A DNA stretch of 64,000 nt. Origin: a virus. Under the pieces are notes generated by a model. The model searched no databases. It saw nothing but the letters and a program-made list of their open reading frames with translations, and had not been told where the DNA came from. Positions 1 to 64,000 of the stretch are shown one piece after another. Location: IMG/VR virus record IMGVR_UViG_3300024999_000049, positions 1 to 64,000 of that record. The stretch is one strand, 5' to 3'. Both the position numbers and the translations under genes were made by a program. Every line of letters begins with the position of its first letter. The stretch's first letter is position 1.

Positions 1-373
1 CGTTAGCTTTTTGTTCTTCTCTTTTTCTACCTTTAACTCCACATGTGCTTTTCCACTCAGAGGATTTTACCATTATATATACCATTTCTTTTTCAAAAAA
101 ATTGTTCTCAACTACTCCTAGCAGTTTAGCTAAGAAGGTATAAGCATTAAGCATACCTTGGTATTGGATGTTCTCGATGGCAAATACTTCGGCTTTGGTA
201 GTTATGATTAATTCATTCATTCTGGTTTTGATTTTTGAGATTCTTCCTTCAGGTGTTCTAACTTTTGTAAAATCTTCAATTCCATAGTCTATAAGTTTTT
301 TAGATTCAGTGTCAAATAAAGACCAGCCAAGTTTTCCTGCCTGGTCGAAACTGAGTAGGTAAATAATAATCAC
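1..373 (-). CDS. RuvC-like Holliday junction resolvase (partial)
   Basis: The 3' end lies beyond base 1, so only about 124 residues are visible. They match the phage RuvC-type nuclease layout: a first beta strand with the catalytic Asp in LSFDQAGKLGWSLFD, then the second acidic residue in VFAIENIQYQ, a helix YTFLAKLLGVVE, and a basic stretch KGRKREEQK. It would resolve branched recombination or replication intermediates. The start is doubtful: the sequence AAAGGGTGATTATTATT offers a GTG at 373 that overlaps the ribosome site, whereas two in-frame ATT codons sit at a normal distance from AAAGG. It follows dnaE by 18 nt and is probably co-transcribed. Confidence 0.75.
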   Translation of the reverse strand, partial: MIIIYLLSFDQAGKLGWSLFDTESKKLIDYGIEDFTKVRTPEGRISKIKTRMNELIITTKAEVFAIENIQYQGMLNAYTFLAKLLGVVENNFFEKEMVYIMVKSSEWKSTCGVKGRKREEQKAN

Positions 374-391
374 CCTTTACTATTAAATTTT

Positions 392-3300
392 TTAATTGTT
401 TATGCTTTGAATTTTAGTCCAGCTAAACATGATTTTTTCTGTGCCTTCACCTGGCAACCATTTATCTTCTTCACATGTTGGATTTGGATTCTTTTTACTT
501 CTTTGTCTGTCTATTGTTTTACCAATACAAATAATATCAAAAGGCTTTAATAATTGTTTTCTTTCTGGATTATCTGTTGTGGGTTGTGAATAATAAACAT
601 TCATATACACTTTTATCTCTTCGATTTCTCCAGTTAACAAATGATAACATTTGATTTTAGGAGTATAGGTTAAATCCTCTTCAAATATGAAAACACAATT
701 TTCGTCACATTTATAGGTCGATTGGCAATAACCAAAATATTCAAATTCATATTTCAGCTTTTCAGCAATAGATATTTTGGTGTCCTCAATAGAGTTATAC
801 ACATCATTAATCATTCCTATAATGTTTAAATCCTTAAACTGTTTTGCAGTTTCTTTACAACCATTCTTTCTAATAATCTCTTCGGTCAATCCTAGTTGTT
901 CAATCTGATCTTTCTTGATTTGCTTTCTTCCATACAGGTTATTGAAGATTTCAACACTTTTAAGAAGCTTATTAATGTTTCCAAATTCTTTGAAGAAATC
1001 AAGTTTAATCAATATTTCAAGCTGACCTCGATTTACAGAAGCTTCGTTTTCAATATCACAAAGTAAATCGATAAAACTCTTATACTCTTTATCCTTTAGT
1101 TTATATAGCTGTTCAGCTATATTATTTCTTTCTCCAAATCCTTTTACCGATGACAAACCTTTGTAAATACTATTAGTACTTTTATCAAGACAATAATTAT
1201 TATGAGATTTTCTAAACTTTATAGGTTGTATTTTTATTCCTTTTTCTTTAGCTAAACTAATTCCATTTTGAACATCTATATCATTTTCAGCTCTATTAAG
1301 ATATGCAGTAATAAATTCTAAAGGATAATATGTCTTTAGTCTAGTGCTACCATAACCTATCATACTATAACCAGTTGAATGATTATATCCAAACTGATAT
1401 TCAGAAGAGTCATCTATAATTTGAAGAAATTGTTTAGCCTCTTGTTCTGCAATTTCTCTTGGTTTATCAGATTTACTACAATATCCTTCAAGTATTTTAG
1501 GTAATTGCTGATTTAATAATTCAATATCTTTTTTACCTATAGCTCTTCTAGTAGTATCTGCAAGTGAGCCACTAAAACCACAAATATCAGTGAGAAACTT
1601 AATTGTGTCCTCTTGATAAACTAAATATCCATAATTTTCCTTTAATAATTCATCAATAGCTTGAGATGGGTTTTGATTAAACTCTTTAGCAATTAACCTA
1701 TCTCTATATGATTTACCAGATGGCCTTAATGCGCTATTAACTAATGACATGTCATTTATATAGCGAGGCTGAAAGCGTTGTAGTAAGTCAAATGCGTAGT
1801 CCCCCTCGAACTGGAATACGCCAACTTTTGATTTAATCATATCATCCCATACTGCATCGTCATTCCAATCAATTTCATGTGCTTTTAAATAATGAGAGCT
1901 AATATAGTTATAAACATCTTTCATTACTCCAACGGTTTTTAATCCTAGTATATCAAATTTAACAAAATTAACTGAGTCTACTGCTTTCATGGCACATTGA
2001 GCTACAGGCATATCTTCATTACCATCTTTGTAGAATACACCTAAGTTATCCGGTAATGTTATTGGAGATCCAATTATACCTGCTGGATGATTCCCCTTAG
2101 ATACTATAGTACCTTTAATGCCATCGAAATAATAGAATATATCTTTGTTATCAGATTTGAGTTTTAAAAATCTTTCTTTGAGAATATCTACCTTATCGAC
2201 AGCCAAAGTATTTCTGATTCTATTTTTATAAATATCATGGTAATCAAAATCTATACCGCTTGCATCGCCTTCAAGCTCTTCAAGGTTGACTTCTTCTTGA
2301 ATTATTTTACTATACTCAGCGAATATTTCTTCAAATTCATTTTTAATATTCATAACTATATCTAAATCTTTGTATTCTAAGCCTCTAGCAAGAGTCTCAA
2401 TCGTTCCTCTATCTTTAAGTGTTCCAAACTGTGCAATATAAGCTGTTTTTTGTGGAGTAAATCTTTTTATAATATATTCATATACTTTTTGTCTATCTTC
2501 AGGAGCGAAGTCTATATCAATATCTGCAAGGCTAATTCTATCGGCATTACAAAAACGTGAGAATACTGTATTCCACTTTACAGGATCTACATCTGTAATA
2601 TCGGTAATATAAGCAATTACACTTCCACCCACAGATCCTCTACAAAAACCATAGGGTATACCATTCTCATTACAATAGTCAACTAATTCAGACATAAATA
2701 GCATAAAACTATCCATACCCTGTTTTGACATTGCCTCAAATTCTTCATGAATTCGTTTTATATAAATACCAGTACTATCATCAATAATACCATTATCTTT
2801 TTTATACTTATATTTTTTATTGATTGCTTGCTGCCATTGCTTTAGTGAATTATCACCATATAAATTAGGATATTTAAAGGTTTTATCAAGTTTAAAATCT
2901 TCTACCATATCAGCAAGCTTATTAGTATTATTGATTGCTTCTAAATACACTTCTTCGGGCAAAGCATTTTGTTCTTTGAATTTTAAAACTAATTCATCAT
3001 ATGTCTTCCAGATCATATCGAATTCGTCTTCTTGACCATAATAGCTCTTTTTGGACTTCTGAAGAATCTTTCTGCATTCAGCTTTATATGCATTTGATGA
3101 GTGTGTATCGGTACCGGCTATCAACGGAATATTATATTGTTTACTCCATGCATAAAGCATTTTGTTATATTCAATTTGATCACTACATCCATGATATTGA
3201 ACTTCTAAAAAACATCTATGACTATTCTTAGACATCCATTTTAGAAATCTTTCAACATAAATATATTCATCGACATTATTTCTTTTATGCCACAATAATG

Positions 3301-3742
3301 AATTAAGACATGCGGTTGTAACTATAATATTATCGGATGTACTTAGTAATTCATCAAATGATATCCTTGGATTATAATACATATGTCTATCAGTATTATC
3401 AGACAATTTACCTTTTGAAGTAGACTTTGAAATTAAAGAATTTAATTCAAGTACACCTGTAAAATTCTTAGCATATAATCCTATATGATTTCCACGTTCA
3501 TCATTTTCAAGTTTAGTACAGACATATAGTTCTATACCATGAATATATTTAATACTTGCCTTATCACAATCTTGTTTCTTTTTAATCCAATCATATATTC
3601 CTCCATGATTTGAAAAAGCGATTGCTTTCATGTTTTGTTTTTTAGCAAGTTTAATATATTCTTTATATGAAGTACACGAATCAGCATAACCATTACAATT
3701 ACTAGTATCATCATGTAAATGATGCACTATATAATTTTTCAT
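392..3742 (-). CDS. dnaE: DNA polymerase III alpha subunit, DnaE type
   Basis: Replicative polymerase of 1116 residues, a little shorter than bacterial DnaE. The N-terminal PHP domain keeps its metal ligands (HHLHDD near residue 7, FSNHGG, GIELYV, GTDTHSSN near 210), so PHP proofreading may be active. The polymerase core shows RGSVGGS near 370, the catalytic pair ADIDIDF near 406-412 and the third Asp in KFDILGLKT near 596. The fingers region GVFQFEG and the HSTGYSMIGY segment follow. No separate exonuclease domain is present. Start chosen at 3742: GGAGG lies 6 nt upstream, while the open frame extends a further 33 codons with no family match. The upstream endonuclease overlaps this start by 32 nt. 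Confidence 0.93.
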   Translation of the reverse strand: MKNYIVHHLHDDTSNCNGYADSCTSYKEYIKLAKKQNMKAIAFSNHGGIYDWIKKKQDCDKASIKYIHGIELYVCTKLENDERGNHIGLYAKNFTGVLELNSLISKSTSKGKLSDNTDRHMYYNPRISFDELLSTSDNIIVTTACLNSLLWHKRNNVDEYIYVERFLKWMSKNSHRCFLEVQYHGCSDQIEYNKMLYAWSKQYNIPLIAGTDTHSSNAYKAECRKILQKSKKSYYGQEDEFDMIWKTYDELVLKFKEQNALPEEVYLEAINNTNKLADMVEDFKLDKTFKYPNLYGDNSLKQWQQAINKKYKYKKDNGIIDDSTGIYIKRIHEEFEAMSKQGMDSFMLFMSELVDYCNENGIPYGFCRGSVGGSVIAYITDITDVDPVKWNTVFSRFCNADRISLADIDIDFAPEDRQKVYEYIIKRFTPQKTAYIAQFGTLKDRGTIETLARGLEYKDLDIVMNIKNEFEEIFAEYSKIIQEEVNLEELEGDASGIDFDYHDIYKNRIRNTLAVDKVDILKERFLKLKSDNKDIFYYFDGIKGTIVSKGNHPAGIIGSPITLPDNLGVFYKDGNEDMPVAQCAMKAVDSVNFVKFDILGLKTVGVMKDVYNYISSHYLKAHEIDWNDDAVWDDMIKSKVGVFQFEGDYAFDLLQRFQPRYINDMSLVNSALRPSGKSYRDRLIAKEFNQNPSQAIDELLKENYGYLVYQEDTIKFLTDICGFSGSLADTTRRAIGKKDIELLNQQLPKILEGYCSKSDKPREIAEQEAKQFLQIIDDSSEYQFGYNHSTGYSMIGYGSTRLKTYYPLEFITAYLNRAENDIDVQNGISLAKEKGIKIQPIKFRKSHNNYCLDKSTNSIYKGLSSVKGFGERNNIAEQLYKLKDKEYKSFIDLLCDIENEASVNRGQLEILIKLDFFKEFGNINKLLKSVEIFNNLYGRKQIKKDQIEQLGLTEEIIRKNGCKETAKQFKDLNIIGMINDVYNSIEDTKISIAEKLKYEFEYFGYCQSTYKCDENCVFIFEEDLTYTPKIKCYHLLTGEIEEIKVYMNVYYSQPTTDNPERKQLLKPFDIICIGKTIDRQRSKKNPNPTCEEDKWLPGEGTEKIMFSWTKIQSINN

Positions 3743-4871
3743 TTTTACCTCCATGATACATATGGATGATTTCCTCGGCGCAATACTTATTATTGTATTT
3801 GTCCCAAACAAAGTTATATGGCATATTAAACTTTGATGCAAAATCTGTCAATAAATACATTTCATTTTTATAAGATATCATCAATCTAACTTGCTCATCA
3901 CAAATATTATTATTTTCAATAATTTTGTACTTTATTATATCTAAATTATTAGGAATATTTTTTAGTATTATTTCATCTAGTTTTCTAGATGAGTCTGAGG
4001 TAGTATTTATATACCGTTTATCGTGATTTGATTGACGAGCATTTAAACCAAATTTATCTTTTAAAACTGCTAAAGTAAATTCAATATCCTCTTGAGAGTA
4101 TTCGGCCAAACATATATTCCAATATGATTTACCTCTAAATCCATCATCCAATACAAGTATGCTTAAAGAAAACTCGTTTAATTCATTTATTAATTCTCTT
4201 TTTGACATACTTCTATATACTTTAAATTCGTCATAAATTCTAGTGCAAATTCTATATGCTGATTGTACAGCATATTCCTTATCCCCAAATTTTTTAGTTG
4301 AAGAATTTATAAAAGAAGGTTCTTTATTGCATAAACTTTGTAATATATCATATTTATAAAACAAATAATCCTTTTGATTGTTTGCATGTGATACTATAAA
4401 AACTGGTTGTGTTTCACGTTTATCTATATGACCATCACCAAGTAAAGATCCTATTAATAGGTCGTGTTGTTGTTTGGTAAACTTAGTAGTTTTTTGTCTA
4501 TATTCCGGTGTTATTCTATGTATTTCTGTTATCCATTTTTTAATTACCCTTTTCGAAGCATTAGCTTCTTTTGCCATCTCATCATGATTTAAACCCTCAA
4601 CCATAAATTTTTCATAACACCAATCATAATTTTGATACAATGCTTTATATTCTGGAGAATGTTTATTAAGTTGTGGATTATAACTCATAGTCAAATTATT
4701 GTTATCAATTATTCTTCTTATTGTATCAAGATTCATATCCATATACTTTGTAAGTGGCAACAATCCAGAAAAATTACTGGCATTGTTCTGAAGCCAGTTT
4801 AAAAATTCTTCGCCATATTCCCATTGATTTAAATGATTTTTATAAATCATACACTTTAATTCTTCCCTCAA
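3711..4871 (-). CDS. LAGLIDADG homing endonuclease, free-standing
   Basis: A 386-residue protein with two LAGLIDADG helices, LLIGSLLGDGHI at about 138-149 and LSILVLDDG at about 236-244, so one chain holds both half-sites. The first 120 residues contain two helix-turn-helix-like stretches, including LNHDEMAKEANASKRVIKKW. It probably starts at TTG with GAGG 7 nt upstream. It sits directly upstream of dnaE and overlaps its start; dnaE is uninterrupted, so this is a free-standing (mobile) endonuclease rather than an intron ORF. The likely target is the dnaE region of competing phages (inference). Confidence 0.88.
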   Translation of the reverse strand: MREELKCMIYKNHLNQWEYGEEFLNWLQNNASNFSGLLPLTKYMDMNLDTIRRIIDNNNLTMSYNPQLNKHSPEYKALYQNYDWCYEKFMVEGLNHDEMAKEANASKRVIKKWITEIHRITPEYRQKTTKFTKQQHDLLIGSLLGDGHIDKRETQPVFIVSHANNQKDYLFYKYDILQSLCNKEPSFINSSTKKFGDKEYAVQSAYRICTRIYDEFKVYRSMSKRELINELNEFSLSILVLDDGFRGKSYWNICLAEYSQEDIEFTLAVLKDKFGLNARQSNHDKRYINTTSDSSRKLDEIILKNIPNNLDIIKYKIIENNNICDEQVRLMISYKNEMYLLTDFASKFNMPYNFVWDKYNNKYCAEEIIHMYHGGKNEKLYSASFT

Positions 4872-4893
4872 TTAATCACCTCTCTATGTCAAA

Positions 4894-4910
4894 GGCAGGA
4901 TTGACCTGCC
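4894..4910 (-). terminator. 6-bp GC-rich hairpin, weak terminator candidate
   Basis: GGCAGG-TCAAT-CCTGCC followed by TTTG on the minus strand, between the MazG-like gene and the LAGLIDADG gene. The U-run is short, so it may only attenuate or shield the endonuclease ribosome site. Confidence 0.35.
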
Positions 4911-4925
4911 ACTATTTAATTTGAT

Positions 4926-5243
4926 CTAATTAAATATATCCATCTGAAATCTCTTCGCCATTGCAGCAACTTGAATAGCTTCTTTTATAGCTAATAAAGC
5001 ATAACTATAAAGATATTCAACTGAATATTCCATTGATGGAGTGTCTACATTTTTATTGTTGGCTTTTACCTGAACCCATATTTTATTTATATATGACTTT
5101 ATACAATCTATATCATCATATAACTCATCAATCTCTTCGAGAATTACTGCATATCCCTCATGCGTTGATTTAAGTGGTTTAAATTTTTCAGTTGCTTTTC
5201 TCAGTTCTTCATTAACTAAATCTTTAATAATATTTGAATTCAT
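4926..5243 (-). CDS. MazG-like nucleotide pyrophosphohydrolase family protein
   Basis: A 105-residue all-alpha protein. The segment HEGYAVILEEIDELYDDI carries the EExxE-type metal motif of MazG-like NTP pyrophosphohydrolases, and AIKEAIQVAAMAKRFQMDI forms the matching C-terminal helix seen in phage members. Expected role: hydrolysis of (d)NTPs or alarmone-type nucleotides to the monophosphate. It heads a run of nucleotide-pool genes (up to about 7.3 kb). Family placement rests on the motif; substrate is unknown. Confidence 0.7.
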   Translation of the reverse strand: MNSNIIKDLVNEELRKATEKFKPLKSTHEGYAVILEEIDELYDDIDCIKSYINKIWVQVKANNKNVDTPSMEYSVEYLYSYALLAIKEAIQVAAMAKRFQMDIFN

Positions 5244-5274
5244 TTTAACCTCACTTTCTGATAAAACTTTAATT

Positions 5275-5562
5275 CTATTTGGTTTTTCGCCTTGGTATTT
5301 TTAATTCATAATCTGTAAATAGATATTTTTTAATATCTGTAACTCTAGTTACAGCAACAAATTCACAAACGGTTTCAGAAATATATAACAGTTCTTCTTC
5401 TGATATTGGATATTTAGATATTAAATCATTAAACATTTTACCTGTATCTAAATTCCATTGTTTTCTGAAGTCAGTCTCATCTAAAGTTTTTATAGCAATT
5501 TCTAATTGTTTTAACAATAATTGAATTTGAAGATCTAAAAACTCTTTAATTTTTTTAAACAT
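5275..5562 (-). CDS. Hypothetical protein, copy A of a duplicated pair
   Basis: 95 residues, beginning MFKKIKEFLDLQIQLLLKQL and ending in a basic tail PRRKTK. It is a close paralogue of the gene at 11613-11900; the two agree along their whole length and in the leader TTTTTTAAACATATTACCTCC read on the plus strand. The N-terminus is a leucine-rich amphipathic helix. No family recognised. Confidence 0.8.
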   Translation of the reverse strand: MFKKIKEFLDLQIQLLLKQLEIAIKTLDETDFRKQWNLDTGKMFNDLISKYPISEEELLYISETVCEFVAVTRVTDIKKYLFTDYELKIPRRKTK

Positions 5563-5580
5563 ATTACCTCCAATTAATAC

Positions 5581-5598
5581 ATAAAATCTTACTTTTAT
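5581..5598 (-). repeat. ATAAAA-N6-TTTTAT junction element
   Basis: Exact copy; inner six bases TCTTAC (plus strand). The stop codon of the gene at 5595-5759 is the TAA inside the first arm on the coding strand. Confidence 0.75.
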
Positions 5599-5759
5599 TC
5601 ATATTTCCAGTTCTTGAATAAAACATAATTATTGGCTTCATTACACTCATCTTTTAGATCTGTTGAGTTTTTATAGTCATCGTGAGATTTCGTGCAATAT
5701 TTTTTACACCAATACTTATGTTTACATTCAAAATTGGAACAGAGTTCAATTCTTGCCAT
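5595..5759 (-). CDS. Small Cys-rich protein
   Basis: 54 residues: MARIELCSNFECKHKYWCKK then YCTKSHDDYK. Five Cys and two His within the first 32 residues suggest one zinc site. Its ATG overlaps the stop of the deoxyribosyltransferase-like gene (TAATG), implying translational coupling. No family recognised. Confidence 0.65.
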   Translation of the reverse strand: MARIELCSNFECKHKYWCKKYCTKSHDDYKNSTDLKDECNEANNYVLFKNWKYE

Positions 5760-6184
5760 TATATATTTGAAACGTAAAACTTTAAGATATGGTCAATAGC
5801 TTCTTCTAGGGAGTTGCAAAACTTTGTTACTGATAGCTTCATCCAGGGGTGAACCTCATCATGATATCCATAAGCTATTACAGGTTTATTCCAGAAGCGA
5901 GAAGCTAACTCAAGTTCTATAGCTGTACCTATACTGCTTGAAAATCCAAGATTAACTAGAACGACATCACAATTTTTAATTAGCCATAAATCAAATTCTT
6001 TGCACTCATGATCTGAAAATGACGCAGGATCTATTTCAAAATTGTAATAATTGCATGGATTTTCTAGATGAATATTATTATTTTTTTTGTTAAAAAGGTT
6101 TGTAGCTTCTTCTCTCCATCCATTCATCTGTTCCCAAGTTAACCCCGACATTTTTCCAGCAAGATAGCATTTAACTTTATTCAT
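5759..6184 (-). CDS. Nucleoside 2-deoxyribosyltransferase-like protein
   Basis: 141 residues. The N-terminal YLAGKMSGL strand-loop, the CDVVLVNLGFSSSIGTAIELELA segment with the Glu expected for the nucleophile, and length all fit the nucleoside 2-deoxyribosyltransferase-like superfamily (DUF4406 type). Enzymes of this fold cleave or exchange the N-glycosidic bond of deoxynucleosides or deoxynucleotides. It overlaps the next gene upstream by one base at the ATG/TAA junction and lies in the nucleotide-pool cluster. Confidence 0.75.
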   Translation of the reverse strand: MNKVKCYLAGKMSGLTWEQMNGWREEATNLFNKKNNNIHLENPCNYYNFEIDPASFSDHECKEFDLWLIKNCDVVLVNLGFSSSIGTAIELELASRFWNKPVIAYGYHDEVHPWMKLSVTKFCNSLEEAIDHILKFYVSNI

Positions 6185-6672
6185 TAATTACCTCCTTGTA
6201 CTGTTTCTGCAAATGGCAAATCGATAAGCTCTTGCTTATTTTTCTGTGTCCACAAAGCACCAAGCATATTCCATATAAACGCCCTATCATGAGGTTCATC
6301 ATTATCACCTCTTTTAAACTTTAGATAATGCCGTACTCCACTATCAATAAAACAATGAAGATCTATGCCCTTTTGCCAATTTCTGGGTGAATATTTTTTT
6401 GCACCTTCTTCATATTGAATTGAAGCTTCTAATGATGCCGTATAAACATCAGGAATTTTTCCTGAATATTCTTGACAAAAACTCTTTATTGCACTCCAAA
6501 GAGCTTTCGCATCGCCTGTCCATATATATTCATCTATATTAAGCAAAACTTCTGATTCTAAAAAATGACCTAATATATCTAAAGGAAGTAGGTCACAGCG
6601 ACCCTTTCCTTCTGCTATATCTCTTACCGCACCGCTAGTAAATTCTCTACGTGCTCCTGAATCTTTTATCAT
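6184..6672 (-). CDS. DUF5664 family, MazZ-like dATP/dGTP diphosphohydrolase candidate
   Basis: 162 residues. The N-terminal signature KDSGARREFTSGAVRDIAEG and the following GKGRCDLLPL identify the DUF5664 family, whose phage phiVC8 member MazZ is a dATP/dGTP-directed diphosphohydrolase of the 2-aminoadenine (Z-genome) pathway. The C-terminal half (EEGAKKYSPRNWQKGIDL, HYLKFKRGDND, WNMLGALWT) is typical. No PurZ or DatZ is visible in the window, so a Z genome is not supported; the family is also widespread in ordinary phages. Ribosome site AAGGAG precedes the ATG. Confidence 0.8.
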   Translation of the reverse strand: MIKDSGARREFTSGAVRDIAEGKGRCDLLPLDILGHFLESEVLLNIDEYIWTGDAKALWSAIKSFCQEYSGKIPDVYTASLEASIQYEEGAKKYSPRNWQKGIDLHCFIDSGVRHYLKFKRGDNDEPHDRAFIWNMLGALWTQKNKQELIDLPFAETVQGGN

Positions 6673-6692
6673 GTATCTTACTCCTTAATATT

Positions 6693-7346
6693 TTAATTGT
6701 TAATTGTTATAAATTCTGCATTAGGCAATCCCTCAATTATCTTACAAAAATCTCTATATTCTCTTTGCTTATGATTTTTTCTTGCAGGATAAATATTCCT
6801 CAAGTTTTCGTAGCTACCTGTCCATGTAGACAGAAAATTATAACTATCTGGAAGATCCAATATAATATCTCTCCACAATTTCATAGCTGTTTTGATATTT
6901 GTTTTTCTTAATTCTTGAAACTGTTCTATCCGGCTATTTAAATCATCTAGTGTATACTTTCTTAATGGCGTAATATTCACTACACCGTCTTCGTCGTCCC
7001 AACTAAAATCATCTGGAGTCAATAGCCTAGTTCCGAGTTTGTGCATTCTAGAAGTGCTGTTCCTTACTGTCGAAACTTTATAAGTGTCATGATCCCACCA
7101 CCAAGTCATAGGAGCTGTAATATCCATAGATATAAATATTTGCCTAAGAAATTTTCGATGGTCAGAGCCAGCTTTTATAAGTTTTAAAGCTAATTCTTTA
7201 TCTTTAGGGCCTATTACATATTCAATAATATTTAGACTTTGTAAATCCCATTTACTATCTGATTGGCTCCAACTCTCTAAAGGGTTACGCATCCCACGAA
7301 TAGCACCTTCAAGATTAAATACTTCTATATTATCTACCTTAATCAT
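6693..7346 (-). CDS. Putative divergent ThyX-like protein
   Basis: 217 residues, first gene of the transcript from the promoter at 7430. The central part HRKFLRQIFISMDITAP / WWWDHDTYKVSTVRNSTSRM has the order of the flavin-dependent thymidylate synthase core, but the diagnostic RHRxxS motif is not intact, so either the chemistry is altered or the protein is only a distant relative. Context (MazG-like, NDT-like, DUF5664, dUTPase, NrdJ) favours a role in dTMP supply. An alternative is an unrelated conserved phage protein. Confidence 0.45.
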   Translation of the reverse strand: MIKVDNIEVFNLEGAIRGMRNPLESWSQSDSKWDLQSLNIIEYVIGPKDKELALKLIKAGSDHRKFLRQIFISMDITAPMTWWWDHDTYKVSTVRNSTSRMHKLGTRLLTPDDFSWDDEDGVVNITPLRKYTLDDLNSRIEQFQELRKTNIKTAMKLWRDIILDLPDSYNFLSTWTGSYENLRNIYPARKNHKQREYRDFCKIIEGLPNAEFITINN

Positions 7347-7387
7347 TAATATCCTTTCTGAATAAACATCGGATTTTATCGGATTTA

Positions 7388-7411
7388 AAAGGACCGATCT
7401 CTCAGTCCCTT
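7388..7411 (-). promoter_or_regulatory. 5'-terminal mRNA hairpin with GAGA tetraloop
   Basis: About 10 nt after the predicted start site of the promoter at 7430, the transcript folds as AAGGGACTGA-GAGA-TCGGTCCTTT: ten pairs including two G-U, closed by a GNRA loop. Such 5' hairpins usually protect mRNA from 5'-dependent decay. Confidence 0.6.
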
Positions 7412-7429
7412 CTTCATCCTTACATATAT

Positions 7430-7458
7430 ATTATACTACTAAGTGTTTGAATTGTCAA
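7430..7458 (-). promoter_or_regulatory. sigma-A promoter, cassette copy 1
   Basis: TTGACA, a 17-nt spacer ending TTAGTAG, then TATAAT, followed by ATATATGTAAGG. It drives the ThyX-like gene and the nucleotide cluster to its left. Confidence 0.85.
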
Positions 7459-7472
7459 TATATATTTAAAAT

Positions 7473-7967
7473 TTATCTGATTCTCAAATGATCTCCCTGA
7501 GATATTTCTGCTCCTGGTATAATCTCTCCAGCTTTTAGAGCCTCTAATAAACCTTTTTTATCAAGAGTATCAGGATGTTGAACCCAAAACCGCTTACAAG
7601 CTTTAAGGCCTTCATTGGCTTCATCAGCCCTAACACTAGGCGGAGATTTTTGGTACTTGAGCTTAAATATACCAGCAGATAATTCCTTAATGCCCATAGT
7701 CCTCAAATTAGTATCAAGATATCCTTTGAGCCTCTCACGCCTATTTTCGAGAGTTTTTCTTTTAGCGGTAAGGTTATCTTCTTCTTTTTTAATTGCAGCT
7801 TCATAGGCTTCGAGTGACCTCATGAATTTAACTATGTTCTCGGCCTTGTTTTCAATATCACCTTCGATACCGGATATAGTATCTTCTAAACATTCTAAAT
7901 CCATTTCAGGATCTTCGACCATTTCCCATAATTCGTTGTATGCTTTGCTTAAATTGTATAATTGCAT
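7473..7967 (-). CDS. Gp157-family phage protein
   Basis: 164 residues. The order (MQLYNLSKAYNELWEMVED, a long charged coiled coil with KRKTLENRRERLKGYL, then MGIKELSAGIFKLKYQKSPPSV and a C-terminal IIPGAEI) is that of the Siphovirus Gp157 family, best known from Streptococcus thermophilus phages, where it is linked to DNA metabolism and phage resistance phenotypes. It sits with replication genes here as in other phages. Confidence 0.85.
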   Translation of the reverse strand: MQLYNLSKAYNELWEMVEDPEMDLECLEDTISGIEGDIENKAENIVKFMRSLEAYEAAIKKEEDNLTAKRKTLENRRERLKGYLDTNLRTMGIKELSAGIFKLKYQKSPPSVRADEANEGLKACKRFWVQHPDTLDKKGLLEALKAGEIIPGAEISQGDHLRIR

Positions 7968-7986
7968 TATTTTACTCTCCTATTCT

Positions 7987-8004
7987 ATAAAATATTTATT
8001 TTAT
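7987..8004 (-). repeat. ATAAAA-N6-TTTTAT junction element
   Basis: Exact copy; inner bases TATTTA. It spans the end of the VWA gene and precedes the Gp157 ribosome site. Confidence 0.75.
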
Positions 8005-8619
8005 ATCTTTATTCCAATCGGCATCAATTTTTCCAGTAGCTCTATAACTAGCAACCGAATCACAAACCGAGTTATATAAAGACTGTGTTCCAATACTACT
8101 AGCGGAGTAATTTGAAGCCATATTACCTTTTATTCCATAACTCTTAGCTGTAGCAATACTATCTATCCCAGCTCCCAAGAAAAGAAACGTCCAATTGTAT
8201 ACTTTAGTTTGCTGTTCAATCATTTCTTTTATCTGAGCCTGATTGAATTCTTTACTTGAATTTTCTTCTCCGTCAGTAGTTATAACCATTATTACATTTG
8301 AAGGTTTATCATCTTCAGGAGTATTATTAAGCCTAGCTCCGACAGTATTAATAGTTTTACCTATAGCATCTAATAGAGCCGTCCAACCCCTTGTGAAATA
8401 CTGCTTATTGGTAAGAGCCTTTACTTCTTTGAGATTTACTCCATTATGCAGTATTTCATACTGGTCATCAAAGAGTACTGTAGTTAGAAGTACTTCACCA
8501 GATACTTCCTTTTGCTTTTCTATAAAGGTGTTAAAACCTCCTATTGTGTCATTTGTAAGAGGACTCATTGATCCACTCCGATCAAGAATAAATATTACTT
8601 CAGTTAAATTTTCTTTCAT
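7996..8619 (-). CDS. von Willebrand factor A (VWA) domain protein
   Basis: 207 residues forming essentially one VWA domain. The MIDAS metal site is intact: DRSGSMS near residues 14-20, the Thr in RGWTALLDAI, and the Asp in ITTDGEEN. No signal peptide or membrane segment, so a cytoplasmic protein-protein interaction role is likely. Start placed at 8619, where GGAGG lies 5 nt upstream; an earlier ATG is inside the ribosome site. No MoxR-type ATPase partner is nearby. Confidence 0.85.
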   Translation of the reverse strand: MKENLTEVIFILDRSGSMSPLTNDTIGGFNTFIEKQKEVSGEVLLTTVLFDDQYEILHNGVNLKEVKALTNKQYFTRGWTALLDAIGKTINTVGARLNNTPEDDKPSNVIMVITTDGEENSSKEFNQAQIKEMIEQQTKVYNWTFLFLGAGIDSIATAKSYGIKGNMASNYSASSIGTQSLYNSVCDSVASYRATGKIDADWNKDIK

Positions 8620-8647
8620 TTTATCCTCCATAAAAGTATATACTTAA

Positions 8648-9370
8648 TTAATTTTTTATATATTTTTTGTAATCTTCACTTAACCACTGATGAATTTTTT
8701 CTAGTCTTTCTTGAGAAAATATTGAGTTATTTACATTAAACCATTCTTCCAGAGCAAACTCCCATTTTTGACTATTGCAATTTTTGCAACTTGGCACACA
8801 ATTGTCTAAGTAATTACTCCCTTTATGTATTACGTGTTCTTTGTGAAAATCAGTGAACCTCAATGTATTACGATAAGTAACCAAATGTTTTTCTATTGGT
8901 AGCCCACAATAAGCACATCGATGGTTAAAATACTTTTTACAATTTTCCCATTCTTGAATAGTAATATCATGCAACGCATTATGCAGTTTATTGTAATTAT
9001 AAGCCCTTATTTGATGCGGATGTTCTTCATAATACTTTTTTTGATATTCATATTTCCTTTGTGCATTATCTATTCGCCATTGTCTTAATCTCTCAATTTC
9101 TTGTTCTCTGTTTGCCTTATAAAATTTTGCTGCGCTTTCCCTATTATATGTGGGATCATCAGTAATTTTTTTTCTTGAATATTTTCTTCCGCATTCTCTA
9201 CATCGAGCTGAAAACCCTAATTCTTTTTTGTTTTTATTAATATAATAAAAATTTTCTTCATTTTCTATTTTCCACTCTTTGCATACTGAGCATTGTCTTT
9301 CAATAATATTTTGTTGATTTATTCTATGTTTTAATTCCCAAGTATATAGTTTAAATTTATCTCTTGTCAT
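8648..9370 (-). CDS. HNH homing endonuclease, free-standing
   Basis: 240 residues. An N-terminal CxxC pair (QCSVCKEW, ARCRECGRKYSRK) and charged linker precede an HNH domain: CAYCGLPI, then HKEHVIHKGSNYLDNCVPSC and KNCNSQK, giving the zinc knuckle plus the catalytic His and Asn. It breaks a run of small phage genes, as expected for a mobile free-standing endonuclease. Confidence 0.88.
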   Translation of the reverse strand: MTRDKFKLYTWELKHRINQQNIIERQCSVCKEWKIENEENFYYINKNKKELGFSARCRECGRKYSRKKITDDPTYNRESAAKFYKANREQEIERLRQWRIDNAQRKYEYQKKYYEEHPHQIRAYNYNKLHNALHDITIQEWENCKKYFNHRCAYCGLPIEKHLVTYRNTLRFTDFHKEHVIHKGSNYLDNCVPSCKNCNSQKWEFALEEWFNVNNSIFSQERLEKIHQWLSEDYKKYIKN

Positions 9371-9385
9371 TACAATCTCCTGTAT

Positions 9386-9634
9386 TTAGCATGATATTTT
9401 ACTTCTTATTGCCTCTGGTAGATTATCAAAATATACAGGAAAATCCCATAAGTCAAATTCATCTTGATCTTTCTCAGTAAGATATATGGAACACATTTTT
9501 GCATTTGGATTTTTTTGACCTACTTTAAACCATTCGTCCCAGAGTATTTCATGGCCTTGACATATCATTTTCCTATCAATGTCATAGAGTACTTCCCAAT
9601 CATCACATACTATTCTAAAAAGCCTTTGATACAT
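9386..9634 (-). CDS. Hypothetical protein
   Basis: 82 residues, acidic, rich in Trp, Asp and Tyr (WDEWFKVGQ, EFDLWDFPVYF). No family recognised. It lies between the HNH gene and a conserved phage gene with short spacers. Confidence 0.65.
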   Translation of the reverse strand: MYQRLFRIVCDDWEVLYDIDRKMICQGHEILWDEWFKVGQKNPNAKMCSIYLTEKDQDEFDLWDFPVYFDNLPEAIRSKISC

Positions 9635-9643
9635 AAAATTCTC

Positions 9644-9925
9644 CTATTCTAAAGATTCTTTTAATATCTCATCAATATTATCTTTCAAATACTGACTTAC
9701 TTTTTGATATCCAGCCGTTGAAGTCTTTTCATCAAATCCTCTAAATTTCACTCTGGTTGCTAATAATTCATCTGTATCTGGATTCCATGCTATAGCCCAA
9801 CCAAATGTATGAAGTATTGAATTTATAAACCAAAGTAATCCTGATTCTCTAAATTCCTGACCGGTTTTTATTTTTACCATATCATTATTATTTTCATTAA
9901 GTAAAACTTCTGCCTCACTATTCAT
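9644..9925 (-). CDS. Conserved phage protein of unknown function
   Basis: 93 residues. The pattern GQEFRESGLLWFINSILHTFGWAI followed by ARVKFRGFDEK (here TRVKFRGFDEK) is one I recognise from many phage genomes of Bacillota and Pseudomonadota, without a known role. Compact alpha/beta prediction, no Cys motifs. Confidence 0.75.
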   Translation of the reverse strand: MNSEAEVLLNENNNDMVKIKTGQEFRESGLLWFINSILHTFGWAIAWNPDTDELLATRVKFRGFDEKTSTAGYQKVSQYLKDNIDEILKESLE

Positions 9926-9981
9926 GTTGTCTCCTTTCGAACAAAAAATAAATTTTATTTAATAAACACTGGTATACCCTA

Positions 9982-10365
9982 CTAAACATTTAGACATTTA
10001 GACATTGGTTTTAATACTTCATGTATGAATTCTCCATCTATACCTTCTTCACATAAAATCCTATCAAATTTCTTGCCTCTTATAGAATTATTACATGATA
10101 GAATTACTAAGTCTTTTATTTTTAATTGTGTTGCCAATCTTTTTATATAATTTATTGATGATTGACTTTTTGCCGCAATTGGACATTTAAACTTATTGGC
10201 TAATTTAATAAGAGTGTAGGTTTTACCCATAGCTCTTTCCCAATAATGTATTCTTCTAAAATGACTTTCATTATTTTTTATATAATGTTTTAACTCAAAA
10301 TATAATGATTTTTGTCCAAACTTAAAAGCTAAAATTTCGCATAATTTACTTATTTTTAAATTCAT
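9982..10365 (-). CDS. Small P-loop-like protein
   Basis: 127 residues. RAMGKTYTLIKLANKFKCPI resembles a shortened Walker A helix (GxGKT type) seen in small phage NTPases, and KFDRILCEEGIDGEF could serve as Walker B. The glycine-rich loop is incomplete, so nucleotide binding is uncertain. Confidence 0.5.
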   Translation of the reverse strand: MNLKISKLCEILAFKFGQKSLYFELKHYIKNNESHFRRIHYWERAMGKTYTLIKLANKFKCPIAAKSQSSINYIKRLATQLKIKDLVILSCNNSIRGKKFDRILCEEGIDGEFIHEVLKPMSKCLNV

Positions 10366-10375
10366 ATTTTTCTCC

Positions 10376-10561
10376 CTAATTTACCCATTCAATATTAGTC
10401 CATTCTGATAATGGGATGACAACATCAATATAAAATTCAAATCGCTGCTTTATTTTTACCTTTTCCAACCATCTAATTTCGCCGTTTATTGTTTTGGGTA
10501 ATATAAGAAATCTTTTTATAATCCTAATGTCTCCTGGTTTATATTTGCATTTTATTTTCAT
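10376..10561 (-). CDS. Hypothetical small protein
   Basis: 61 residues, strongly basic first half (MKIKCKYKPGDIRIIKRF), beta-rich, ending in SEWTNIEWVN. No family recognised. Confidence 0.55.
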   Translation of the reverse strand: MKIKCKYKPGDIRIIKRFLILPKTINGEIRWLEKVKIKQRFEFYIDVVIPLSEWTNIEWVN

Positions 10562-10590
10562 AAAATCTCCTTTAAAATAAAATTCAGGAT

Positions 10591-10749
10591 TTATTTAAAA
10601 TCAAACCTGTTATTTATCAAATATTCAATAATTTGTCTTTTTGAAATCATCTTTTCATAACATTCAAGTATTTTTTCATAAGATGCACATCGATGTTTCA
10701 GCTCATCATTTTCACATTTTAATTTTGCTAACTCTTGATAATCGTCCAT
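10591..10749 (-). CDS. Small coiled-coil protein
   Basis: 52 residues (MDDYQELAKLKCENDELKHR then a second helix CYEKMISKRQ). Leucine/glutamate heptads suggest a coiled coil. The ribosome site AAAGGA is well placed; the gene overlaps the preceding one by 38 nt. Confidence 0.55.
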   Translation of the reverse strand: MDDYQELAKLKCENDELKHRCASYEKILECYEKMISKRQIIEYLINNRFDFK

Positions 10750-10900
10750 TAATTTTTCCTTTCTTATAAAACTCAGATTCTAAATCTTCTTTTAGCCAAC
10801 GGCAAAATTCATTTACCGTCATTTCATAAAATCCAGCCTTAATAATTGTGTCACAAAATTCTCCATTATCCATTATTTTAAGCCAGTCAAAATTATTCAT
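10712..10900 (-). CDS. Hypothetical small protein
   Basis: 62 residues; acidic N-terminal half (NNFDWLKIMDNGEFCDTI, EFCRWLKEDLESEFYKKG) like small phage proteins of unknown role. Its last 12 codons overlap the next gene in another frame. Confidence 0.6.
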   Translation of the reverse strand: MNNFDWLKIMDNGEFCDTIIKAGFYEMTVNEFCRWLKEDLESEFYKKGKINGRLSRVSKIKM

Positions 10901-10932
10901 TATTCAATTCCTTTCTGAATAGATCAAGCATT

Positions 10933-11580
10933 TTATTGTGTTTGCAATTTTCTATGATAGTCAATCCAATCTTGACTTTCTAATTTTTCTTTAACAGCTA
11001 TATCAAAATATTCTTTTCTCATATCAATAATAGAGAATTTTTCCATGCCTCTCTTTTTGAAGTTCTTATTAACTTTTTGAATTATAGTGCTATTATTCAT
11101 AGGATAAAGTTTAGTCAGTCTTTCCTTTTCAGCTTTTGCTTCTTCCTCTAATCTAATTCTTTCGGCTTCAGCTTGTTTTGCCCTTTCTTCTTCCTCATCA
11201 ATAACTACCCTTAAATCAATTTTTAACTTATTCCATTTATTTTCCGTATGGGCAGGAATAATCTTTTCAGGTATTATGATTTCAGTAATTTCAAAAAATT
11301 CATAAGGATCATATTCATAATTATAATCAGAAAAATATGAACCACTTCTTTGAACTGAACGTGCTACACCAAAATTAAACGATTGTATTTCTTTGTACTT
11401 CTCGTTCATTTCAATTAATTGACCCTCTTCATATTTGTACTGATACTTTCCTTCATCATCCCACTTATCATCACCAACACCCTTGAATCCATAAATCTTA
11501 CCATCATATGTACATTCAAAATCATCAAGATCTGACTTGCCTAATTTTTTGACTATTAATGAAAACAATTTGATATCCAT
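10933..11580 (-). CDS. Hypothetical protein with central charged helix
   Basis: 215 residues. An N-terminal beta-rich part with GKIYGFKGVGDDKWDDEG, then a charged coiled coil (EEEERAKQAEAERIRLEEEA) and a basic C-terminal helix. No family recognised. Confidence 0.7.
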   Translation of the reverse strand: MDIKLFSLIVKKLGKSDLDDFECTYDGKIYGFKGVGDDKWDDEGKYQYKYEEGQLIEMNEKYKEIQSFNFGVARSVQRSGSYFSDYNYEYDPYEFFEITEIIIPEKIIPAHTENKWNKLKIDLRVVIDEEEERAKQAEAERIRLEEEAKAEKERLTKLYPMNNSTIIQKVNKNFKKRGMEKFSIIDMRKEYFDIAVKEKLESQDWIDYHRKLQTQ

Positions 11581-11598
11581 ATTTTTTCTCCCTTACTT

Positions 11599-11616
11599 AT
11601 AAAATCTGTATTTTAT
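11599..11616 (-). repeat. ATAAAA-N6-TTTTAT junction element
   Basis: Exact copy; inner bases TCTGTA. The stop codon of the gene at 11613-11900 lies inside the first arm. Confidence 0.75.
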
Positions 11617-11900
11617 TTATTTAATCGCCTTGGTAATTTCAAATCATAATCTGTAAACAGATATTTTTTAATATTTGTAATCCTAGTTACAGCGACAAAA
11701 TCACAAACAGTTTCAGAAATAGACAGCAATTCATCTTCTGATATCGGATATTTAGATATTAAGTCATTAAACTTTCTTCCTGTTTCTAGATTCCATTGTT
11801 TCCTAGCATCAATATCGTTTGAGATTTTTATAGCAATTTCTAATTGCTTCAATAGCAGTTGTATTTGTAGATCTAAAAACTCTTTAATTTTTTTAAACAT
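11613..11900 (-). CDS. Hypothetical protein, copy B of a duplicated pair
   Basis: 95 residues, paralogue of the gene at 5275-5562: identical for the first 25 residues and at FNDLISKYPISE and KKYLFTDY. The tails differ (PRRLNK against PRRKTK). The copies are about 6 kb apart in the same orientation. Function unknown. Confidence 0.8.
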   Translation of the reverse strand: MFKKIKEFLDLQIQLLLKQLEIAIKISNDIDARKQWNLETGRKFNDLISKYPISEDELLSISETVCDFVAVTRITNIKKYLFTDYDLKLPRRLNK

Positions 11901-11910
11901 ATTACCTCCA

Positions 11911-11928
11911 TAAAATCATCATTTTATA
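11911..11928 (-). repeat. ATAAAA-N6-TTTTAT junction element
   Basis: Exact copy; inner bases TCATCA. It lies between the tRNA-like gene and the ribosome site of copy B. Confidence 0.75.
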
Positions 11929-11934
11929 AATTAT

Positions 11935-12046
11935 GCGGAAGGTGGGATTCAAACCCACGAAGCATAATGCATGAGATTTGCAAATGGTTCACAGTGTATA
12001 CATGCTCCATTTATCCCATTCCTTTAATCACTCGGAAACTTCCGCA
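11935..12046 (-). tRNA. tRNA-like RNA 1 (class II, Tyr-like) with 30-nt insertion in the anticodon loop
   Basis: Acceptor GCGGAAG/CTTCCGC, T8-T9, a D arm TCC-GAGTGATTAAA-GGA much like tRNA-Tyr, a short variable arm GCA-TTA-TGC with TTC linker as in tRNA-Tyr, and a T arm GTGGG-TTTGAAT-CCCAC. The anticodon stem TGGGA/TCTCA encloses 37 nt instead of 7. The extra bases form a second stem AAATGG/CCATTT. The last seven bases, TTGCAAA, would be a legal loop (anticodon GCA). No CCA is encoded; C56 of the T loop is replaced by T. Either an odd tRNA with a small insertion or a tRNA-shaped RNA with another role. Confidence 0.6.
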
Positions 12047-12057
12047 AATTAATAAAA

Positions 12058-12345
12058 TTAAACAATAAACTGACTAAGCTTTTCTTTAAGAACTATATTG
12101 GCTTTAATTGAAGACTCTGCTTCATTTCTTATGCTATGAGTATCAGAAAGCTGAGATTCTAGATTTTTAATTTTTGCTTCACTCTCAGCTTTTGAGTCAC
12201 CTAAGAGAGAATTTGCTTTATCAATTTCATCAACTGCAACCTTAAACATGTTAATTGCATTATTTACAATACCGGTTGCTTTCTCAATCATCATTGAGGG
12301 TGTTAAGATTATTTCCCCATTTTTTCTCTTTAAGAAATTAAACAT
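12058..12345 (-). CDS. Coiled-coil protein
   Basis: 95 residues starting MFNFLKRKNGEIILTPSMM; start set at 12345 because AAGGAG lies just upstream. The rest is a long helix with heptads (AKIKNLESQLSDTHSIRNEA). No family recognised; a structural or scaffold role is possible. Confidence 0.65.
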   Translation of the reverse strand: MFNFLKRKNGEIILTPSMMIEKATGIVNNAINMFKVAVDEIDKANSLLGDSKAESEAKIKNLESQLSDTHSIRNEAESSIKANIVLKEKLSQFIV

Positions 12346-12401
12346 ATATTTGGCTCCTTCTAGTGGTAGGTCACTACCCATTAAATTTTTAATAATAAAT
12401 A

Positions 12402-12546
12402 CTTGTAGGTAGAGATTTGCACTCTACATGGTGGGCTATTTTTATTAACCGGATGTCCCATGCTTGATGTAGCTCATATGCATTACTGCTCACTACAAAC
12501 ACCTTGAAAACGGCTTACTATCGTCTACCTATTCCGACACTACAAG
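12402..12546 (-). tRNA. tRNA-like RNA 2 (Leu-like D arm) with large internal extension
   Basis: Acceptor CTTGTAG/CTACAAG (extendable to nine pairs), T8-G9 and D arm TCG-GAATAGGTAGA-CGA, the pattern of tRNA-Leu, then a T arm GTAGAG-TGCAAAT-CTCTAC. Between them lie about 90 nt where a tRNA-Leu has about 35, and no normal 7-nt anticodon loop can be drawn after the predicted 5' stem AGTAA. Possible internal helices are TGTAG/CTACA and CATGG/CCATG. T55 is G. Intergenic, between a coiled-coil gene and a small Cys protein. Confidence 0.5.
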
Positions 12547-12566
12547 TAAATAAAATTTAATTTTTA

Positions 12567-12749
12567 TTATCTTATTCTTTTTTGATAATCCAGACATCTT
12601 TCACAATAAAATAAATCTTCGGTTTGGTTTGTATAACAAATGTGAGTTGTATGTATTAATATATACTTATGGTCACAAGATTTCGATACGCCCGAACCAC
12701 CTTTAGGTGGTTTTATTTCACTAAATCCATCAACAGCTAAATCATACAT
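12567..12749 (-). CDS. Small zinc-binding-like protein
   Basis: 60 residues; Cys/His pattern CDHKYILIHTTHIC then FYCERCLDYQ, consistent with one zinc site. The N-terminal part is Gly/Pro-rich. No family recognised. Confidence 0.55.
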   Translation of the reverse strand: MYDLAVDGFSEIKPPKGGSGVSKSCDHKYILIHTTHICYTNQTEDLFYCERCLDYQKRIR

Positions 12750-12761
12750 ATTTAAATCCTC

Positions 12762-12779
12762 ATAAAATAATCGTTTTAT
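12762..12779 (-). repeat. ATAAAA-N6-TTTTAT junction element
   Basis: Exact copy; inner bases TAATCG. It sits between dut and the small Cys protein gene. Confidence 0.75.
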
Positions 12780-12783
12780 TCAG

Positions 12784-12813
12784 AAATAAGGAAAGGCGGT
12801 TAAACCTTCCTTA
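12784..12813 (-). terminator. Terminator-like hairpin after dut
   Basis: On the minus strand TAAGGAAGG pairs with CCTTTCCTTA (one bulged T) across an 8-nt loop, followed by TTTC. It overlaps the dut stop codon. The U-run is weak. Confidence 0.4.
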
Positions 12814-13305
12814 CTTTCCACTAGATCCAAGCATTCCTGATCCACGTTCAGATGTAATTAGTAATATATCCTCATAAGATGATTCTACTATTTTTACAAC
12901 AGGAACTATTTCAAGAGCTGCTTGAGTTATTGCTTTTGTATATGGATAAAAAATAACTGTATCTGAAGCATATTTATTTTTTATTTCTTCATCCTTATAG
13001 ATTACAATAGGCTTGTTAGTTGTATTATTTATAGGTACAAACCATTCTCCCCTATATCCAGAATCAATCTGACCTGCATTTACTTTTAGTCCCTTAGTCC
13101 CTGTACTGCCACGTTCTCTTAGAGATACACGATATTGTTTGTCAAAAGCACTTGCGATACCGGTAGGAATAAGTTTAATCTCTCCTGGAACTAAATATAT
13201 ATAATCTTCATCAAAACAAGCATATATATCATAACAACCATCTTCTTCACGTTTTGAGGGAATAACAGCGTTTGATTTCATCTTTGCAAAAATAAGTCTA
13301 TCCAT
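12811..13305 (-). CDS. dut: dUTP diphosphatase
   Basis: 164 residues with the five motifs of trimeric dUTPases in order: DGCYDIYA, RERGSTGTKG, GQIDSGYRGE with the catalytic Asp, KAITQAALEIVPV, and the C-terminal SERGSGMLGSSGK arm. It converts dUTP to dUMP, keeping uracil out of DNA and feeding dTMP synthesis. It is directly downstream of nrdJ, with AAGGAG ahead of the ATG. Confidence 0.93.
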   Translation of the reverse strand: MDRLIFAKMKSNAVIPSKREEDGCYDIYACFDEDYIYLVPGEIKLIPTGIASAFDKQYRVSLRERGSTGTKGLKVNAGQIDSGYRGEWFVPINNTTNKPIVIYKDEEIKNKYASDTVIFYPYTKAITQAALEIVPVVKIVESSYEDILLITSERGSGMLGSSGK

Positions 13306-13329
13306 TATTTATACTCCTTAATATTTGAA

Positions 13330-14858
13330 TTAGTCGCATTTACTAAATCCACAATCAGGACACACTGAACATCCACCGGATCTTTGCATTCTTTCATGTT
13401 TACATTCAGTATGTTTTATTTCGTCAATTTCCTTTTTTGTAGCTATCTGATATTCAATCGGTTCATATTCGACTTCTTCTAATTCTTTAAGAATATTTTT
13501 TAAAACATTGGCTATTGCTGAAGCACAAGATTTACCGACACTTACTGGTTTGCCAATTAATTCACTAATTTCTTGTTGTAATTCTTTAGATATGTGTTTA
13601 CTTACTAAACTCTTAACCTTTAACATGCCAACTTGTTTGCCACGTAGAGCTTGATAGCTTGCACATGTACCCGATTTTTCGAGCTGAGTAATTAAATACT
13701 CAATTGGTATTCCACCTCGCATACCTGCTGACAAGAGCCTACTATTAGCCTGTGTGTTAACCATACAGCCACCAACGCCATCAGTATTGGTGAAGCAATC
13801 ATAAATTTTACCTTCAGATTCATCTACACCTACGAAGAAATATAGATTACCACAGCCAGACCTAAGTTTATATTTACGATATGTTAATCCTTCAGGAACA
13901 TCTTCAATAAATCCTCTTGGTATTTCAGATATAACTTCTTCTTTTATTTCTTTAGTATTGGTAAGAATACCATTTCTAGCACAATTATCTCTATATATTG
14001 TTACTCCCTTTAAACCCATTTCCCATGCTAATATATATAAACTTTCAACTTCATCAACTGTAAAATTATTTGGGACATTTACCGTAGAACTAATCGAAGC
14101 ATCTATATGTTTTTGCCAGATGGATTGCATTTCAATACGTTCTTTATAATTTAAAGTCATTGCAGTATTGAAATAATCTGGCAAATCACTTTCATTAACT
14201 ATATTTTTAATTTTCATATATTGTTCAACGATTGGAGTATAAACTTTATATGATTGATCTTTACCATGCAATGATTCAGTCTTGCGAGTATATGATATGT
14301 TATACATTGGCTCAAGGGCCGTACTTACGCCAAGCATAGTTCCTATTGAACCAGTTGGTGGTATGGTAAGAAGTTGGCTATTCGCAAGTCCAAATTGCAT
14401 TACAAGAGATTTTGTTATTGCATTTGTATTTTGTAGAAAAAATTTACTATTAAATATAGCATCTTGATTATATTTTGGATATCTGCCATATTTTTTAGTT
14501 AACTCCGCTGAATAAGCTATGGCAGTATTTATCATATTAAATCCAATATCATCTGCCAAATCTAATGAATGTTTACTTCCATATCTAATACCTAATTTTA
14601 TAAGAGCATCATGCCAACCAAAAGTACCTAATCCAATTTGCCTCCAATCATTGACACTATCTCTTTGTTCTTTGAGAGGATGTAATGTCAAACCTTCATG
14701 TAAGACTTCATTTAGTGCAATAACACCTTGTCTTACAGCTTCGTTAAAATCAGCATAATCGAATGTTGCTTTATCTGTAAATGGACTAACAATAAATTCA
14801 GATAAATTTATACTGCCTAATAAACAACTACCTCCTGCTGGAAGAGGTTCTTCTGCAC
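13330..14858 (-). CDS. nrdJ: Class II ribonucleotide reductase, exon 2
   Basis: Second exon, joined to the exon ending at 15029 after removal of the group I intron; the codon TGT (Cys) is split as T plus GT. It continues AEEPLPAGGSCLLGSINL, the NPCAE active-site context of the large subunit, then GTFGWHDALIKLG, the nucleotide-binding barrel, LKGVTIYRDN (NrdJ-type), a C-terminal extension and a terminal zinc/redox motif CSVCPDCGFSKCD. The spliced product is about 770 residues, normal for adenosylcobalamin-dependent NrdJ. Reduces ribonucleotides to deoxyribonucleotides without oxygen. Confidence 0.9.
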
Positions 14859-15028
14859 CTTGCCTCAATTAGTATCAAACACAATTCTAATCGTGGTCTG
14901 GACTATCGCATACATATTTCTATGTCCTTCTCACTTAGTCTCTCACGCTGGCATTACCCTTGCGCCCTGTCGATGTATGTTCATCTTCCAAGTCAATCAG
15001 AGAAGGTTTTAAATCCGCATACAAGTTT
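14859..15028 (-). ncRNA. Group I self-splicing intron in nrdJ
   Basis: 170 nt between the two nrdJ exons. P1 is plain: exon end AATCCGT pairs with the internal guide GCGGATT, giving the required U-G at the 5' splice site; the intron ends in G. P3 pairs CCTTCTC with GAGAAGG, P7 pairs GACTA with TAGTC, and P8 is ACAT-AGAAAT-ATGT. No ORF inside, and unusually short for the class. It interrupts the codons just at the catalytic NPC motif, a classic highly conserved insertion point. Confidence 0.88.
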
Positions 15029-15812
15029 ACGGATTAACTCCTGCATATTTAAAATCTTTATCTTCGCTAAGTAAATTCCAGCTTGTTATATGATCCCAAT
15101 TAAGTATTCCTGGCTCCGCATAATTCCAATTCATTTCAGCTAATTTTCTAAATAAAGCTTTTGCATTAACAATCTTTTTAATTGATTCTCCAGTTTCTTT
15201 TCTGGTGAATATTAATTCCCAATCATTATTGTTAATTACAGCATTCATAAAATTATCATTAATACGAATTGAAATATTGGCCTTTGTAACCTTATCTAAA
15301 TCTGATTTAATCTCAATAAACTCTTCTAAATCAGGGTGAGTACAATCAATTGAAATCATTAAAGCTCCCCTGCGTCCTGCCTGACCGATCAACTCAGTGG
15401 TGAGACTATAGAGATCCATAAATGATACTGAGCCAGAAGTTTCCTTGGCAGCATTATTTATCTTAGCATTACGTGGAGCGAGATTGGAAATATCAATTCC
15501 ACAACCTCCACCATATGAATATGTCCGTGCTAATTTTTTAGCACAATCAAAAATACTTTCAATATTGTCTTCTGGAGGCTCAATTACATAGCAATTACTA
15601 AAAGTAATTTTTCTACCTAGATTCTGTAATCCCCTACTTGCAAGTATTCTTCCTCCGAAGAGAAATTTCTTATCTATGATCAATTGCTTAATAGCTTCGT
15701 TTCCACCAGACACTCTATCAAACCATTCGTCAAGAGTTTCATTATCAAAACGGTATTTTTTATTTAATATATCTTGCGACAACTGAAGTGGCAACCATTC
15801 CTGTAACTCCAT
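15029..15812 (-). CDS. nrdJ: Class II ribonucleotide reductase, exon 1
   Basis: First exon, about 261 residues from MELQEWLPLQLSQ. It holds the N-terminal redox Cys in ITFSNCYVIEPPEDN, the loop YSYGGGCGIDISNLAP, RRGALMISIDCTHPDLEEF and ends KYAGVNP, directly before the active-site Cys encoded across the splice junction. Read unspliced, translation stops at the TAA that begins the intron, so splicing is needed for activity. Upstream is a small gene read from the promoter region at 16162. Confidence 0.9.
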
Positions 15813-15854
15813 TATGCCTCCCTAAACTGATAAAATAGATTTTTTTTAAATTCA

Positions 15855-16091
15855 TTACCTGTCCGACCTAATAATCTGTATGCCCTGAAAGACTTTGATA
15901 TCAACAATGGGTTTGCCATTCAATATCTTCTCTATAGTCTTCATGCTTGTGGTGTACCGATTTCCTTTTTCTCTTACTGATGTTTCCACCAACTTATCTT
16001 TCGTATACTTAATTCCATAAAGCTTACATTTAAATTCCGTAGCCCTGTCAGCCATGATATCTTCGACTGTAAATGCGATTGCTCCGTACAT
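15855..16091 (-). CDS. Hypothetical protein
   Basis: 78 residues, MYGAIAFTVEDIMADRATEF, mixed alpha/beta and basic (KETSVREKGNRYTT-like region). First gene after the promoter at 16162; may be co-transcribed with nrdJ and dut. No family recognised. Confidence 0.6.
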   Translation of the reverse strand: MYGAIAFTVEDIMADRATEFKCKLYGIKYTKDKLVETSVREKGNRYTTSMKTIEKILNGKPIVDIKVFQGIQIIRSDR

Positions 16092-16131
16092 AGTACCTCC
16101 CTTTTTAATTTTATATTTGTTGGATTATCTG

Positions 16132-16153
16132 AAGGGCGGATTGCTCCACCCTT
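16132..16153 (-). promoter_or_regulatory. 5'-terminal mRNA hairpin with GCAA tetraloop
   Basis: AAGGGTGGA-GCAA-TCCGCCCTT: nine pairs (one G-U) with a GNRA loop at the 5' end of the transcript from 16162. Confidence 0.6.
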
Positions 16154-16161
16154 ACATATAT

Positions 16162-16190
16162 ATTATACTACTTAATATTGTATTTGTCAA
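16162..16190 (-). promoter_or_regulatory. sigma-A promoter, cassette copy 2
   Basis: TTGACA-17 nt-TATAAT followed by ATATATGTAAGG, the same sequence as the 7430 promoter from -15 on. The -35 box overlaps the end of the PcfJ-like gene. It drives the small gene at 15855, nrdJ and dut. Confidence 0.85.
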
Positions 16191-17644
16191 GCTACTGATG
16201 ATAATTTATTTTTAGTAGCCCACTTATAGATAAATTTTCTTTCTTCGTCTTCAGCATACCTATTTGCAAATCCTTTTATTTGTATTATTTTTTCATTTCT
16301 TATCTCTACAGTTAACAATGATTCATCTGGCTTATCTATAGTTCTTACAAATATAATCTTACATTTTTCTTTAGTTACATCATTGACATATGAAGCAACA
16401 CAATGACTTAAATTTTTACCTTCAGCCACTAAATCTCCAGGTTCTTTGGGTATTACTATAATATATTTATCGTCTTTAAAAAGTAAATCTTGATATGTTT
16501 TTTGATTGACAATATTTTGGAAAGCCTGTTTTGCATATTTATCTTCATTTATCCTATAATTCATAGTAGCTATATCGTGGTCTTTTTTTAATGATTTACT
16601 ATATTTTTCAGAATCCAGTTGCATCATTTTTAGCATTCTATGATAATCTCTCAATAAAGTAAGAGCGTCACTAGGACTTACAATACCTTGCTGTAATTTC
16701 ACTTCTCTGCAAATATATTCAGCGAGTCTCTTAGGTTCATAATTGTAATTATCTACAACATCTAAAAATTGAGTACAATATGAATTTAAAAAAGTTGTAA
16801 TAGCTGTATTACCATGTTCATCAATAAAACGATCTAAGATATTCTTTACATTATCTGCTCCAAATTTTTCATCTATTTTTCTTATGTTTAGTAAACCAGA
16901 AGACTCTAGTGATAAATTTTTAATGTAATTCAGCATATATTTTGGCACATTAATAATTTCATTGGGCTTAGTTGCTTCTTTATTAATATATTTTGCTAAA
17001 GATTCTTCTCTTCTGCTGGTATATCCATCTATTGAATTAATTATCCTCGAAAATGAGTAAAGAAAATTATATGTAAATCCTGCATTTGCAAGAATTTGAT
17101 AATACGGCATACGATACAATTTTGCCAACCCAAAAGACAATTTACTCGGCCTACTCCATGACATACCATGTCCATATGTTTGTTTTGCCATTTTAAATAG
17201 ATCCACTGTTTTATCTGTTGAGACAACCCTTAAAAAATTGTTTTCATCAATTTCTCTGAAGAATTGAGGAATATTATTAATTGTGATAGGTTTGCTATCC
17301 CCACGAATAGGCTTTATTTCAAATTTATTATTCCTAAAATCGTAATACATAGTGCTGCCAGCTTCGTTAGTTTTAGTTAATGTGTTATTTCTTTTATCAT
17401 ATTTAGCATTGATTTTACATTTTTGTACTATAAAACCCCAATCGCCTTTATCGATTAATTTAAGATAATAATTACTTGTTACTGCTCCGCCAGAATAAGC
17501 TTCGCTTATAAATTTAAAAGTATTAGTACCACAGCTATCACAATGAAGGGTTTTCTGATCTGTTACCCACGTGTTTCCACATGTGCATAAATGATTAACA
17601 TTATTTAATTCTCGATTATTAATATATATTCCGAAATTCTCCAT
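16187..17644 (-). CDS. PcfJ-like domain protein
   Basis: 485 residues. An N-terminal zinc ribbon (HLCTCGNTW, LHCDSCGTN) precedes a long helical region and a C-terminal PcfJ-type domain: LVAEGKNLSHCVASYVNDV, CKIIFVRTIDKPDESLLTVE, QIKGFANR. PcfJ is encoded on enterococcal conjugative plasmid pCF10 and related elements; its biochemical role is unknown. Located between recJ-associated genes and the nrdJ promoter, here in a phage-like replication block. Confidence 0.75.
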   Translation of the reverse strand: MENFGIYINNRELNNVNHLCTCGNTWVTDQKTLHCDSCGTNTFKFISEAYSGGAVTSNYYLKLIDKGDWGFIVQKCKINAKYDKRNNTLTKTNEAGSTMYYDFRNNKFEIKPIRGDSKPITINNIPQFFREIDENNFLRVVSTDKTVDLFKMAKQTYGHGMSWSRPSKLSFGLAKLYRMPYYQILANAGFTYNFLYSFSRIINSIDGYTSRREESLAKYINKEATKPNEIINVPKYMLNYIKNLSLESSGLLNIRKIDEKFGADNVKNILDRFIDEHGNTAITTFLNSYCTQFLDVVDNYNYEPKRLAEYICREVKLQQGIVSPSDALTLLRDYHRMLKMMQLDSEKYSKSLKKDHDIATMNYRINEDKYAKQAFQNIVNQKTYQDLLFKDDKYIIVIPKEPGDLVAEGKNLSHCVASYVNDVTKEKCKIIFVRTIDKPDESLLTVEIRNEKIIQIKGFANRYAEDEERKFIYKWATKNKLSSVA

Positions 17645-17678
17645 TTAACTTTCCTTTCCGATAAAATATGAATTTGAT

Positions 17679-17969
17679 TCAGTTTTCGCCAAAGGCTTTA
17701 ATATAACTATTGTTTTTAAAAATTAAACTATTCTGAAGTTCTAGTCCTTCATCTGTATATTCTTTTCGATAGCAAACTATCTTTATAGGTCTACTATCTT
17801 GAGAGAGTTGCTTAACCATCTGCATGAACTGATTTCTGGCGAAGACAACCGGTAATGAAGATTTTTCTATAATTGTATCACCAAGAGTAACCTCAATTTC
17901 ACACTGTTCTTGAAGATTCTCAAATGAGTTAAAATCAAAACCTCCAAATCCACCAAAATTAATATTCAT
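17679..17969 (-). CDS. Hypothetical protein, downstream of recJ
   Basis: 96 residues; Gly/Phe-rich start MNINFGGFGGFDFNSFENLQ, then a beta-rich domain. The start codon directly abuts the recJ stop codon, so the two are translationally coupled and may cooperate. No family recognised. Confidence 0.65.
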   Translation of the reverse strand: MNINFGGFGGFDFNSFENLQEQCEIEVTLGDTIIEKSSLPVVFARNQFMQMVKQLSQDSRPIKIVCYRKEYTDEGLELQNSLIFKNNSYIKAFGEN

Positions 17970-19604
17970 CTAGTCCTCCAATCCTTTCAGAAAGTCAAGC
18001 TCTTGTTTTACTTTATAGTCCTGAATAATTACCTGTTTTGATTTCTTCCCTGCAAAATTACTCAATTGCAATGTACCTAATACATCTACTGACACGCTAC
18101 AATCTTCTTCTGGCTGAAGTTCTTTTGCTAGATTACTGTCATTCCACTTTATGCACTCAATTCCTTCAACGACAAATTTTGAGTGTTTGTTCTGCATTAA
18201 AACACAGCCATCTGGTTCAAGATTTTCTATTACAACAGCTATTGGCTTGAAGCCATGACCTGAAATTTTATTAACCTCAGTAATCTTTTCAATTAACTTT
18301 GGCGTTATATCTGATGGTTTTAAAATTACATCTGCTTCTTCTTTTACTATGAATTCTGTATCTTTTAAAAGATTATTTAATCTTTTGATTAATTCATCAA
18401 AATCACTAACCTTTATTCTTATACCTGCTGCGTTGACATGCCCAAAACATCTGGCTTTCCCACTCTTGTGTATAATAGCTTTAAAATCATCAACACCATA
18501 ACCTCGCATTGACCCCTTATATTCGTCATCACCATCTTTGGGTTCGTGTAATATTATTGCAGGTCGGTTATATTTGTTACATAGTTTTGAACCTATGAGG
18601 CCAGCGAATTCATTTGAGTCTGTAAATCCATATATAACTTTTGACTTTTTTAAATCTAAACTTCTAATTTGAAATTCAAGATTGTTAGTCGAATTTTCTA
18701 CCGATTCATCTTGTTTTTCTTTAAATTCTTTTAGAATTCTTAAATATTCCGCAAGTCTTACAGGATTACTTTCATTTAAGAAATCAATTACAAGTTTGTT
18801 GTTACTCGTTCTTGCAGCGGCGTTGATAATTGGGGCTATTGAAAATAATACACTTGTACTAGTAAAATCGTATTTTCCTATAATGGTTCTAATAGCTGGA
18901 TTCTCAAGATTTCCTAAAGCCTGTTTCACGATATATCTATTTTCGGGATAGTCTTCACCAATATTGCATACATCTGCCAATATGGAAATGCCAGCCAAAT
19001 CTTGAGTCTCTATACTATATTCCTGCCCTGTAGTAATATCAATTGCCATACACGCTTTCCATGTTACGGCTCCGCCAGAAAGTTCAGGATTAAGGTAGCT
19101 ACCATGCTTACAATTTACTACCGTCACAATGTCTTTTTCTTCGCTTGGATGATGATCATATATTATTACTTCGACACCATTATCCTTGAGATATTGCTGT
19201 TCCTTAAAATTATCACTTGACGAATCGACTATTATCAAGATATCCACTTTTGAGATTACATCATCTAAATTTAGATGATCGATGCCATGCTGTTTACCTT
19301 CGAGAAAAAATATCTCAATATAACTTATATAATTTAGTAAGTATGATCTCATTATTTGACCGGCACATAATCCATCACAATCTGCTGCATCATAAAATAC
19401 CCCAAATCGTTTTTGCTCCTTAATGCCATTTAAAATTATATCTACTGACTTTTTCATGTTTTTTAACTCAAATGGATCGATGAGATCAAACTCCACAGGA
19501 TTAAGAAAATGTTGAATATCTTTAATATTACGAGACTTTAAAATATCTGATAAAATATCATGTGAATATGGCGGATTAGTATTAATTATCCAATTTTTTA
19601 TCAT
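17970..19604 (-). CDS. recJ: RecJ-like single-strand DNA exonuclease (DHH family)
   Basis: 544 residues. DHH domain: GVFYDAADCDGLCAGQI (DxDG metal motif), LIIVDSSS, and IIYDHHPSE; then SGGAVTWKA and the DHHA1 domain with the nucleic-acid-binding FGHVNAAGI. C-terminal OB-like region follows. Cellular role of RecJ is 5'-3' ssDNA degradation in recombination and repair. Complete and uninterrupted, although a LAGLIDADG gene sits 3 nt upstream. Confidence 0.9.
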   Translation of the reverse strand: MIKNWIINTNPPYSHDILSDILKSRNIKDIQHFLNPVEFDLIDPFELKNMKKSVDIILNGIKEQKRFGVFYDAADCDGLCAGQIMRSYLLNYISYIEIFFLEGKQHGIDHLNLDDVISKVDILIIVDSSSDNFKEQQYLKDNGVEVIIYDHHPSEEKDIVTVVNCKHGSYLNPELSGGAVTWKACMAIDITTGQEYSIETQDLAGISILADVCNIGEDYPENRYIVKQALGNLENPAIRTIIGKYDFTSTSVLFSIAPIINAAARTSNNKLVIDFLNESNPVRLAEYLRILKEFKEKQDESVENSTNNLEFQIRSLDLKKSKVIYGFTDSNEFAGLIGSKLCNKYNRPAIILHEPKDGDDEYKGSMRGYGVDDFKAIIHKSGKARCFGHVNAAGIRIKVSDFDELIKRLNNLLKDTEFIVKEEADVILKPSDITPKLIEKITEVNKISGHGFKPIAVVIENLEPDGCVLMQNKHSKFVVEGIECIKWNDSNLAKELQPEEDCSVSVDVLGTLQLSNFAGKKSKQVIIQDYKVKQELDFLKGLED

Positions 19605-19607
19605 CTA

Positions 19608-20372
19608 CTATACCGCCTGTTCAATTTGATTTTTTCGCTTTTTGTTATTATATAATGGAATTAATTCTAAATATTTTTCATATTTTCTATCAAGATATAT
19701 TGTTGCATCTGAATATAAATGATTTAAAATTTTCATTATTTGGTCATTGCCACATATATGAAGTCTTTTTGCAAACATATCTCTTCCTTCATGTCTAACA
19801 CTTAATTTCTGTCTAGTTAATAACAGCCCTTCGGAAAGCAAATAGCCTTGTATAAAATCTAATATTTTTTCATATGTTGTAAATTGTATTCTAAATTTTA
19901 GTGACTTATTTTTCTGACTTCTGTCATTAATATAGCTATGGCCCAAACTTCCCTCAGCATCTAAGATACCTCTAATAAAATCCTTGTAAAAATCATATGG
20001 TATTTTATTAATTAATAAGTCAATATTTGATCTATTAGGAACCATTCCGTAGTTTTCATATAAATTGCTTGCAAAATATTTATTGCATATATATAATCTG
20101 CACTCATAGGGTTGTTCGCCACTAGATAATTTAAATCCAACAGAATTTTTATATATTTTTATTTCATAATTAGCATCTAGACATTTTTTTAATTTTTCCA
20201 AATGAGTATTTTCGGTATCTTTTAAAGCCAATTTAAATTCATATGATATAGATGTGTTTCTTAATCTTTTACATATGTATCCATCACACCATATGAATCC
20301 GATCCAATAAGCTTTTTCTTTTGTATCAATATTATCGAAATATTTTTCATTAAACGAATATTTTGAAATAAT
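19608..20372 (-). CDS. LAGLIDADG homing endonuclease with probable ATT start
   Basis: About 254 residues. Two LAGLIDADG helices: KAYWIGFIWCDGYI near residue 20 and FYKDFIRGILDAEGSL near 140. The first motif is upstream of the first ATG, TTG or GTG in frame, so a conventional start would remove it. In-frame ATT codons at 20372 and 20369 lie 6 and 9 nt after a good GAGG site (GTGAGGTGAT), and a stop codon is immediately upstream; ATT initiation is the simplest reading. Free-standing beside recJ. Confidence 0.75.
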   Translation of the reverse strand: MISKYSFNEKYFDNIDTKEKAYWIGFIWCDGYICKRLRNTSISYEFKLALKDTENTHLEKLKKCLDANYEIKIYKNSVGFKLSSGEQPYECRLYICNKYFASNLYENYGMVPNRSNIDLLINKIPYDFYKDFIRGILDAEGSLGHSYINDRSQKNKSLKFRIQFTTYEKILDFIQGYLLSEGLLLTRQKLSVRHEGRDMFAKRLHICGNDQIMKILNHLYSDATIYLDRKYEKYLELIPLYNNKKRKNQIEQAV

Positions 20373-20416
20373 ATATCACCTCACTATTTAATTTTTAAAT
20401 TGTTAAACTTCGTATA

Positions 20417-20809
20417 TTAGCTCCATAGAAATTCATCATGCAAAGCCATCTGAGTTTTATCATTATTTTCAAATATATCATATGAAGGAAAACATTCAGT
20501 AAAATATATCTCTAAATCATTTATAATTGATTCAGGTACATTTTTACAATATTCAAAAAATCTTTCTGCACTTCTTTGACCGCTTCTTTCTCCTACAACA
20601 TATATGAATTTTTCTCCTGACCTAAATGAGTATTTCTTGTTTGGTTTACATTGCATTGCCAAATTACCCTTGATTGGTTTTAATAATGTAATGATCTCAA
20701 CTGGTGTTGCCATATTAAATGCTTCTTCGCCATTATTTTTAATTGTTTTTATTAATTGTTCAAAATCATTACTACTTTTCATTTTTATATAACTTTCTTG
20801 ATATCCCAT
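20417..20809 (-). CDS. Hypothetical protein
   Basis: 130 residues; contains a motif GERSGQRSAERFFEYCKNVP and an acidic C-terminal half. Basic patch MQCKPNKKYSFRSGEKF. No family recognised. Confidence 0.65.
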   Translation of the reverse strand: MGYQESYIKMKSSNDFEQLIKTIKNNGEEAFNMATPVEIITLLKPIKGNLAMQCKPNKKYSFRSGEKFIYVVGERSGQRSAERFFEYCKNVPESIINDLEIYFTECFPSYDIFENNDKTQMALHDEFLWS

Positions 20810-20825
20810 AAATATAATCTCCTAA

Positions 20826-21149
20826 TTATTTAATCTTTTTGTTTCTCTTTTTAATCTCAACCTTTTCTTCGTTTTCATCTGGAACACCAAGTTCTAAGCT
20901 CACCGAAGGAGTAATTTCTTCCTCTTTTTGCTCAACAACTATCTTCTTAGTTTCTGCTTTCTTAATATTCTTATCGGGTCCGATATACTTCAAAGCATCA
21001 TTACCAAACCATTGTTTAACAATTCTCTTCTTGTTATCTATTAAAACATCTACTTCTATAAAAGCTTTGTTAATATCAACCTGAAGGACTGTACCTCTAT
21101 TCCCATTTGCCAGTACTAAATTCCCAACTTCTAAACCAATTTTGTTCAT
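20826..21149 (-). CDS. Hypothetical protein with basic C-terminal tail
   Basis: 107 residues. Start placed at 21149, just after AGGAGG. The N-terminal half looks like a small beta barrel (VGNLVLANGNRGTVLQVDIN), the C-terminus alternates acidic and basic runs, ending KKRNKKIK. May bind nucleic acid (inference). Confidence 0.65.
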   Translation of the reverse strand: MNKIGLEVGNLVLANGNRGTVLQVDINKAFIEVDVLIDNKKRIVKQWFGNDALKYIGPDKNIKKAETKKIVVEQKEEEITPSVSLELGVPDENEEKVEIKKRNKKIK

Positions 21150-21171
21150 TGTTCCTCCTAAAATAATATTT

Positions 21172-21239
21172 TTATCCAATTCTAATATGTTGCCTATGAC
21201 ATTCTGGACATTCATATGCAACATATTAGAATTGGATAA
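21172..21239. repeat. 22-bp perfect inverted repeat with 24-nt loop
   Basis: Arms at 21172-21193 and 21218-21239 (core ATCCAATTCTAATATGTTGC and its exact complement). It lies in the 5' region of the gene at 20826 and inside a broken zinc-ribbon frame. The length and perfection are far beyond other hairpins in the window; no U-run follows. Confidence 0.85.
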
Positions 21240-21336
21240 CTCCTACTCCAAAAGACTCTCTAAATGTCCTACACATTGGAGGAAGAGGATACCCACATTC
21301 ACAATAACCCTTTTGTTTTTCTAGCCGTTCCTTCAA
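21172..21336 (-). pseudogene. Zinc-ribbon protein remnant interrupted by a TAA
   Basis: One frame reads GYCECGYPLPPMCRTFRESF then VGVIQF-stop-YVAYECPECHRQHIRIG-stop: two Cys pairs of a small zinc ribbon separated by a single in-frame TAA at 21226-21228. The TAA lies in one arm of the 22-bp inverted repeat, being the complement of codons for HIRI in the other arm. No good ATG; a TTG near 21336 is possible. Probably inactivated by the inversion-like event. Confidence 0.45.
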
Positions 21337-21592
21337 TTCCCTCTGAGTCTGCTTTCGCCAATTCAACAAGCTTCTTCACTTTCCTTTCGATGGTATCTTG
21401 ACGTTCTCTACTATCTGAATAATAATATCCCAACATACAATCCCAGACATAATATTCAGTACCGCCATATTCAAAAGAATAGGAATAACAATGATTCGGA
21501 CATTTATAATGGCATTCTTCCATTCCCATCGGACCACTCATACTATCGTGATTCATAATCGTTCCACAAACCGGACATTCTCTCTTATTCAT
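21299..21592 (-). CDS. Zinc-ribbon protein
   Basis: 97 residues. Start at 21592, after GAGG with 6-nt spacing. ECPVCGTIMNHDS and the later CHYKCPNHCYSYSFEYGG give two Cys pairs of a zinc ribbon, then WDCMLGYYY and a charged helix. No defined function. Confidence 0.65.
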   Translation of the reverse strand: MNKRECPVCGTIMNHDSMSGPMGMEECHYKCPNHCYSYSFEYGGTEYYVWDCMLGYYYSDSRERQDTIERKVKKLVELAKADSEGIEGTARKTKGLL

Positions 21593-21609
21593 CTTTGACC
21601 TCATTTCTG

Positions 21610-21627
21610 ATAAAATCAATTTTTTAT
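21610..21627 (-). repeat. ATAAAA-N6-TTTTAT junction element
   Basis: Exact copy; inner bases TCAATT. Directly after the stop of the gene at 21628 on the coding strand. Confidence 0.75.
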
Positions 21628-21837
21628 TTACTTTTGAATTATCCAAACTTTTTCTTCAAGGGCATTTGTAACCCAACTAATATGATAACTAGTTGATTCT
21701 GTTTTTTCTGAACTTGGACTATTCCACGTTACTTTAAAATAATTCTTATCTTGCTTTTCTGCCGTATATAATATATCTCGCTCTATGTTACCTTCTGGGT
21801 ATTTATAAAAGAATTTAAATTTATTTTTTATTCGCAT
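21628..21837 (-). CDS. Hypothetical small protein
   Basis: 69 residues, beta-rich, basic N-terminus (MRIKNKFKFFYKYPEGN) and WNSPSSEKTESTSYHISWV. Overlaps the upstream gene by 17 nt. Confidence 0.6.
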   Translation of the reverse strand: MRIKNKFKFFYKYPEGNIERDILYTAEKQDKNYFKVTWNSPSSEKTESTSYHISWVTNALEEKVWIIQK

Positions 21838-22027
21838 TGTTTATATTCTCCTTGTTATTCCTTTTCTTCTTTGGAGCCTTTAACTCTGCATTAACCAACC
21901 ACTCTTCTAGCTTACAACATCTACGAATTATTGCTTTGGCCTCGTCAGTCATAATAGAATTGTTTCTCTCCATATCATTCAACATAGCAACATATCTTTT
22001 ATAAACCCCAACAAAATCTATAACCAT
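21821..22027 (-). CDS. Hypothetical small helical protein
   Basis: 68 residues, two helices (VYKRYVAMLNDMERN; DEAKAIIRRCCKLEEWL) and a Lys/Asn-rich tail. No family recognised. Confidence 0.6.
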   Translation of the reverse strand: MVIDFVGVYKRYVAMLNDMERNNSIMTDEAKAIIRRCCKLEEWLVNAELKAPKKKRNNKENINNANKK

Positions 22028-22077
22028 TAACCCTCCAGGGATGGACCTACCATCCCTAATACTTAATACTTTAATTG

Positions 22078-23418
22078 TTATGCCGTTCTACTTTGTCGTA
22101 ACGATCTTGCTTCTGCGTCCAATTCATTAAGTTGTCTTTCAAATGTTAATGTTTCCATCGGATTGTTAGATCTACGAATCCTTTGTCTTATATCAGTCAC
22201 ATCTCGTTGAACATCATCTAAGTTTCTAACCCTAAGTGGTTCTAATGGTGCTATAGCAGAAGCCCAATCAAAACTAAAACTAGGCGCAGTATAAGCATAT
22301 ACTGGTTCTTCACCATTATTACTTATAGTTTGTATTCTAGTCGTCGAAGTACTTCTTTCGCCTCTAGTGTTTGTAAGCCCAAAAGAAGCAGCCATTTCAC
22401 GATTTCTTTCTTCTTCTCTCTTCTTACGTTCTTCTTCTTTTTTTAAATCTTCTTGCTTTTTCTGTTCGGTCCTATCATCATAGTATTTCTTCAGTTCAGG
22501 TGAGAATTTATTGTATATACTATCCCAAGTTACCATTTGAATATCATATATTGAGATCCTCTTAACAATCTTGGCAATATTTCTGACAAACTGAAGAGTA
22601 ATCATAAATGTGTCATAGTTCAGTGTACCCTTAAATATTCTAATCTCTACAGTATCATCATGCTTTAAATTTATAGCTCCATATTTATTGGCTGATTTCG
22701 CTTTTGAATACATATCGAAAACTGTTTCATTTTCTTCCATATAATATCTTTTAGCATAATCATTGTGTTTTCTTCTAGCAATAAGCTCTACCTGCTGATA
22801 AAACTTTTCAAAGATATAAAGCAGCTTGCTAATATTCATATCCTGATGGAGTTTGTCTTTGCCGAAGAAGCTTTTATTAAAGTGTACATGTAACCCACAT
22901 GTATTTACATCATGCGCTCTATATCCCAATTTAACCAAGTAACTAAATGCCCTCTTGTAATCTAAAGATTGGTGATAATACAACGTTGCAGGATGAGTTA
23001 CAATCTCGAAGCCTGAATCAAGAGATCCATCATGCTTACAGTATACATTCTGATCTCCTAGAATATCTATTATCTCTTTGGCAACATCGTGATTTTTACC
23101 ACCACAATCAACTTCGATTTCAGCTCCAAGGAATAAGTCTTCTTCGGACTGATTGGTTTTATGAAAATTAAATGCTTTTGGAATGTAGTTATATTCTTGA
23201 ATATATTCTGGCTCATTTTCTTTATCATCACTGTCATCTTCCCATGATGAAAAGACAGTACTCCAATCTGGTAGACTTGCAGGTGAATATGTAGGAGCCG
23301 GTGTTCTTAAAGGTTCTGCTCTTCTACCGCGAACTGATTCAACACTTCTCGCTATGTCGGATGCTATAATATAAGGAGGTTCATATACATACGTATTATC
23401 ATTATCTCTAGGAGGCAT
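22078..23418 (-). CDS. Amidoligase-like enzyme
   Basis: 446 residues. The middle third carries the amidoligase (ATP-grasp-related COOH-NH2 ligase) signature series: LGAEIEVDCGG near 97, HDGSLDSGFEIVTHPATL near 128, CGLHVHFNKSFFG near 170, then NLKHDDTVEIRIFKGTL near 252. Such enzymes form amide bonds, and family members in phages have been proposed to modify peptides or cell-wall components. It is flanked by a Pro-rich N-terminus and a charged C-terminal coil with RRSNNPMETLTFERQL. Substrate unknown; possibly attached to the neighbouring small proteins. Confidence 0.8.
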   Translation of the reverse strand: MPPRDNDNTYVYEPPYIIASDIARSVESVRGRRAEPLRTPAPTYSPASLPDWSTVFSSWEDDSDDKENEPEYIQEYNYIPKAFNFHKTNQSEEDLFLGAEIEVDCGGKNHDVAKEIIDILGDQNVYCKHDGSLDSGFEIVTHPATLYYHQSLDYKRAFSYLVKLGYRAHDVNTCGLHVHFNKSFFGKDKLHQDMNISKLLYIFEKFYQQVELIARRKHNDYAKRYYMEENETVFDMYSKAKSANKYGAINLKHDDTVEIRIFKGTLNYDTFMITLQFVRNIAKIVKRISIYDIQMVTWDSIYNKFSPELKKYYDDRTEQKKQEDLKKEEERKKREEERNREMAASFGLTNTRGERSTSTTRIQTISNNGEEPVYAYTAPSFSFDWASAIAPLEPLRVRNLDDVQRDVTDIRQRIRRSNNPMETLTFERQLNELDAEARSLRQSRTA

Positions 23419-23482
23419 TTAATCACACTCTCTTTCTTTTAACAATTTAATTTCTTGATTTTTTTCTGATAAATGTCGAATT

Positions 23483-23689
23483 TTATTCGGATATTTTACA
23501 ATCAATTGTAATTTTTATTGCATCTTCTTGATTACAACCATAAAATACACCATCAATTAAAGAATCCTTAATTTCTTCTTTCATACCGTTAACGAAATCA
23601 TTCATACCGGATTCATCAAGGTTGCGTACTTGATCTTCAACAGATTTTTCAATATCAATAACTGCATTAATATCAATAACACATTTCAT
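23483..23689 (-). CDS. Hypothetical small acidic protein
   Basis: 68 residues; MKCVIDINAVIDIEKSVEDQ, predicted alpha/beta. Located upstream of the amidoligase in the same run, so a substrate or partner role is possible but unproven. Confidence 0.6.
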   Translation of the reverse strand: MKCVIDINAVIDIEKSVEDQVRNLDESGMNDFVNGMKEEIKDSLIDGVFYGCNQEDAIKITIDCKISE

Positions 23690-23700
23690 ATTTAATCTCC

Positions 23701-23862
23701 TTATACGATATCGAGGTCTGTTATTACGCCCATAATTCCGAGATCTTCATTGAGCATCTTGATTACATCTGCTTTGGAATATCTCTGGACGATTTTACCT
23801 TTGCCATCTCTCTTGACTGAAAGGGTATTGTAAAGTAATTTTGAAATAGAGTAGTTTAACAT
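23701..23862 (-). CDS. Hypothetical small protein
   Basis: 53 residues: MLNYSISKLLYNTLSVKRDG, then RYSKADVIKMLNEDLGIMGV. Strong ribosome site AAAGGAG 6 nt before the ATG. Small alpha/beta fold predicted; no family recognised. Confidence 0.6.
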   Translation of the reverse strand: MLNYSISKLLYNTLSVKRDGKGKIVQRYSKADVIKMLNEDLGIMGVITDLDIV

Positions 23863-23899
23863 TTTGATCTCCTTTATATATTTAATATTTGAATTGTTA

Positions 23900-24901
23900 T
23901 TAAACTAATTCTTTAAAGTTATTATATAATTCTATAAAATCCTTTGTATCAACCGGAGAATCCTTTTCTCCAAGATAAAGATTCATTCTATCCCTAATGA
24001 TGTATATCTTCTGTGTTGTTACTGGATACTGAAGCTGTTTAACTATTTCATTTAATTCAATATCAGATACATCATTATCTAGGCAAAGTATAATATCTGT
24101 ATTTAGACGTAGTATATTCTGACATTGTGATTCTGTAAGACTTTTTGTACCAATTCCAATTGAATTTTTAAACCCGAGCGAATGAGCTTTCATTACACTC
24201 TTCTCAGCTTCAAAAACTAAGACAGAACCAGCTTTTTTAATCTCTTCAGTGTTTTGCCATTCTCCATACAGAATATTACCACGAGTGCATGGAAATATGT
24301 ATAAGTACTTACTTTCATGCTGATTTGTGATATCTCTTCCTTTGACCGATATTAAACTGCCAAGCGAATCGTAAATTGGAAATACAATACGCTCTGATAT
24401 TGGATCGAAGGCTACTTGGTAATATTGTTGACTTGAGATTTTTATTCCCTCGTTATACCACATTAATGAAGGTAGCTTTACAAACTGATCCAATACTTTT
24501 TCCGGTAAAATCCTGATTTTATCAGTATCGGTTCCTAAGGTTTGCTTATGTCCTTCAATAAAATCTAGAAAGCTTAAAAGTTTTGGTTGTTCTGGCTCAT
24601 TAAGATCTTGATAAAAATCAGCTCCTATAATATTACAAATCTTCTTCATACTTTGAGGAAAATTTATCTGAAGCATATAGCCTACCGCAGCTATTATGTC
24701 TCGGATCGGTAAAGCCTGATAATCTGATCTTGTGAATATTTCTGTATGGTATTGATCCGAACCTAAGTAGCAGCAAACTGCACTTTGATTATTTCCGCCT
24801 ATCCTGGTTGAAGTAATTCTATCTGAATAGTGATGTATATTCTCGCAACCTATTTCTTGAAGAACTTTTTCAACCAATTCAGGGTTAAGCATTTTTTTCA
24901 A
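23900..24901 (-). CDS. DnaG-like primase (Toprim domain)
   Basis: 333 residues. The Toprim part has SVLVFEAEKSVMKAHSLGF with the catalytic Glu, SIGIGTKSLTESQ and the DxD of IILCLDNDVSD; upstream VAFDPISERIVFPIYDSLGSLISVKGRD is the preceding RNAP-like basic fold. A complete N-terminal zinc ribbon is not obvious (the Cys at CENIHHYSD and VCCYLGSD do not form one), so primer recognition may differ from DnaG. It lies directly downstream of the DnaB-like helicase and its promoter at 24941. Confidence 0.82.
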   Translation of the reverse strand: MKKMLNPELVEKVLQEIGCENIHHYSDRITSTRIGGNNQSAVCCYLGSDQYHTEIFTRSDYQALPIRDIIAAVGYMLQINFPQSMKKICNIIGADFYQDLNEPEQPKLLSFLDFIEGHKQTLGTDTDKIRILPEKVLDQFVKLPSLMWYNEGIKISSQQYYQVAFDPISERIVFPIYDSLGSLISVKGRDITNQHESKYLYIFPCTRGNILYGEWQNTEEIKKAGSVLVFEAEKSVMKAHSLGFKNSIGIGTKSLTESQCQNILRLNTDIILCLDNDVSDIELNEIVKQLQYPVTTQKIYIIRDRMNLYLGEKDSPVDTKDFIELYNNFKELV

Positions 24902-24940
24902 CGAATGTGCGAGAATTTCTTACCACCACCTTACATATAT

Positions 24941-24969
24941 ATTATACTATTTAATATTTGAATTATAAA
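24941..24969 (-). promoter_or_regulatory. sigma-A promoter, cassette copy 3 (weak -35)
   Basis: TATAAT with the shared downstream ATATATGTAAGG and spacer ending AAATAG, but -35 is TTTATA. It should drive the primase and downstream genes. No GNRA hairpin follows. Confidence 0.65.
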
Positions 24970-24983
24970 GATAATCAAAAAAA

Positions 24984-26468
24984 TTATTCTGTAATAAAAG
25001 CGGTTTCTTCATCTGCTTCAGAATGAAATACTGCAAGCCCAATCTCTCTCCAGAGCATTTTACCTTTATCTACTTCGTATATTATATAACTCTTATCCTT
25101 ACCTCCGCGATTTTTGTCCGTAAAAGCCATATAGTATGTTTTTTGTTTATCTAGAGCTTGAACGCTTCCATTGAAAGCATTGTCTGGCATTTGAATTCTA
25201 ACACGAATCTTTTCTTTATCTTTATAATCAAGCATTCTGCTCATCTTTAAAAAATCCATATGATGTTTGCTTTGTTTACCGGTTGCTATAGCACTTGATC
25301 CCATTATTTTAGATATTAAACTTTCATCTGTCATTTGCATAGTCAACCATAAACCCATATTTAAACCACCTTGAGCTTCACTGCCTATCATTTTTTTTAG
25401 TCTTTCAATTGTGTATACAAAGAGCATCCAATCTGCCATTCCATGTGTATCTCCACCCCTCATCGCTTTGAAGGTGTCAATTATTGCAAAATTAATGCCT
25501 CGCAATTTGTGTTTCTTCAAAGTTATCTTGAGACTGTCGAAATCCCAAGATTCTAATTCCAGGAAATGGATTTTACTACGTTCTTTTATATATTGGGCTG
25601 CTTGTCTACATATATCATCCTTAACACCTGTACATAAACCCATAGCTATATCCGTTTCTTCTATATAAACACCATGCTTAGGAGCAAAAACAGTATTCGC
25701 AATTCTTGTAAGCAACATAAGATCTACTTCTATTTTTTCCTGTTCGTTAATTCCAAATAATACAGGTGTTTGACCTATGACACTAGTATGAGCTAATATA
25801 TCAACGGCCTCTCTGCTTTTACCAAATCCGGAATGCATTGCGGAACAATAAATTTTACCCTGTCTCCATCCCCTGGCTAATGAGTTTAAAATTGGGTAAG
25901 GTAAATCTATACCATAATCAGGACTCTCTTTAAATTGCTCATATATTTTATCAACATCGTGTCCTAATATGACGCTATCACTGATATTTTTTATATAGCT
26001 TCCGACACGAGTAAGTTGTAACTCGTATGCTTTAAGAATTTGATCAGGTGTTTTATCAACGAGTTTATCTAAATACTTACGAACATTAAATCCTTTATGA
26101 TCAAGTTCGCGAATTAAATTGTAAGACTTGAGCTTAGTATATAACTTTTTAAAATCTGTATTAGATTTTGCAATAGCCGAAAGTCGCTGATATGATTTGT
26201 GTCCACCAAGTTTTTGATATAAACTTTTAGATTCTTCATCCATTTTAGAAACCTGAATATTAATAGAAGTTTCATTAACCTCTGTATGATTTAAAAAAGT
26301 ATTAAAAAGCAAATCATATAGGAACTTCAAACTCGAATCAGAAAAATCAAATTTGCTCACAATTAATTCATTATATTCATTAAGTATACTAATATTATTT
26401 ACAATGTTTCCAATTACTAAAGATTCTGTTGATATATCTGCAATTTCCTGTAATATTTCCTCACTCAA
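24984..26468 (-). CDS. dnaB: DnaB-like replicative helicase
   Basis: 494 residues. An N-terminal helical domain resembling DnaB-N (IGNIVNNISILNEY), a linker, and a RecA-type ATPase domain: Walker A HSGFGKSREAVDI near 205, Glu in GINEQEKIEVDL, Walker B FAIIDTFKAMRG near 320, and motif TDKNRGGKDKSYIIYEVDKG. The P-loop starts HSGFGKS rather than GRPGMGKT but retains GK-S. It unwinds duplex DNA ahead of the fork with the adjacent primase and dnaE. Confidence 0.85.
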   Translation of the reverse strand: MSEEILQEIADISTESLVIGNIVNNISILNEYNELIVSKFDFSDSSLKFLYDLLFNTFLNHTEVNETSINIQVSKMDEESKSLYQKLGGHKSYQRLSAIAKSNTDFKKLYTKLKSYNLIRELDHKGFNVRKYLDKLVDKTPDQILKAYELQLTRVGSYIKNISDSVILGHDVDKIYEQFKESPDYGIDLPYPILNSLARGWRQGKIYCSAMHSGFGKSREAVDILAHTSVIGQTPVLFGINEQEKIEVDLMLLTRIANTVFAPKHGVYIEETDIAMGLCTGVKDDICRQAAQYIKERSKIHFLELESWDFDSLKITLKKHKLRGINFAIIDTFKAMRGGDTHGMADWMLFVYTIERLKKMIGSEAQGGLNMGLWLTMQMTDESLISKIMGSSAIATGKQSKHHMDFLKMSRMLDYKDKEKIRVRIQMPDNAFNGSVQALDKQKTYYMAFTDKNRGGKDKSYIIYEVDKGKMLWREIGLAVFHSEADEETAFITE

Positions 26469-26472
26469 CCTA

Positions 26473-26892
26473 TCACCCCTTCATATCTGACAGTTCTTCC
26501 GCCCATTTTAAAACTTTAAGTGCATTATTAAAAATATCTCTACTTAATTCAACTGCGTTCTTTTGGTAATCAAAGTTCTTCCTTATTGTAACTTTAACTC
26601 CCCATTTACCCCAATCGACATGAGGATATAAATCTTGATCATACAAATACCCTTCGGGCAAATTAGGAAGTTTAATATAATCTTCAAAATATATGTAGCT
26701 GCCAGAATTATCTCCACAATGACCACTGCAACAATATTTAGTAATATATCCTTTTCTATTTAACTCTGCGATAACAGGAATAAAAAGTTCGTCAACTTCA
26801 ACTGATATGCCACCACAATCTCTTGACTTGCACATTCCATATTTTAATGTTTTTTGATGGTATACTCTATTACAGTCTAAACACAAAAACAC
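26473..26892 (-). CDS. Zinc-binding conserved protein
   Basis: 139 residues. N-terminal CLDCNRVYHQ and CKSRDCGG make one zinc site; then VDELFIPVIAELNRKGY and TKYCCSGHCGDNSGSYIYF, a pattern like the KGYxTxxCCSGH segment of TYW3-like proteins. I recognise this combination from phages and plasmids but not a function. Confidence 0.6.
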   Translation of the reverse strand: MFLCLDCNRVYHQKTLKYGMCKSRDCGGISVEVDELFIPVIAELNRKGYITKYCCSGHCGDNSGSYIYFEDYIKLPNLPEGYLYDQDLYPHVDWGKWGVKVTIRKNFDYQKNAVELSRDIFNNALKVLKWAEELSDMKG

Positions 26893-26921
26893 TATATTTA
26901 CCTCCTGATAAGTTTTACATT

Positions 26922-27464
26922 TTATACTAATTCAATGCTTTCTTCTACTTCGTTCCCAAATACATCCCAACCATCTGTTTTTGATCTTGCAAATAATTCA
27001 ATTCTTGGCAAATTTCCAACTAATTTAATTATTTTATCTCTAACTACGTCTGGTTTTTTACTATGTCCTTCAATCGGAGTATCAATAATAGAATGAACTC
27101 CCGCACTAATTCTTTTAGGATTGCCTTTAACTGCTATTAAACATATTTCTGAGTTGCTCCGAGTCCAATTTCCCATTCCCCAAAACCAACTATGAGATTT
27201 TTTATTTCTTTTAACCCAATTAAATCCAATGGTTTTATATTTAAATCCCCAAGCTTTTATCGTGTCTAAACCCTCTTGAATCATTGGAAATGTAACCCAT
27301 ATAAATAATATACAATCATCATCTGCTATTTCTTTTACTGGAAGGGCTTTAATGTCTTCAACGGTCATAACATCATATTTAAAACATGCACCACGATTAC
27401 CAGCACTTGCTTTATCTTTATAACTCCAAGGTGGGTCTGCATATATAATTTTGTATTTTTTCAA
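26922..27464 (-). CDS. MT-A70 family DNA adenine methyltransferase
   Basis: 180 residues. YADPPWSYKDKA carries the DPPW catalytic motif; LFIWVTFP, GFNWVKRN, WFWGMGNWTRSNSEICLIAVKG follow in the MT-A70 order, and KPDVVRDKI / RIELFAR close the SAM-binding fold. It probably methylates N6-adenine in phage DNA, for self-marking or regulation. No matching restriction enzyme is present in the window. Confidence 0.9.
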   Translation of the reverse strand: MKKYKIIYADPPWSYKDKASAGNRGACFKYDVMTVEDIKALPVKEIADDDCILFIWVTFPMIQEGLDTIKAWGFKYKTIGFNWVKRNKKSHSWFWGMGNWTRSNSEICLIAVKGNPKRISAGVHSIIDTPIEGHSKKPDVVRDKIIKLVGNLPRIELFARSKTDGWDVFGNEVEESIELV

Positions 27465-27473
27465 ATAGTCACC

Positions 27474-27992
27474 TCAATCTAATATATCGTAATCCTCAGA
27501 CACTAAATCCTTAATATTTGAATTGTTAACCTTCAAAAACTTAAATTCTATAACCTCATTCGCCTCAGCAATTCTTTGGTTATGCTTCTTAACATAATCT
27601 TCCATGTTATTCTTGAGCATCCAGACTAAAAGATTCGCCAAATGCTGACAATCTTTGTATTGTATCTTCTTAATATCCTGCTCAATACTCTCTAGACAAC
27701 CCTTCATTTGTTGAAAAGTATACAACCGTCTATATTCCTTCAGCTTCATGATTAAAAGACTTGGCAGCTCCTTAGTAAAGTACTCTTTTAAAATATAATC
27801 ATATAGGCTATTCCAACCTAATTTTTCATAATTTAACTCTTCAAGACATTTATTATGATAACACCTATATAGAATTTTACCTTTGGCTGTAAATTTTATA
27901 TATCCATTTTTATCTTTAACTTCAACCCAAATAGCATCATCACCAACAAGTTGTTTACATCTAACACATTTTCTTAAAGCCAATCTAATCAC
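27474..27992 (-). CDS. Hypothetical zinc-binding protein
   Basis: 172 residues. N-terminal CVRCKQLVGDD and CYHNKCLEE give a zinc ribbon of treble-clef spacing; the remainder is helical. Its 3' end contains the promoter-relic string ACAATTCAAATATTAAGGA. No family recognised. Confidence 0.65.
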   Translation of the reverse strand: MIRLALRKCVRCKQLVGDDAIWVEVKDKNGYIKFTAKGKILYRCYHNKCLEELNYEKLGWNSLYDYILKEYFTKELPSLLIMKLKEYRRLYTFQQMKGCLESIEQDIKKIQYKDCQHLANLLVWMLKNNMEDYVKKHNQRIAEANEVIEFKFLKVNNSNIKDLVSEDYDILD

Positions 27993-28232
27993 CTATCCTA
28001 ACATAGATTCAAAATCATCATCACAACTATCTTCAGCAAAAACCTTCTTACTCTTTTTAGAGCAAATACCTTGACCAGCATAACTATTCTGCACTTCAAA
28101 TATTTCAGATGCATCTACATAGTTCTTGCATATATCACAAATATTTTTACATACCTCAACTCTGGGAGGAAAAATACCAAACTCTAAACTATTATATTTT
28201 TCTTTTAGATCTTTAATCCAATTATTATTCAT
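27993..28232 (-). CDS. Small Cys-rich protein
   Basis: 79 residues; VCKNICDICKNYVDASEIF and GICSKKSKK suggest a zinc knuckle. Its start is 4 nt from the next small zinc protein. No family recognised. Confidence 0.6.
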   Translation of the reverse strand: MNNNWIKDLKEKYNSLEFGIFPPRVEVCKNICDICKNYVDASEIFEVQNSYAGQGICSKKSKKVFAEDSCDDDFESMLG

Positions 28233-28236
28233 ATGT

Positions 28237-28368
28237 TCACCATGAACCCCATACTATAAATTCTCTTCCGCATTTATTGCAAACCATTTTTTTACCTCTG
28301 CATGAATGACTACAGTCCTCGTCATGACATCCTGTGATGCTGTGTATTAAAAACCAAAATATGCTCAT
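28237..28368 (-). CDS. Very small zinc-knuckle protein
   Basis: 43 residues: MSIFWFLIHSITGCHDEDCS then CRGKKMVCNKCGREF. CHDEDCSHSC and CNKC could bind zinc. CAGGAGG precedes the ATG by 7 nt. Confidence 0.55.
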   Translation of the reverse strand: MSIFWFLIHSITGCHDEDCSHSCRGKKMVCNKCGREFIVWGSW

Positions 28369-28382
28369 ATTTTCCTCCTGAG

Positions 28383-28409
28383 AAAACAAGAGAGGCTATT
28401 ATGCCCCTC
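28383..28409 (-). terminator. Terminator-like hairpin
   Basis: GAGGGGC-ATAATA-GCCTCTC (seven pairs, one G-U) followed by TTGTTTTCTC on the minus strand, overlapping the stop of the zinc-ribbon gene at 28399 and just before the ribosome site of the next gene. Confidence 0.5.
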
Positions 28410-28665
28410 CATTTTCTACCTTTGCATTTCTCTCTTTGTTTTTCTTACGGCAGTGCCAGCACTTTTTTGGCATTACCATATTATTTTCTTCATACCATTT
28501 TTTATTAGATTCTCCGATGAAGAATTTGAACCCACATTCTTTACAAGTTATTCTAAATCCTGGCTCTATCAAGGTTTCTTTTTTATCAATTACTTTAATT
28601 CCATTTTCCGACAACACTGTAATACCACTATCGGATGTAATTTTAACCTTATTAAAATCACTCAT
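28399..28665 (-). CDS. zf-trcl-like zinc-ribbon protein
   Basis: 88 residues. The C-terminal half, ITCKECGFKFFIGESNKKWY ... KKCWHCRKKNK, matches the probable zinc-ribbon (zf-trcl) family with two CxxC pairs. Start set at 28665, where ATG overlaps the end of the transglycosylase gene (ATGAGTGA). A start seven codons upstream is also open. Confidence 0.65.
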   Translation of the reverse strand: MSDFNKVKITSDSGITVLSENGIKVIDKKETLIEPGFRITCKECGFKFFIGESNKKWYEENNMVMPKKCWHCRKKNKERNAKVENGGA

Positions 28666-29338
28666 CGTTGTTACCATCCTCTTCATATTTTTGTCTATAC
28701 TCTAAAACATTCTTTGAATAACCCCTACTAATTGTTCCGGTTCTATCAACATACCTTTTAAACCCATATAATCCCATATTATAGCTATTACAGACCCATA
28801 TTCTTAATTCATCATCCGAATACTTACCTATAAATTGATCTTTTAAAATACTCAAAAATTTAATTCCAGCATGAAGATTATGTCTAACATTTAATGGATC
28901 AAAATTTGGTTCTTTAATCATTTCAGCAAACCACTTATGATTACTGCTGTTCAACTGCATTAACCCAAAATCTTTAGTACCATTCTTATTTTTATAAACC
29001 AATTTAGTATTAAATGTTCCTCCAGTTTCCTGTTCAATTACAGCTAAAACAAGTGGTATACCAACATCATATCTACTACAATATTCGAATATAATGTCTT
29101 GAATATCGTGGTTTAAAGGTATATTAAAATACTTTATTTCTTCCTTTTCTTTTTGTTCTTCTTGTTGAATCTTAATTCTATAACTATTCTGCAAAAGTTT
29201 TTCTTCCCTTAATGTGTCGATTGAAATGTCGCTATTAACTGCCAAATTGTATTCTATCGGAGCCTTAACTACTGGCTGAATACCAACCAGCAGCAAGACT
29301 ACTAAAACCGATAAAACTACAAATTTATTTCTTTTCAT
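28658..29338 (-). CDS. Lytic transglycosylase (SLT domain) with signal anchor
   Basis: 226 residues. The first 30 residues (MKRNKFVVLSVLVVLLLVGI) form a signal peptide or anchor. After a charged linker comes an SLT/lysozyme-like domain: IPLVLAVIEQETGGTFN with the catalytic Glu near residue 107, then DFGLMQLNSSNHKWF, NLHAGIKFLS and VCNSYNMGLYGF. It cleaves peptidoglycan from the outer side of the membrane. Its place among replication genes, not with lysis or tail genes, is unusual; a cell-wall entry or superinfection role is conceivable. Confidence 0.85.
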   Translation of the reverse strand: MKRNKFVVLSVLVVLLLVGIQPVVKAPIEYNLAVNSDISIDTLREEKLLQNSYRIKIQQEEQKEKEEIKYFNIPLNHDIQDIIFEYCSRYDVGIPLVLAVIEQETGGTFNTKLVYKNKNGTKDFGLMQLNSSNHKWFAEMIKEPNFDPLNVRHNLHAGIKFLSILKDQFIGKYSDDELRIWVCNSYNMGLYGFKRYVDRTGTISRGYSKNVLEYRQKYEEDGNNDE

Positions 29339-30365
29339 TAAGAGCTTCTAAAATTACCTTTGCAGTTTCAACATCAACTATACTATCAGGAGTTTCAAGA
29401 CTATTAGTTCTTAGAATAGCAACGACACCGGCATTGTCTATCTTCTTTGTCGTAATAAGCTCTTTCATAAGCTTCTTAATCTCTTTAATAAGCTCAGGCA
29501 GCTCCTTAATCTTCTGAAGGCTTTCCTTGACTTCAATACTTTTCTCAGCTTCCTGCTTCTTTGCGATTGAATCGATATCTTCAGTTATTCCAGCCTTGAC
29601 CAATCTCTGTTTTATCATTTCTTTGAATTTAGCATCAAACTTTTCAACAGCCTCTTCTTCTGAATCAAACACTATATTCTCATCAAAATATACTCTGTTT
29701 CCAGCTACAGTTTCATCATTGCCCTGTACCTGCAATACTCTTACCTTCTTGCCATCCACCGTATCTCTCTTGCCATGAATTATATAACTAACTTCAGGAT
29801 AAACAATCTTAGAACATCTCTCAGGAACAGTAGGAACATATACGTTATATGAATCTCCATCTTTTGGTTTAACGGTCTTCATCTCAACGTGAGTTAAATA
29901 TATTGGCCTAAACCCAAGGTTATATATTCTCTTTATTTCTTTTCTGAAATAATCATCTTTAAGAGCATATCCTGCACCATAAGGTATATCACCAATCTTA
30001 GCGTACTTAACCTTATCTTTAATGCTTTCTTTTTTAAGCATATATGGTTCTACAGCACGATACATTTCTTCAAGAGTATCCAAAGCAATTAATCTGATTT
30101 CATTACCGATCTCTTCTCTATTTTCTACAAGGTTGTTTATAAATACAACGAATTTATCCCATCCATCATCTCCACAACAATCTATAAAATCCAAAACCTG
30201 AGCATCGTACCCTTTTTCAAATGCCACCAATATTGTGTTTGGTAGAGTTGCTACTAACTGGGTCTTGCCCCATTTACTTTCTGACTGAATAAGACCACTG
30301 TATTCTCTAAAATCTACCTTTGGAATATTCTTTTTAACACCAAGTTTACTAAAATCGAATCCCAT
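29325..30365 (-). CDS. Sak4-like RecA-fold ATPase
   Basis: 346 residues. SGLIQSESKWGKTQLVATLP is a Walker A-type loop near 30 and NEIRLIALDTLEEMYRAVE a Walker B near 92, in the compact RecA-like AAA_24/Sak4 layout common next to phage SSB genes. Family members promote single-strand annealing or recombination with the SSB. The C-terminal 100 residues are Lys/Glu-rich. Adjacent to the SSB-like gene upstream, which fits. Confidence 0.8.
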   Translation of the reverse strand: MGFDFSKLGVKKNIPKVDFREYSGLIQSESKWGKTQLVATLPNTILVAFEKGYDAQVLDFIDCCGDDGWDKFVVFINNLVENREEIGNEIRLIALDTLEEMYRAVEPYMLKKESIKDKVKYAKIGDIPYGAGYALKDDYFRKEIKRIYNLGFRPIYLTHVEMKTVKPKDGDSYNVYVPTVPERCSKIVYPEVSYIIHGKRDTVDGKKVRVLQVQGNDETVAGNRVYFDENIVFDSEEEAVEKFDAKFKEMIKQRLVKAGITEDIDSIAKKQEAEKSIEVKESLQKIKELPELIKEIKKLMKELITTKKIDNAGVVAILRTNSLETPDSIVDVETAKVILEALNEKK

Positions 30366-30478
30366 CTATTTACCTCCAAAATTTATTAAAGTGCTACCTC
30401 CACTTGTGTTCGGATTGACTTTCCTAGCATTTTAAATGCTTCCGACCCCACTACTAATTATTTTAATTGTCCAAAAGT
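30366..30478 (-). promoter_or_regulatory. Structured intergenic leader between SSB-like and Sak4-like genes
   Basis: 113 nt with no gene. The transcript contains AGCATT-TAA-AATGCT and a TCGG/CCGA pairing around it. Its 5' part resembles the promoter cassette (GGACAATT ... TTAGTAG) but has TGGGGT in place of TATAAT, so it may be a decayed promoter. No known riboswitch consensus fits. Confidence 0.35.
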
Positions 30479-31447
30479 TTAATCATCCAAGTTGAAAGGT
30501 AAATCAGAATCATCGTCTGAATTCAACTCAGGATTAAATTCGCCGGATTCAAACCCAGTATTGCCAGGTTTAACTATATCATCCTCTTTGAACTTACCCT
30601 TTTCGAGACTTTCAGCACTACAACCAATTATCTGCAATGATTTCTCATATGTCTTAACAGTTCTTACTTGTTCTCCCCAAGATCCATCATCATCGGATAT
30701 ACTTTCGGTCTTTGCACGATTATTTATAATACCACCGGCTTTTATAAAATCACCATACTTCAATGTCTTAAAGTTCTTTGCGAACTTTGGATTCCTAGAT
30801 ATGTCTATTTCGAACATACAAGGAGCAAACACATCTCCATAGTTGATTGTGTATGCATATACATATACTTTGCCTTCGGCAGCATCTTCAGTGACTTCAT
30901 TAATTATAATCTCTTCTTCAAACACAGCATCTTCCTTGAAATCAGGAGAAGAGAAATCTATTGGCTCTGTAGCCTTATAAATTGATCCAATTTCAAATTT
31001 AGTCTGGAGCTGTTTCTGCTTAGTGTTCGGATTCTCATACTCACTATGAATACACTTGCCGGTAATCACAACTGGATCACCGTCTTTGAATTCTGAGCTA
31101 CACTTTTCAGCCATATCATAGCTACTTAATATCATATCATAGCCATCGATCTTAGTAGTGAAACGCTTATTCCAATCAACTTCTTTGGTATTCTTAGCTT
31201 TCCTGCTATAGAAGTAAGACTTATTTTGCACCTGTCCAAATGCTTCGACAGTTATTATATTCGTTTCACTAGCTTTTACGCTAAAACGAATACTCTTATA
31301 TTCTTTACCTTCTCTGCCATCCTGTGGCTTAGTCTTTCCAGATGAAAATCCGAATCCCTTACGTGGTGAATCTTTTCCAACTATTATTCCTCGTACTCTG
31401 AAAAACGTAGATGTTTGCGGAAACTTAAAATCTGTTCGTTTTGCCAT
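30479..31447 (-). CDS. Single-stranded DNA-binding-like protein
   Basis: 322 residues. The N-terminal half looks like an OB fold (FFRVRGIIVGKDSPRKGFG, EYKSIRFSVKASETNIITVE, GDPVVITGKCI), a second beta-rich part follows, and the C-terminus is a highly acidic tail ending DDDSDLPFNLDD, the arrangement by which bacterial and phage SSBs recruit partners. It is the first gene after the promoter at 31537, next to the Sak4-like ATPase. Confidence 0.75.
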   Translation of the reverse strand: MAKRTDFKFPQTSTFFRVRGIIVGKDSPRKGFGFSSGKTKPQDGREGKEYKSIRFSVKASETNIITVEAFGQVQNKSYFYSRKAKNTKEVDWNKRFTTKIDGYDMILSSYDMAEKCSSEFKDGDPVVITGKCIHSEYENPNTKQKQLQTKFEIGSIYKATEPIDFSSPDFKEDAVFEEEIIINEVTEDAAEGKVYVYAYTINYGDVFAPCMFEIDISRNPKFAKNFKTLKYGDFIKAGGIINNRAKTESISDDDGSWGEQVRTVKTYEKSLQIIGCSAESLEKGKFKEDDIVKPGNTGFESGEFNPELNSDDDSDLPFNLDD

Positions 31448-31499
31448 TCCTTTTACCTTTACCCTTCCATATTTAATTTTATTATGATTATCTATTAAA

Positions 31500-31519
31500 A
31501 AAGAAGCTTACGCCCCTTC
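31500..31519 (-). promoter_or_regulatory. 5' hairpin with GTAA tetraloop, attenuator-like
   Basis: GAAGGGGC-GTAA-GCTTCTTT followed by a run of T on the minus strand, at the start of the transcript from 31537. The U-run means it may also terminate transcription early. Confidence 0.5.
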
Positions 31520-31536
31520 ATCAACCTTACATATAT

Positions 31537-31565
31537 ATTATACTACTTAATGTTTCAATTGTCAA
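31537..31565 (-). promoter_or_regulatory. sigma-A promoter, cassette copy 4
   Basis: TTGACA-17 nt-TATAAT with the shared AGTAG spacer end and ATATATGTAAGG downstream. It drives the SSB-like gene and the replication block. Confidence 0.88.
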
Positions 31566-31578
31566 GACTAAATCAAAA

Positions 31579-31743
31579 TTATTTTTTATCTTTCTCTTTA
31601 TATTCATCTATATATTTTTTCAGCACCCAATTCACCATCGAACTTCCACTCCTATCCTGTTCTTTGGCTATCTTATCTATATCTGCTTTCACTTTTTTAT
31701 CCAATATTATACTGTAAATCTTTTTGTTCTCACTCAGCACCAT
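31579..31743 (-). CDS. Ribbon-helix-helix transcriptional regulator
   Basis: 54 residues: beta strand KKIYSIILDKK, then helices VKADIDKIAKEQDRSG and SMVNWVLKKYIDEY, the Arc/CopG fold. It is divergent from the plus-strand gene at 31875, with an inverted repeat between them, so it is probably an autorepressor and repressor of that gene. It also lies just upstream of the SSB promoter. Confidence 0.8.
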   Translation of the reverse strand: MVLSENKKIYSIILDKKVKADIDKIAKEQDRSGSSMVNWVLKKYIDEYKEKDKK

Positions 31744-31799
31744 TAATCACCCAAAGCAATTATAAACTATTTAAAATGTAAATAAAAGTTATTTAATAT

Positions 31800-31818
31800 T
31801 TCAATAATAGTTATTGAA
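31800..31818. promoter_or_regulatory. Operator-like inverted repeat TTCAATAA-TAG-TTATTGAA
   Basis: Perfect 8-bp arms with a 3-bp centre in the divergent region between the RHH regulator and the plus-strand gene, about 30 bp upstream of the plus-strand -10 box. A likely binding site for the RHH protein (inference). Confidence 0.6.
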
Positions 31819-31823
31819 CTTTT

Positions 31824-31852
31824 TTCATGATTATGGTAAACTTTATTATAAT
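31824..31852 (+). promoter_or_regulatory. Plus-strand promoter
   Basis: TATAAT at 31847-31852 with only a poor -35 (TTCATG). It precedes the lone plus-strand gene by 22 nt. Confidence 0.5.
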
Positions 31853-31874
31853 ATATTCCAATAAGGAGCAACTA

Positions 31875-32108
31875 ATGAACAATATACTATATATTACAAC
31901 ATTCGACATTATTTTTGAAAATCTAATCTCTAAGGGTTTAAATGATAAAGATATAGAATTTAAAATAAATCAGCTCTACAATCTATACTGCTTGGGTGAA
32001 GACAAAAGATTTTATTATATCTCTGGTAATTTTATAACCACTGAACAATTTAAAACTGAACTTGAAAAGGAGTATGATATTGAATTTTTCCCAATTAGGC
32101 TCTCATAA
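31875..32108 (+). CDS. Hypothetical protein, lone plus-strand gene
   Basis: 77 residues from MNNILYITTFDIIFENLISK. Start at 31875 after AAGGAG with 6-nt spacing. One of only two plus-strand genes here, with its own promoter and a divergent RHH regulator: the layout of a moron or a small regulated effector. Sequence is helical then beta (FYYISGNFITTEQF), no family recognised. It ends 6 nt inside a convergent minus-strand frame. Confidence 0.75.
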   Translation: MNNILYITTFDIIFENLISKGLNDKDIEFKINQLYNLYCLGEDKRFYYISGNFITTEQFKTELEKEYDIEFFPIRLS

Positions 32109-32291
32109 AAAGCTAGGGCTTATTTGTTCTGTCCTGATTATGTAGCCTATTTTGTTTTTCAGTTTTTCTATAAATGAATACGCATCTCTTTGTAAATCCT
32201 GTTCATTAGTTGGCAGATAACCCTTATAGTGGGTTACTGTCCAATATAAAATTGAAGCAAGTAGCCTTATAACTAAAATTTGAAATTTCAT
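32103..32291 (-). CDS. Hypothetical small protein
   Basis: 62 residues; MKFQILVIRLLASILYWTVT could be a membrane-associated helix. Ribosome site AAGGGAT is fair. Converges on the plus-strand gene. Confidence 0.45.
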   Translation of the reverse strand: MKFQILVIRLLASILYWTVTHYKGYLPTNEQDLQRDAYSFIEKLKNKIGYIIRTEQISPSFL

Positions 32292-32320
32292 ATTTTATAT
32301 CCCTTCGCATTCTTTTTATA

Positions 32321-32551
32321 TTATACAACCGCCGATTCTAAAGACCCTATAGCCTCATCAAATGAATTAATAGCTTCTTCCATATCTGAAATCGCTTGCT
32401 CAGATACACAGCCTCTATCTCCATTCTGGAACGACTCAGGCATATTATCATAGCAGTCTTGCTCTTCATCCCTTAAATTTTCAAGTACCGACTTTAAATT
32501 TTCAATCTGATCTTTAATAAATACTATTGACTTTCTTCTCTTTGTGTTCAA
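32321..32551 (-). CDS. Conserved small phage helical protein
   Basis: 76 residues, two long helices (IENLKSVLENLRDEEQDCYD, ISDMEEAINSFDEAIGSLE). This pattern is common among Bacillota phage small proteins of unknown function. Confidence 0.65.
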   Translation of the reverse strand: MNTKRRKSIVFIKDQIENLKSVLENLRDEEQDCYDNMPESFQNGDRGCVSEQAISDMEEAINSFDEAIGSLESAVV

Positions 32552-32571
32552 ACAATATCCTCCAATTTTTA

Positions 32572-32589
32572 ATAAAAGTGTTATTTTAT
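32572..32589 (-). repeat. ATAAAA-N6-TTTTAT junction element
   Basis: Exact copy; inner bases GTGTTA. The stop codon of the gene at 32586-32747 is inside the first arm. Confidence 0.75.
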
Positions 32590-32747
32590 TGTATTATACA
32601 AACATTACAAGCACAGTCTAAACACTCTTTGCAGCATCCAGAAGCCTCACAATCATCTGCATCTATTTGCATAGTCTTAGTAAACTTTTTAACTATGTAG
32701 TTATTTTCTTGGAGAAGCTTAATTGCAGCCATCAATTCTTTATCCAT
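32586..32747 (-). CDS. Small protein with Cys-rich tail
   Basis: 53 residues; helix MDKELMAAIKLLQENNYIVK, then CEASGCCKECLDCACNVC with eight Cys. The ATG overlaps the stop of the next gene upstream (ATGGATAA). Function unknown; metal binding likely. Confidence 0.6.
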   Translation of the reverse strand: MDKELMAAIKLLQENNYIVKKFTKTMQIDADDCEASGCCKECLDCACNVCIIQ

Positions 32748-32916
32748 TCTTCTTATCATTCCTTTCGCAATATTTTTGTCCTATTATGTACAGAGTTTTT
32801 CTCCACTCAAATTCATCTTTACATCCGGTAGAACAAACGTCTCCGCCACAATATGTAAAATCAGTCATAAATTCTTTACCACAAATACAACAAATCATTG
32901 GTTGCTTTGTAAACAT
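32740..32916 (-). CDS. Small zinc-finger phage protein
   Basis: 58 residues: MICCICGKEFMTDFTYCGGD then VCSTGCKDEFEWRKTLYIIG. This CxxC ... CxxxC EFEWRxTLYIxG pattern recurs in phage genomes without assigned role. Confidence 0.7.
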   Translation of the reverse strand: MFTKQPMICCICGKEFMTDFTYCGGDVCSTGCKDEFEWRKTLYIIGQKYCERNDKKNG

Positions 32917-32932
32917 ATTTTATTCCTTTCTT

Positions 32933-32950
32933 ATAAAACTAAGATTTTAT
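32933..32950 (-). repeat. ATAAAA-N6-TTTTAT junction element
   Basis: Exact copy; inner bases CTAAGA. The stop codon of the gene at 32947-33981 is inside the first arm; TTTTATAAGAAAGGA leads to the next start. Confidence 0.75.
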
Positions 32951-33981
32951 TCGTTCAGCTCATTAAGATTAATTGCATATTGCTTGAAACTTATTTGTAA
33001 TTTTTCACAAATAGAAAGAAATACACTAAATGGTATTTTCGATTTTTTTCTTATTATTCCGTCGATGTATCCTTTAGTCTTTTCTATTTTAATTGATATT
33101 TCTGCTAAATAATTAAACTTATATTCTTGCAATTTCCCATAAAACTTATCATAATCAATAACATAATATGGAATATTGAAAATTTTACAATAATTCAATT
33201 TAATATCTTCAATGCCATTAACTACACCATGCACACCTTTCTTAACATAACATCCATATTTCTCTAGTAGACTTTTTGTAATGTCATTAATAAGAATATT
33301 TTCATTTTTCAATATTGTATCTATATTATTATAAAACTGATCATAGGTTTTATTTGTCTTTACGATATCTTCTTTTTTAAATATCCCTGGAAAAACATAG
33401 TCTATATAATTAAAAAATCCTTTAAAAAATCTCTCTCCGTATTCTAGCCCATGTTTACTTAAAAACAAACTAGTTACATATTCAGGAATTTTTTCTTGAG
33501 ATATATTTTCCTCATTCAATACATCTAATAATTTATTCCGATAGTATTCTTTTTTATCAGTTTTTTCATGATACTCTTTTAGATTTGTTCCGCTTTTATT
33601 TTTCGTCAAATATGCTTCAAGATCAAAAGTGTTTTTGCCATATATTTCATTTAAAGCGTTTGATAAACTCCCAAAATAAGTAATAATTCCATTAATCTTG
33701 TATGTTTCGAAAAAACCTCTTTTATAAAAATCATAAATTTCATCAAAGTTCTCTACTTGCTTGATCTCAAAAAATACATAAGTTAAAATTATATAAGCAT
33801 TAATTAAACCGTCTTCTCCATGAAAAAAGAAATGTGGATATCTTTGTATAGTACCATCTAACTTATTTTTATATATAAGTAATATCTCATCCCTATAGGT
33901 TTCGAAACTTGTTACAGAATCAAATTTAGTTCCTGCATATTTTGCATATAAAGATTCATAAATTAAGTCTTTAAACACCAT
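32947..33981 (-). CDS. Hypothetical protein with C-terminal helix-turn-helix-like end
   Basis: 344 residues. The last 50 residues, EISIKIEKTKGYIDGIIRKK then FSVFLSICEKLQISFKQYA, resemble an XRE-like fold with the second helix pair; the large N-terminal part is aromatic-rich (YPHFFFHGEDG) and unmatched. Own extended -10 promoter at 34015. Possibly a regulator with a sensing domain. Confidence 0.65.
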   Translation of the reverse strand: MVFKDLIYESLYAKYAGTKFDSVTSFETYRDEILLIYKNKLDGTIQRYPHFFFHGEDGLINAYIILTYVFFEIKQVENFDEIYDFYKRGFFETYKINGIITYFGSLSNALNEIYGKNTFDLEAYLTKNKSGTNLKEYHEKTDKKEYYRNKLLDVLNEENISQEKIPEYVTSLFLSKHGLEYGERFFKGFFNYIDYVFPGIFKKEDIVKTNKTYDQFYNNIDTILKNENILINDITKSLLEKYGCYVKKGVHGVVNGIEDIKLNYCKIFNIPYYVIDYDKFYGKLQEYKFNYLAEISIKIEKTKGYIDGIIRKKSKIPFSVFLSICEKLQISFKQYAINLNELNE

Positions 33982-34014
33982 ATAATTTCTCCTTAAATAT
34001 TAAAATTATAATAA

Positions 34015-34023
34015 ATTATAACA
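34015..34023 (-). promoter_or_regulatory. Extended -10 promoter (TGTTATAAT)
   Basis: TG-T-TATAAT with no good -35, about 35 nt before the ATG of the gene at 32947; an adjacent second TATAAT is present at about 34004. Confidence 0.55.
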
Positions 34024-34105
34024 TATCCTAATCACCTATTCTTTTATTTTTTATATGGAATTATTAACCTTTTCTAAAAATTAATATTATAAATGAAGTA
34101 TTTTA

Positions 34106-34291
34106 TTAACTTTTTACATTTTGACACACAAATTCATCGCATCCATCAAATGCATTTTTATTGCTATTATCTAATTCACAAACACCTTCACCTTTATATA
34201 TTTGCTCTCCATCAAAATTTGTTTCTATTCTACCATAAAAGTGCTTACAGTTATCACATATTGCATAACAACCTTCTCCACATTTTTTCAT
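34106..34291 (-). CDS. Small Cys-rich protein
   Basis: 61 residues: CGEGCYAICDNCKHFYGRIE, then GVCELDNSNKNAFDGCDEFVC. Cys spacing resembles small phage proteins annotated only as zinc-binding. No function known. Confidence 0.65.
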   Translation of the reverse strand: MKKCGEGCYAICDNCKHFYGRIETNFDGEQIYKGEGVCELDNSNKNAFDGCDEFVCQNVKS

Positions 34292-34316
34292 TAAGTTACC
34301 TCATAAACCAAATATT

Positions 34317-34448
34317 TTATTGAAAAAGTTCTTCAAATTCATTGGCACCAGAATTTCGCTCTTCCAGTTCCACGATTCCCAACATACAATTATCACAAAT
34401 ATCAAATCTATCTTCCGGTAAATCCTCACCGCAAATAAAACATTTCAT
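34317..34448 (-). CDS. Very small zinc-knuckle protein
   Basis: 43 residues: MKCFICGEDLPEDRFDICDN with two CxxC pairs, then an acidic helix. Too short for other features. Confidence 0.6.
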   Translation of the reverse strand: MKCFICGEDLPEDRFDICDNCMLGIVELEERNSGANEFEELFQ

Positions 34449-34468
34449 TTTAAAGAACCCCTTTCCGA

Positions 34469-34486
34469 ATAAAAGTTATCTTTTAT
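34469..34486 (-). repeat. ATAAAA-N6-TTTTAT junction element
   Basis: Exact copy; inner bases GTTATC. The stop of the metallophosphoesterase gene is inside the first arm. Confidence 0.75.
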
Positions 34487-35178
34487 CTTATTTCTAAAAC
34501 ATCATTAAAAAGACATTTAAATTTTTCATTTACTACTACATCATCATGATAGTGACCACAATACCATTTTTTGAATTCAAAATTATTATATATCTCGTCA
34601 AAAAACTCATTAAGCTCATTCGTTTCAATATTCCCAAACCGAGATATTGCCCAACCTGGTATTACATCTTTTAAAAACATCTTTGGGCATTCATGAGTCA
34701 AGATATAATCAACCTTATTATTAAATCTTTTAAGGTTTAATGTTGCTAAGTGATATTCAATACAACTTGGCATCTCTTCGGGCCACCATGATACCCCTTC
34801 AGTTCTATATTGCTTATCAACTGAGAATCCTCCACCCATAGTAAAAAACGTGCTGCCATTAATATTATAAACCTGACCTCTCATAAGGTGAATAATTTGA
34901 TTATTAATCCTATGGACACATCCTCCATTCCAATCTTCAATCGGAAGCTTATTAAGGGCTGCAAAGTTGTCATGATTTCCATCTATAAACAAAACAGTAC
35001 AAGGTATGTTTTTTGCATACCATTTTTGTATTTCAAGATCTTTTTCATTACCATGCCATATTATAGCTGCATCTCCAAGAATAATAAGATAATCGTCACA
35101 TGTAAAAGATTCATTTTTCAACCATCGAAGCTTTTTAATATCATGACTTCCATGAGTATCGCCGGTTATAAATATCAT
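34483..35178 (-). CDS. Calcineurin-like metallophosphoesterase
   Basis: 231 residues. Metal ligands in order: ITGDTHGSHD (DxH), LIILGDAAIIW (GD), FIDGNHDNF (GNHD), ILTHECP, and the final YCGHYHDDV (GHxH). Family members hydrolyse phosphomonoesters, diesters or nucleotides. In phages such enzymes are found in nucleotide or RNA-end metabolism; the substrate cannot be read from sequence. Confidence 0.9.
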   Translation of the reverse strand: MIFITGDTHGSHDIKKLRWLKNESFTCDDYLIILGDAAIIWHGNEKDLEIQKWYAKNIPCTVLFIDGNHDNFAALNKLPIEDWNGGCVHRINNQIIHLMRGQVYNINGSTFFTMGGGFSVDKQYRTEGVSWWPEEMPSCIEYHLATLNLKRFNNKVDYILTHECPKMFLKDVIPGWAISRFGNIETNELNEFFDEIYNNFEFKKWYCGHYHDDVVVNEKFKCLFNDVLEIR

Positions 35179-35197
35179 TTTACCTCCTTAATGTTAA

Positions 35198-35314
35198 TTA
35201 GGTGAGTGGGGAGTCTAACCCCACAGGGATGTTACTATGGCTCTGTTTCCAGCCTAACCATTACTTCACATCGGATTATTGTCTTCACCGCACTACGCCA
35301 TGTGCTATCACCTA
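35198..35314 (-). tRNA. tRNA-like RNA 3 with enlarged central domain
   Basis: Acceptor TAGGTGA/TCACCTA, T8-A9, a canonical D arm GCAC-ATGGCGTA-GTGC with A14, G18G19 and A21, and a T arm GTGGGG-TTAGACT-CCCCAC (six pairs; C56 replaced by A). About 62 nt lie between the D arm and T stem, compared with some 22 in a class I tRNA. The best internal helices are GATGT/ACATC and GGCT/AGCC. No normal anticodon stem follows G26. No CCA. Lies between the phosphoesterase and a membrane protein gene. Confidence 0.5.
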
Positions 35315-35319
35315 AATAT

Positions 35320-35337
35320 ATAAAATTTATGTTTTAT
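35320..35337 (-). repeat. ATAAAA-N6-TTTTAT junction element
   Basis: Exact copy; inner bases TTTATG. The stop of the membrane-protein gene is inside the first arm; tRNA-like RNA 3 begins 6 nt further on. Confidence 0.75.
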
Positions 35338-35594
35338 TCTCTTAATGAGAATCCTATTTTATCTCGTAAAAATACTCCCAGACGATACGGTAATTTAATA
35401 ACTTCCCAAATTAATAAGAATAATATCTCCAAAATTAACGCAGCCATAGCTAATATACCAAATATTAAAAATACTCTGTCTATTGCAATTAAACTGTCAT
35501 TTTTCACATTATGAAATAAACCGTACCCTACTCCACAACAAACTATGTGAATTATTAACCATACCCACCAAGGCACATCTTGTAAAAATTCCAT
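35334..35594 (-). CDS. Small membrane protein
   Basis: 86 residues with two predicted transmembrane helices (WWVWLIIHIVCCGVGYGLF and VFLIFGILAMAALILEILFL) and a basic C-terminal tail. No family recognised; it could be inner-membrane accessory, holin-like or exclusion protein, none supported. Confidence 0.7.
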   Translation of the reverse strand: MEFLQDVPWWVWLIIHIVCCGVGYGLFHNVKNDSLIAIDRVFLIFGILAMAALILEILFLLIWEVIKLPYRLGVFLRDKIGFSLRE

Positions 35595-35610
35595 ATAATT
35601 TTCCTTCCTT

Positions 35611-35628
35611 ATAAAATCATGTTTTTAT
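35611..35628 (-). repeat. ATAAAA-N6-TTTTAT junction element
   Basis: Exact copy; inner bases TCATGT. The stop of the gene at 35625-35930 is inside the first arm. Confidence 0.75.
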
Positions 35629-35930
35629 TTCAGATTCCATAATTCTGAATAAAATTTCACATTACCTTTCATAAATTTTAACTTATCTTCTTTCCTATAA
35701 TTAATCTCATTATAATCTATAGAATTTTTCTTTAATATATTTTGTATTGTTATTGCGTCATTACCATTAATAATTGTTCCGTCTAAAAATTGCACATATG
35801 CAATATTTGGATTGCCATGCCCACAACAGGCATTTGTTATTCCAATTAATTCTCCCAAACAACCGTCATGTCCTTCATATGTTTTATAGTTTCCACAATG
35901 TTTACAAGGTATTTTTTCTAATGTTTCCAT
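35625..35930 (-). CDS. Conserved phage Cys/His protein
   Basis: 101 residues. PCKHCGNYKTYEGHDGCLGE and the following TNACCGHG give a zinc-binding half seen in many phage proteins (NACCGHG motif), followed by a YVQFLDG strand. Function unknown. Confidence 0.65.
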   Translation of the reverse strand: METLEKIPCKHCGNYKTYEGHDGCLGELIGITNACCGHGNPNIAYVQFLDGTIINGNDAITIQNILKKNSIDYNEINYRKEDKLKFMKGNVKFYSELWNLK

Positions 35931-35955
35931 AAAATTTCTCCATAAGTTCTACATT

Positions 35956-36159
35956 TTATAAATTTAAAGCCAATATAAGTATCACATCAACAACCAAAGA
36001 CATAAAGAATATGACCGAGCTAACACTTGCTACATTCATATATACTCTGTAATTTGATACAAACGTCACTGGATCACTCTTTGATAAATTTTGCATCATT
36101 TTTCTTATCGCATAAGATATAATTAAAATCACTGACACAATAATAATTGCTAATTTCAT
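35956..36159 (-). CDS. Small membrane protein
   Basis: 67 residues from MKLAIIIVSVILIISYAIRK; start at 36159 after AAAGGA. Two predicted transmembrane helices. It is the first gene after the promoter at 36254 and its hairpin leader. Confidence 0.65.
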   Translation of the reverse strand: MKLAIIIVSVILIISYAIRKMMQNLSKSDPVTFVSNYRVYMNVASVSSVIFFMSLVVDVILILALNL

Positions 36160-36177
36160 ATTAATTTTCCTTTCTGG

Positions 36178-36195
36178 ATAAAACATCGATTTTAT
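36178..36195 (-). repeat. ATAAAA-N6-TTTTAT junction element
   Basis: Exact copy; inner bases CATCGA. Between the promoter hairpin at 36212 and the ribosome site at about 36170, so here it is a leader element and not an intercistronic one. Confidence 0.75.
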
Positions 36196-36211
36196 TTTGA
36201 AAAAAAGAGAA

Positions 36212-36237
36212 GTAGAACAACATTTCTGCTGCTCTAC
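36212..36237 (-). promoter_or_regulatory. 5'-terminal mRNA hairpin with GAAA tetraloop
   Basis: GTAGAGCAGCA-GAAA-TGTTGTTCTAC: eleven pairs with two G-U, GNRA loop, at the start of the transcript from 36254. The strongest of the four such hairpins. Confidence 0.7.
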
Positions 36238-36253
36238 ATATCTATATATATAT

Positions 36254-36282
36254 ATTATACTACTTATATTTTTATTTGTCAA
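36254..36282 (-). promoter_or_regulatory. sigma-A promoter, cassette copy 5
   Basis: TTGACA-17 nt ending AAGTAG-TATAAT, then TATATATATAG. Drives the membrane protein gene at 35956 and genes to its left. Confidence 0.85.
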
Positions 36283-36310
36283 GTTCCTATTAAATATTTC
36301 TTTTGTATGT

Positions 36311-36325
36311 ACCGGACGCTCCGGT
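36311..36325. other. GC-rich perfect hairpin
   Basis: ACCGGA-CGC-TCCGGT immediately after the stop codon of the gene at 36326. No U-run on either strand, so it is not a classical terminator. The most GC-rich stretch in a very AT-rich neighbourhood. Confidence 0.5.
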
Positions 36326-36682
36326 TCATGAAATTTCACATTCCTCACAAAAATCTAATTCATTATAGATATCTTCTAAAATCTTATTTTGTTTTAAGCT
36401 ATTTATAGCATTCTGTTTAATTTTTTCAAACAGTAAGTTTTTAAACTCTTCCTTAGTTAAATTATTTCTTATCATATATATCTCAGCACCTTCTTCAAGA
36501 GTATATGCTGGACATATGTTAATTGCCCGTTTTTCTTTGTTGCTGCATATTATTACTGCCGCATCATTTTCTTCATCAAGTTGTAAATTTAAAAATATAC
36601 ACCTATCTCCGTTTGCCAACTCTCCTTCAACCATTAAATAACTTTCAATTGCAGTATGGTCATTCTCTGAACAAATATACAT
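36326..36682 (-). CDS. Hypothetical protein under a LexA-box promoter
   Basis: 118 residues from MYICSENDHTAIESYLMVEG; start at 36682 with GGAGG 7 nt upstream. Central beta-rich part DGDRCIFLNLQLDEEND-like and an acidic Cys-containing end DFCEECEIS. No family recognised. The promoter at 36739 and LexA box make it a probable SOS-induced phage gene. Confidence 0.6.
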   Translation of the reverse strand: MYICSENDHTAIESYLMVEGELANGDRCIFLNLQLDEENDAAVIICSNKEKRAINICPAYTLEEGAEIYMIRNNLTKEEFKNLLFEKIKQNAINSLKQNKILEDIYNELDFCEECEIS

Positions 36683-36718
36683 ATAACAACCTCCCAAAAT
36701 CTTTTATTAAATTTTCTA

Positions 36719-36731
36719 GAACATATGTTCG
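36719..36731 (-). promoter_or_regulatory. LexA (SOS) box
   Basis: CGAACATATGTTC matches the Bacillota LexA operator CGAAC-N4-GTTCG over its whole dyad, and covers about +1 to +13 of the promoter at 36739, where a repressor would block transcription. Suggests host SOS control. Confidence 0.7.
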
Positions 36732-36738
36732 TCTAATT

Positions 36739-36767
36739 ATTATAGTATAACTACTTCATTAAGTCAA
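36739..36767 (-). promoter_or_regulatory. sigma-A promoter overlapping LexA box
   Basis: TTGACT-17 nt-TATAAT. Predicted start at about 36732, directly at the LexA box. Drives the gene at 36326. Confidence 0.82.
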
Positions 36768-36804
36768 TAGTATACTATTTATTTTTTTATTTGTCTATAG
36801 GACT

Positions 36805-36825
36805 AATACACCAAAACGGTGTATT
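36805..36825. terminator. 8-bp hairpin downstream of the recombinase-like gene
   Basis: AATACACC-AAAAC-GGTGTATT between the gene at 36875 and the LexA-box promoter. No clean U-run, but its place at the end of one transcription unit and before another promoter suggests termination. Confidence 0.4.
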
Positions 36826-36874
36826 AAAATTAGAATATTTTACTTATTTTATTTTTTTAAATAGGACTATCACA

Positions 36875-37813
36875 CTATTTTAAAGGCTCAGAATATTTAA
36901 TCTTTGCAACTTTTTTATACCAGAACATTTGATTTTCAGATGACATATCGAAAAGATTCTTAACAAATTCCATATCAAAATAATCACTATTTTCTTCAGA
37001 GAGTAAATATACAATTTTTGATCTTCTAATGTCTTCTATTGATAATGTGTATATATCTATTCCCTCACATGTAATGCCAAAATATGCGAAAGCTGCCTGA
37101 AGCACAACGCCTGGATTGCCAACATAATCTTCTCTCTTGCTTCTTCCAACGTTAACAGGCTTTATCAGATATTCGCTATCTCTATACTGCATTTTCTTGG
37201 ATCTACCATCTTTACTACGAATATAATGATATTGCTCATTAAGACACAATTTAATGTCTTCTATCAACTGTGGATCTTCAGATCTGAAGAATTTAGTATT
37301 GCTAATATTAATCACTACAGCATCTTGGCCTTGAAAATCAATATCAGATTCTTTAATTAGCTTCATTTCTTCATTGCTTAATCCAAGCCAAGCAAATTCA
37401 AATATCAATCTATCTCTTACATTCCATCCATCACCACTATTATCAGACAACATCTGATTTAAAATATGTCTGTAGTCCATGTAAGTTAAAGTAATTCTTT
37501 TGAGTTGCTCTACATCTAAATAATTGTACATTTCACCAAAATCAAGACTGATATCTTTATACTGAATATTCTCCTCATTTGATATAAAAGTACAGAACTT
37601 TCTAAATGTTGATAGTTTTACATTGAGAGATCCAATAGATGTTGAATTAAATTCTTTAATCCATTGAATTAAATTTTCTTTGTTCCAATAAACACAACTT
37701 TCATTAAAGCTTTTTTCATATTCTATGATTGAATTTACCGTAGACGCATCCTCTTTATTCTCTTTTGTATACTTATCCTTGTATATTTTGCCAAGCCAAT
37801 TCACACAATTCAC
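36875..37813 (-). CDS. Tyrosine recombinase-like protein, degenerate catalytic site
   Basis: 312 residues. Overall length and order resemble a lambda-integrase-type protein: an N-terminal SAM-like core-binding region (SLNVKLSTFRKFCTFISNEE), then VRDRLIFEFAWLGLSNEEM where the first catalytic Arg is expected (here LSNEEMKLI), and a C-terminal MFWYKKVAK with a Tyr. The HxxR box is not evident. It may bind DNA without recombining. Confidence 0.55.
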   Translation of the reverse strand: MNCVNWLGKIYKDKYTKENKEDASTVNSIIEYEKSFNESCVYWNKENLIQWIKEFNSTSIGSLNVKLSTFRKFCTFISNEENIQYKDISLDFGEMYNYLDVEQLKRITLTYMDYRHILNQMLSDNSGDGWNVRDRLIFEFAWLGLSNEEMKLIKESDIDFQGQDAVVINISNTKFFRSEDPQLIEDIKLCLNEQYHYIRSKDGRSKKMQYRDSEYLIKPVNVGRSKREDYVGNPGVVLQAAFAYFGITCEGIDIYTLSIEDIRRSKIVYLLSEENSDYFDMEFVKNLFDMSSENQMFWYKKVAKIKYSEPLK

Positions 37814-37841
37814 CCTTTCATTTTTAACAATTTTTTACTTT

Positions 37842-38447
37842 TTATTTTATAACATAATAATTTTTGGGTATAATTACTGTATTCTTACCTTTTGTCACAA
37901 TTGCACTCTGATATTGTTCTTCACCAGATTCTAGATATTTAAGATATAAATCATTGATGTCGTCATCGGATGTAGATACTAAAGATTGTCTCTTAGTTAA
38001 ATAAATTATGTTCTCTAATTTTTTTCTCACTTCTTTTTCATTTGTAAGCTCAATTCTTAGTTTTTCAATTTCCTTTTCTTTGGTTTTTAAAAGACTATTT
38101 AAAGCCTGGGTTTCCTCAACAGATGCAACATATATTTGTTCCGCAGCCTCCCTGTCAAATTTAAAATCTTTTGTTTTTATTGCTATCTCGCTTTTATTGG
38201 GTTTTGTAACATCTTGAATATTATCACTTTTCTTGAATTCTACACCTTCAATATTTTTTAATATTTCTTCAACCTCGTTCTCTTTTAAAATATCAATGTC
38301 TCCATCAAGAATCTTACTTAATTGAGCAGACACTTTAACAGGGTCATTGAATTTTAAAAGAGAACTTTGCATTACCTTTTTTATTTTGTTCTTATCAATA
38401 TCGGACGAAATAAAATTTAGAATTATCTCTTTTTTATTCATAGCCAC
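37842..38447 (-). CDS. Hypothetical protein with coiled coil
   Basis: About 201 residues. AAGGAG lies 5 nt before a GTG at 38447; the ATG at 38441 is an alternative. A helical N-terminal domain (LNFISSDIDKNKIKKVM), then a coiled coil TKEKEIEKLRIELTNEKEV. Promoter at 38475. No family recognised. Confidence 0.65.
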   Translation of the reverse strand: MAMNKKEIILNFISSDIDKNKIKKVMQSSLLKFNDPVKVSAQLSKILDGDIDILKENEVEEILKNIEGVEFKKSDNIQDVTKPNKSEIAIKTKDFKFDREAAEQIYVASVEETQALNSLLKTKEKEIEKLRIELTNEKEVRKKLENIIYLTKRQSLVSTSDDDINDLYLKYLESGEEQYQSAIVTKGKNTVIIPKNYYVIK

Positions 38448-38474
38448 AATCACTCCTTTTTATCATTCCTTTCT

Positions 38475-38503
38475 AATATATCATATTGTATTTAATATGT
38501 CAA
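38475..38503 (-). promoter_or_regulatory. sigma-A promoter
   Basis: TTGACA-17 nt-TATATT, about 28 nt ahead of the gene at 37842. Confidence 0.7.
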
Positions 38504-38534
38504 TTATACCCCTATTTAAAAACTATTAAACATT

Positions 38535-39413
38535 TTAAATCAAATTATTTATAGGATTATTATTAACCGCACTTTGCATTTGCTGATTAGACACATGTGT
38601 ATAGATCTGAGTAGTACTTATATTATTGTGACCCAACAGTTCTTGTATACGCCTCAAGTCTTCTCCTGATTGGTATAAAGCCGTAGCAAATGAATGTCTT
38701 AACACATGTACCCCAGTTGATAATCCTGCCTTTCTTTCAAATTTAGAAACTATATAGTTTATGGTTTCTGGTACTAAACGCTTCTTTTCTTCGCTTAAAA
38801 ACATAGCCTTGTCTTCTGAATTTGGTCTTATTTTCAAATAATCATCCAATAGTTGAACCGCAGCAGGAGACATACATACATGTCTTTCTTTGTCGCCCTT
38901 TCCTTTATTTATTCTTAAAATGTTTTTATCTATTATATCATCTATATCCAAGTCTACTAATTCAAATCTTCTCATGCCGGTTAATAACAATACTCCGACT
39001 ATAGCCCTATCTCTTTTTTGATTTCTACTTACTATGCTACCCAATAATTTCTTAATATCATCAATAGTAAAGTATTTGGGAACCCTCTGAGGTATCTTAG
39101 CCAACTCAATTCCACTAGTTGGATCTTCTTTTATAATCTCTGCTGTATTTATTAACCAACGAAAGAACGTTCTTAGCGCACTCATCTTATTTGATTGAGT
39201 AGATGCTCCATCCCCCTTCTCAGATAAATACATTAAATAATTATTAAGAATTTTTTTATCAACAGTATTTATGTTTTGTTCGCCAATGCTATGATTTACT
39301 AATATAAATTCTAAAAACAGCTCCACCTCTCTTTCATACTTTTTTACGGTTAAATCTGATTTGTCTTTACTTCGTAAATACCTGGTAAAATCATTAGTCA
39401 GCTTGCTTTGCAT
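38535..39413 (-). CDS. XerC/XerD-type tyrosine recombinase
   Basis: 292 residues, a complete recombinase. N-terminal SAM-like core-binding domain (YLRSKDKSDLTVKKYEREVE; MSALRTFFRWL), then catalytic residues: Arg in LLTGMRRFELVDL near 150, Lys in INKGKGDKERHV, HVLRHSFAT (HxxR) near 240, LLGHNNISTTQIYTH with His and the Tyr nucleophile near 270. Could resolve genome multimers or integrate the element; no attachment site can be seen in the window. Confidence 0.9.
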   Translation of the reverse strand: MQSKLTNDFTRYLRSKDKSDLTVKKYEREVELFLEFILVNHSIGEQNINTVDKKILNNYLMYLSEKGDGASTQSNKMSALRTFFRWLINTAEIIKEDPTSGIELAKIPQRVPKYFTIDDIKKLLGSIVSRNQKRDRAIVGVLLLTGMRRFELVDLDIDDIIDKNILRINKGKGDKERHVCMSPAAVQLLDDYLKIRPNSEDKAMFLSEEKKRLVPETINYIVSKFERKAGLSTGVHVLRHSFATALYQSGEDLRRIQELLGHNNISTTQIYTHVSNQQMQSAVNNNPINNLI

Positions 39414-39534
39414 TTTGGATCAAACCTCCTATCAAAGTAAAAATTGTCTTAAAAATGATATATACCACATAAAAAATCCCTACTATTAATATTCCACACA
39501 GCATAAATGGATTAGACACATTTGGAACTCTCAA
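39394..39534 (-). CDS. Small membrane protein upstream of the recombinase
   Basis: 46 residues starting at TTG 39534, GGAGG 7 nt upstream: MRVPNVSNPFMLCGILIVGI then FYVVYIIFKTIFTL, one long transmembrane helix. Its end overlaps the recombinase start. A smaller alternative is no gene at all, but the ribosome site is strong. Confidence 0.5.
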   Translation of the reverse strand: MRVPNVSNPFMLCGILIVGIFYVVYIIFKTIFTLIGGLIQNAKQAD

Positions 39535-39545
39535 TTGAAATCCTC

Positions 39546-39836
39546 CTATATAGCTTTTAATAATTGATCAATTTTAAAAACCTTGTTATACTTAGTGCTA
39601 TGTTTGTTATCATGCCCTTTAATATATTTAAAAATATCTTCTATGTTACTAAATGAACCTTGTTTATGTGTACCGGCCCCTCCGTAATTGTTAAAGTGTC
39701 CTAACTTAATTACAAAACCATCTAAATCTCCTTTATCTATAGCCCAGGAGTCTCTTTTACTCCTGAGTTTTATATAACTTCCTATTGTGTCCCACGTAAA
39801 TCCGTATTCCAAGCATAAATTATTTATTTCCTCCAT
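39546..39836 (-). CDS. Hypothetical protein
   Basis: 96 residues; mixed alpha/beta with LGHFNNYGGAGTHKQGSFSN. No family recognised. Overlaps the next small gene by 17 nt. Confidence 0.6.
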   Translation of the reverse strand: MEEINNLCLEYGFTWDTIGSYIKLRSKRDSWAIDKGDLDGFVIKLGHFNNYGGAGTHKQGSFSNIEDIFKYIKGHDNKHSTKYNKVFKIDQLLKAI

Positions 39837-39966
39837 TGTTCACCTCTATAACTGATTTTGCCTCCATTAACATATTTGCAAATAAAACCTTGTTTTTATC
39901 TATGCTCTTTTCCTCAGATGTTTTAACAAATCTTTTAATTATACTTTTAAATATCCGCTTTAACAT
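39820..39966 (-). CDS. Small basic helical protein
   Basis: 48 residues: MLKRIFKSIIKRFVKTSEEK, basic amphipathic helix, then a short second helix. AAAGGA precedes the ATG; promoter at 39987. Confidence 0.5.
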   Translation of the reverse strand: MLKRIFKSIIKRFVKTSEEKSIDKNKVLFANMLMEAKSVIEVNNGGNK

Positions 39967-39986
39967 TTTAACCATCCTTTCTATAC

Positions 39987-40015
39987 ATTATACTACTCAG
40001 TATTTGATTTATAAA
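39987..40015 (-). promoter_or_regulatory. sigma-A promoter, cassette-related (weak -35)
   Basis: TATAAT preceded by CTGAGTAG, the same spacer end as the cassette, with -35 TTTATA. Just downstream of the sigma-factor gene. Confidence 0.6.
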
Positions 40016-40030
40016 GTTTTTATAAAAATA

Positions 40031-40585
40031 TTATGCTGCTTCTCTTTTTATTTCTTCAACATGTTTTTTGATTATTCTTATACAGCTATCGATATTCTGA
40101 TTTGTGCAACCTAAAATTTCACTAATTTCCTTTCTACTTTTTCTTTGAAGCATAAGTTGAAATGCTACCTTACTTTTCTTTGGAAGAATCTTATTTAATT
40201 TGCTTATGATTTCTTTTCTTTCACTTGATTCTACATATGAATTTTCTATATCTATTTTGCTTCTTAAAGCGTCCAAAATGGTTATACCTGGTCCAATTTC
40301 TTTACTAGTAGAAATTATATTACTGCTTATTTGCTTCATTTTATTTTCAGCCTTAATTGAATAAGTGTATAAGCGATTCCTTATAAATCTAGTTGCAAGA
40401 GTTGAAAATTGACAACCTTTTGACTCATCAAAATATTTAATTGCATTGTAAAGAGCAATATATCCCTCCTGTATATAATCTTCAAAGTCATAGGTATAAT
40501 ATACTGATGGATAATGCTTTTTAATAACATTTAATATTAACCCTCTATTTTCTTCTATTAACTGCTCAATTCTATTTTTATCCAT
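40031..40585 (-). CDS. Sigma-70 family RNA polymerase sigma factor
   Basis: 184 residues. Region 2 is clear: YDFEDYIQEGYIALYNAIKY then FDESKGCQFSTLATRFIRNRL, the core-binding and -10-recognition helix; region 4 at the C-terminus has RKSRKEISEILGCTNQNIDSCIRI, the -35 helix-turn-helix. Start is either ATG 40585 or a TTG 3 codons upstream. It could redirect host polymerase to phage promoters; which sites it reads is not known. Confidence 0.85.
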   Translation of the reverse strand: MDKNRIEQLIEENRGLILNVIKKHYPSVYYTYDFEDYIQEGYIALYNAIKYFDESKGCQFSTLATRFIRNRLYTYSIKAENKMKQISSNIISTSKEIGPGITILDALRSKIDIENSYVESSERKEIISKLNKILPKKSKVAFQLMLQRKSRKEISEILGCTNQNIDSCIRIIKKHVEEIKREAA

Positions 40586-40606
40586 ATTCAATATTCTCCC
40601 TTTCAT

Positions 40607-40984
40607 TTAATTTGCAATATTAAGATCTGTTCTTACTCTGGGTGTAAATTTTAAATTTTCGATATTACTTTCAGATTGCTTAATCCGCTGACTACATTGA
40701 ATTAATCCATTTTTAAACTGAGGATTTTTGAGTAAAAAATCAACAAGTATGTCTAATGTTCTATTTTCATTTTTATATTGTCTACGTTCTTGTAGCACTG
40801 TCTGTAATTCTTTAGCAAGCCTATATCCTCCATAGGCATTAAATTTTGTAAGTTCAATTTCATGATACAAATCAGTAACTTCTTTATCTCTTTCTGCCAT
40901 CAATGTTTTATTTTCTTCAAAGGTACTCATAGCATCATCAATTAGTGACAGGATAGAGTTTATAGTGTCTTTAGCTTTGCTCAT
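40607..40984 (-). CDS. Hypothetical helical protein
   Basis: 125 residues, mostly helix with coiled-coil potential (LMAERDKEVTDLYHEIELT). Immediately upstream of the sigma factor; the stop and the next ATG overlap (TAAATG). Possible partner or anti-sigma, unproven. Confidence 0.6.
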   Translation of the reverse strand: MSKAKDTINSILSLIDDAMSTFEENKTLMAERDKEVTDLYHEIELTKFNAYGGYRLAKELQTVLQERRQYKNENRTLDILVDFLLKNPQFKNGLIQCSQRIKQSESNIENLKFTPRVRTDLNIAN

Positions 40985-40996
40985 ATTTACCTCACA

Positions 40997-41014
40997 ATAA
41001 AATTAGGCTTTTAT
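40997..41014 (-). repeat. ATAAAA-N6-TTTTAT junction element
   Basis: Exact copy; inner bases TTAGGC. Right after the stop codon of the gene at 41015. Confidence 0.75.
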
Positions 41015-41167
41015 CTAGTTTAATTTCTTACTGCAATAAGGACAAAATTTCCATTCATTACCTACTTCAATTTCATTTTTGCATTCGGAACAATAGTACC
41101 TATAATCAAAGTACCCATCTCCGTTTTCATCTAATATTAACTCCATACTTTTGCTTCTAATAACCAT
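41015..41167 (-). CDS. Small zinc-ribbon protein
   Basis: 50 residues: ELILDENGDGYFDYRYYCSE then CKNEIEVGNEWKFCPYCSKK. Two CxxC pairs of a zinc ribbon. AGAGGT ribosome site. Confidence 0.6.
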   Translation of the reverse strand: MVIRSKSMELILDENGDGYFDYRYYCSECKNEIEVGNEWKFCPYCSKKLN

Positions 41168-41186
41168 ATAAAATACCTCTTTTAAT

Positions 41187-41342
41187 CTAAAAACTCCGAG
41201 CTATTTTCTTTCCTTCAGCTCGGAGCTTCTTCTTATTTTTCTTTTCATTATCTTGTATTCTAGTTATAGGATTCATGGTCCATGATAATCTAATCGACTT
41301 TAAAGTATCATAAAATGTTTTTGGCTTCGACATCGGACTCAT
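41187..41342 (-). CDS. Small basic protein ending within a terminator hairpin
   Basis: 51 residues: MSPMSKPKTFYDTLKSIRLS then NEKKNKKKLRAEGKKIARSF. The last 14 codons form the terminator at 41190. Ribosome site weak. Very basic, possibly nucleic-acid binding. Confidence 0.45.
   Translation of the reverse strand: MSPMSKPKTFYDTLKSIRLSWTMNPITRIQDNEKKNKKKLRAEGKKIARSF
41190..41225 (-). terminator. Rho-independent terminator
   Basis: CTCCGAGCT and AGCTCGGAG, nine perfect pairs around a 14-nt loop, then TTTTT on the minus strand. It overlaps the end of the coding sequence at 41187. The clearest terminator in the window. Confidence 0.8.
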
Positions 41343-41351
41343 TCCTTTCTG

Positions 41352-41369
41352 ATAAAAATTTGGTTTTAT
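41352..41369 (-). repeat. ATAAAA-N6-TTTTAT junction element
   Basis: Exact copy; inner bases ATTTGG. Confidence 0.75.
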
Positions 41370-41388
41370 TCACTTTATTTACGATTTA

Positions 41389-41619
41389 TTAATCTTTAAT
41401 ATCCGCATCTATAAAAAAGCCCGCTGTATATTTTATAGGTTTAAAACCATAATTTTTTATTAAGTAATTTTTAATTGAAGTACCCGAATAAGCTTTTATT
41501 TCATGAAAATCAAACACTTCGGCCTTCCTACACAATTCAGCAAATTCTATATCGGAATATTTATCATTGCTTTTTAATACAGTATTTTCTTCGTATCCAT
41601 ATATGGAATACAAATACAT
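41389..41619 (-). CDS. Hypothetical protein
   Basis: 76 residues with a Tyr-rich start (MYLYSIYGYEEN) and KNYGFKPIKYTAGFFIDADI. No family recognised. Confidence 0.6.
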   Translation of the reverse strand: MYLYSIYGYEENTVLKSNDKYSDIEFAELCRKAEVFDFHEIKAYSGTSIKNYLIKNYGFKPIKYTAGFFIDADIKD

Positions 41620-41650
41620 TTAATCCCCTCCTTTGTTACCATATTAACTA

Positions 41651-41668
41651 ATAAAATAATACTTTTAT
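41651..41668 (-). repeat. ATAAAA-N6-TTTTAT junction element
   Basis: Exact copy; inner bases TAATAC. The stop of the gene at 41665 is inside the first arm. Confidence 0.75.
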
Positions 41669-42123
41669 TTATTTTCATTCTTATTATTAATGATAATATA
41701 CCTTGCTCTTACATCTGCCCAAGCTAATTTCTCATCATTAAACAACCTACTAATTTCCGTAGCTAATTTAGCAGCAGAATCAAAACCACTAAAAGTCTTT
41801 GCTATTATGAAAGTTTCTCTTTCTTTTATATCAACTCCCGTCTTCCAATTTTTAACTGCAATGATGTCAACATGAATGTAATGTCCTTCATTGTCTCCAA
41901 TGACCGGATAAGCTGCTATCCATTGACCATAAGGAAAATCCTTTCCATATAAATCATGATCAAGATGAAAATAATCTAAATTATCTAAAAACTTCTGATT
42001 TTTTAAGATTCCTTTAACCTGTTCAAATACTTCTTCAGCCTTAATCATTCCAACTTGACGAAAATAACCTGGTTTCTCAGGTATGTCTTCCCAAATCTCA
42101 GTTTTAATTGTTTCAGTTATCAT
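41665..42123 (-). CDS. Hypothetical protein
   Basis: 152 residues, alpha/beta (KPGYFRQVGMIKAEEVFEQV; PYGQWIAAYPVIGDNEGHYI; ETFIIAKTFSGFDSAAKLAT). No family recognised. Confidence 0.65.
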   Translation of the reverse strand: MITETIKTEIWEDIPEKPGYFRQVGMIKAEEVFEQVKGILKNQKFLDNLDYFHLDHDLYGKDFPYGQWIAAYPVIGDNEGHYIHVDIIAVKNWKTGVDIKERETFIIAKTFSGFDSAAKLATEISRLFNDEKLAWADVRARYIIINNKNENK

Positions 42124-42138
42124 TTGTTAATCCTCCTA

Positions 42139-42312
42139 TTACCAATCAAATTTTCTCTGTCTAGTAAATCCATAAACTAGACTATTATTTAATCTAATAC
42201 AACCCTTACATCTATTATAAAAATATGGTGTGCATCTACCATCTTCGGTTGTCTCCTTGCATCCTTCCATAATTTTATTATATGTCGTTTGTCTAAGCGG
42301 AGCCAACAACAA
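42139..42312 (-). CDS. Small Cys protein with TTG start
   Basis: 57 residues; GCKETTEDGRCTPYFYNRCK and GCIRLN give Cys pairs. The GGTGAT site, spaced 5 nt before TTG 42312, overlaps the end of the preceding gene, and the two stops/starts are nested, so it is coupled. An internal ATG lacks a ribosome site. Confidence 0.55.
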   Translation of the reverse strand: MLLAPLRQTTYNKIMEGCKETTEDGRCTPYFYNRCKGCIRLNNSLVYGFTRQRKFDW

Positions 42313-42314
42313 TA

Positions 42315-42671
42315 TTAATCACCATCCCATATTCCATCTGGCCTACATGCGGCAAAATATAATAGTCCATTAAGCGCTCTTTTTGCATTTCCCTCAGTAG
42401 ACTTCCAATAATCAGGATCAACATCATTATTGAGTTTTAAAATAGCTTCGGTTAAAATATTTAAGCTCTCGGCTCCTGTCATACCGTATATAATTCTAAT
42501 ACCTTTTGGTCCTAAGACTTTTCTGAATTGATCACTATAATTATAAGTGATATTTAACCAAGCTTTATCTGTACCAAACATAGCATATGTTCCACCGGTA
42601 ACATTATGCACTTCATTAAACTTTACTACTTCACCAGTATTAGAATCATTTAGATAAACATCATAACTCAT
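42315..42671 (-). CDS. Conserved phage protein
   Basis: 118 residues. MSYDVYLNDSNTGEVVKFNE, NVTGGTYAMFG, AWLNITYNYSDQF are a pattern I recognise from phage proteins of unknown role. Compact alpha/beta, no Cys. Confidence 0.7.
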   Translation of the reverse strand: MSYDVYLNDSNTGEVVKFNEVHNVTGGTYAMFGTDKAWLNITYNYSDQFRKVLGPKGIRIIYGMTGAESLNILTEAILKLNNDVDPDYWKSTEGNAKRALNGLLYFAACRPDGIWDGD

Positions 42672-42745
42672 ATTATCTCTCCTTATAAAATTAATTTTTA
42701 TTAACTTGTTTTAGAAAATACCTAATCAACTATCAAAATAAATGT

Positions 42746-42751
42746 TATAAT
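42746..42751 (+). promoter_or_regulatory. Plus-strand extended -10 promoter
   Basis: TGTTATAAT with TG two bases before -10; the -35 is poor. It is 33 nt ahead of the plus-strand gene. Confidence 0.6.
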
Positions 42752-42783
42752 ATATTTATAAATATTTTTTGAGGTGATATAAA

Positions 42784-42963
42784 ATGAAAGATCTTAACAC
42801 AATAAGAAAAGCAGGAATAGAAGCCTTGGTAAAAGCATTGGGTCCAGTTGGAGCCGCATGTTTTCTCCGTCAATACGAGATGGGTGAGGGAGACTACACA
42901 AAAGAACGTCATGAACTGCTAAAAGATGTAACTCTTGATGAAATAAAACGTAGCCTTGAATAA
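42784..42963 (+). CDS. Conserved small protein, lone plus-strand gene
   Basis: 59 residues: MKDLNTIRKAGIEALVKALG, PVGAACFLRQYEMGEGDYTK, ERHELLKDVTLDEIKRSL. I recognise this as a widespread small family with conserved GPVG and GDYTKERHxxL motifs, function unknown; it sometimes accompanies toxin-like genes, so antitoxin or regulator is possible but not shown. SD GAGGTGAT is strong. Own promoter and opposite strand suggest a moron. Confidence 0.75.
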   Translation: MKDLNTIRKAGIEALVKALGPVGAACFLRQYEMGEGDYTKERHELLKDVTLDEIKRSLE

Positions 42964-42972
42964 AATTAGTTT

Positions 42973-43266
42973 TTATTCGAATTCAATCTTGGTCCATCCA
43001 ACTGAATCACAATAATATGTTGCTCCATTTATTGCAATAACATCACTTATAGATAGTGATCTACCCCTATAATCTTTTGGATGATTAATATTAAAAATTT
43101 CAAATAATTTTTCTAAAGCATGTAACTCGGACTCTTCTTTAATTTGTCCTGTATAAACAAGATTATAATCTAATACTTTTGGTTTAATACCATCTCTTAG
43201 CCCCATAAAGGCATAGTCAATTTCTCTTGTGTTTGTTATTTGATAAATTGCATATCGAAATATCAT
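42973..43266 (-). CDS. YodL-like domain protein
   Basis: 97 residues. The C-terminal RSLSISDVIAINGATYYCDS followed by VGWTKIEF is the SDVIxxNGxxYYxDSxGF signature of YodL-like proteins found in Bacillota mobile elements. Function unknown. Confidence 0.65.
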   Translation of the reverse strand: MIFRYAIYQITNTREIDYAFMGLRDGIKPKVLDYNLVYTGQIKEESELHALEKLFEIFNINHPKDYRGRSLSISDVIAINGATYYCDSVGWTKIEFE

Positions 43267-43281
43267 TAAATCAACTCCTTA

Positions 43282-43299
43282 ATAAAATCGGACTTTTAT
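43282..43299 (-). repeat. ATAAAA-N6-TTTTAT junction element
   Basis: Exact copy; inner bases TCGGAC. Confidence 0.75.
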
Positions 43300-43305
43300 C
43301 TTGTT

Positions 43306-43560
43306 TTAACCTGGATAAAAATCATAAGCATATTCCAACTTTACTTTGATATGAATATCACACATCCCATTAACTCCGGTATGTAACATTATACCATCTT
43401 CAAAACTCTCAAAATCTGCTTTGCCAACCATTCCAGATTTGATTAGTTCTACAATATTATCTTTATTTATTCCTTCATAAATTATCTCCAATGCTCTTTC
43501 TCTAGAAGTTGTTGGCTTTTGATGATATCCTGTTTTATACACATTTGAATTTTGTTCCAT
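43306..43560 (-). CDS. Hypothetical protein
   Basis: 84 residues; TSRERALEIIYEGINKDNIV helix pair, then a beta part GIMLHTGVNGMCDIHIKVKL. No family recognised. Confidence 0.6.
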   Translation of the reverse strand: MEQNSNVYKTGYHQKPTTSRERALEIIYEGINKDNIVELIKSGMVGKADFESFEDGIMLHTGVNGMCDIHIKVKLEYAYDFYPG

Positions 43561-43570
43561 AACACACCTC

Positions 43571-43732
43571 TTATTTTAATAGTTTTTCTTTAAGCTTTTT
43601 AGCCTTTTCAATTTTATCCGTATATTTATTTAGAAAACTAGGGCTTTGATTTAAATATCTCATCATTCCCTCATAACTATTGAAAATTTCAATTAAAAGC
43701 TTTGTTTCGTTTTTAGAAAATTCAATATTCAT
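43571..43732 (-). CDS. Small helical protein
   Basis: 53 residues: MNIEFSKNETKLLIEIFNSY then DKIEKAKKLKEKLLK. AAAGGA ribosome site. No family recognised. Confidence 0.55.
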   Translation of the reverse strand: MNIEFSKNETKLLIEIFNSYEGMMRYLNQSPSFLNKYTDKIEKAKKLKEKLLK

Positions 43733-43761
43733 TTTATTCCTTTCTTAATAAATTCAAGATT

Positions 43762-43926
43762 TTAATAATTTTTTATTATATCTTCCAGCTCTTTAATAAT
43801 ATAATTAAACCCTGCAATTTTACCTTTACCGTATTCCGATACTCCAAACCATCCTTCTATTGGGGTTTGAATATCTTTAATCTGATCTTCAAGTTTATTA
43901 ATTAAATTAATAATATCTTCTTTCAT
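43762..43926 (-). CDS. Small helical protein
   Basis: 54 residues: INLINKLEDQIKDIQTPIEG then FNYIIKELEDIIKNY. No family recognised; ribosome site GAGTGAGAAA. Confidence 0.55.
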   Translation of the reverse strand: MKEDIINLINKLEDQIKDIQTPIEGWFGVSEYGKGKIAGFNYIIKELEDIIKNY

Positions 43927-43954
43927 TTTTCTCACTCCAAATAAATGTAAAATT

Positions 43955-44311
43955 TTATTGAATTTTTATATTGTACAATAGTGCAATTGGAAAGCTAAAT
44001 ATAATTGCCAATATCCCGAATAGTCTTATTAACAAAATAGCCCACAAACGAAGTGGCATTCCTATAACATCTAACATGTTCATAGTTCTATACATTGAAA
44101 CCGAACATCCTTCGTCTTCTGAATAATATTTATCACCCAAACATTTTTTGCAATTATTCATATGCGGATTATCGAACCCGCAACATTCTAACTTTCTAAT
44201 TTCTTTAATTTTCCCAATGATCCAAAGTATATCGTGAATTAATGAACTTTTAGGATATTTGAAAAAATCAAGATAATTCTTCCACCCATTTTTATTAAAT
44301 ACTATTTGCAT
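43955..44311 (-). CDS. Membrane-associated Cys protein
   Basis: 118 residues. A Cys segment LECCGFDNPHMNNCKKCLGD and one C-terminal transmembrane helix (LLIRLFGILAIIFSFPIALL). No family recognised. Confidence 0.6.
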   Translation of the reverse strand: MQIVFNKNGWKNYLDFFKYPKSSLIHDILWIIGKIKEIRKLECCGFDNPHMNNCKKCLGDKYYSEDEGCSVSMYRTMNMLDVIGMPLRLWAILLIRLFGILAIIFSFPIALLYNIKIQ

Positions 44312-44385
44312 ACAACACTCCTTTTTGCAAGAAATCCTTCATATTTGAATTGTTATTGTTTTTTATTTTTGCAAGTTTTCCTGCA

Positions 44386-44547
44386 TTAACTTGCAAGCTG
44401 ATGAATTTTTGCTATCGTTATTTTTGAGTCATTTATGAATTCTCTTGGACTCAGGATAAACTCTCGTCTTATTCCTGTTTCATCTAGAAAATGACAACTG
44501 TATAGCAGCTCATCACTTTCAATGTCGAGAACAATTTTTATTTTCAT
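44386..44547 (-). CDS. Hypothetical small protein
   Basis: 53 residues from MKIKIVLDIESDELLYSCHF; start at 44547 with GGAG 8 nt upstream. Beta-rich then helix. No family recognised. Confidence 0.55.
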   Translation of the reverse strand: MKIKIVLDIESDELLYSCHFLDETGIRREFILSPREFINDSKITIAKIHQLAS

Positions 44548-44560
44548 TTTACCAACTCCT

Positions 44561-44776
44561 TTAATCATTAAATACAATTTCAAATTGTTTTTTAGTCATA
44601 AAAATCACTTCATCACTAGATCTTAAACCACAATAAAAAACAGCTTTCTTAGCTGTTTCCTCAGATGTTTTTATTTTATTATATAGCGCAACCCATTCTT
44701 CTTCGTATCGACCGTTACCAAATTCTCTGGTAAAATCTATTCTTATAATATTTTTTTTTACAAACAATGCCTTCAT
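44561..44776 (-). CDS. Hypothetical small protein
   Basis: 71 residues; MKALFVKKNIIRIDFTREFG and FYCGLRSSDEVIFMTKKQFE. No family recognised. Confidence 0.55.
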   Translation of the reverse strand: MKALFVKKNIIRIDFTREFGNGRYEEEWVALYNKIKTSEETAKKAVFYCGLRSSDEVIFMTKKQFEIVFND

Positions 44777-44784
44777 CCTTTCTT

Positions 44785-44802
44785 ATAAAACTGTTGTTTT
44801 AT
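44785..44802 (-). repeat. ATAAAA-N6-TTTTAT junction element
   Basis: Exact copy; inner bases CTGTTG; followed by TTTTATAAGAAAGGA on the coding strand. Confidence 0.75.
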
Positions 44803-44806
44803 ATGT

Positions 44807-45016
44807 TTATTGTTTGTCTAATTGAATTCCATATATATCTTCGATCCATCTTTTTATTTGACCGTCCCAACCCAGGAATCCTTCCCATTCACATACTTCT
44901 CTAAATGCTTTTTTAGGAGAATAATTATTAAATCTTTCATCCATACTTGTGTCTGTTTCTTCCAAATCTTCTCTTTGTCTTAATCTTCTTAAAATATGTT
45001 CTGGATATTTATCCAT
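44807..45016 (-). CDS. Conserved small protein of Clostridia mobile elements
   Basis: 69 residues from MDKYPEHILRRLRQREDLEE; SPKKAFREVCEWEGFLGWDG and IKRWIEDIYGIQL follow. I recognise the RxRQREGLEExDTSxDE/SPxEVFREVxxWxGxLG pattern from Clostridia phages and prophages. Function unknown. Start at 45016, AAAGGAG upstream. Confidence 0.7.
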   Translation of the reverse strand: MDKYPEHILRRLRQREDLEETDTSMDERFNNYSPKKAFREVCEWEGFLGWDGQIKRWIEDIYGIQLDKQ

Positions 45017-45040
45017 ACTAAATACTCCTTTCAATAACAG

Positions 45041-45058
45041 ATAAAATTTATCTTTTAT
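45041..45058 (-). repeat. ATAAAA-N6-TTTTAT junction element
   Basis: Exact copy; inner bases TTTATC; overlaps the end of the gene at 45048. Confidence 0.75.
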
Positions 45059-45230
45059 TTGATTCACAATATTTTTCATCAATTTCATAATTATCACATG
45101 TTTTCCCATCTTTATCACATGTAATAACCCAATGATTTTCTCGACAAAGTTTTAAATTTTCACATTTCATACAATTGATTAATGTTGTTATTGCTTGATC
45201 CGGTTGCAACATCGCTTCTGGCCTATTCAT
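45048..45230 (-). CDS. Small Cys-rich protein
   Basis: 60 residues: INCMKCENLKLCRENHWVIT then CDKDGKTCDNYEIDEKYC. Six Cys suggest zinc. No family recognised. Confidence 0.6.
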   Translation of the reverse strand: MNRPEAMLQPDQAITTLINCMKCENLKLCRENHWVITCDKDGKTCDNYEIDEKYCESNKR

Positions 45231-45263
45231 AGTCTACGCCCCTTCCTAAATAAAATACGGATC

Positions 45264-45497
45264 TTATTGCAATCTCTGTTTAGATATTTCACTTGCCGTA
45301 CTTAATATTTTATTTTTAATCATATCGAAATAAAAATCATTACCGCCTGAAGCTTTTGGAACCTTGAATTTATTAAAGATATCTCTAATTTCTAAATCTG
45401 TTAATCCATATAATTTCAACTGATCTACAAGAGTAGCGATTTTCATTTGATATTTATCTATTATGATTTTACCATTCACATTTTTAAATCCATACAT
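45264..45497 (-). CDS. Hypothetical protein
   Basis: 77 residues; IDKYQMKIATLVDQLKLYGL then DIFNKFKVPKASGG. Helical; no family recognised. Confidence 0.6.
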   Translation of the reverse strand: MYGFKNVNGKIIIDKYQMKIATLVDQLKLYGLTDLEIRDIFNKFKVPKASGGNDFYFDMIKNKILSTASEISKQRLQ

Positions 45498-45513
45498 ATT
45501 TTATATCAACTCC

Positions 45514-45792
45514 TTATTTATAAAAATACCTATTCATACTACCCTCGTTTTTAAATAGACTACTCTCACAGAAGCTATTTAATTTTGAGTCTTCATTCAA
45601 ACAGAAGCTAATGCCGATAATCTGATTCCGATAATACTCCTTCAGCATATTTAACTTGCCGACTCTCCTGGTAAATTGAATGGCATTATCGGCCTTTATG
45701 CATTTCTTCAAATCAGATATTTCTTCATTGAGTTTATCAATACAAGATTGCATTTTATCTCTGCATCTTTTAATATCATCAACGTTCCTCAT
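45514..45792 (-). CDS. Hypothetical coiled-coil protein
   Basis: 92 residues: RNVDDIKRCRDKMQSCIDKL, EEISDLKKCIKADNA, then VGKLNMLKEYYRNQIIG. Overlaps the next small zinc protein by four bases (ATGA). No family recognised. Confidence 0.6.
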   Translation of the reverse strand: MRNVDDIKRCRDKMQSCIDKLNEEISDLKKCIKADNAIQFTRRVGKLNMLKEYYRNQIIGISFCLNEDSKLNSFCESSLFKNEGSMNRYFYK

Positions 45793-45965
45793 TTAATTTC
45801 CTCCATAATTTCTTTATAAGCAGGACAATCAACTTCCCAGGGATTCATTTTATATCCATCATGTTTTGTGCAACTACAACAAACACACATTTTATCTGTA
45901 AGCTTACATTTTATAGGGTTTAATTCATTATCTATTAATATGAAAGCATTCGCACATTTTATCAT
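45789..45965 (-). CDS. Small Cys-rich protein
   Basis: 58 residues; KCKLTDKMCVCCSCTKHDGY and a final DCPAYKEIMEEIK. Several Cys, probably one zinc site. GGAGAG ribosome site. Confidence 0.6.
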   Translation of the reverse strand: MIKCANAFILIDNELNPIKCKLTDKMCVCCSCTKHDGYKMNPWEVDCPAYKEIMEEIK

Positions 45966-45998
45966 ATAGCTCTCCTTCCGAATAAATTCGAACTTTTA

Positions 45999-46211
45999 TT
46001 ATATTTTGTCATTTGTTACTTCACAAATAGTAAGCTCATATTCTCTCGTAAATTCTTTTGATGGAATTTTAATTAATATACCCAATCCTCCGAACATGCC
46101 GCTCTCAGTATAAAGTTGAACATTTGTATTTGGTAAATATTTAGCAAGTATCGAAGAAACTTCCCTCATAACATCATCAGTTCTTATAACATTATTGTGA
46201 GGTCTTACCAT
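45999..46211 (-). CDS. Hypothetical protein
   Basis: 70 residues; MVRPHNNVIRTDDVMREVSS then GGLGILIKIPSKEFTREYEL. Mixed alpha/beta, no family recognised. Confidence 0.55.
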   Translation of the reverse strand: MVRPHNNVIRTDDVMREVSSILAKYLPNTNVQLYTESGMFGGLGILIKIPSKEFTREYELTICEVTNDKI

Positions 46212-46245
46212 AATAATATCTCCAATTCTTTATAAAACATTAGAT

Positions 46246-46845
46246 TTATTCACTTTTGCTTTTATCGTCCATCTCTTTTAACTCAAAAGACACTTGATAT
46301 TTTTTAGATTTTAATATTATACCAGCTAAACTCATCATTCTTTCTTGTAGTTCCTCTCCAGTCATTTCGCTAACTAACCTTAAAGAAAATCTACTATCAA
46401 TAATATCAATTTTAGTTTTCTTTTCCACAACTTCTTCCTCATTTTTCATAATATTTTTCTTTGGAACTTTAGGCTCACTTGCCTTAACATTTTTCGCTGT
46501 GTTCTTAGCCCTCCAATACATATCATGAATACTCTGAATTTTAATTTCAAAATGTTTAGCTAACTCTTTTCTATTGCCAAATTTCTTTGTTAAAGCATCA
46601 ATAGCAGCCATTCTTTCTTTATGATCTAAGGCCACTAAATCCTTGTAAGTTATGTTATCATAAACATTAGACACTGTAACACCTCCACTAAGTTTATCTT
46701 TTTCTTTTTTCGTAAGATAGTCAGAAGAGAATCTTACTTTACCTGAATATTTTCTATTTCCTCGATATTTAACATTCCTCCCAATAATTTTCTTTTCCTT
46801 AATCTCATCATTAAACATTTTTTCAATATCATCTTTTGTATCCAT
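46246..46845 (-). CDS. Hypothetical protein with HTH-like region
   Basis: 199 residues. The segment FGNRKELAKHFEIKIQSIHD looks like a helix-turn-helix (AT-hook-free), preceded by a basic region KRYRGNRKYSGKVRF-like and followed by a Lys-rich linker and an acidic C-terminal domain. Could be a DNA-binding regulator. It is directly downstream of the integrase-like gene at 46850. Confidence 0.6.
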   Translation of the reverse strand: MDTKDDIEKMFNDEIKEKKIIGRNVKYRGNRKYSGKVRFSSDYLTKKEKDKLSGGVTVSNVYDNITYKDLVALDHKERMAAIDALTKKFGNRKELAKHFEIKIQSIHDMYWRAKNTAKNVKASEPKVPKKNIMKNEEEVVEKKTKIDIIDSRFSLRLVSEMTGEELQERMMSLAGIILKSKKYQVSFELKEMDDKSKSE

Positions 46846-46849
46846 AGTC

Positions 46850-47212
46850 CTAGATGCTCAGTAACATTATTAATGCATTCCTGGTTACAAGGTTGTGAGA
46901 ATTATTAATATTGTTTTGTACGACAAACACCAGAACAGATTTAATAAAAGCTCTTTGAGATTCTCTTGTACTAATATTCTCAAAATTGTCAAGATAATCT
47001 ATCATTTCTTGATATGTGACATGCAGCACGTTTTTATTGATTGCTGTACAAAATCGAATAAATGCAGACTTATAATTATTAAACTTCAATAATGTCTGCT
47101 TATCATCCCCAGGAAATTTCGCAGCTTTAAATGCTCCAAGATATACTTTATTTATTCCAAGTTCATCAGGTATGGTTGATCTGTTATCCCAATACTCCAT
47201 ATTCTTTTTCAC
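46850..47212 (-). CDS. Integrase core-binding-domain-like protein
   Basis: 120 residues. GTG start at 47212, GGAGG 9 nt upstream. YKSAFIRFCTAINKNVLHVT, MIDYLDNFENIS and RAFIKSVLVFVVQNNI are the helical order of a tyrosine-recombinase SAM-like core-binding domain, with no catalytic domain attached. Similar stand-alone proteins occur at 52365 and, with a degenerate C-terminal half, at 36875. Confidence 0.5.
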   Translation of the reverse strand: MKKNMEYWDNRSTIPDELGINKVYLGAFKAAKFPGDDKQTLLKFNNYKSAFIRFCTAINKNVLHVTYQEMIDYLDNFENISTRESQRAFIKSVLVFVVQNNINNSHNLVTRNALIMLLSI

Positions 47213-47253
47213 TATCAATCACCTCCAACTAATTATACAATAAAAATCTTATT

Positions 47254-47595
47254 TTACCCATTTTCAATTCCGTCTTCATCCAGTATCATACTAAACCGAG
47301 CTATGGTTATTTTAAAAGTATCTGCTGCACTTTCTAACCATTCAAGGCTTTTTACTCCCTTTAATAAAAATTCTAATTTCTTAATCAAATATAAAGCATT
47401 ATCAAAAATTTCCACTTTGGAATTACTCACTGTTATCATTTTACATGCTTCATTTTTTATCAAATACATACATTCATTTATAATAAAATTAGCATGTGAG
47501 GATATATCTGGTTCAAACAACTCTTCATTAGTTATTTGCCATTTGGCAACATCAACTTGTTTATCCATCCATTTTGTAAAATCTTCATACTTCAT
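47254..47595 (-). CDS. Hypothetical helical protein
   Basis: 113 residues, helical; NEELFEPDISSHANFIINEC and IKKLEFLLKGVKSLEWLESA. No family recognised. Confidence 0.6.
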   Translation of the reverse strand: MKYEDFTKWMDKQVDVAKWQITNEELFEPDISSHANFIINECMYLIKNEACKMITVSNSKVEIFDNALYLIKKLEFLLKGVKSLEWLESAADTFKITIARFSMILDEDGIENG

Positions 47596-47642
47596 AGTGT
47601 GTACTCCTTTTTATTTTTAATTTTACAATAATTCGGAATATT

Positions 47643-47660
47643 ATAAAAGAATAATTTTAT
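47643..47660 (-). repeat. ATAAAA-N6-TTTTAT junction element
   Basis: Exact copy; inner bases GAATAA. Confidence 0.75.
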
Positions 47661-47816
47661 TTATTTAAAACTTTTGATAAAATTCAATACTGCTTCCATG
47701 TTACTTTTTAGCTCAGCCAGTTTATGATAATCAATATCATTCCGATTATCATTTAAATGTTGAGCAAATAATATTAAATCACATTTTAAACTTACCATTG
47801 TTTCATTTATATCCAT
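47661..47816 (-). CDS. Small helical protein
   Basis: 51 residues from MDINETMVSLKCDLILFAQH; second helix KLAELKSNMEAVLNFIK. Start at 47816 after AAAGGAG. No family recognised. Confidence 0.55.
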   Translation of the reverse strand: MDINETMVSLKCDLILFAQHLNDNRNDIDYHKLAELKSNMEAVLNFIKSFK

Positions 47817-47862
47817 ATTTAACTCCTTTCTTTGAAAATAAAATCCGTCTTTCATTTTCCTT

Positions 47863-48060
47863 TTAAATAAGTAATCCTTTTATTGCTGTGCCGATTAATA
47901 CTAAACTCAAAACACTTAAAAATCCAAATTCTTTATACCCATATAAATGATGTACATATATTTTTTGATAAGTTTTTATAGTTAAGAAGATACAAAATGT
48001 AGATAAAAATATCCCAAATAATAAAATGGCTATACAAAGAATTTTCCATAGTAATAACAT
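47863..48060 (-). CDS. Small membrane protein
   Basis: 65 residues from MLLLWKILCIAILLFGIFLS; two transmembrane helices with a short loop TYQKIYVHHLYGYKEFGF. Start at 48060, GGAGG 8 nt upstream. Confidence 0.65.
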   Translation of the reverse strand: MLLLWKILCIAILLFGIFLSTFCIFLTIKTYQKIYVHHLYGYKEFGFLSVLSLVLIGTAIKGLLI

Positions 48061-48092
48061 ATATGTTTCCTCCTCCAATTAAAATACGTTTT

Positions 48093-48275
48093 TTATTTAC
48101 TTTTCTTCAATCTATTTTCTTCTCTTGCAAGAGGAACCCAAATAGAATATAGTTCCGTTCTTTTCTTTTCAAATTCTTCATTAATTGCAATAATCTTTCT
48201 ATTTCTATCTTCTTCAAGTTTTTTTATTGCATCTTCAACTTCTTTAATCTTAATTTTCAATTCTTCATATTCCAT
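48093..48275 (-). CDS. Small coiled-coil protein
   Basis: 60 residues: MEYEELKIKIKEVEDAIKKL then DRNRKIIAINEEFEKKRTEL. One long charged coiled coil. Confidence 0.6.
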   Translation of the reverse strand: MEYEELKIKIKEVEDAIKKLEEDRNRKIIAINEEFEKKRTELYSIWVPLAREENRLKKSK

Positions 48276-48316
48276 TTGATTCACTTCCTTATAAAATTCA
48301 CAATTCGAGTACTTTT

Positions 48317-48345
48317 ATTATATACTAAAATTTATAATAAAGCAA
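48317..48345 (-). promoter_or_regulatory. sigma-A promoter
   Basis: TTGCTT-17 nt-TATAAT downstream of the HNH gene, driving the run of small genes from 48093 leftwards. Confidence 0.65.
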
Positions 48346-48374
48346 ACTGTAATATTAATTATTACTATATTAAC

Positions 48375-48917
48375 TTAATTATTGCCTTTGTACTCTCCAT
48401 AATATTTTTCACGCATTTCTTCTGCAAATATACCAGCCTGATGTACATCACCAAATTTACCTAACATAGTATTTTTACCTTCTTGTAATTGAACACAAAA
48501 TAATCCTTCAATTTCAGATACATTTCTATACCCTGTCTTATTGTTTTTATTTTTATCTCCTCTATGTTGTAAATTTTTATTATTCTTGGTACAACGTAAA
48601 TTTGACTCTAAATTATTCAATGTATTATGACCTTCATGGTCTACGTATATTTCTGGATTGTGTTCAGGATTCATTATTTCAATATGTAAATATCTTGACC
48701 TTCCATGACGTTTTCCATCTTCTCCTGTATATCTTTCACATGCCATTGCATAATATGTTCCTGTGTTTGGAGCATATCTTAAATGCCAATGTAAATCTAG
48801 GTCTTTAATTCTTTTTAAATTCTTAGTATCAATAGGTGTTTCAAATTTTTCTTTCTTTCGATTATAAAGAAATATTACGGCAATTTCCCCTCTAATCTCA
48901 TAATCATTAAAGGTAAT
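48375..48917 (-). CDS. AP2/HNH homing endonuclease with frameshifted N-terminus
   Basis: An open stretch of 180 codons. NDYEIRGEIAVIFLYNRKKE opens a family-typical N-terminus; HLRYAPNTGTYYAMACERYTGEDG, VDHEGHNTLNNLESNLRCTK give the HNH site; NKTGYRNVSEIEGLFCVQLQ is the AP2-like DNA-binding end. The frame opens with TAA-ATT-ACC, with no ATG or ribosome site. An upstream ATG at 48940 is in another frame, MIIIAPPK; adding one A in the AAA run at about 48918 would join the two. Hence a single-base deletion, or an assembly error, at the start. Confidence 0.75.
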   Translation of the reverse strand: MTFNDYEIRGEIAVIFLYNRKKEKFETPIDTKNLKRIKDLDLHWHLRYAPNTGTYYAMACERYTGEDGKRHGRSRYLHIEIMNPEHNPEIYVDHEGHNTLNNLESNLRCTKNNKNLQHRGDKNKNNKTGYRNVSEIEGLFCVQLQEGKNTMLGKFGDVHQAGIFAEEMREKYYGEYKGNN

Positions 48918-48990
48918 TTAGGTGGTGCTATTATAATCATCCTTTCTTATATTTGTTTTATTGCTATTTAAACTCTTCGAATCTCGCATT

Positions 48991-49161
48991 TTAATCACTT
49001 TTATGACATTTATCATGCTTTTTGCAGTTTAAACAAATGTTAGCTTCTCCATCACTATATTTGATAAGTGTTTCACCAAATTCTTCTTTTGAAATTTTAT
49101 TATCTTGCCAACATTTTAACAAATCTTGAATTGCTAGAGAATATTTCTTACATACTGCCAT
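48991..49161 (-). CDS. Small Cys protein
   Basis: 56 residues: MAVCKKYSLAIQDLLKCWQD, then NICLNCKKHDKCH. Probable zinc site at the C-terminus. No family recognised. Confidence 0.55.
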   Translation of the reverse strand: MAVCKKYSLAIQDLLKCWQDNKISKEEFGETLIKYSDGEANICLNCKKHDKCHKSD

Positions 49162-49203
49162 TTTAAAAACCTCACCCTCCCATTAAAACTTGTATTTTAT
49201 TGC

Positions 49204-49431
49204 CTATTTACTAATCCACATTCCTATTGGAAGTAAACTATCACTTTCAGAATATTTATATTTAACCTTATAGCCTAATTCTTGTACTTTTGCTTCTACA
49301 TGATCAGAATAAAGCATGAATGCAATATCTCCATCTTCTACTATTAACTTTATATCTGTCAAACAGGATGCCTTTTCTCCATGATCTCCACCATGACACA
49401 TTTTACAATTAACAACTACTATTTCAGGCAT
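49204..49431 (-). CDS. Small Cys-His protein
   Basis: 75 residues from MPEIVVVNCKMCHGGDHGEK; start at 49431 with AAGGAG 7 nt upstream. KCHG-type metal site near the N-terminus, then a beta part. No family recognised. Confidence 0.6.
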   Translation of the reverse strand: MPEIVVVNCKMCHGGDHGEKASCLTDIKLIVEDGDIAFMLYSDHVEAKVQELGYKVKYKYSESDSLLPIGMWISK

Positions 49432-49444
49432 TTTAACTCTCCTT

Positions 49445-49714
49445 CTATTTACTTTTATTAACATAATATAAAAACACTTCTTCAATTTCTTTAATATTAT
49501 CTTCTACATACCCTTCTCCATTTGATATAAATGCTAAAGCCTCGGTTGATGGTTCAGAAGAATATTTATTGTCACCAGTTGCATCCAAAACAGAAATATC
49601 AATATCATATTCTTCAAACATATTTGTTAATTCACGCTCTAACATTTTCGCTTTTTCTATTGTCGCTTGTATTTGTCTTAATTTATTTTTAATCTTAACT
49701 GGCATTTGTTTCAT
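49445..49714 (-). CDS. Hypothetical protein
   Basis: 89 residues; coiled-coil start MKQMPVKIKNKLRQIQATIE then acidic end. No family recognised. Confidence 0.6.
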   Translation of the reverse strand: MKQMPVKIKNKLRQIQATIEKAKMLERELTNMFEEYDIDISVLDATGDNKYSSEPSTEALAFISNGEGYVEDNIKEIEEVFLYYVNKSK

Positions 49715-49770
49715 GATTAATCACCATCCGTATTTATATATTTTCTTGCATTTGCTTATATGCCCATAGT

Positions 49771-51735
49771 CTAACAATATATCATGCGATTTCCAGATTT
49801 TCTATCATACCAATCTCTTTTAGATTCTATACCAAATTCTTTACACATTTTCACAAATCCTCTTTTTGAAAATCCTATAGAGAATGAAAAATCAAATGAA
49901 TTGCTATTATGATTCCACATCCCAAAATCATTTGATAAAGGATGCTGCAATAAGCTAACAGGATCAATTATGTCTAATATACTATTACCTTGATGATTAT
50001 GTCTTCTTTCCCATCCTTTTATAATTTTAGGAAATGAATCTTCATTCTGATTTAAAATTAATGTTAAGTGCTTATATGATGTTGGATGAAATGTAAAGAA
50101 ACAAGATACAAGAGTATTATTAATAGGACATAAAAATTTACCATCATACCTATATTCATTTTGTCTTTTATTAATAAAAAATTCTGGAGACTGTCTTTCT
50201 GGATAAGATAAATTCTGCTTTGTAATAATTTTATCTAAATCATCATATTCTCCATCTTGAAAACCATAAATATGAGCTAAAACAAGATAAACATAGTTGA
50301 TATTTTCTCTAATCTGTTTTTCATACCATTCAAGAACTTTCTTTTTACCTCCAAAAGACTCCAATTCCTTTTCCATTTCAATAGTTATATGTTTTGCTAA
50401 AGCTTTCCTTGACCACCAATAGTGAATCATTTTTATTCTTTTTTTAGAACCAATCATTTCATGTTCTGTCATAGATTCTATTAAAGGTTTATCAATTTCA
50501 CTTGTATTCGTAACTAATAGTTTTGTATCATTAATATTTTTAAAATCTAAATACCTATTATCAAAATCTGAACCATATAAATCAACGAAAATTTGTTTTT
50601 CATTATTAAATGTACCATAATCCATATATGAATCATTTTCATTTTTTGTATCAAACTCTTTAGAATATTCACCATTTAAGAACTTTTTTTTATCATAAGA
50701 AACGATAATATTATTTTCATATGTTTTAGCTAAAGACGTATTTTTCTGAATTGGTACTAACGAATTATTATTGTTATCTAGCAATTCAGTTGATTTTGTT
50801 TTTAAGATAAGACTATGTACATATGAAAGTCTCTTATTAGGAACTTTACCAACATAGATTTTATTTATAAGGAATATTGCAATTACTATTGGAAGATAAG
50901 CATCTACCCCTAAATTAAAAATAGCAAGATTAGTCTCATCAATAATGTGTTTTGATGCATACCCTTTATAATCATGGCCTTCAAATTTAAAAATATAATC
51001 ATAAGGAAATAATTCATATTGCTTATTCTCAGCATCCCTGTGATTTCTTTTATGACTGTTTTGATCTGGATATCTTTCATCAATTCTTTCTGAGATAGAA
51101 AATATGTTATCTCCATCTTTTATATAAAATCCAAAATACCCATAAGCACTATCATTCATTCTAATATAGCAAAGATATATAGCATCTTTTGCTATATTAA
51201 TAGCCTTTAAACAATCTTCACTGGTTTCAAATACATGAATATATGTATTGAATCCAATGTTACCCTTAAAACATGTTCCTTTTGCATAAATATCATATTT
51301 ACATTTTTCAATACCATCTATAGCAATAGTCATTAATCCTAATAGCTGCTCTGCTGAAACTTCTGATTTAAAATCTCCAATTAATTTTCCATCGGTTACT
51401 TTATCAACAATTTCATTTAATCTCGTCTTAAATGTATTTTCAATCGAAGACATAAACGAACTATTAAAATCATTCCACATATCTTTTGATTCTTCATAAT
51501 CTGAAGGGTCTTGAATTAATTCAAAAAGTGATTTCGGTCTATATTCTTCTAAAACTTTTTTACATAGTTGTTTTGCATATAATGCTGATAAAATTCCAGA
51601 ATCATCATACTCAGAAAGTTTTTCAATCTTTTTATTGCCATCATGAATCCAATAAGAACCTAAGTTAAATCTAGTTTGATCTGGATTATAATTAATAAAT
51701 TTTGCCCATTTATTTAAAATTTCAATTGCATTCAT
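49771..51735 (-). CDS. Large orphan protein of unknown function
   Basis: 654 residues, by far the largest unrecognised protein here. Start at 51735, with GAGG 8 nt upstream. The N-terminal 200 residues are helical (AIEILNKWAKFINYN; SALYAKQLCKKVLEEYRPKS), a beta-rich middle follows (GNIGFNTYIHVFETSEDCLK; YIFKFEGHDYKGYA), then a hydrophobic segment LPIVIAIFLINKIYVG near 290-310. The last third has WWSRKALAKHITIEMEKELE and a basic, His-rich end FPKIIKGWERRHNHQG / KRDWYDRKSGNRM. No nuclease, protease, kinase or P-loop motif seen. It follows no obvious partner gene. Confidence 0.75.
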   Translation of the reverse strand: MNAIEILNKWAKFINYNPDQTRFNLGSYWIHDGNKKIEKLSEYDDSGILSALYAKQLCKKVLEEYRPKSLFELIQDPSDYEESKDMWNDFNSSFMSSIENTFKTRLNEIVDKVTDGKLIGDFKSEVSAEQLLGLMTIAIDGIEKCKYDIYAKGTCFKGNIGFNTYIHVFETSEDCLKAINIAKDAIYLCYIRMNDSAYGYFGFYIKDGDNIFSISERIDERYPDQNSHKRNHRDAENKQYELFPYDYIFKFEGHDYKGYASKHIIDETNLAIFNLGVDAYLPIVIAIFLINKIYVGKVPNKRLSYVHSLILKTKSTELLDNNNNSLVPIQKNTSLAKTYENNIIVSYDKKKFLNGEYSKEFDTKNENDSYMDYGTFNNEKQIFVDLYGSDFDNRYLDFKNINDTKLLVTNTSEIDKPLIESMTEHEMIGSKKRIKMIHYWWSRKALAKHITIEMEKELESFGGKKKVLEWYEKQIRENINYVYLVLAHIYGFQDGEYDDLDKIITKQNLSYPERQSPEFFINKRQNEYRYDGKFLCPINNTLVSCFFTFHPTSYKHLTLILNQNEDSFPKIIKGWERRHNHQGNSILDIIDPVSLLQHPLSNDFGMWNHNSNSFDFSFSIGFSKRGFVKMCKEFGIESKRDWYDRKSGNRMIYC

Positions 51736-51790
51736 TTCTTTCACCTCTCTTATTTTACCCCACAAAATAACCAGTTTATTGACTTTCTTA

Positions 51791-51973
51791 TTATTTCTTT
51801 AACCAATGTGTTGGAGTATAATATACATACATACTCATATCTGTCAACCACCACAAATTTCCTTTTCTAATAAGTTCCTGAATATTTCTTTCTCCATACT
51901 TATCAGATAATTTTGTTTTAACAACATTACCTTCGGTTGGTAATTCTTTGCCAACTTCAATCCATTTTTCCAT
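51791..51973 (-). CDS. DUF551-like protein
   Basis: 60 residues: MEKWIEVGKELPTEGNVVKT then GNLWWLTDMSMYVYYTPTHW. The WIxVxxxLPxEG start and PTHW end are DUF551 features, common in phages, role unknown. Start at 51973 after GGAGG. Confidence 0.65.
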   Translation of the reverse strand: MEKWIEVGKELPTEGNVVKTKLSDKYGERNIQELIRKGNLWWLTDMSMYVYYTPTHWLKK

Positions 51974-52010
51974 ATTATATTCCTCCATATAAAATATCAT
52001 ATTTATAGTT

Positions 52011-52361
52011 TTACCACCATATACTAAAATTCATTTTATCTTTCATAATATTTCTATCTTTTTCATTCGTATTTTTATAACTATCTATAAAGTTTATTAC
52101 TGCTTCTTTGAATGTTTTTCTCTGATTTTCACGCTTTATATATTCTTCAGAATTAGCACATTCATCTTTTATTTCTTCTCTGCTAAAATTAGGGCAATAT
52201 TCTATTTTACATCCACACGAGAATTTTCTTGTTTCCCATCTGCCACCATAACAATGTTCTCTATATTTGTTTTTATCAAACATATTAACTTCTGTAGTTT
52301 CTTCTATTATGAGCGAACAACCACACTTAGGACACTTATCTGTTTTAATATACTTTAACAT
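52011..52361 (-). CDS. Zinc-binding protein
   Basis: 116 residues; KCPKCGCSLIIEE, HCYGGRWETRKFSCGCKIEY, CPNF. Two or more Cys pairs give a zinc ribbon; helical C-terminus. No family recognised. Confidence 0.6.
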   Translation of the reverse strand: MLKYIKTDKCPKCGCSLIIEETTEVNMFDKNKYREHCYGGRWETRKFSCGCKIEYCPNFSREEIKDECANSEEYIKRENQRKTFKEAVINFIDSYKNTNEKDRNIMKDKMNFSIWW

Positions 52362-52364
52362 TTT

Positions 52365-52910
52365 TTATCCTCCCATACCACACCACAAATATATTATCAA
52401 ATCCTTACTTACTTTTCCATATGCTCCGTTAATATCATTCTTAACAATATATTTTAACAAAGCATTAACATGAGCCTGTGCGTTCTTCTTTGTATCCTCA
52501 GAACCTTCTTTCGAGTTAATATACATTTTAATATCATCTGGACTTACAAAACCGCAGTCAAGTCCTCTTAACACTTCAAGAAACATTCCTATGCCTGATC
52601 TATATGCTGCCTTACTTGATTCTTTAACTGCCTCATTGTTCTCAAAAGCATCAAAATATTTCTGATTATCTGAGGATAAAGAATACTGTTTCAATGGCGT
52701 AATATAGTTGTCAGATTTCCAGATTTTAAGGTGTGAAGTATCTACATTATTTTCTTCACATACCTTTTTAACATTCTTCATGTGTGTAGTTACGGTTTTG
52801 TTCATTCCAAGTCTATCCACAACATCAGGATAACTTTTAGAATTAGCTACTACCATTTTAAAATAATCTAGCTGTAATATTTTCCTACCTATATTTATTG
52901 TTTCACTCAT
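52365..52910 (-). CDS. Stand-alone DNA-binding protein (HTH plus integrase-type core-binding domain)
   Basis: 181 residues. SYPDVVDRLGMNKTVTTHMK resembles the winged/HTH start seen in phage HNH-associated proteins; SSKAAYRSGIGMFLEVLRGL then DDIKMYINSKEG and HVNALLKYIVKNDI form a SAM-like tyrosine-recombinase core-binding domain with no catalytic domain. First gene after the promoter at 52966. A regulator or recombination directionality factor is possible. Confidence 0.55.
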   Translation of the reverse strand: MSETINIGRKILQLDYFKMVVANSKSYPDVVDRLGMNKTVTTHMKNVKKVCEENNVDTSHLKIWKSDNYITPLKQYSLSSDNQKYFDAFENNEAVKESSKAAYRSGIGMFLEVLRGLDCGFVSPDDIKMYINSKEGSEDTKKNAQAHVNALLKYIVKNDINGAYGKVSKDLIIYLWCGMGG

Positions 52911-52965
52911 ATTATTGTCAAGTCCTTTCTTCGTTGGTTTTGTTTAACTTGCTTAGTATGAATAT

Positions 52966-52994
52966 AGTATAGCAAATTTTTATTTCATTGTCAA
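52966..52994 (-). promoter_or_regulatory. sigma-A promoter
   Basis: TTGACA-17 nt-TATACT, then about 45 nt to the ribosome site of the gene at 52365. Not of the cassette type. Confidence 0.8.
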
Positions 52995-53018
52995 TAGATT
53001 TTTTAAATATTATTATAT

Positions 53019-53453
53019 TTATTTTGTTAAAACTTCTACTTCTACTTCTTCTTCCTCTTCTTCTTTTTCTCTAAACTTCTCATTAACTTCATGTAATTCA
53101 ACCAATGTATACCAATTCCCTTCTTTATCATGATCTTGTACTTGTAAATTACAGATCATTGATACCATTCTTCTATACACTTTCTCCGCTGCACTAAGAT
53201 GTTCATCCATCCCGCCAAATCCATCAATATGTCTCGGAGATATTTCGTTGATGAAAGTCGACAACTTAAAATATCCAGTATCAATCAATTTCATAAATAG
53301 TTTAGATATCCAATGATATTTACTATCTAATTTTATATGTTCAATATCTCCATATACATTATCGGCTATAACCTTTTCTATTCCTTTTTCTCCGTACCAT
53401 AATTTACAGGCTAATACCAAATCTGATTCCATTTTATCTAATTTAAGTGCCAT
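53019..53453 (-). CDS. Hypothetical protein
   Basis: 144 residues; helical (LDKMESDLVLACKLWYGEKG; MDEHLSAAEKVYRRMVSMIC) with an acidic tail EKEEEEEEVEVEVLTK. No family recognised. Confidence 0.65.
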   Translation of the reverse strand: MALKLDKMESDLVLACKLWYGEKGIEKVIADNVYGDIEHIKLDSKYHWISKLFMKLIDTGYFKLSTFINEISPRHIDGFGGMDEHLSAAEKVYRRMVSMICNLQVQDHDKEGNWYTLVELHEVNEKFREKEEEEEEVEVEVLTK

Positions 53454-53462
53454 ATGTATACC

Positions 53463-53618
53463 TCACCTTTCAATGCCCAACTTCATTCTTAATCTCATTA
53501 CCAATCCTTTTATATGATCTGCCTGAAGAAATACTTTATCACATTCATTAATATCTCTCAGGATTCCATTCGCTTGTTGTTCAATTGCACTCAATAAAAA
53601 TTCTATATCCATATTCAT
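53463..53618 (-). CDS. Small helical protein
   Basis: 51 residues: MDIEFLLSAIEQQANGILRD then ECDKVFLQADHIKGLVMRLR. Ribosome site weak (GGATTCG). No family recognised. Confidence 0.5.
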   Translation of the reverse strand: MNMDIEFLLSAIEQQANGILRDINECDKVFLQADHIKGLVMRLRMKLGIER

Positions 53619-53639
53619 AATCACTTCGAATCCTTTCTT

Positions 53640-53867
53640 TTATAACCTTACTTTTAATCCTTCAAGTGAATCCAACTTCCCAAATCCAACTAAATACCAA
53701 TCTTCATCCATTTCAATTCTTGTTGGTATCCATTTGTTATTTATGGATACTTCCATTGTTTGACCGCAATGTAAACCATCTTCAATATTTCCATCATCAT
53801 ATTTAATACCTATACGATCATTATAAGGGTTATAGAATAATGTACCATAATATTTATCTCTGTTCAT
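53640..53867 (-). CDS. DUF5348 family protein
   Basis: 75 residues: GTLFYNPYNDRIGIKYDDGN, EDGLHCGQTMEVSINNKWIP, TRIEMDEDWYLVG. The pattern is DUF5348, common on Bacillota mobile elements. Role unknown. Confidence 0.8.
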   Translation of the reverse strand: MNRDKYYGTLFYNPYNDRIGIKYDDGNIEDGLHCGQTMEVSINNKWIPTRIEMDEDWYLVGFGKLDSLEGLKVRL

Positions 53868-53892
53868 GTTTTAACACCTTCTTTATATTTAT

Positions 53893-54063
53893 TCAATCAT
53901 CTAAATTCCATTGAATCACTACAAATCCTGTTATTGCTATAGCCTGAATAATCAAATTTAACACAGATATTTTCTCTTTGTATGCTGTTTTCCCAAAATT
54001 AATTATAGAAAACCAGATTGCTACAAACAAACATAAGATTTTTATTGTAATTCTTATTGACAT
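53893..54063 (-). CDS. Small membrane protein
   Basis: 56 residues, two transmembrane helices (IKILCLFVAIWFSIINFG and LNLIIQAIAITGFVVIQW) and a short charged loop KTAYKEK. Confidence 0.55.
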   Translation of the reverse strand: MSIRITIKILCLFVAIWFSIINFGKTAYKEKISVLNLIIQAIAITGFVVIQWNLDD

Positions 54064-54108
54064 TTTGATTACCTCTTTCCTTTTTTATTATTTTTATTTA
54101 CTATAAAA

Positions 54109-54297
54109 CTACTTATTCGTTGGCTTTTCTGAAAACCACCTACACTCCACTAAATAAAAATCTTCAGTATAATAATTGTTATCACAATAAGCATTATGTG
54201 CTTGTTCTTCTTGACCTTTATCATTCATGCAATCACATTCTTTGAATACTTCTGAATATTCGTGCCATAAACAATTTATGCATATTCTAGGTAACAT
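54109..54297 (-). CDS. Small Cys protein
   Basis: 62 residues: ICINCLWHEYSEVFKECDCM then HNAYCDNNYYTEDFYLVECR. Cys pairs of small zinc proteins; no family recognised. Confidence 0.55.
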   Translation of the reverse strand: MLPRICINCLWHEYSEVFKECDCMNDKGQEEQAHNAYCDNNYYTEDFYLVECRWFSEKPTNK

Positions 54298-54332
54298 TAT
54301 TATATCCTTTCTATCTGCGTGAAACCGCTATT

Positions 54333-54545
54333 TTATTTACCGGATGCTACATTAAGCATCAAATTTTCTTTTTCTTTCAATTGGTCATGTAGTCCAGATT
54401 CAATGTCATACATGTATTTTTCAAACTTATCAAATGTATCAGACAATTTACTATCATATGTATTAGTCGAAAATTTACCAAATAATTCTATTATAGTTTC
54501 AATTGTCTGAAGATCATTTCTAAATGCTGTTAAAGTGTCTTTCAT
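54333..54545 (-). CDS. Small helical protein
   Basis: 70 residues from MKDTLTAFRNDLQTIETIIE; start at 54545 after AGGTGG. Helical; promoter at 54567. Confidence 0.55.
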   Translation of the reverse strand: MKDTLTAFRNDLQTIETIIELFGKFSTNTYDSKLSDTFDKFEKYMYDIESGLHDQLKEKENLMLNVASGK

Positions 54546-54566
54546 AAATACCACCTTTCATTTACA

Positions 54567-54595
54567 ATACTATACTTACTTAGTTAAAAAGTCAA
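54567..54595 (-). promoter_or_regulatory. sigma-A promoter
   Basis: TTGACT-17 nt-TAGTAT, 22 nt before the start of the gene at 54333. Between it and 54718 lie about 120 nt of AT-rich sequence with a small GAGG-ATATAG-CCTC hairpin and no convincing gene. Confidence 0.6.
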
Positions 54596-54717
54596 TACCT
54601 AATGAAAAAATATTTTTATAATACCATTACCTATGAGGCTATATCCTCTGACAGTAAACATAATGATCTAATCTCCTTCCTATTTATTATGAGTGAGATA
54701 GTATTTTTAAGGTCTAC

Positions 54718-54984
54718 TTATTTTATTTTAATATCATCCGACATATTGATATATAACGTTTGTTTTTTAGAAATGGTAGCACATCCAATCTTATCATCGT
54801 TTTTATCATACAATTCTAAATAAAGTAAAGGATGATTATTCTCAAAAGTAAATATATCATGCCTATATACATTGAACACACTAACACCGTTAATTGTTAA
54901 GCTATGGCAGTCGTTATCTGCTTCAATTTCTTCAATACTTGTACCTACTAATAATTTCAAATCATTATAACTTAATACCTTCAT
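54718..54984 (-). CDS. Hypothetical protein
   Basis: 88 residues; start at 54984, AAGGAG 8 nt upstream. Helix MKVLSYNDLKLLVGTSIEEI then a beta part. No family recognised. Confidence 0.55.
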   Translation of the reverse strand: MKVLSYNDLKLLVGTSIEEIEADNDCHSLTINGVSVFNVYRHDIFTFENNHPLLYLELYDKNDDKIGCATISKKQTLYINMSDDIKIK

Positions 54985-55015
54985 AATCATTCTCCTTCTT
55001 CCTGTTATACAGGAT

Positions 55016-55033
55016 ATAAAATAGTATTTTTAT
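55016..55033 (-). repeat. ATAAAA-N6-TTTTAT junction element
   Basis: Exact copy; inner bases TAGTAT. The stop of the gene at 55030 is inside the first arm. Next to CCTGTTATACAGG, so both leader styles meet here. Confidence 0.75.
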
Positions 55034-55317
55034 TTCCTACTCATTTTCTTTTTTCTTTTATCTATCCATTCGTCAAATTCTTGATTATTTAAATAAACCA
55101 TAGGTATACATGGATTACTATCTGCAATATCTCTATAATCTACAATTCTTCCAATTGATTTTCCATCTTCATAGATATATACAAAAATTTTTTCTACTGG
55201 TTTTATTGAGTTTAATCTATTAACTACTCTTTCTACTAAATCATCCATATCATTGCTTTGACCTAATTCCATTTTATATCTATTAAATTCACCATAGTTC
55301 CCTATTGCTTCATACAT
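55030..55317 (-). CDS. Hypothetical protein
   Basis: 95 residues; start at 55317, GGAGG 7 nt upstream. YEAIGNYGEFNRYKMELGQS then ERVVNRLNSIKPVEKIFVYI. Basic tail DKRKKKMSRK. No family recognised. Confidence 0.55.
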   Translation of the reverse strand: MYEAIGNYGEFNRYKMELGQSNDMDDLVERVVNRLNSIKPVEKIFVYIYEDGKSIGRIVDYRDIADSNPCIPMVYLNNQEFDEWIDKRKKKMSRK

Positions 55318-55361
55318 GTTCATACCTCCATTAATCAATTGAATTTCTTATTTGATTGTTT

Positions 55362-55523
55362 TTATACTTCATACCCAAATGGTATCTCAACATTATTCTT
55401 TTGAAGTATACCAACAATTTCTTCATATCTTCCAGATTCAGTAAGTGTTAAGTTATGTTCTTGCTCCATCTCTGTTAATTTGTAAAGTTCATCAAGTAAA
55501 TTATCAAATGTATTATCTATCAC
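55362..55523 (-). CDS. Small protein, paralogue of 59342-59503
   Basis: 53 residues, GTG start. LLDELYKLTEMEQEH, YEEIVGILQKNNVEIPFGYE; shares LLDELY, xERYxxIVxxLxxNxxxIPFG with the gene at 59342. Small helical family of mobile elements. Confidence 0.6.
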   Translation of the reverse strand: MIDNTFDNLLDELYKLTEMEQEHNLTLTESGRYEEIVGILQKNNVEIPFGYEV

Positions 55524-55536
55524 CTGTTATACCTCC

Positions 55537-55731
55537 TTATATTTGATTTTTTAATTCTTCCAAATTGATATTTAATACCTTTGCCACTCTCAAAAGTTCC
55601 TTACCTGTTATAGTGTCTCTGGTTAACTTGTCAACAAAAGTTTTGTAGTTTATTCCTGATTGATCTGCTACCCAGGTCTTAGTCCTACCTTGCTGTTCTA
55701 TGATGTTTGAAATGTATTCACCTAGATTCAT
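55537..55731 (-). CDS. XRE-family helix-turn-helix protein
   Basis: 64 residues: LGEYISNIIEQQGRTKTWVA then DQSGINYKTFVDKLTRDTIT and LLRVAKVLNINLEELK, a minimal Cro/CI-type HTH. Likely a transcriptional regulator of the local operon. Coupled to the next gene upstream by 4-nt overlap. Confidence 0.75.
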   Translation of the reverse strand: MNLGEYISNIIEQQGRTKTWVADQSGINYKTFVDKLTRDTITGKELLRVAKVLNINLEELKNQI

Positions 55732-55988
55732 TCCTTATCATCCTCGTCTTCGTCTTCATAATCTTCCTCTGAATCCTCAACTTCCAATTTTCCATTTTGA
55801 TTAATAAGTATTTCTTTATAACCAATAGTTTCATTCTCTTCAAAATCAACTAATGTATGTCCTTTCACAGAAAACACACTTACCGCAGTTTGATACTCTA
55901 CATAAAATTGAGGCATCTCAATAATAATTTCATTATCTTTGTTTTGCAAAATCTTTGCATTCTTTGGTAATCCTACTTTTAATAACAT
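55728..55988 (-). CDS. Hypothetical acidic protein
   Basis: 86 residues; beta-rich start then a tail rich in Asp/Glu (EDSEEDYEDEDEDDKE). May be a DNA mimic or a partner of the HTH protein (inference). Confidence 0.6.
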   Translation of the reverse strand: MLLKVGLPKNAKILQNKDNEIIIEMPQFYVEYQTAVSVFSVKGHTLVDFEENETIGYKEILINQNGKLEVEDSEEDYEDEDEDDKE

Positions 55989-56036
55989 AATTTTAATACT
56001 CCTTCAAATTTTATTTTCGTTCAACTTCTTAATATT

Positions 56037-56065
56037 ATTATATATCTATTTTATCCTGTTGTCAA
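56037..56065 (-). promoter_or_regulatory. sigma-A promoter
   Basis: TTGACA-17 nt-TATAAT, ahead of the acidic protein and XRE gene. Confidence 0.8.
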
Positions 56066-56141
56066 GACATTTATTCGTATTTTTAAATATTTTTATCTGA
56101 TATTTCAGACTTAAAGAAAATAAAATCTTGGATTTATTGGA

Positions 56142-56336
56142 TTATATTCTTATTTGTTCCCAATCATTAAAAAAATCTTCAAGGATTTTATATTGAACTG
56201 TTCCATAAGAATAAATATCTTCTCCATATGATATTAACATTGGTATATTTAAACTATGCCGTTCTAATATTACCTTATAATTATTTCCTGTAATTAATTT
56301 TTTTCTATTTTCTGTGCCTACATATTTTAAAATCAT
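56142..56336 (-). CDS. Hypothetical small protein
   Basis: 64 residues: KYVGTENRKKLITGNNYKVI then ISYGEDIYSYGTVQYKILED, beta-rich. No family recognised. Confidence 0.5.
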   Translation of the reverse strand: MILKYVGTENRKKLITGNNYKVILERHSLNIPMLISYGEDIYSYGTVQYKILEDFFNDWEQIRI

Positions 56337-56376
56337 AATACCCTCCTGTTATAGCCTGTCGGCTGTTATACTATTA

Positions 56377-57084
56377 TTACATTCTTATCCCATTATAAAT
56401 CGGACTAAACTCATACAACCATTCACTAACCTTTTTCTCCTGATCTGTCCATGATTCCCTGTTAAATACATTATCTGTCCCTTCAACTCTTTTGGGATAA
56501 GTAAAGAATCCAAAGTCAAATACATTCTTTGCTACAAACCTGATAGTATTGCTGTCATCTGTTATATCAGCATCGTAGTATCCGTCTTGTCCATTTTCTT
56601 CTCCACCGGAAGGATTAATATGTTTATATACCTTACTAACTTTAAATTGTGCTTGTCTTTCTGCTTTTGCTTTATTTTCTGCTTCTTGAATTGCTTTTTC
56701 TTCATTATCCTTTTTAATCAGATCAAGAATTATAGAAGTAAGTTTTTCTCTGATAACTTTATTAGGTATAGTTCCAGTACCTTCGAAAGTTTTATCAATA
56801 ATTCGTTTATAGTATATTGCTTTGTATTCATCTGTCCAACCTTCATTAAAAGGTAATGGTTTATAGGTATCAAGAGCAATTTGTTTTAGTTCGTTATTGT
56901 GGTTTAGGATTCTTGCGATAGCTTCAGCATTGATATAGACTGTGCTGTAATGCTGATTACGGATATCACGTATAATATCCTGTATTTTATATTCTGAAAT
57001 ACCGTTATATATTCCGTATGCATCTGAATCATTTACACGGAATTCTAAATCTCTGTTCAGGTCTTTTTGTTCTTCATTTTTCAT
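56377..57084 (-). CDS. Hypothetical protein of mobile-element type
   Basis: 235 residues; KIQDIIRDIRNQHYSTVYIN, YKPLPFNEGWTDEYKAIYYK, charged coil KAIQEAENKAKAERQAQF, and a Tyr-rich end. Leader has ATAACAGCCGACAGGCT. No family recognised with confidence. Confidence 0.6.
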   Translation of the reverse strand: MKNEEQKDLNRDLEFRVNDSDAYGIYNGISEYKIQDIIRDIRNQHYSTVYINAEAIARILNHNNELKQIALDTYKPLPFNEGWTDEYKAIYYKRIIDKTFEGTGTIPNKVIREKLTSIILDLIKKDNEEKAIQEAENKAKAERQAQFKVSKVYKHINPSGGEENGQDGYYDADITDDSNTIRFVAKNVFDFGFFTYPKRVEGTDNVFNRESWTDQEKKVSEWLYEFSPIYNGIRM

Positions 57085-57136
57085 GGTTAATTCTCCTTCT
57101 GGCTGTTATGGTTACCAACCTGTTAAAATTGTTCTT

Positions 57137-57376
57137 TTATTGTATTATCGTTACTTCTTGAATTTCTATATCCATAAATAATTTAAGCACTTCAATTTCC
57201 GTATTTGGAAACTTTTCAATCAAACTTTTTGCTACCTGTTCACAATAATCTTTATCGTAAAAGAAATGTGCGTTGAGTAAATCCCCTGTTAATTCAATCT
57301 CATTGTTTTCATTATATTTAATATACATTCCTTTTCCAATGTAAATTACACGATTTCTAAAAACTTTCTTAGCCAT
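57137..57376 (-). CDS. Hypothetical protein
   Basis: 79 residues, basic start MAKKVFRNRVIYIGKGMYIK, alpha/beta. No family recognised. Confidence 0.55.
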   Translation of the reverse strand: MAKKVFRNRVIYIGKGMYIKYNENNEIELTGDLLNAHFFYDKDYCEQVAKSLIEKFPNTEIEVLKLFMDIEIQEVTIIQ

Positions 57377-57415
57377 AATAATAACCCCTTTCTGTTATTC
57401 ATATTTTACCATTTA

Positions 57416-58039
57416 TTACGCTACACTTCTATACCCTGTTCCATGTTTTGTATTAGCCGTTACAATCTTATTTTCTGCTACCATGTTTTTAAACAACTCA
57501 TAAATATAATGCATATCAAGATCATTAGAAGAATAAACACCTATATAATTTAATAACCTTTTAATCCTATATTTACTTAATACTTTTTGCAAAGGATTCC
57601 AGCCATCTGTTATGAATAAATTCTTTCTTTTAGTCTTATATATCGTTAGTATATCCTGCTCAATTTCAACTCTTTTGGACTGTAGTATACTCATATATTC
57701 ATCATCTGTTATATCAAAAACTTCTTCATAAATATCTGTATTCCTAAATGTAAATAAATCATTATTCAAAAGGTTTTCGATTATCGGAATATTCTCTTCG
57801 ATCACTATACCAGATACTTGTTGAGGATGAAGATATAATTCCTGCTTGTCTTTTGTTACTGTGTTACAACCACTGTTAAATCTTTCTTTCTTAATTTCCC
57901 ATCCATTATTAAGGAATAAATCTGTTATTGACTTTTTGAATAACTCTCCATCTTCAGGAGTGTTCCAACCTACTCCATATTTTGAATTATAATATGAAGG
58001 TGTATTGATATTAAAATAAACTCTCTTAAATATTGACAT
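57416..58039 (-). CDS. Hypothetical protein of mobile-element type
   Basis: 207 residues; the string KDKQELYLHPQQVSGIVIEE and RLLNYIGVYSSNDLDMHYIY is one I associate with proteins of Lachnospiraceae plasmids and phages, function unknown. Leader ATAACAGGAGG. Confidence 0.55.
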   Translation of the reverse strand: MSIFKRVYFNINTPSYYNSKYGVGWNTPEDGELFKKSITDLFLNNGWEIKKERFNSGCNTVTKDKQELYLHPQQVSGIVIEENIPIIENLLNNDLFTFRNTDIYEEVFDITDDEYMSILQSKRVEIEQDILTIYKTKRKNLFITDGWNPLQKVLSKYRIKRLLNYIGVYSSNDLDMHYIYELFKNMVAENKIVTANTKHGTGYRSVA

Positions 58040-58072
58040 TGTAAATTTCCTCCTGTTATTATATTCGTTTTA

Positions 58073-58228
58073 TTATACTTCCATATGATCTATAATATCG
58101 TTATAACATATATTGTTATGTGACATCATAAAATATCCTAATGCTTCTGGTATACAATCGGCATCAATATGACATTCTTGTCTTTCTCCATTTTCAATAT
58201 AGTATATTGCATATGTACTTTGCTCCAT
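58073..58228 (-). CDS. Small Cys-containing protein
   Basis: 51 residues: MEQSTYAIYYIENGERQECH then DCIPEALGYFMMSHNNICYN. No family recognised. Confidence 0.5.
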   Translation of the reverse strand: MEQSTYAIYYIENGERQECHIDADCIPEALGYFMMSHNNICYNDIIDHMEV

Positions 58229-58285
58229 TTTCAATTACCTCCTGTTATTATACATACTCTGTTATTGGTTAATGAATCCGTCCTT

Positions 58286-58522
58286 TTATTTTCTTTTTAT
58301 TTTCAATTCACCATTGTAAAATTCAGTCTCTTCGTCACCTAAATAACCAAAATAAGTTAATAAATATTGTTTCAAGATATCTTTTGATTCTTCCCATATT
58401 CCCATTTGTGCTAAATGATTTTGAATCCTTTTTACTGTTTCACTATATCCTTCTTCCTTTACACTATTAAATTTTTCTTGAATAAAAGCTCTTACTAATT
58501 TTTCTTGCTGTTCATTAGTCAT
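58286..58522 (-). CDS. Hypothetical protein
   Basis: 78 residues; AFIQEKFNSVKEEGYSETVK and LKQYLLTYFGYLGDEETEF. No family recognised. Confidence 0.5.
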   Translation of the reverse strand: MTNEQQEKLVRAFIQEKFNSVKEEGYSETVKRIQNHLAQMGIWEESKDILKQYLLTYFGYLGDEETEFYNGELKIKRK

Positions 58523-58556
58523 TTTATTTTTTCCACCTTTCCGGCTGTTATAGCCT

Positions 58557-58574
58557 ATAAAAACATCTTTTTAT
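58557..58574 (-). repeat. ATAAAA-N6-TTTTAT junction element
   Basis: Exact copy; inner bases ACATCT; lies next to a GGCTGTTATAGCC hairpin. Confidence 0.75.
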
Positions 58575-58581
58575 TTACTTG

Positions 58582-58824
58582 TTACTCTTTACCTACAAAC
58601 ATTTTAAACAAAGTGGTTTTTGCATCCTTCCATGCTAGAATTGCTGTATGTTCTTTTGTGCCACAATATAACTCATTCAAAGACATATCAGAATTAGTTC
58701 CATATACTACATATATTTTTCCAATTGGTGTTTCTATTGTATATGTAGAAATAGCATATACTTTTCCGTTATGGTCTATTTTAATTTCATCTGTTAAGAT
58801 TGTCTTGGATTCAAATTCTTTCAT
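58582..58824 (-). CDS. Hypothetical protein
   Basis: 80 residues; beta-rich (VYAISTYTIETPIGKIYVVY). No family recognised. Confidence 0.5.
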   Translation of the reverse strand: MKEFESKTILTDEIKIDHNGKVYAISTYTIETPIGKIYVVYGTNSDMSLNELYCGTKEHTAILAWKDAKTTLFKMFVGKE

Positions 58825-58863
58825 ATTATACCTTCTTTCTCCTGCTCTGTTATGGCAGGACTA

Positions 58864-59067
58864 TTATACTATTTTCTTACCTCTTTTTGTCCAATCAAGA
58901 TTGTTCTTACAGAATTCCTCTGCCTGTTCATACGTCAAATTATCTTCTTGAAATGTACCATCTGGAGCGAATATTGCATAGCCTTGCTTTAGGGTATAGC
59001 CTTCAGGTATTTCCTTCTCAGTTTTTTCTTTTATACTCCAGTTGTTTAGTTTCTTAATTACTCGCAT
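58864..59067 (-). CDS. Hypothetical small protein
   Basis: 67 residues; MRVIKKLNNWSIKEKTEKEI then AIFAPDGTFQEDNLTYEQAE. No family recognised. Confidence 0.5.
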   Translation of the reverse strand: MRVIKKLNNWSIKEKTEKEIPEGYTLKQGYAIFAPDGTFQEDNLTYEQAEEFCKNNLDWTKRGKKIV

Positions 59068-59087
59068 TATTGTTATCCTCCTGTTAT

Positions 59088-59294
59088 TTAGTATTTAAAA
59101 GTTTCAATTGATTTTCTTAACTGATCCGAATAGTTTTTAGTTACTTCAATGAAATTAAGTGGAGGAACATTTTGTTTTGTACAATTGTTTATAACAGTTA
59201 CCCATCCATCTAAAGCAATATTTGTAACAATCCCAATTTCAACCACACTAGAATTATTATAAAATAGCAAATCTCCTTTTTTAATTTCAAACAT
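59088..59294 (-). CDS. Hypothetical small protein
   Basis: 68 residues, small barrel-like (LFYNNSSVVEIGIVTNIALD GWVTVINN). No family recognised. Confidence 0.5.
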   Translation of the reverse strand: MFEIKKGDLLFYNNSSVVEIGIVTNIALDGWVTVINNCTKQNVPPLNFIEVTKNYSDQLRKSIETFKY

Positions 59295-59341
59295 TGTTAT
59301 ACTCTCCTTCTACAGTTCGCCCTTTGTCGAATCGGTTGCTG

Positions 59342-59503
59342 TTATATCTCAATTCCAAAAGGTATATCTATATCATTTTCATGAAGTAAATCAACGATTA
59401 TTACATACCTTTCTCTTTCTTCTTCTGTTAATGTCTCTGTTAATTCTTTTTGTGTATAGATATAGAGTTCGTCAAGTAATGATTCAGAAAATTCCTTGTT
59501 CAT
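59342..59503 (-). CDS. Small protein, paralogue of 55362-55523
   Basis: 53 residues: MNKEFSESLLDELYIYTQKE, ETLTEEERERYVIIVDLLHE, NDIDIPFGIEI. Small helical family of mobile elements; role unknown. Strong leader ATAACAG is replaced here by TTTAAAAATG. Confidence 0.6.
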   Translation of the reverse strand: MNKEFSESLLDELYIYTQKELTETLTEEERERYVIIVDLLHENDIDIPFGIEI

Positions 59504-59524
59504 TTTTAATTTTTCCTTTCGCTA

Positions 59525-59719
59525 TTATTCCACTTCTATAACCAGCCCTACACCATCAATCGCATACATGTATGTTATTTCTTTATCCAATACTCTACCA
59601 TTGAATATTGCAGAATCTGTTTCTGTTAAAATGTTATAGGTTTCCTTCTCTTCATCCCATTGTTTTACTGTTACATTACCCTGTAATGTTATAGTATCTG
59701 TTATATCTCTAAGTGTCAT
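59525..59719 (-). CDS. Conserved small mobile-element protein
   Basis: 64 residues: MTLRDITDTITLQGNVTVKQ then WDEEKETYNILTETDSA. I recognise the RDIxDTITxQG start from conjugative elements and phages of Lachnospiraceae; role unknown. Confidence 0.6.
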   Translation of the reverse strand: MTLRDITDTITLQGNVTVKQWDEEKETYNILTETDSAIFNGRVLDKEITYMYAIDGVGLVIEVE

Positions 59720-59765
59720 TTTTATATTACCTTCTTTCTGTTTAAAATCCTTGTTTCATTTACTG

Positions 59766-59996
59766 TTAATACACCAATTCAGCAAACCACTCATTATTTT
59801 TCAACTCAACTTTTCTAATAAAGCTGTTCTGAATTCTATTCATCATTAATCCGTCAACTTCATCTTCACTTGTGAATTCTGCTGTTACTGGTTGCATTGC
59901 CTGAGTATATTGTAATTTATAGTTTATTTTTCTTTCGTCTTTCTCATCGAGTTTACACCATTCTTGAAAGTTCATACCGTAATAACTTTTTCTCAT
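59766..59996 (-). CDS. Hypothetical protein
   Basis: 76 residues: MRKSYYGMNFQEWCKLDEKD, helix-beta order, C-terminal ELVY. No family recognised. Confidence 0.5.
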   Translation of the reverse strand: MRKSYYGMNFQEWCKLDEKDERKINYKLQYTQAMQPVTAEFTSEDEVDGLMMNRIQNSFIRKVELKNNEWFAELVY

Positions 59997-60042
59997 TTTG
60001 TTACTCCTTTTACCAAATAAATTAATAGTTTCATTGGTCTCC

Positions 60043-60234
60043 TTATAGCGTTTCTGTTATATCTCTACCTGAATTTTCCCACTTAGTTACTGTAATTTTA
60101 TACCCTTCGCTTTCAGGAAATTTCACTTTAAAAATATTGTATATTGTTTTCAATTCATACATAACTGTTACTGATCTTTCGGCTGTAGCAAAGAAATGTT
60201 TGCCATTTAGAGATACATTAATTTCATAGTACAT
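60043..60234 (-). CDS. Conserved small mobile-element protein
   Basis: 63 residues: YYEINVSLNGKHFFATAERS then FPESEGYKITVTKWENSGRD. Pattern NGKHFFATAERS is one I recognise from mobile elements of Clostridia; function unknown. Confidence 0.6.
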   Translation of the reverse strand: MYYEINVSLNGKHFFATAERSVTVMYELKTIYNIFKVKFPESEGYKITVTKWENSGRDITETL

Positions 60235-60267
60235 ATATTATATCCTTCTTTCTGCCTGTATAGGCTG

Positions 60268-60441
60268 TTACTCTTCATAATCTAAACATTCTGTTATTGT
60301 TTCATCTGATGAAAATTTATCTTTAATATCCATATTCCTACTAGAACAGTATTCTAAACAATTTTCATCGTTACCATAATTACATTCATGTACAAATTTC
60401 TTACAACCATTACAAATACTATTGTTATCAGTAATTCTCAT
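60268..60441 (-). CDS. Small Cys-rich protein
   Basis: 57 residues: SICNGCKKFVHECNYGNDEN then CLEYCSSRNMD, six Cys. Zinc likely. Confidence 0.55.
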   Translation of the reverse strand: MRITDNNSICNGCKKFVHECNYGNDENCLEYCSSRNMDIKDKFSSDETITECLDYEE

Positions 60442-60451
60442 ACTTTACCTC

Positions 60452-60625
60452 TTAATATTCTTCTCCAAATTCATCACTCAGTAAACAAGTTAATTCTGTT
60501 ATTGTATTATCCAGTATATCCATTACCCTGTTCCCTACCTGTAGAGAATTATCATAGCTTGCTTTCTGGCTTTCCAGTTCATTAATTGTTATTTTAATCA
60601 TATTAATCATTATTGTTTTACTCAT
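60452..60625 (-). CDS. Small helical protein
   Basis: 57 residues: IMINMIKITINELESQKASY then NRVMDILDNTITELTCLLSD. No family recognised. Confidence 0.5.
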   Translation of the reverse strand: MSKTIMINMIKITINELESQKASYDNSLQVGNRVMDILDNTITELTCLLSDEFGEEY

Positions 60626-60710
60626 TGTTGTATTCTCCTTCTCCCTGTTTGCCCTATCGTCAAATCAGGGAATAAATGCATCATTTTATTGGGTATTATC
60701 GCCTGTTCTG

Positions 60711-60881
60711 TTATAGATATTTACCCAAATAAGCAACATCAAATTCACTATTAATCTTTTCAAGTTCATTCAGAATTTTATATTCTGTACTACCTTCAAT
60801 ATTTTTATTTGGTAACTTATCAAGTAATATATAAATGTTATCAAGACGTTTTTCTAGAAATTCTTTTTCTCTATATGTCAT
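60711..60881 (-). CDS. Small helical protein
   Basis: 56 residues: MTYREKEFLEKRLDNIYILL then STEYKILNELEKINSEF. No family recognised. Confidence 0.5.
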   Translation of the reverse strand: MTYREKEFLEKRLDNIYILLDKLPNKNIEGSTEYKILNELEKINSEFDVAYLGKYL

Positions 60882-60895
60882 AATATCACCCCTTT

Positions 60896-61150
60896 TTATC
60901 CTTTCATCAAATCATCAATTGTTATATCCAATAACTCACAAAGTTGTAAGGCTGTATAAAATGACGGTCTATTACCTTTAGTCTTTGTCCATGCATAAAC
61001 TGTTTGAATTCCAATATCTAAACTATCAGCAATATAATTATACTTGTATTTCTCAATTAATGGTTTTAAATTTTGTTTAATTGTCTCTGCATTAGTATTG
61101 TTATATTGCTGAATAATTTTGATAGTGTCCTGTTGCTGTTCTTTAGTCAT
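60896..61150 (-). CDS. Helix-turn-helix protein (XRE-like)
   Basis: 84 residues; KYKYNYIADSLDIGIQTVYA with WTKTKGNRPSFYTALQLCEL is a Cro/CI-like HTH, preceded by a charged helix. Probable local regulator. Confidence 0.7.
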   Translation of the reverse strand: MTKEQQQDTIKIIQQYNNTNAETIKQNLKPLIEKYKYNYIADSLDIGIQTVYAWTKTKGNRPSFYTALQLCELLDITIDDLMKG

Positions 61151-61175
61151 ACTCTTGTATCACCACCTATTATAA

Positions 61176-62088
61176 TTATCCTGCTACCTCCTGCAATTCG
61201 TTTACAAGGTCGTAAATGTCACCATCATATATTTTATTGAGTTTATCAAGTGATTTTTTGCATTTGCCATGAATTTTTTTCAGCTGTTCTACTATCTGTA
61301 TCATAACCAAAATTTGAACAAAAATCCTCAAATGATTCTGATCCGCTTACAGCATCAGAGACAAAACAGTAAAAAGCGTTTAATATATTGTATTCCTTTT
61401 CTAGTATTGGCTGTGCTATAGATGCCCAAAATTCAAATCTTGCCTTTTCTCCTGTCTCTACATTGGTGACTGTTATCATGTGGTTATTAAAATTGTTGTC
61501 GCTCCATTCTGCCTTTTTAGTTCCTTTATAACTTGCTTTTACCTCAAATTGTTTAAATGTTGCTTTATTTGTTTTTTGTTCTGTATGTTCTGGCTTGATA
61601 TACTTCTCGAATATAGCTGTTATTTCTGTTATTACTTCTTGCGGTAATGGTTCAACAAGCCAAGAATGACCATATTTATAACCGTTATCCTCATATAATC
61701 CGGCTGATTTTAACGCTTCACAAATAGCCGTATAATCATATTCGTTTGTTTTCTTCCATTCATCAATAAATGCTTGCTGTTTTGCTGTTCCTGCTTTCAT
61801 GTCGTTTAAATGCCATTTATTCCATATTGTTATTATAGTATTGAGGTCATTTTCAGATATAAACATTTCCTTATAACTTTTTATGTCTGCAATTTCTTCC
61901 GTGTTCTGTCCACCATTTCCACTCATTGAAAGGGTTTTATATGCTGTTATTGTTTGATGATCAATTGTCTGTGCTGTTCTAGTGTCTGCTTCCTGATGAA
62001 TTTCAAGATTGATATACATTTTCTTTCCTGTGTTCTTTACTCCTACATATAATTTTTTACTGTAAAGGGTTTTTGTATCGTTATACAT
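61176..62088 (-). CDS. Mobile-element protein with 3' frameshift
   Basis: Frame 0 runs from 62088 to a stop at 61246 (280 residues). The N-terminal KLYVGVKNTGKKMYINLEIH, VEPLPQEVITEITAIFEKYI and SFEDFCSNFGYDTDSRTAEK are typical of a Lachnospiraceae mobile-element family; I expect a C-terminal tail that here lies in the +1 frame: IHGKCKKSLDKLNKIYDGDI then YDLVNELQEVAG, ending at 61176. The switch is at a run of seven A on the coding strand (seven T at 61274-61280); deleting one A joins the two. Coordinates given are for the joined product. Confidence 0.65.
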
Positions 62089-62188
62089 TGTATAAACTCC
62101 TTTGCCTACCTGCTGTTATCAGTTCAGGATTTACGGCTTTTTAGATGTTTTACCATCTTTACAATACCATTATTAAAATGATACTGTA

Positions 62189-62206
62189 AACAGGGTAAAC
62201 CCTGTT
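62189..62206. terminator. Hairpin AACAGGG-TAAA-CCCTGTT
   Basis: Seven perfect pairs about seven nt past the stop of the gene at 62213, U-run poor. The arm carries the ATAACAG leader motif. Confidence 0.4.
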
Positions 62207-62212
62207 ATAATG

Positions 62213-62518
62213 CTATTTATCTTCGTCTTCCTCTTCTTCTTCAATTTCTTCTGTTTCTTGCTGACATTCGCATTCTTCCCCAGATTCGAAAAGTTCTCCA
62301 CATTCTGAACAAACTTCTTTTCCTATCCATTCGGCTACCGTTTCAAAATCAAACCAGAATAGATCATTTAATTCTGTTTCGCTCATACCATCTGGGTTAG
62401 TATCTTCCAGTATTGCTTCAATTTGATCAAATTCTTTAGAGGTTAACTTTTCCGCATTATCTTTTGCTCCACTCCAAAATTTAAAATTTGAAAGATTTTC
62501 TTCTTTATAAAGTTTCAT
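62213..62518 (-). CDS. Conserved mobile-element protein
   Basis: 101 residues: FKFWSGAKDNAEKLTSKEFD, ILEDTNPDGMSETELNDLFW, FDFETVAEWIGKE, then VCSECGELFESGEECEC. The first two thirds match a family common on Lachnospiraceae elements (FWSGAKDxA, ILEDxxPDGMxxTExNDxFWF); a Cys pair and very acidic tail are added here. Function unknown. Confidence 0.65.
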   Translation of the reverse strand: MKLYKEENLSNFKFWSGAKDNAEKLTSKEFDQIEAILEDTNPDGMSETELNDLFWFDFETVAEWIGKEVCSECGELFESGEECECQQETEEIEEEEEDEDK

Positions 62519-62579
62519 TATAAAACTCCTTGCAAACTGCTTGCCTTACGGTTCAAGTCTTACGTTTTTACTATACCTT

Positions 62580-62609
62580 ATTATAACATATAAGATATTA
62601 GTATGTCAA
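62580..62609 (-). promoter_or_regulatory. sigma-A promoter
   Basis: TTGACA-18 nt-TATAAT, with TG one base before -10. Drives the gene at 62213; leader of about 55 nt with ACGTAAG. Confidence 0.75.
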
Positions 62610-62669
62610 TACTATTTTAAAATATTTTTTTAATTTATTTTTATATTCACTTTATTGAATATTTACCCA

Positions 62670-62687
62670 ATAAAAATGGGATTTTAT
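62670..62687 (-). repeat. ATAAAA-N6-TTTTAT junction element
   Basis: Exact copy; inner bases ATGGGA. The stop of the gene at 62684 is inside the first arm. Confidence 0.75.
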
Positions 62688-62878
62688 TTACCAAAATTAT
62701 CATAATAATGTTTTGCTTCTAAAAATTGCATTCCTGCAATAAATCCATTTATTTCTTCATATGTACCAATATAAAGAGTCTCTTTATTTTTCAATATTGC
62801 AAAATTTAAATTATACGCTGGTTTTATTTCAATGTAACCACCTAAAAGCCTTTTAATTTCCTTCTCTTGATTAGTCAT
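62684..62878 (-). CDS. Hypothetical small protein
   Basis: 64 residues: MTNQEKEIKRLLGGYIEIKP then YIGTYEEINGFIAGMQFLEA. No family recognised. Confidence 0.5.
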   Translation of the reverse strand: MTNQEKEIKRLLGGYIEIKPAYNLNFAILKNKETLYIGTYEEINGFIAGMQFLEAKHYYDNFGK

Positions 62879-62928
62879 AAATTCCCTCCATATTATTATT
62901 ATATTCCTGTTACTCTATATCCTGTCTA

Positions 62929-63156
62929 TTATGCCATTTTAGCCCTGTACAAGCCTATTAATCTGCTCATATGTCCCGGTAATACCTTTCGCTTTTTGAT
63001 CTCCTGTGATACTAGTTTATATTCTGTTTTAAGCCGTAGCAAGGTTAAACTGTTGTTATACAAATTAGAGTTAAAATCTGCCATTAATTCCTCATAATTT
63101 GATTTTGTATGTAATAAGCCAGTGTTAGTAAATAGTTTCATGTCTGATTTATTCAT
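62929..63156 (-). CDS. Hypothetical helical protein
   Basis: 75 residues; NLYNNSLTLLRLKTEYKLVS and a basic end. No family recognised. Confidence 0.5.
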   Translation of the reverse strand: MNKSDMKLFTNTGLLHTKSNYEELMADFNSNLYNNSLTLLRLKTEYKLVSQEIKKRKVLPGHMSRLIGLYRAKMA

Positions 63157-63211
63157 TGTGCTTTTTCTCCCTTCTTATTATGATTAACAGTTTTGTTATA
63201 TAACAACTTTG

Positions 63212-63382
63212 TTATACTGCTATTTGAATATGTTTTGTCCATCGTGGTTGCTTTACTGGCTTGCTGATCTTTAGCCATAATTCCAGTAATTCCGCATTTG
63301 ACATAGATAATAAGTCTATGTATGTGTATATGTGTGTGCTGTGCTGTATTTTGCTTATTAAGATTGTGTTATTGTTCGGCAT
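63212..63382 (-). CDS. Small protein
   Basis: 56 residues from MPNNNTILISKIQHSTHIYT; start at 63382 after AAAGGAG. No family recognised. Confidence 0.5.
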   Translation of the reverse strand: MPNNNTILISKIQHSTHIYTYIDLLSMSNAELLELWLKISKPVKQPRWTKHIQIAV

Positions 63383-63436
63383 GGGGTTTACTCCTTTCTG
63401 ATTTATTTTTGATAGCCTGTTATGCCACCACATAAG

Positions 63437-63466
63437 CCCATGATATTATATTTGCTTTATCATGGG
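63437..63466. other. 8-bp hairpin upstream of gene 63212
   Basis: CCCATGAT and ATCATGGG around 14 nt, in the 150-nt gap between genes. No U-run. The rest of the gap holds a ATAACAG leader and no gene. Confidence 0.4.
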
Positions 63467-63535
63467 TTTAAATTGTGTCATATTCTGTTATTTAGTGTAT
63501 ACTACATACATTTTATTGAAAGCACTTTCCAATCT

Positions 63536-63904
63536 TTATAACTTTTGTAAATCTAAAATACAAACAAACTTTTTAAACCATTCTTCAGACACATTTCCAG
63601 ATAAAATATTGTCAATATCATCCATAATATCGTCAATATCACAAGATATAAATAAATCTGCTTTTTCAAGTTGTTGTAACTTGTTTCCTATTACTTTTGA
63701 CAAATTAACTTCAACGCTGTTATTTCTAATTTTTGTAATTGTCAAAAGTTTTGATAACGTTTCCATTGATATAGACCAGGAATCAGTTTCATCAGTTTCC
63801 TTTTTGTAAAAATATGTCTCTGTGTCATAATCTTTATCATGTACTGTTATTTCTTCGCCTTCCTCTGTTTGTTGAAGATAATCATATAATGTTATATTTT
63901 CCAT
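63536..63904 (-). CDS. Conserved mobile-element protein
   Basis: 122 residues: NITLYDYLQQTEEGEEITVH, DKDYDTETYFYK, then helical LSKLLTITKI and DIDDIMDDIDNIL. The LYDYLxxTxEGxEITVxDKDYD start is one I recognise from Lachnospiraceae elements. Function unknown. Confidence 0.65.
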   Translation of the reverse strand: MENITLYDYLQQTEEGEEITVHDKDYDTETYFYKKETDETDSWSISMETLSKLLTITKIRNNSVEVNLSKVIGNKLQQLEKADLFISCDIDDIMDDIDNILSGNVSEEWFKKFVCILDLQKL

Positions 63905-63918
63905 TTTTCGTTCCTCCC

Positions 63919-64000
63919 TTAATAATTGTTAATAAATTCTTCTGCCTCTTTTATACTTCCTGTTTCATGTTCTGGATACCTGCAACCTTCACCAAAAGAA
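63919..64000 (-). CDS. Partial gene at the window end
   Basis: The last 26 codons of a gene whose start lies right of base 64000: SFGEGCRYPEHETGSIKEAE then EFINNY. Too short to name. Confidence 0.5.
   Translation of the reverse strand, partial: SFGEGCRYPEHETGSIKEAEEFINNY

What the first reader, a model, noticed from the sequence alone, without database searches (positions are those of the whole stretch)
11972..12020. tRNA-like RNA 1 could carry a 30-nt insertion spliceable to a GCA anticodon
Removing 30 nt from the loop leaves TTGCAAA (U33, anticodon GCA, purine 37) in a class II body with Tyr-like D and variable arms. A GCA (Cys) reading in a long-variable-arm tRNA would itself be odd. Bacterial tRNA introns known so far are much larger self-splicing introns, so a 30-nt case would be new.
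Basis: inference. Interest (0 to 1): 0.6.

Follow-up and report, generated by a model that had tools for sequence, protein, structure and literature searches.

The report
Phage tRNA look-alike with blocked anticodon
A bacterial virus carries an RNA gene descended from a transfer RNA whose decoding loop is filled by a conserved 30-base hairpin; it is more likely a non-decoding tRNA mimic than a tRNA with a removable intron, and similar mimics with the same rare 'elbow' base swap turn up in unrelated viruses but not in a search of cellular genomes.

Summary
On the minus strand, 12045-11934, lies a full class II cloverleaf, far above chance, with a 37-nt anticodon loop; deleting 30 nt leaves UUGCAAA. 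The body resembles class II tRNA-Cys(GCA) genes, which proved common in phages, so a GCA anticodon here is not odd. Splicing is not supported. (1) A homologue in an otherwise nearly unrelated phage (L142, 90% identical over its core) keeps the 30 nt, with the hairpin preserved and compensatory changes in acceptor and apical stem. (2) Both copies have A73, whereas all five class II phage tRNA-Cys seen have U73. (3) Both replace the G19-C56 elbow pair by A19-U56; 83 of 83 ordinary tRNAs examined have GG/C56. (4) With Leu-like A19/U56 words, viral contigs gave ten tRNA-like genes (about four families), all with long non-canonical middles, and none of normal length; 85,000 cellular genomes gave none. 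(5) No intron endonuclease, RtcB or RNA ligase was found in the phage record. Best reading: a stable, CCA-ended, non-decoding tRNA mimic that uses a tRNA body as scaffold, similar in kind to T4 species 1 RNA. Function is inferred; expression is untested.

The parts
11934..12045 (-). t1, class II tRNA-like RNA gene, 112 nt including discriminator A73; no CCA encoded (L142 encodes CCA)
   Evidence: fold and scan; homologue L142 2578-2688
12039..12045 (-). acceptor stem, 5' strand (GCGGAAG)
   Evidence: pairs with 11935-11941; two pairs compensatorily changed and one A-U to G-U in L142
11935..11941 (-). acceptor stem, 3' strand (CUUCCGC)
12020..12036 (-). D arm UCC-GAGUGAUUAAA-GGA, with G18-A19 in place of G18-G19
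   Evidence: sequence
12014..12018 (-). anticodon stem, 5' strand (UGGGA)
11983..12012 (-). 30-nt insertion between nt 32 and 33 (placement ambiguous by 1): AAAUGG-AGCAUGUAUACACUGUGAA-CCAUU; with U33 it forms a 6-bp extension AAAUGG/CCAUUU
   Evidence: absent from phage class II tRNA-Cys; kept in L142
11995..12002 (-). 8-nt self-complementary UGUAUACA in the apical loop (UGUGCACA in L142)
   Evidence: p about 0.025 per loop; weak
11977..11982 (-). residual 3' part of the anticodon loop, U33-GCA-A37-A38; GCAA is drawn as a bulge in the full-length fold
   Evidence: sequence; matches class II tRNA-Cys UUGCAAA
11972..11976 (-). anticodon stem, 3' strand (UCUCA)
11959..11971 (-). variable arm UGCAUUAUGCUUC (class II)
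   Evidence: resembles the EcS1 tRNA-Cys variable arm
11942..11958 (-). T arm GUGGG-UUUGAAU-CCCAC, with U56 in place of C56 (A19-U56 elbow)
12405..12549 (-). t2, second and more degenerate tRNA-like element in the same gene block: acceptor CUUGUAG/CUACAAG, Leu-like D arm UCG-GAAUAGGUAGA-CGA, T arm GUAGAG-UGCAAAU-CUCUAC, long non-canonical middle
   Evidence: sequence and fold; no homologue found; tentative

Best explanation
t1 is a phage-encoded, non-decoding tRNA mimic derived from a phage class II tRNA-Cys(GCA). Shown: a tRNA acceptor, D, variable and T architecture with the elbow pair kept as A19-U56; an anticodon loop interrupted by a 30-nt insert that, in both known copies, pairs into a conserved extension of the anticodon arm; Cys identity base U73 replaced by A. 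Inferred: it is co-transcribed with the flanking minus-strand genes (it starts 12 nt after one ORF and ends about 30 nt before the next), cut out by the host tRNA-processing enzymes, given CCA (genome-encoded in L142), and accumulates as a stable full-length RNA that does not decode. Most likely it uses the tRNA body as a nuclease-resistant scaffold and as a handle for tRNA-binding host factors, while the extended arm carries the specific function (partner binding, or homodimerisation through the palindromic loop). Which host factor it engages is unknown; competition with, or decoying of, tRNA-handling or tRNA-targeting enzymes is the likeliest candidate.
For: Homologue L142, in a 34.8-kb contig sharing only two weak protein matches with this phage apart from the RNA itself, keeps the insert, with 100% of modelled pairs, three double-sided compensations (acceptor 2:110 and 4:108, apical 42:54) and one G-U in the extended stem; it is 90% identical over query positions 6-106 and encodes CCA. 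A19-U56 is absent from 83 of 83 canonical tRNAs in the fetched loci. With Leu-like A19/U56 words the long-middle search of viral contigs returned ten loci, all tRNA-like, the normal-length search one non-tRNA, and 85k cellular genomes 18 non-tRNAs. A related phage, G012, found without using that signature (by the Rfam tRNA model), has A19-U56 and a loop without U33. L169 has A19-U56 with the anticodon arm reduced to a GUA-GAAA-UAC hairpin. A73 in t1 and L142 against U73 in five phage class II tRNA-Cys.
Against: Only two true homologues are known, so covariation is thin: 59 of 500 shuffles reach the observed values. The exact UUGCAAA loop is retained, which a non-decoding RNA would not need. 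No expression data. The A19/U56 searches were signature-biased and used Leu-like words apart from the t1-type searches, which found only L142. The palindrome evidence is weak and post hoc.
Confidence: 0.6

Rival explanations
1. Intron-bearing tRNA: the 30-nt hairpin is removed from the anticodon loop between nt 32 and 33, giving a functional class II tRNA with anticodon GCA.
For: Precise restoration of UUGCAAA, P = 6e-4 for a random loop; body and loop match phage class II tRNA-Cys; the insert length is exactly 30 nt in both homologues; the anticodon letters are conserved. A Leu-like relative, L135, can be trimmed to AUUAGGG (UAG, Leu) in one stem register (sequence; not significant alone).
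Against: A73 is not a Cys discriminator; the A19-U56 elbow was never seen in a decoding tRNA here; the insert is conserved as structure; no symmetrical bulge-helix-bulge; 30 nt is far too short for a group I or II ribozyme; no PF01974, RtcB, PF09511 or PF09414 in the record (PF09511 had no positive control).
Confidence: 0.13
2. Decaying pseudogene: a tRNA-Cys gene disrupted by a chance insertion.
For: Lost U73; loop interrupted; no ordinary tRNA nearby.
Against: Structure intact with compensatory acceptor changes in a homologue in an almost unrelated phage; elbow changed on both sides together; such elements recur in other phages.
Confidence: 0.1
3. Anti-defence supply or decoy: the RNA is charged or bound like a tRNA but lacks the anticodon loop that host anticodon nucleases cut, so it titrates or resists a tRNA-targeting defence.
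For: Phage tRNAs are known to counter tRNA-targeting systems: retron-Eco7 and PrrC (PMC11555353), anticodon-loop changes (PMC10264068). This is a specific case of the best explanation.
Against: In PMC11555353, changing stem-loops or the anticodon of the protective tRNA-Tyr abolished rescue, so a mimic without an anticodon would not replace lost tRNA. No defence target is known for this host.
Confidence: 0.12

Closest known systems
Phage class II tRNA-Cys(GCA) (EcS1, Enterobacter phage myPSH1140, CcrColossus, Brevundimonas phage Domovoi, Pseudomonas phage D6)
   Same: Class II body, D-arm word CCGAGTG-T-AAAGG, UUGCAAA loop, variable arm; likely ancestor.
   Different: They have an uninterrupted 7-nt loop, G19-C56 and U73; t1 has a 30-nt insert, A19-U56 and A73.
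T4 rnaC and rnaD (species 1 and 2 RNAs)
   Same: Annotated as small stable phage RNAs inside the tRNA cluster; rnaC folds with a tRNA-type T arm, a variable-arm-like hairpin and a long hairpin where the anticodon arm would be.
   Different: T4 is not among the BLAST hits listed; rnaC keeps C56; t1 keeps a complete D arm and 7-bp acceptor stem.
tmRNA tRNA-like domain
   Same: tRNA acceptor and T arm without a decoding anticodon; weak covariance match, 13.8 bits.
   Different: Far below the gathering score (47); full D arm; no reading frame; 112 nt only.
Archaeal-type bulge-helix-bulge tRNA introns
   Same: Short insertion in an anticodon loop.
   Different: No BHB motif: one 4-nt bulge plus a 2/4 internal loop around a 6-bp helix; no endonuclease in the record.

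Membership tests
Decoding tRNA-Cys (class II, phage type) | cloverleaf with 7-bp acceptor and class II variable arm | tested here: met
Decoding tRNA-Cys (class II, phage type) | 7-nt anticodon loop with U33-GCA | tested here: not met
   37-nt loop as encoded; met only if 30 nt are removed
Decoding tRNA-Cys (class II, phage type) | discriminator U73 | tested here: not met
   A73 in t1 and L142; U73 in all five phage class II tRNA-Cys
Decoding tRNA-Cys (class II, phage type) | G19-C56 elbow | tested here: not met
   A19-U56; 83 of 83 canonical tRNAs have GG/C56
Group I intron in a tRNA | ribozyme core of roughly 200 nt or more | tested here: not met
   insert is 30 nt; no Rfam intron match there
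Bulge-helix-bulge tRNA intron | two 3-nt bulges on opposite strands around 4 bp | tested here: not met
   folds of t1 and L142
Bulge-helix-bulge tRNA intron | tRNA-splicing endonuclease and ligase available | tested here: inconclusive
   none found in the phage record; host unknown; PF09511 search had no positive control
T4 species 1-type phage stable RNA | tRNA-like acceptor/T arm with a non-decoding hairpin in place of the anticodon arm | tested here: met
T4 species 1-type phage stable RNA | sequence homology to rnaC/rnaD | tested here: not met
   T4 not among the BLAST hits listed at E up to 10
T4 species 1-type phage stable RNA | accumulates as a stable RNA | not testable with these tools
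   no RNA data
tmRNA | covariance match and tag reading frame | tested here: not met
   13.8 bits against 47; ARAGORN found no tmRNA

The most novel reading that the evidence does not exclude
The A19-U56 elbow swap marks a phage-only class of non-decoding tRNA mimics, arisen several times from Leu-like and Cys-like bodies, whose anticodon arms are replaced by family-specific hairpins (extended, GNRA mini-hairpin or palindrome-capped) and which engage the host tRNA machinery without decoding.
Probability: 0.45. Interest if true: 0.75.

Novelty: new variant of a known kind. Interest (0 to 1): 0.55.

Why it matters
Phages of T4 type have long been annotated with stable tRNA-cluster RNAs of unknown function. 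A sequence signature (A19-U56 with a non-canonical middle) that separates such mimics from real tRNAs would make the class searchable, explain genes that tRNA finders miss, and give a natural counterpart of the engineered tRNA scaffold. It also makes the intron question directly testable by one Northern blot.

Tried and rejected
ARAGORN in intron mode and Rfam gathering (miss it). tmRNA reading (13.8 bits). Exact T-arm search of viral contigs (none). Records of phages related by neighbouring proteins: no t1 homologue. BLAST of t1, t2, L030 and L142 against 50,697 phages: only short tRNA fragments. The genome-contig hits were all non-tRNA. The t1-type word search beyond L142 gave chance matches, although one contig (L169) holds its own tRNA-like genes. 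The shared hexamer AGCAUG in t1, t2 and L030 is not shared by L142 (AGGAUG) and was dropped. A TruB-avoidance idea was dropped because TruB accepts Y56 (PMC7912444). Palindromic loop as dimer site: p about 0.025 for t1, 0.05 for L169b, kept only as a lead. Literature searches found no report of A19-U56 tRNAs or of phage tRNA-like RNAs lacking an anticodon, but most subscription journals are not held.

Full report
WHAT IS THERE. The window is part of a 120,193-base IMG/VR virus record. Its terminase and portal proteins resemble those of large phages of Bacillota such as Clostridioides phage LIBA6276, Brevibacillus phage Sundance, Lactococcus phage 949 and Alicyclobacillus phage KKP_3916. On the minus strand at 12045-11934, in a gap between two small ORFs (12381-12058 and 11900-11613), lies the tRNA-like sequence t1. 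Its minimum-energy fold is the complete cloverleaf: 7-bp acceptor, 3-bp D stem with an 11-nt loop, anticodon stem, variable arm, T arm. A cloverleaf scanner that requires acceptor, D and T arms ranked it first among 1.7 Mb of phage sequence with score 27; random sequence of equal size and dinucleotide content reached 20 at most. ARAGORN and Rfam do not report it, because the middle is abnormal.

THE 30 NUCLEOTIDES. The anticodon stem UGGGA/UCUCA encloses 37 nt. Thirty of these (AAAUGG...CCAUU, 12012-11983) lie between U32 and U33 of what would be UUGCAAA. The flank-joined sequence matches, over 67 of 68 nt at 77% and E = 1e-3, a class II tRNA-Cys(GCA) of Escherichia phage EcS1. Class II tRNA-Cys genes proved common in phages: Enterobacter, Cronobacter and Erwinia T4-like phages, CcrColossus, Brevundimonas phages, Pseudomonas phage D6. 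With the anticodon loop left out of the comparison, three such tRNA-Cys score 31, 24 and 22 against t1, the best other class II tRNAs 22 or less. That set is small, partly chosen by homology to EcS1, and a BLAST with the loop masked no longer finds EcS1. I take descent from a class II tRNA-Cys as likely, not proven.

WHY NOT AN INTRON. A pattern of the t1 D and T loops found one homologue in all viral contigs, L142 in IMGVR_UViG_3300025000_000277. Beyond this RNA that 34.8-kb contig shares two weak protein matches with the window's genome, and its G+C is 42% against 30% for the window. L142 encodes the 3' CCA. The two RNAs are identical in D arm, anticodon stem and T arm and 90% identical over the core. 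The acceptor stems differ with two double compensations and one G-U; the inserted stem AAAUGG/CCAUUU becomes AAGUGG/CCAUUU; an apical C-G becomes G-C; all modelled pairs are kept in both. With two sequences this is suggestive only (59 of 500 shuffles do as well). The insert is thus maintained as a hairpin in two nearly unrelated phages. Both RNAs have A73, while all five phage class II tRNA-Cys read here have U73, so the spliced product would lack a main Cys identity base (established knowledge of tRNA identity). No tRNA-intron endonuclease (PF01974), RtcB (PF01139) or RNA ligase (PF09511, PF09414) was found in the record; PF09511 rang in no control genome, so that negative is weak, and the host is unknown. 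The fold has no bulge-helix-bulge motif, and 30 nt cannot hold a known ribozyme.

THE ELBOW SIGNATURE. In t1 and L142 the tertiary pair G19-C56, which stacks at the tRNA elbow (PMC7912444), is A19-U56. Among ARAGORN-canonical tRNAs in the fetched loci, 83 of 83 that my scanner could parse have GG and C56. The related phage record G012, found through a neighbouring protein and the Rfam tRNA model rather than by this signature, has a 110-nt Leu-like element with A19-U56 and a loop AGCAUGA lacking U33. A scan of viral contigs for Leu-like A19 and U56 words with a long middle returned ten loci, all tRNA-like with non-canonical anticodon regions (about four families after merging near-identical copies: G012; L132/L141; L135/L138; L133/L134/L136/L139/L140) in contigs of 29-61% G+C. 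The same words with a normal-length middle returned one hit that is not a tRNA, and with a long middle in 85k cellular genomes 18 hits that are not tRNAs. By luck one contig (L169) held a 66-nt element with A19-U56 whose anticodon arm is a 3-bp GAAA hairpin. So in this sample the swap goes with loss of decoding and with phages. The words were Leu-like and exact, which limits the claim.

HOW IT MOST LIKELY WORKS. Shown: architecture, insert retention in two phages, elbow swap, loss of U73, genome-encoded CCA in the homologue. Inferred: co-transcription, processing by host tRNA enzymes, stability and absence of decoding. I think the tRNA body serves as a scaffold and as a handle for tRNA-binding factors, and the long arm carries the specific part. 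In both homologues the apical loop holds an 8-nt palindrome whose two central bases changed from AU to GC while staying self-complementary; an unrelated element in L169 also caps an arm with one (UUACGUAA). Shuffle p values are 0.025, 0.026 and 0.05, not independent and chosen after the fact, so homodimerisation is only a lead. Competition with a tRNA-handling or tRNA-targeting enzyme fits the known use of phage tRNAs against defence systems (PMC11555353, PMC10264068) but has no direct support here.

COMPARISON. The nearest known kind is the pair of small stable RNAs of T4, rnaC and rnaD. rnaC folds with a tRNA T arm and a long hairpin instead of an anticodon arm; t1 works like it but is not a sequence relative. 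Alicyclobacillus phage KKP_3916 has an unannotated tRNA-like element of about 130 nt in its tRNA cluster. The result is a new variant of a known kind.

Noticed in passing
window 15028-14859 (-), between ORFs 15027-15812 and 13330-14868: The ribonucleotide reductase large-subunit gene is interrupted at its NP|C motif by about 170 nt; inferred junctions are T|AAACTTG and GGCAAG|GTGCAG, with group-I-like P7 words AGACTA...TAGTC. Rfam gives no intron match.
   Followed up: partly
window 5275-5562 and 11613-11900 (-): Two 95-aa ORFs are near-duplicates at DNA level; the second directly follows t1, the first has no tRNA-like neighbour.
   Followed up: partly
L129 about 833-962 (Alicyclobacillus phage KKP_3916 about 11832-11961): Unannotated tRNA-like RNA with an 11-bp acceptor helix, canonical T arm and two hairpins sharing loop UAGCU, inside the tRNA cluster.
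   Followed up: partly
L133, L134, L136, L139, L140: A conserved family of A19-U56 RNAs with a long acceptor helix, GUC-GAAA-GGC mini-hairpin in the anticodon position and a bulged T stem, in at least one phage of high G+C.
   Followed up: partly
L030 2673-2813 (-), G012 about 49,327-49,467: Skipping-rope RNA (RF02924, 57 bits) just upstream of the two tRNA-like elements of the related phage.
   Followed up: no
L169 8015-7884 and 7810-7721 (-): Two further non-canonical tRNA-like genes (132 and 90 nt) with normal G19-C56 in the same contig as the 66-nt mini element.
   Followed up: partly
L167 1669-1502 (-): A 168-nt Leu-like element with an extended anticodon arm and an internal second T-arm-like hairpin.
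   Followed up: no
L065 826-752 (-): 75-nt tRNA-like gene with an aberrant T loop and a D loop without GG.
   Followed up: no
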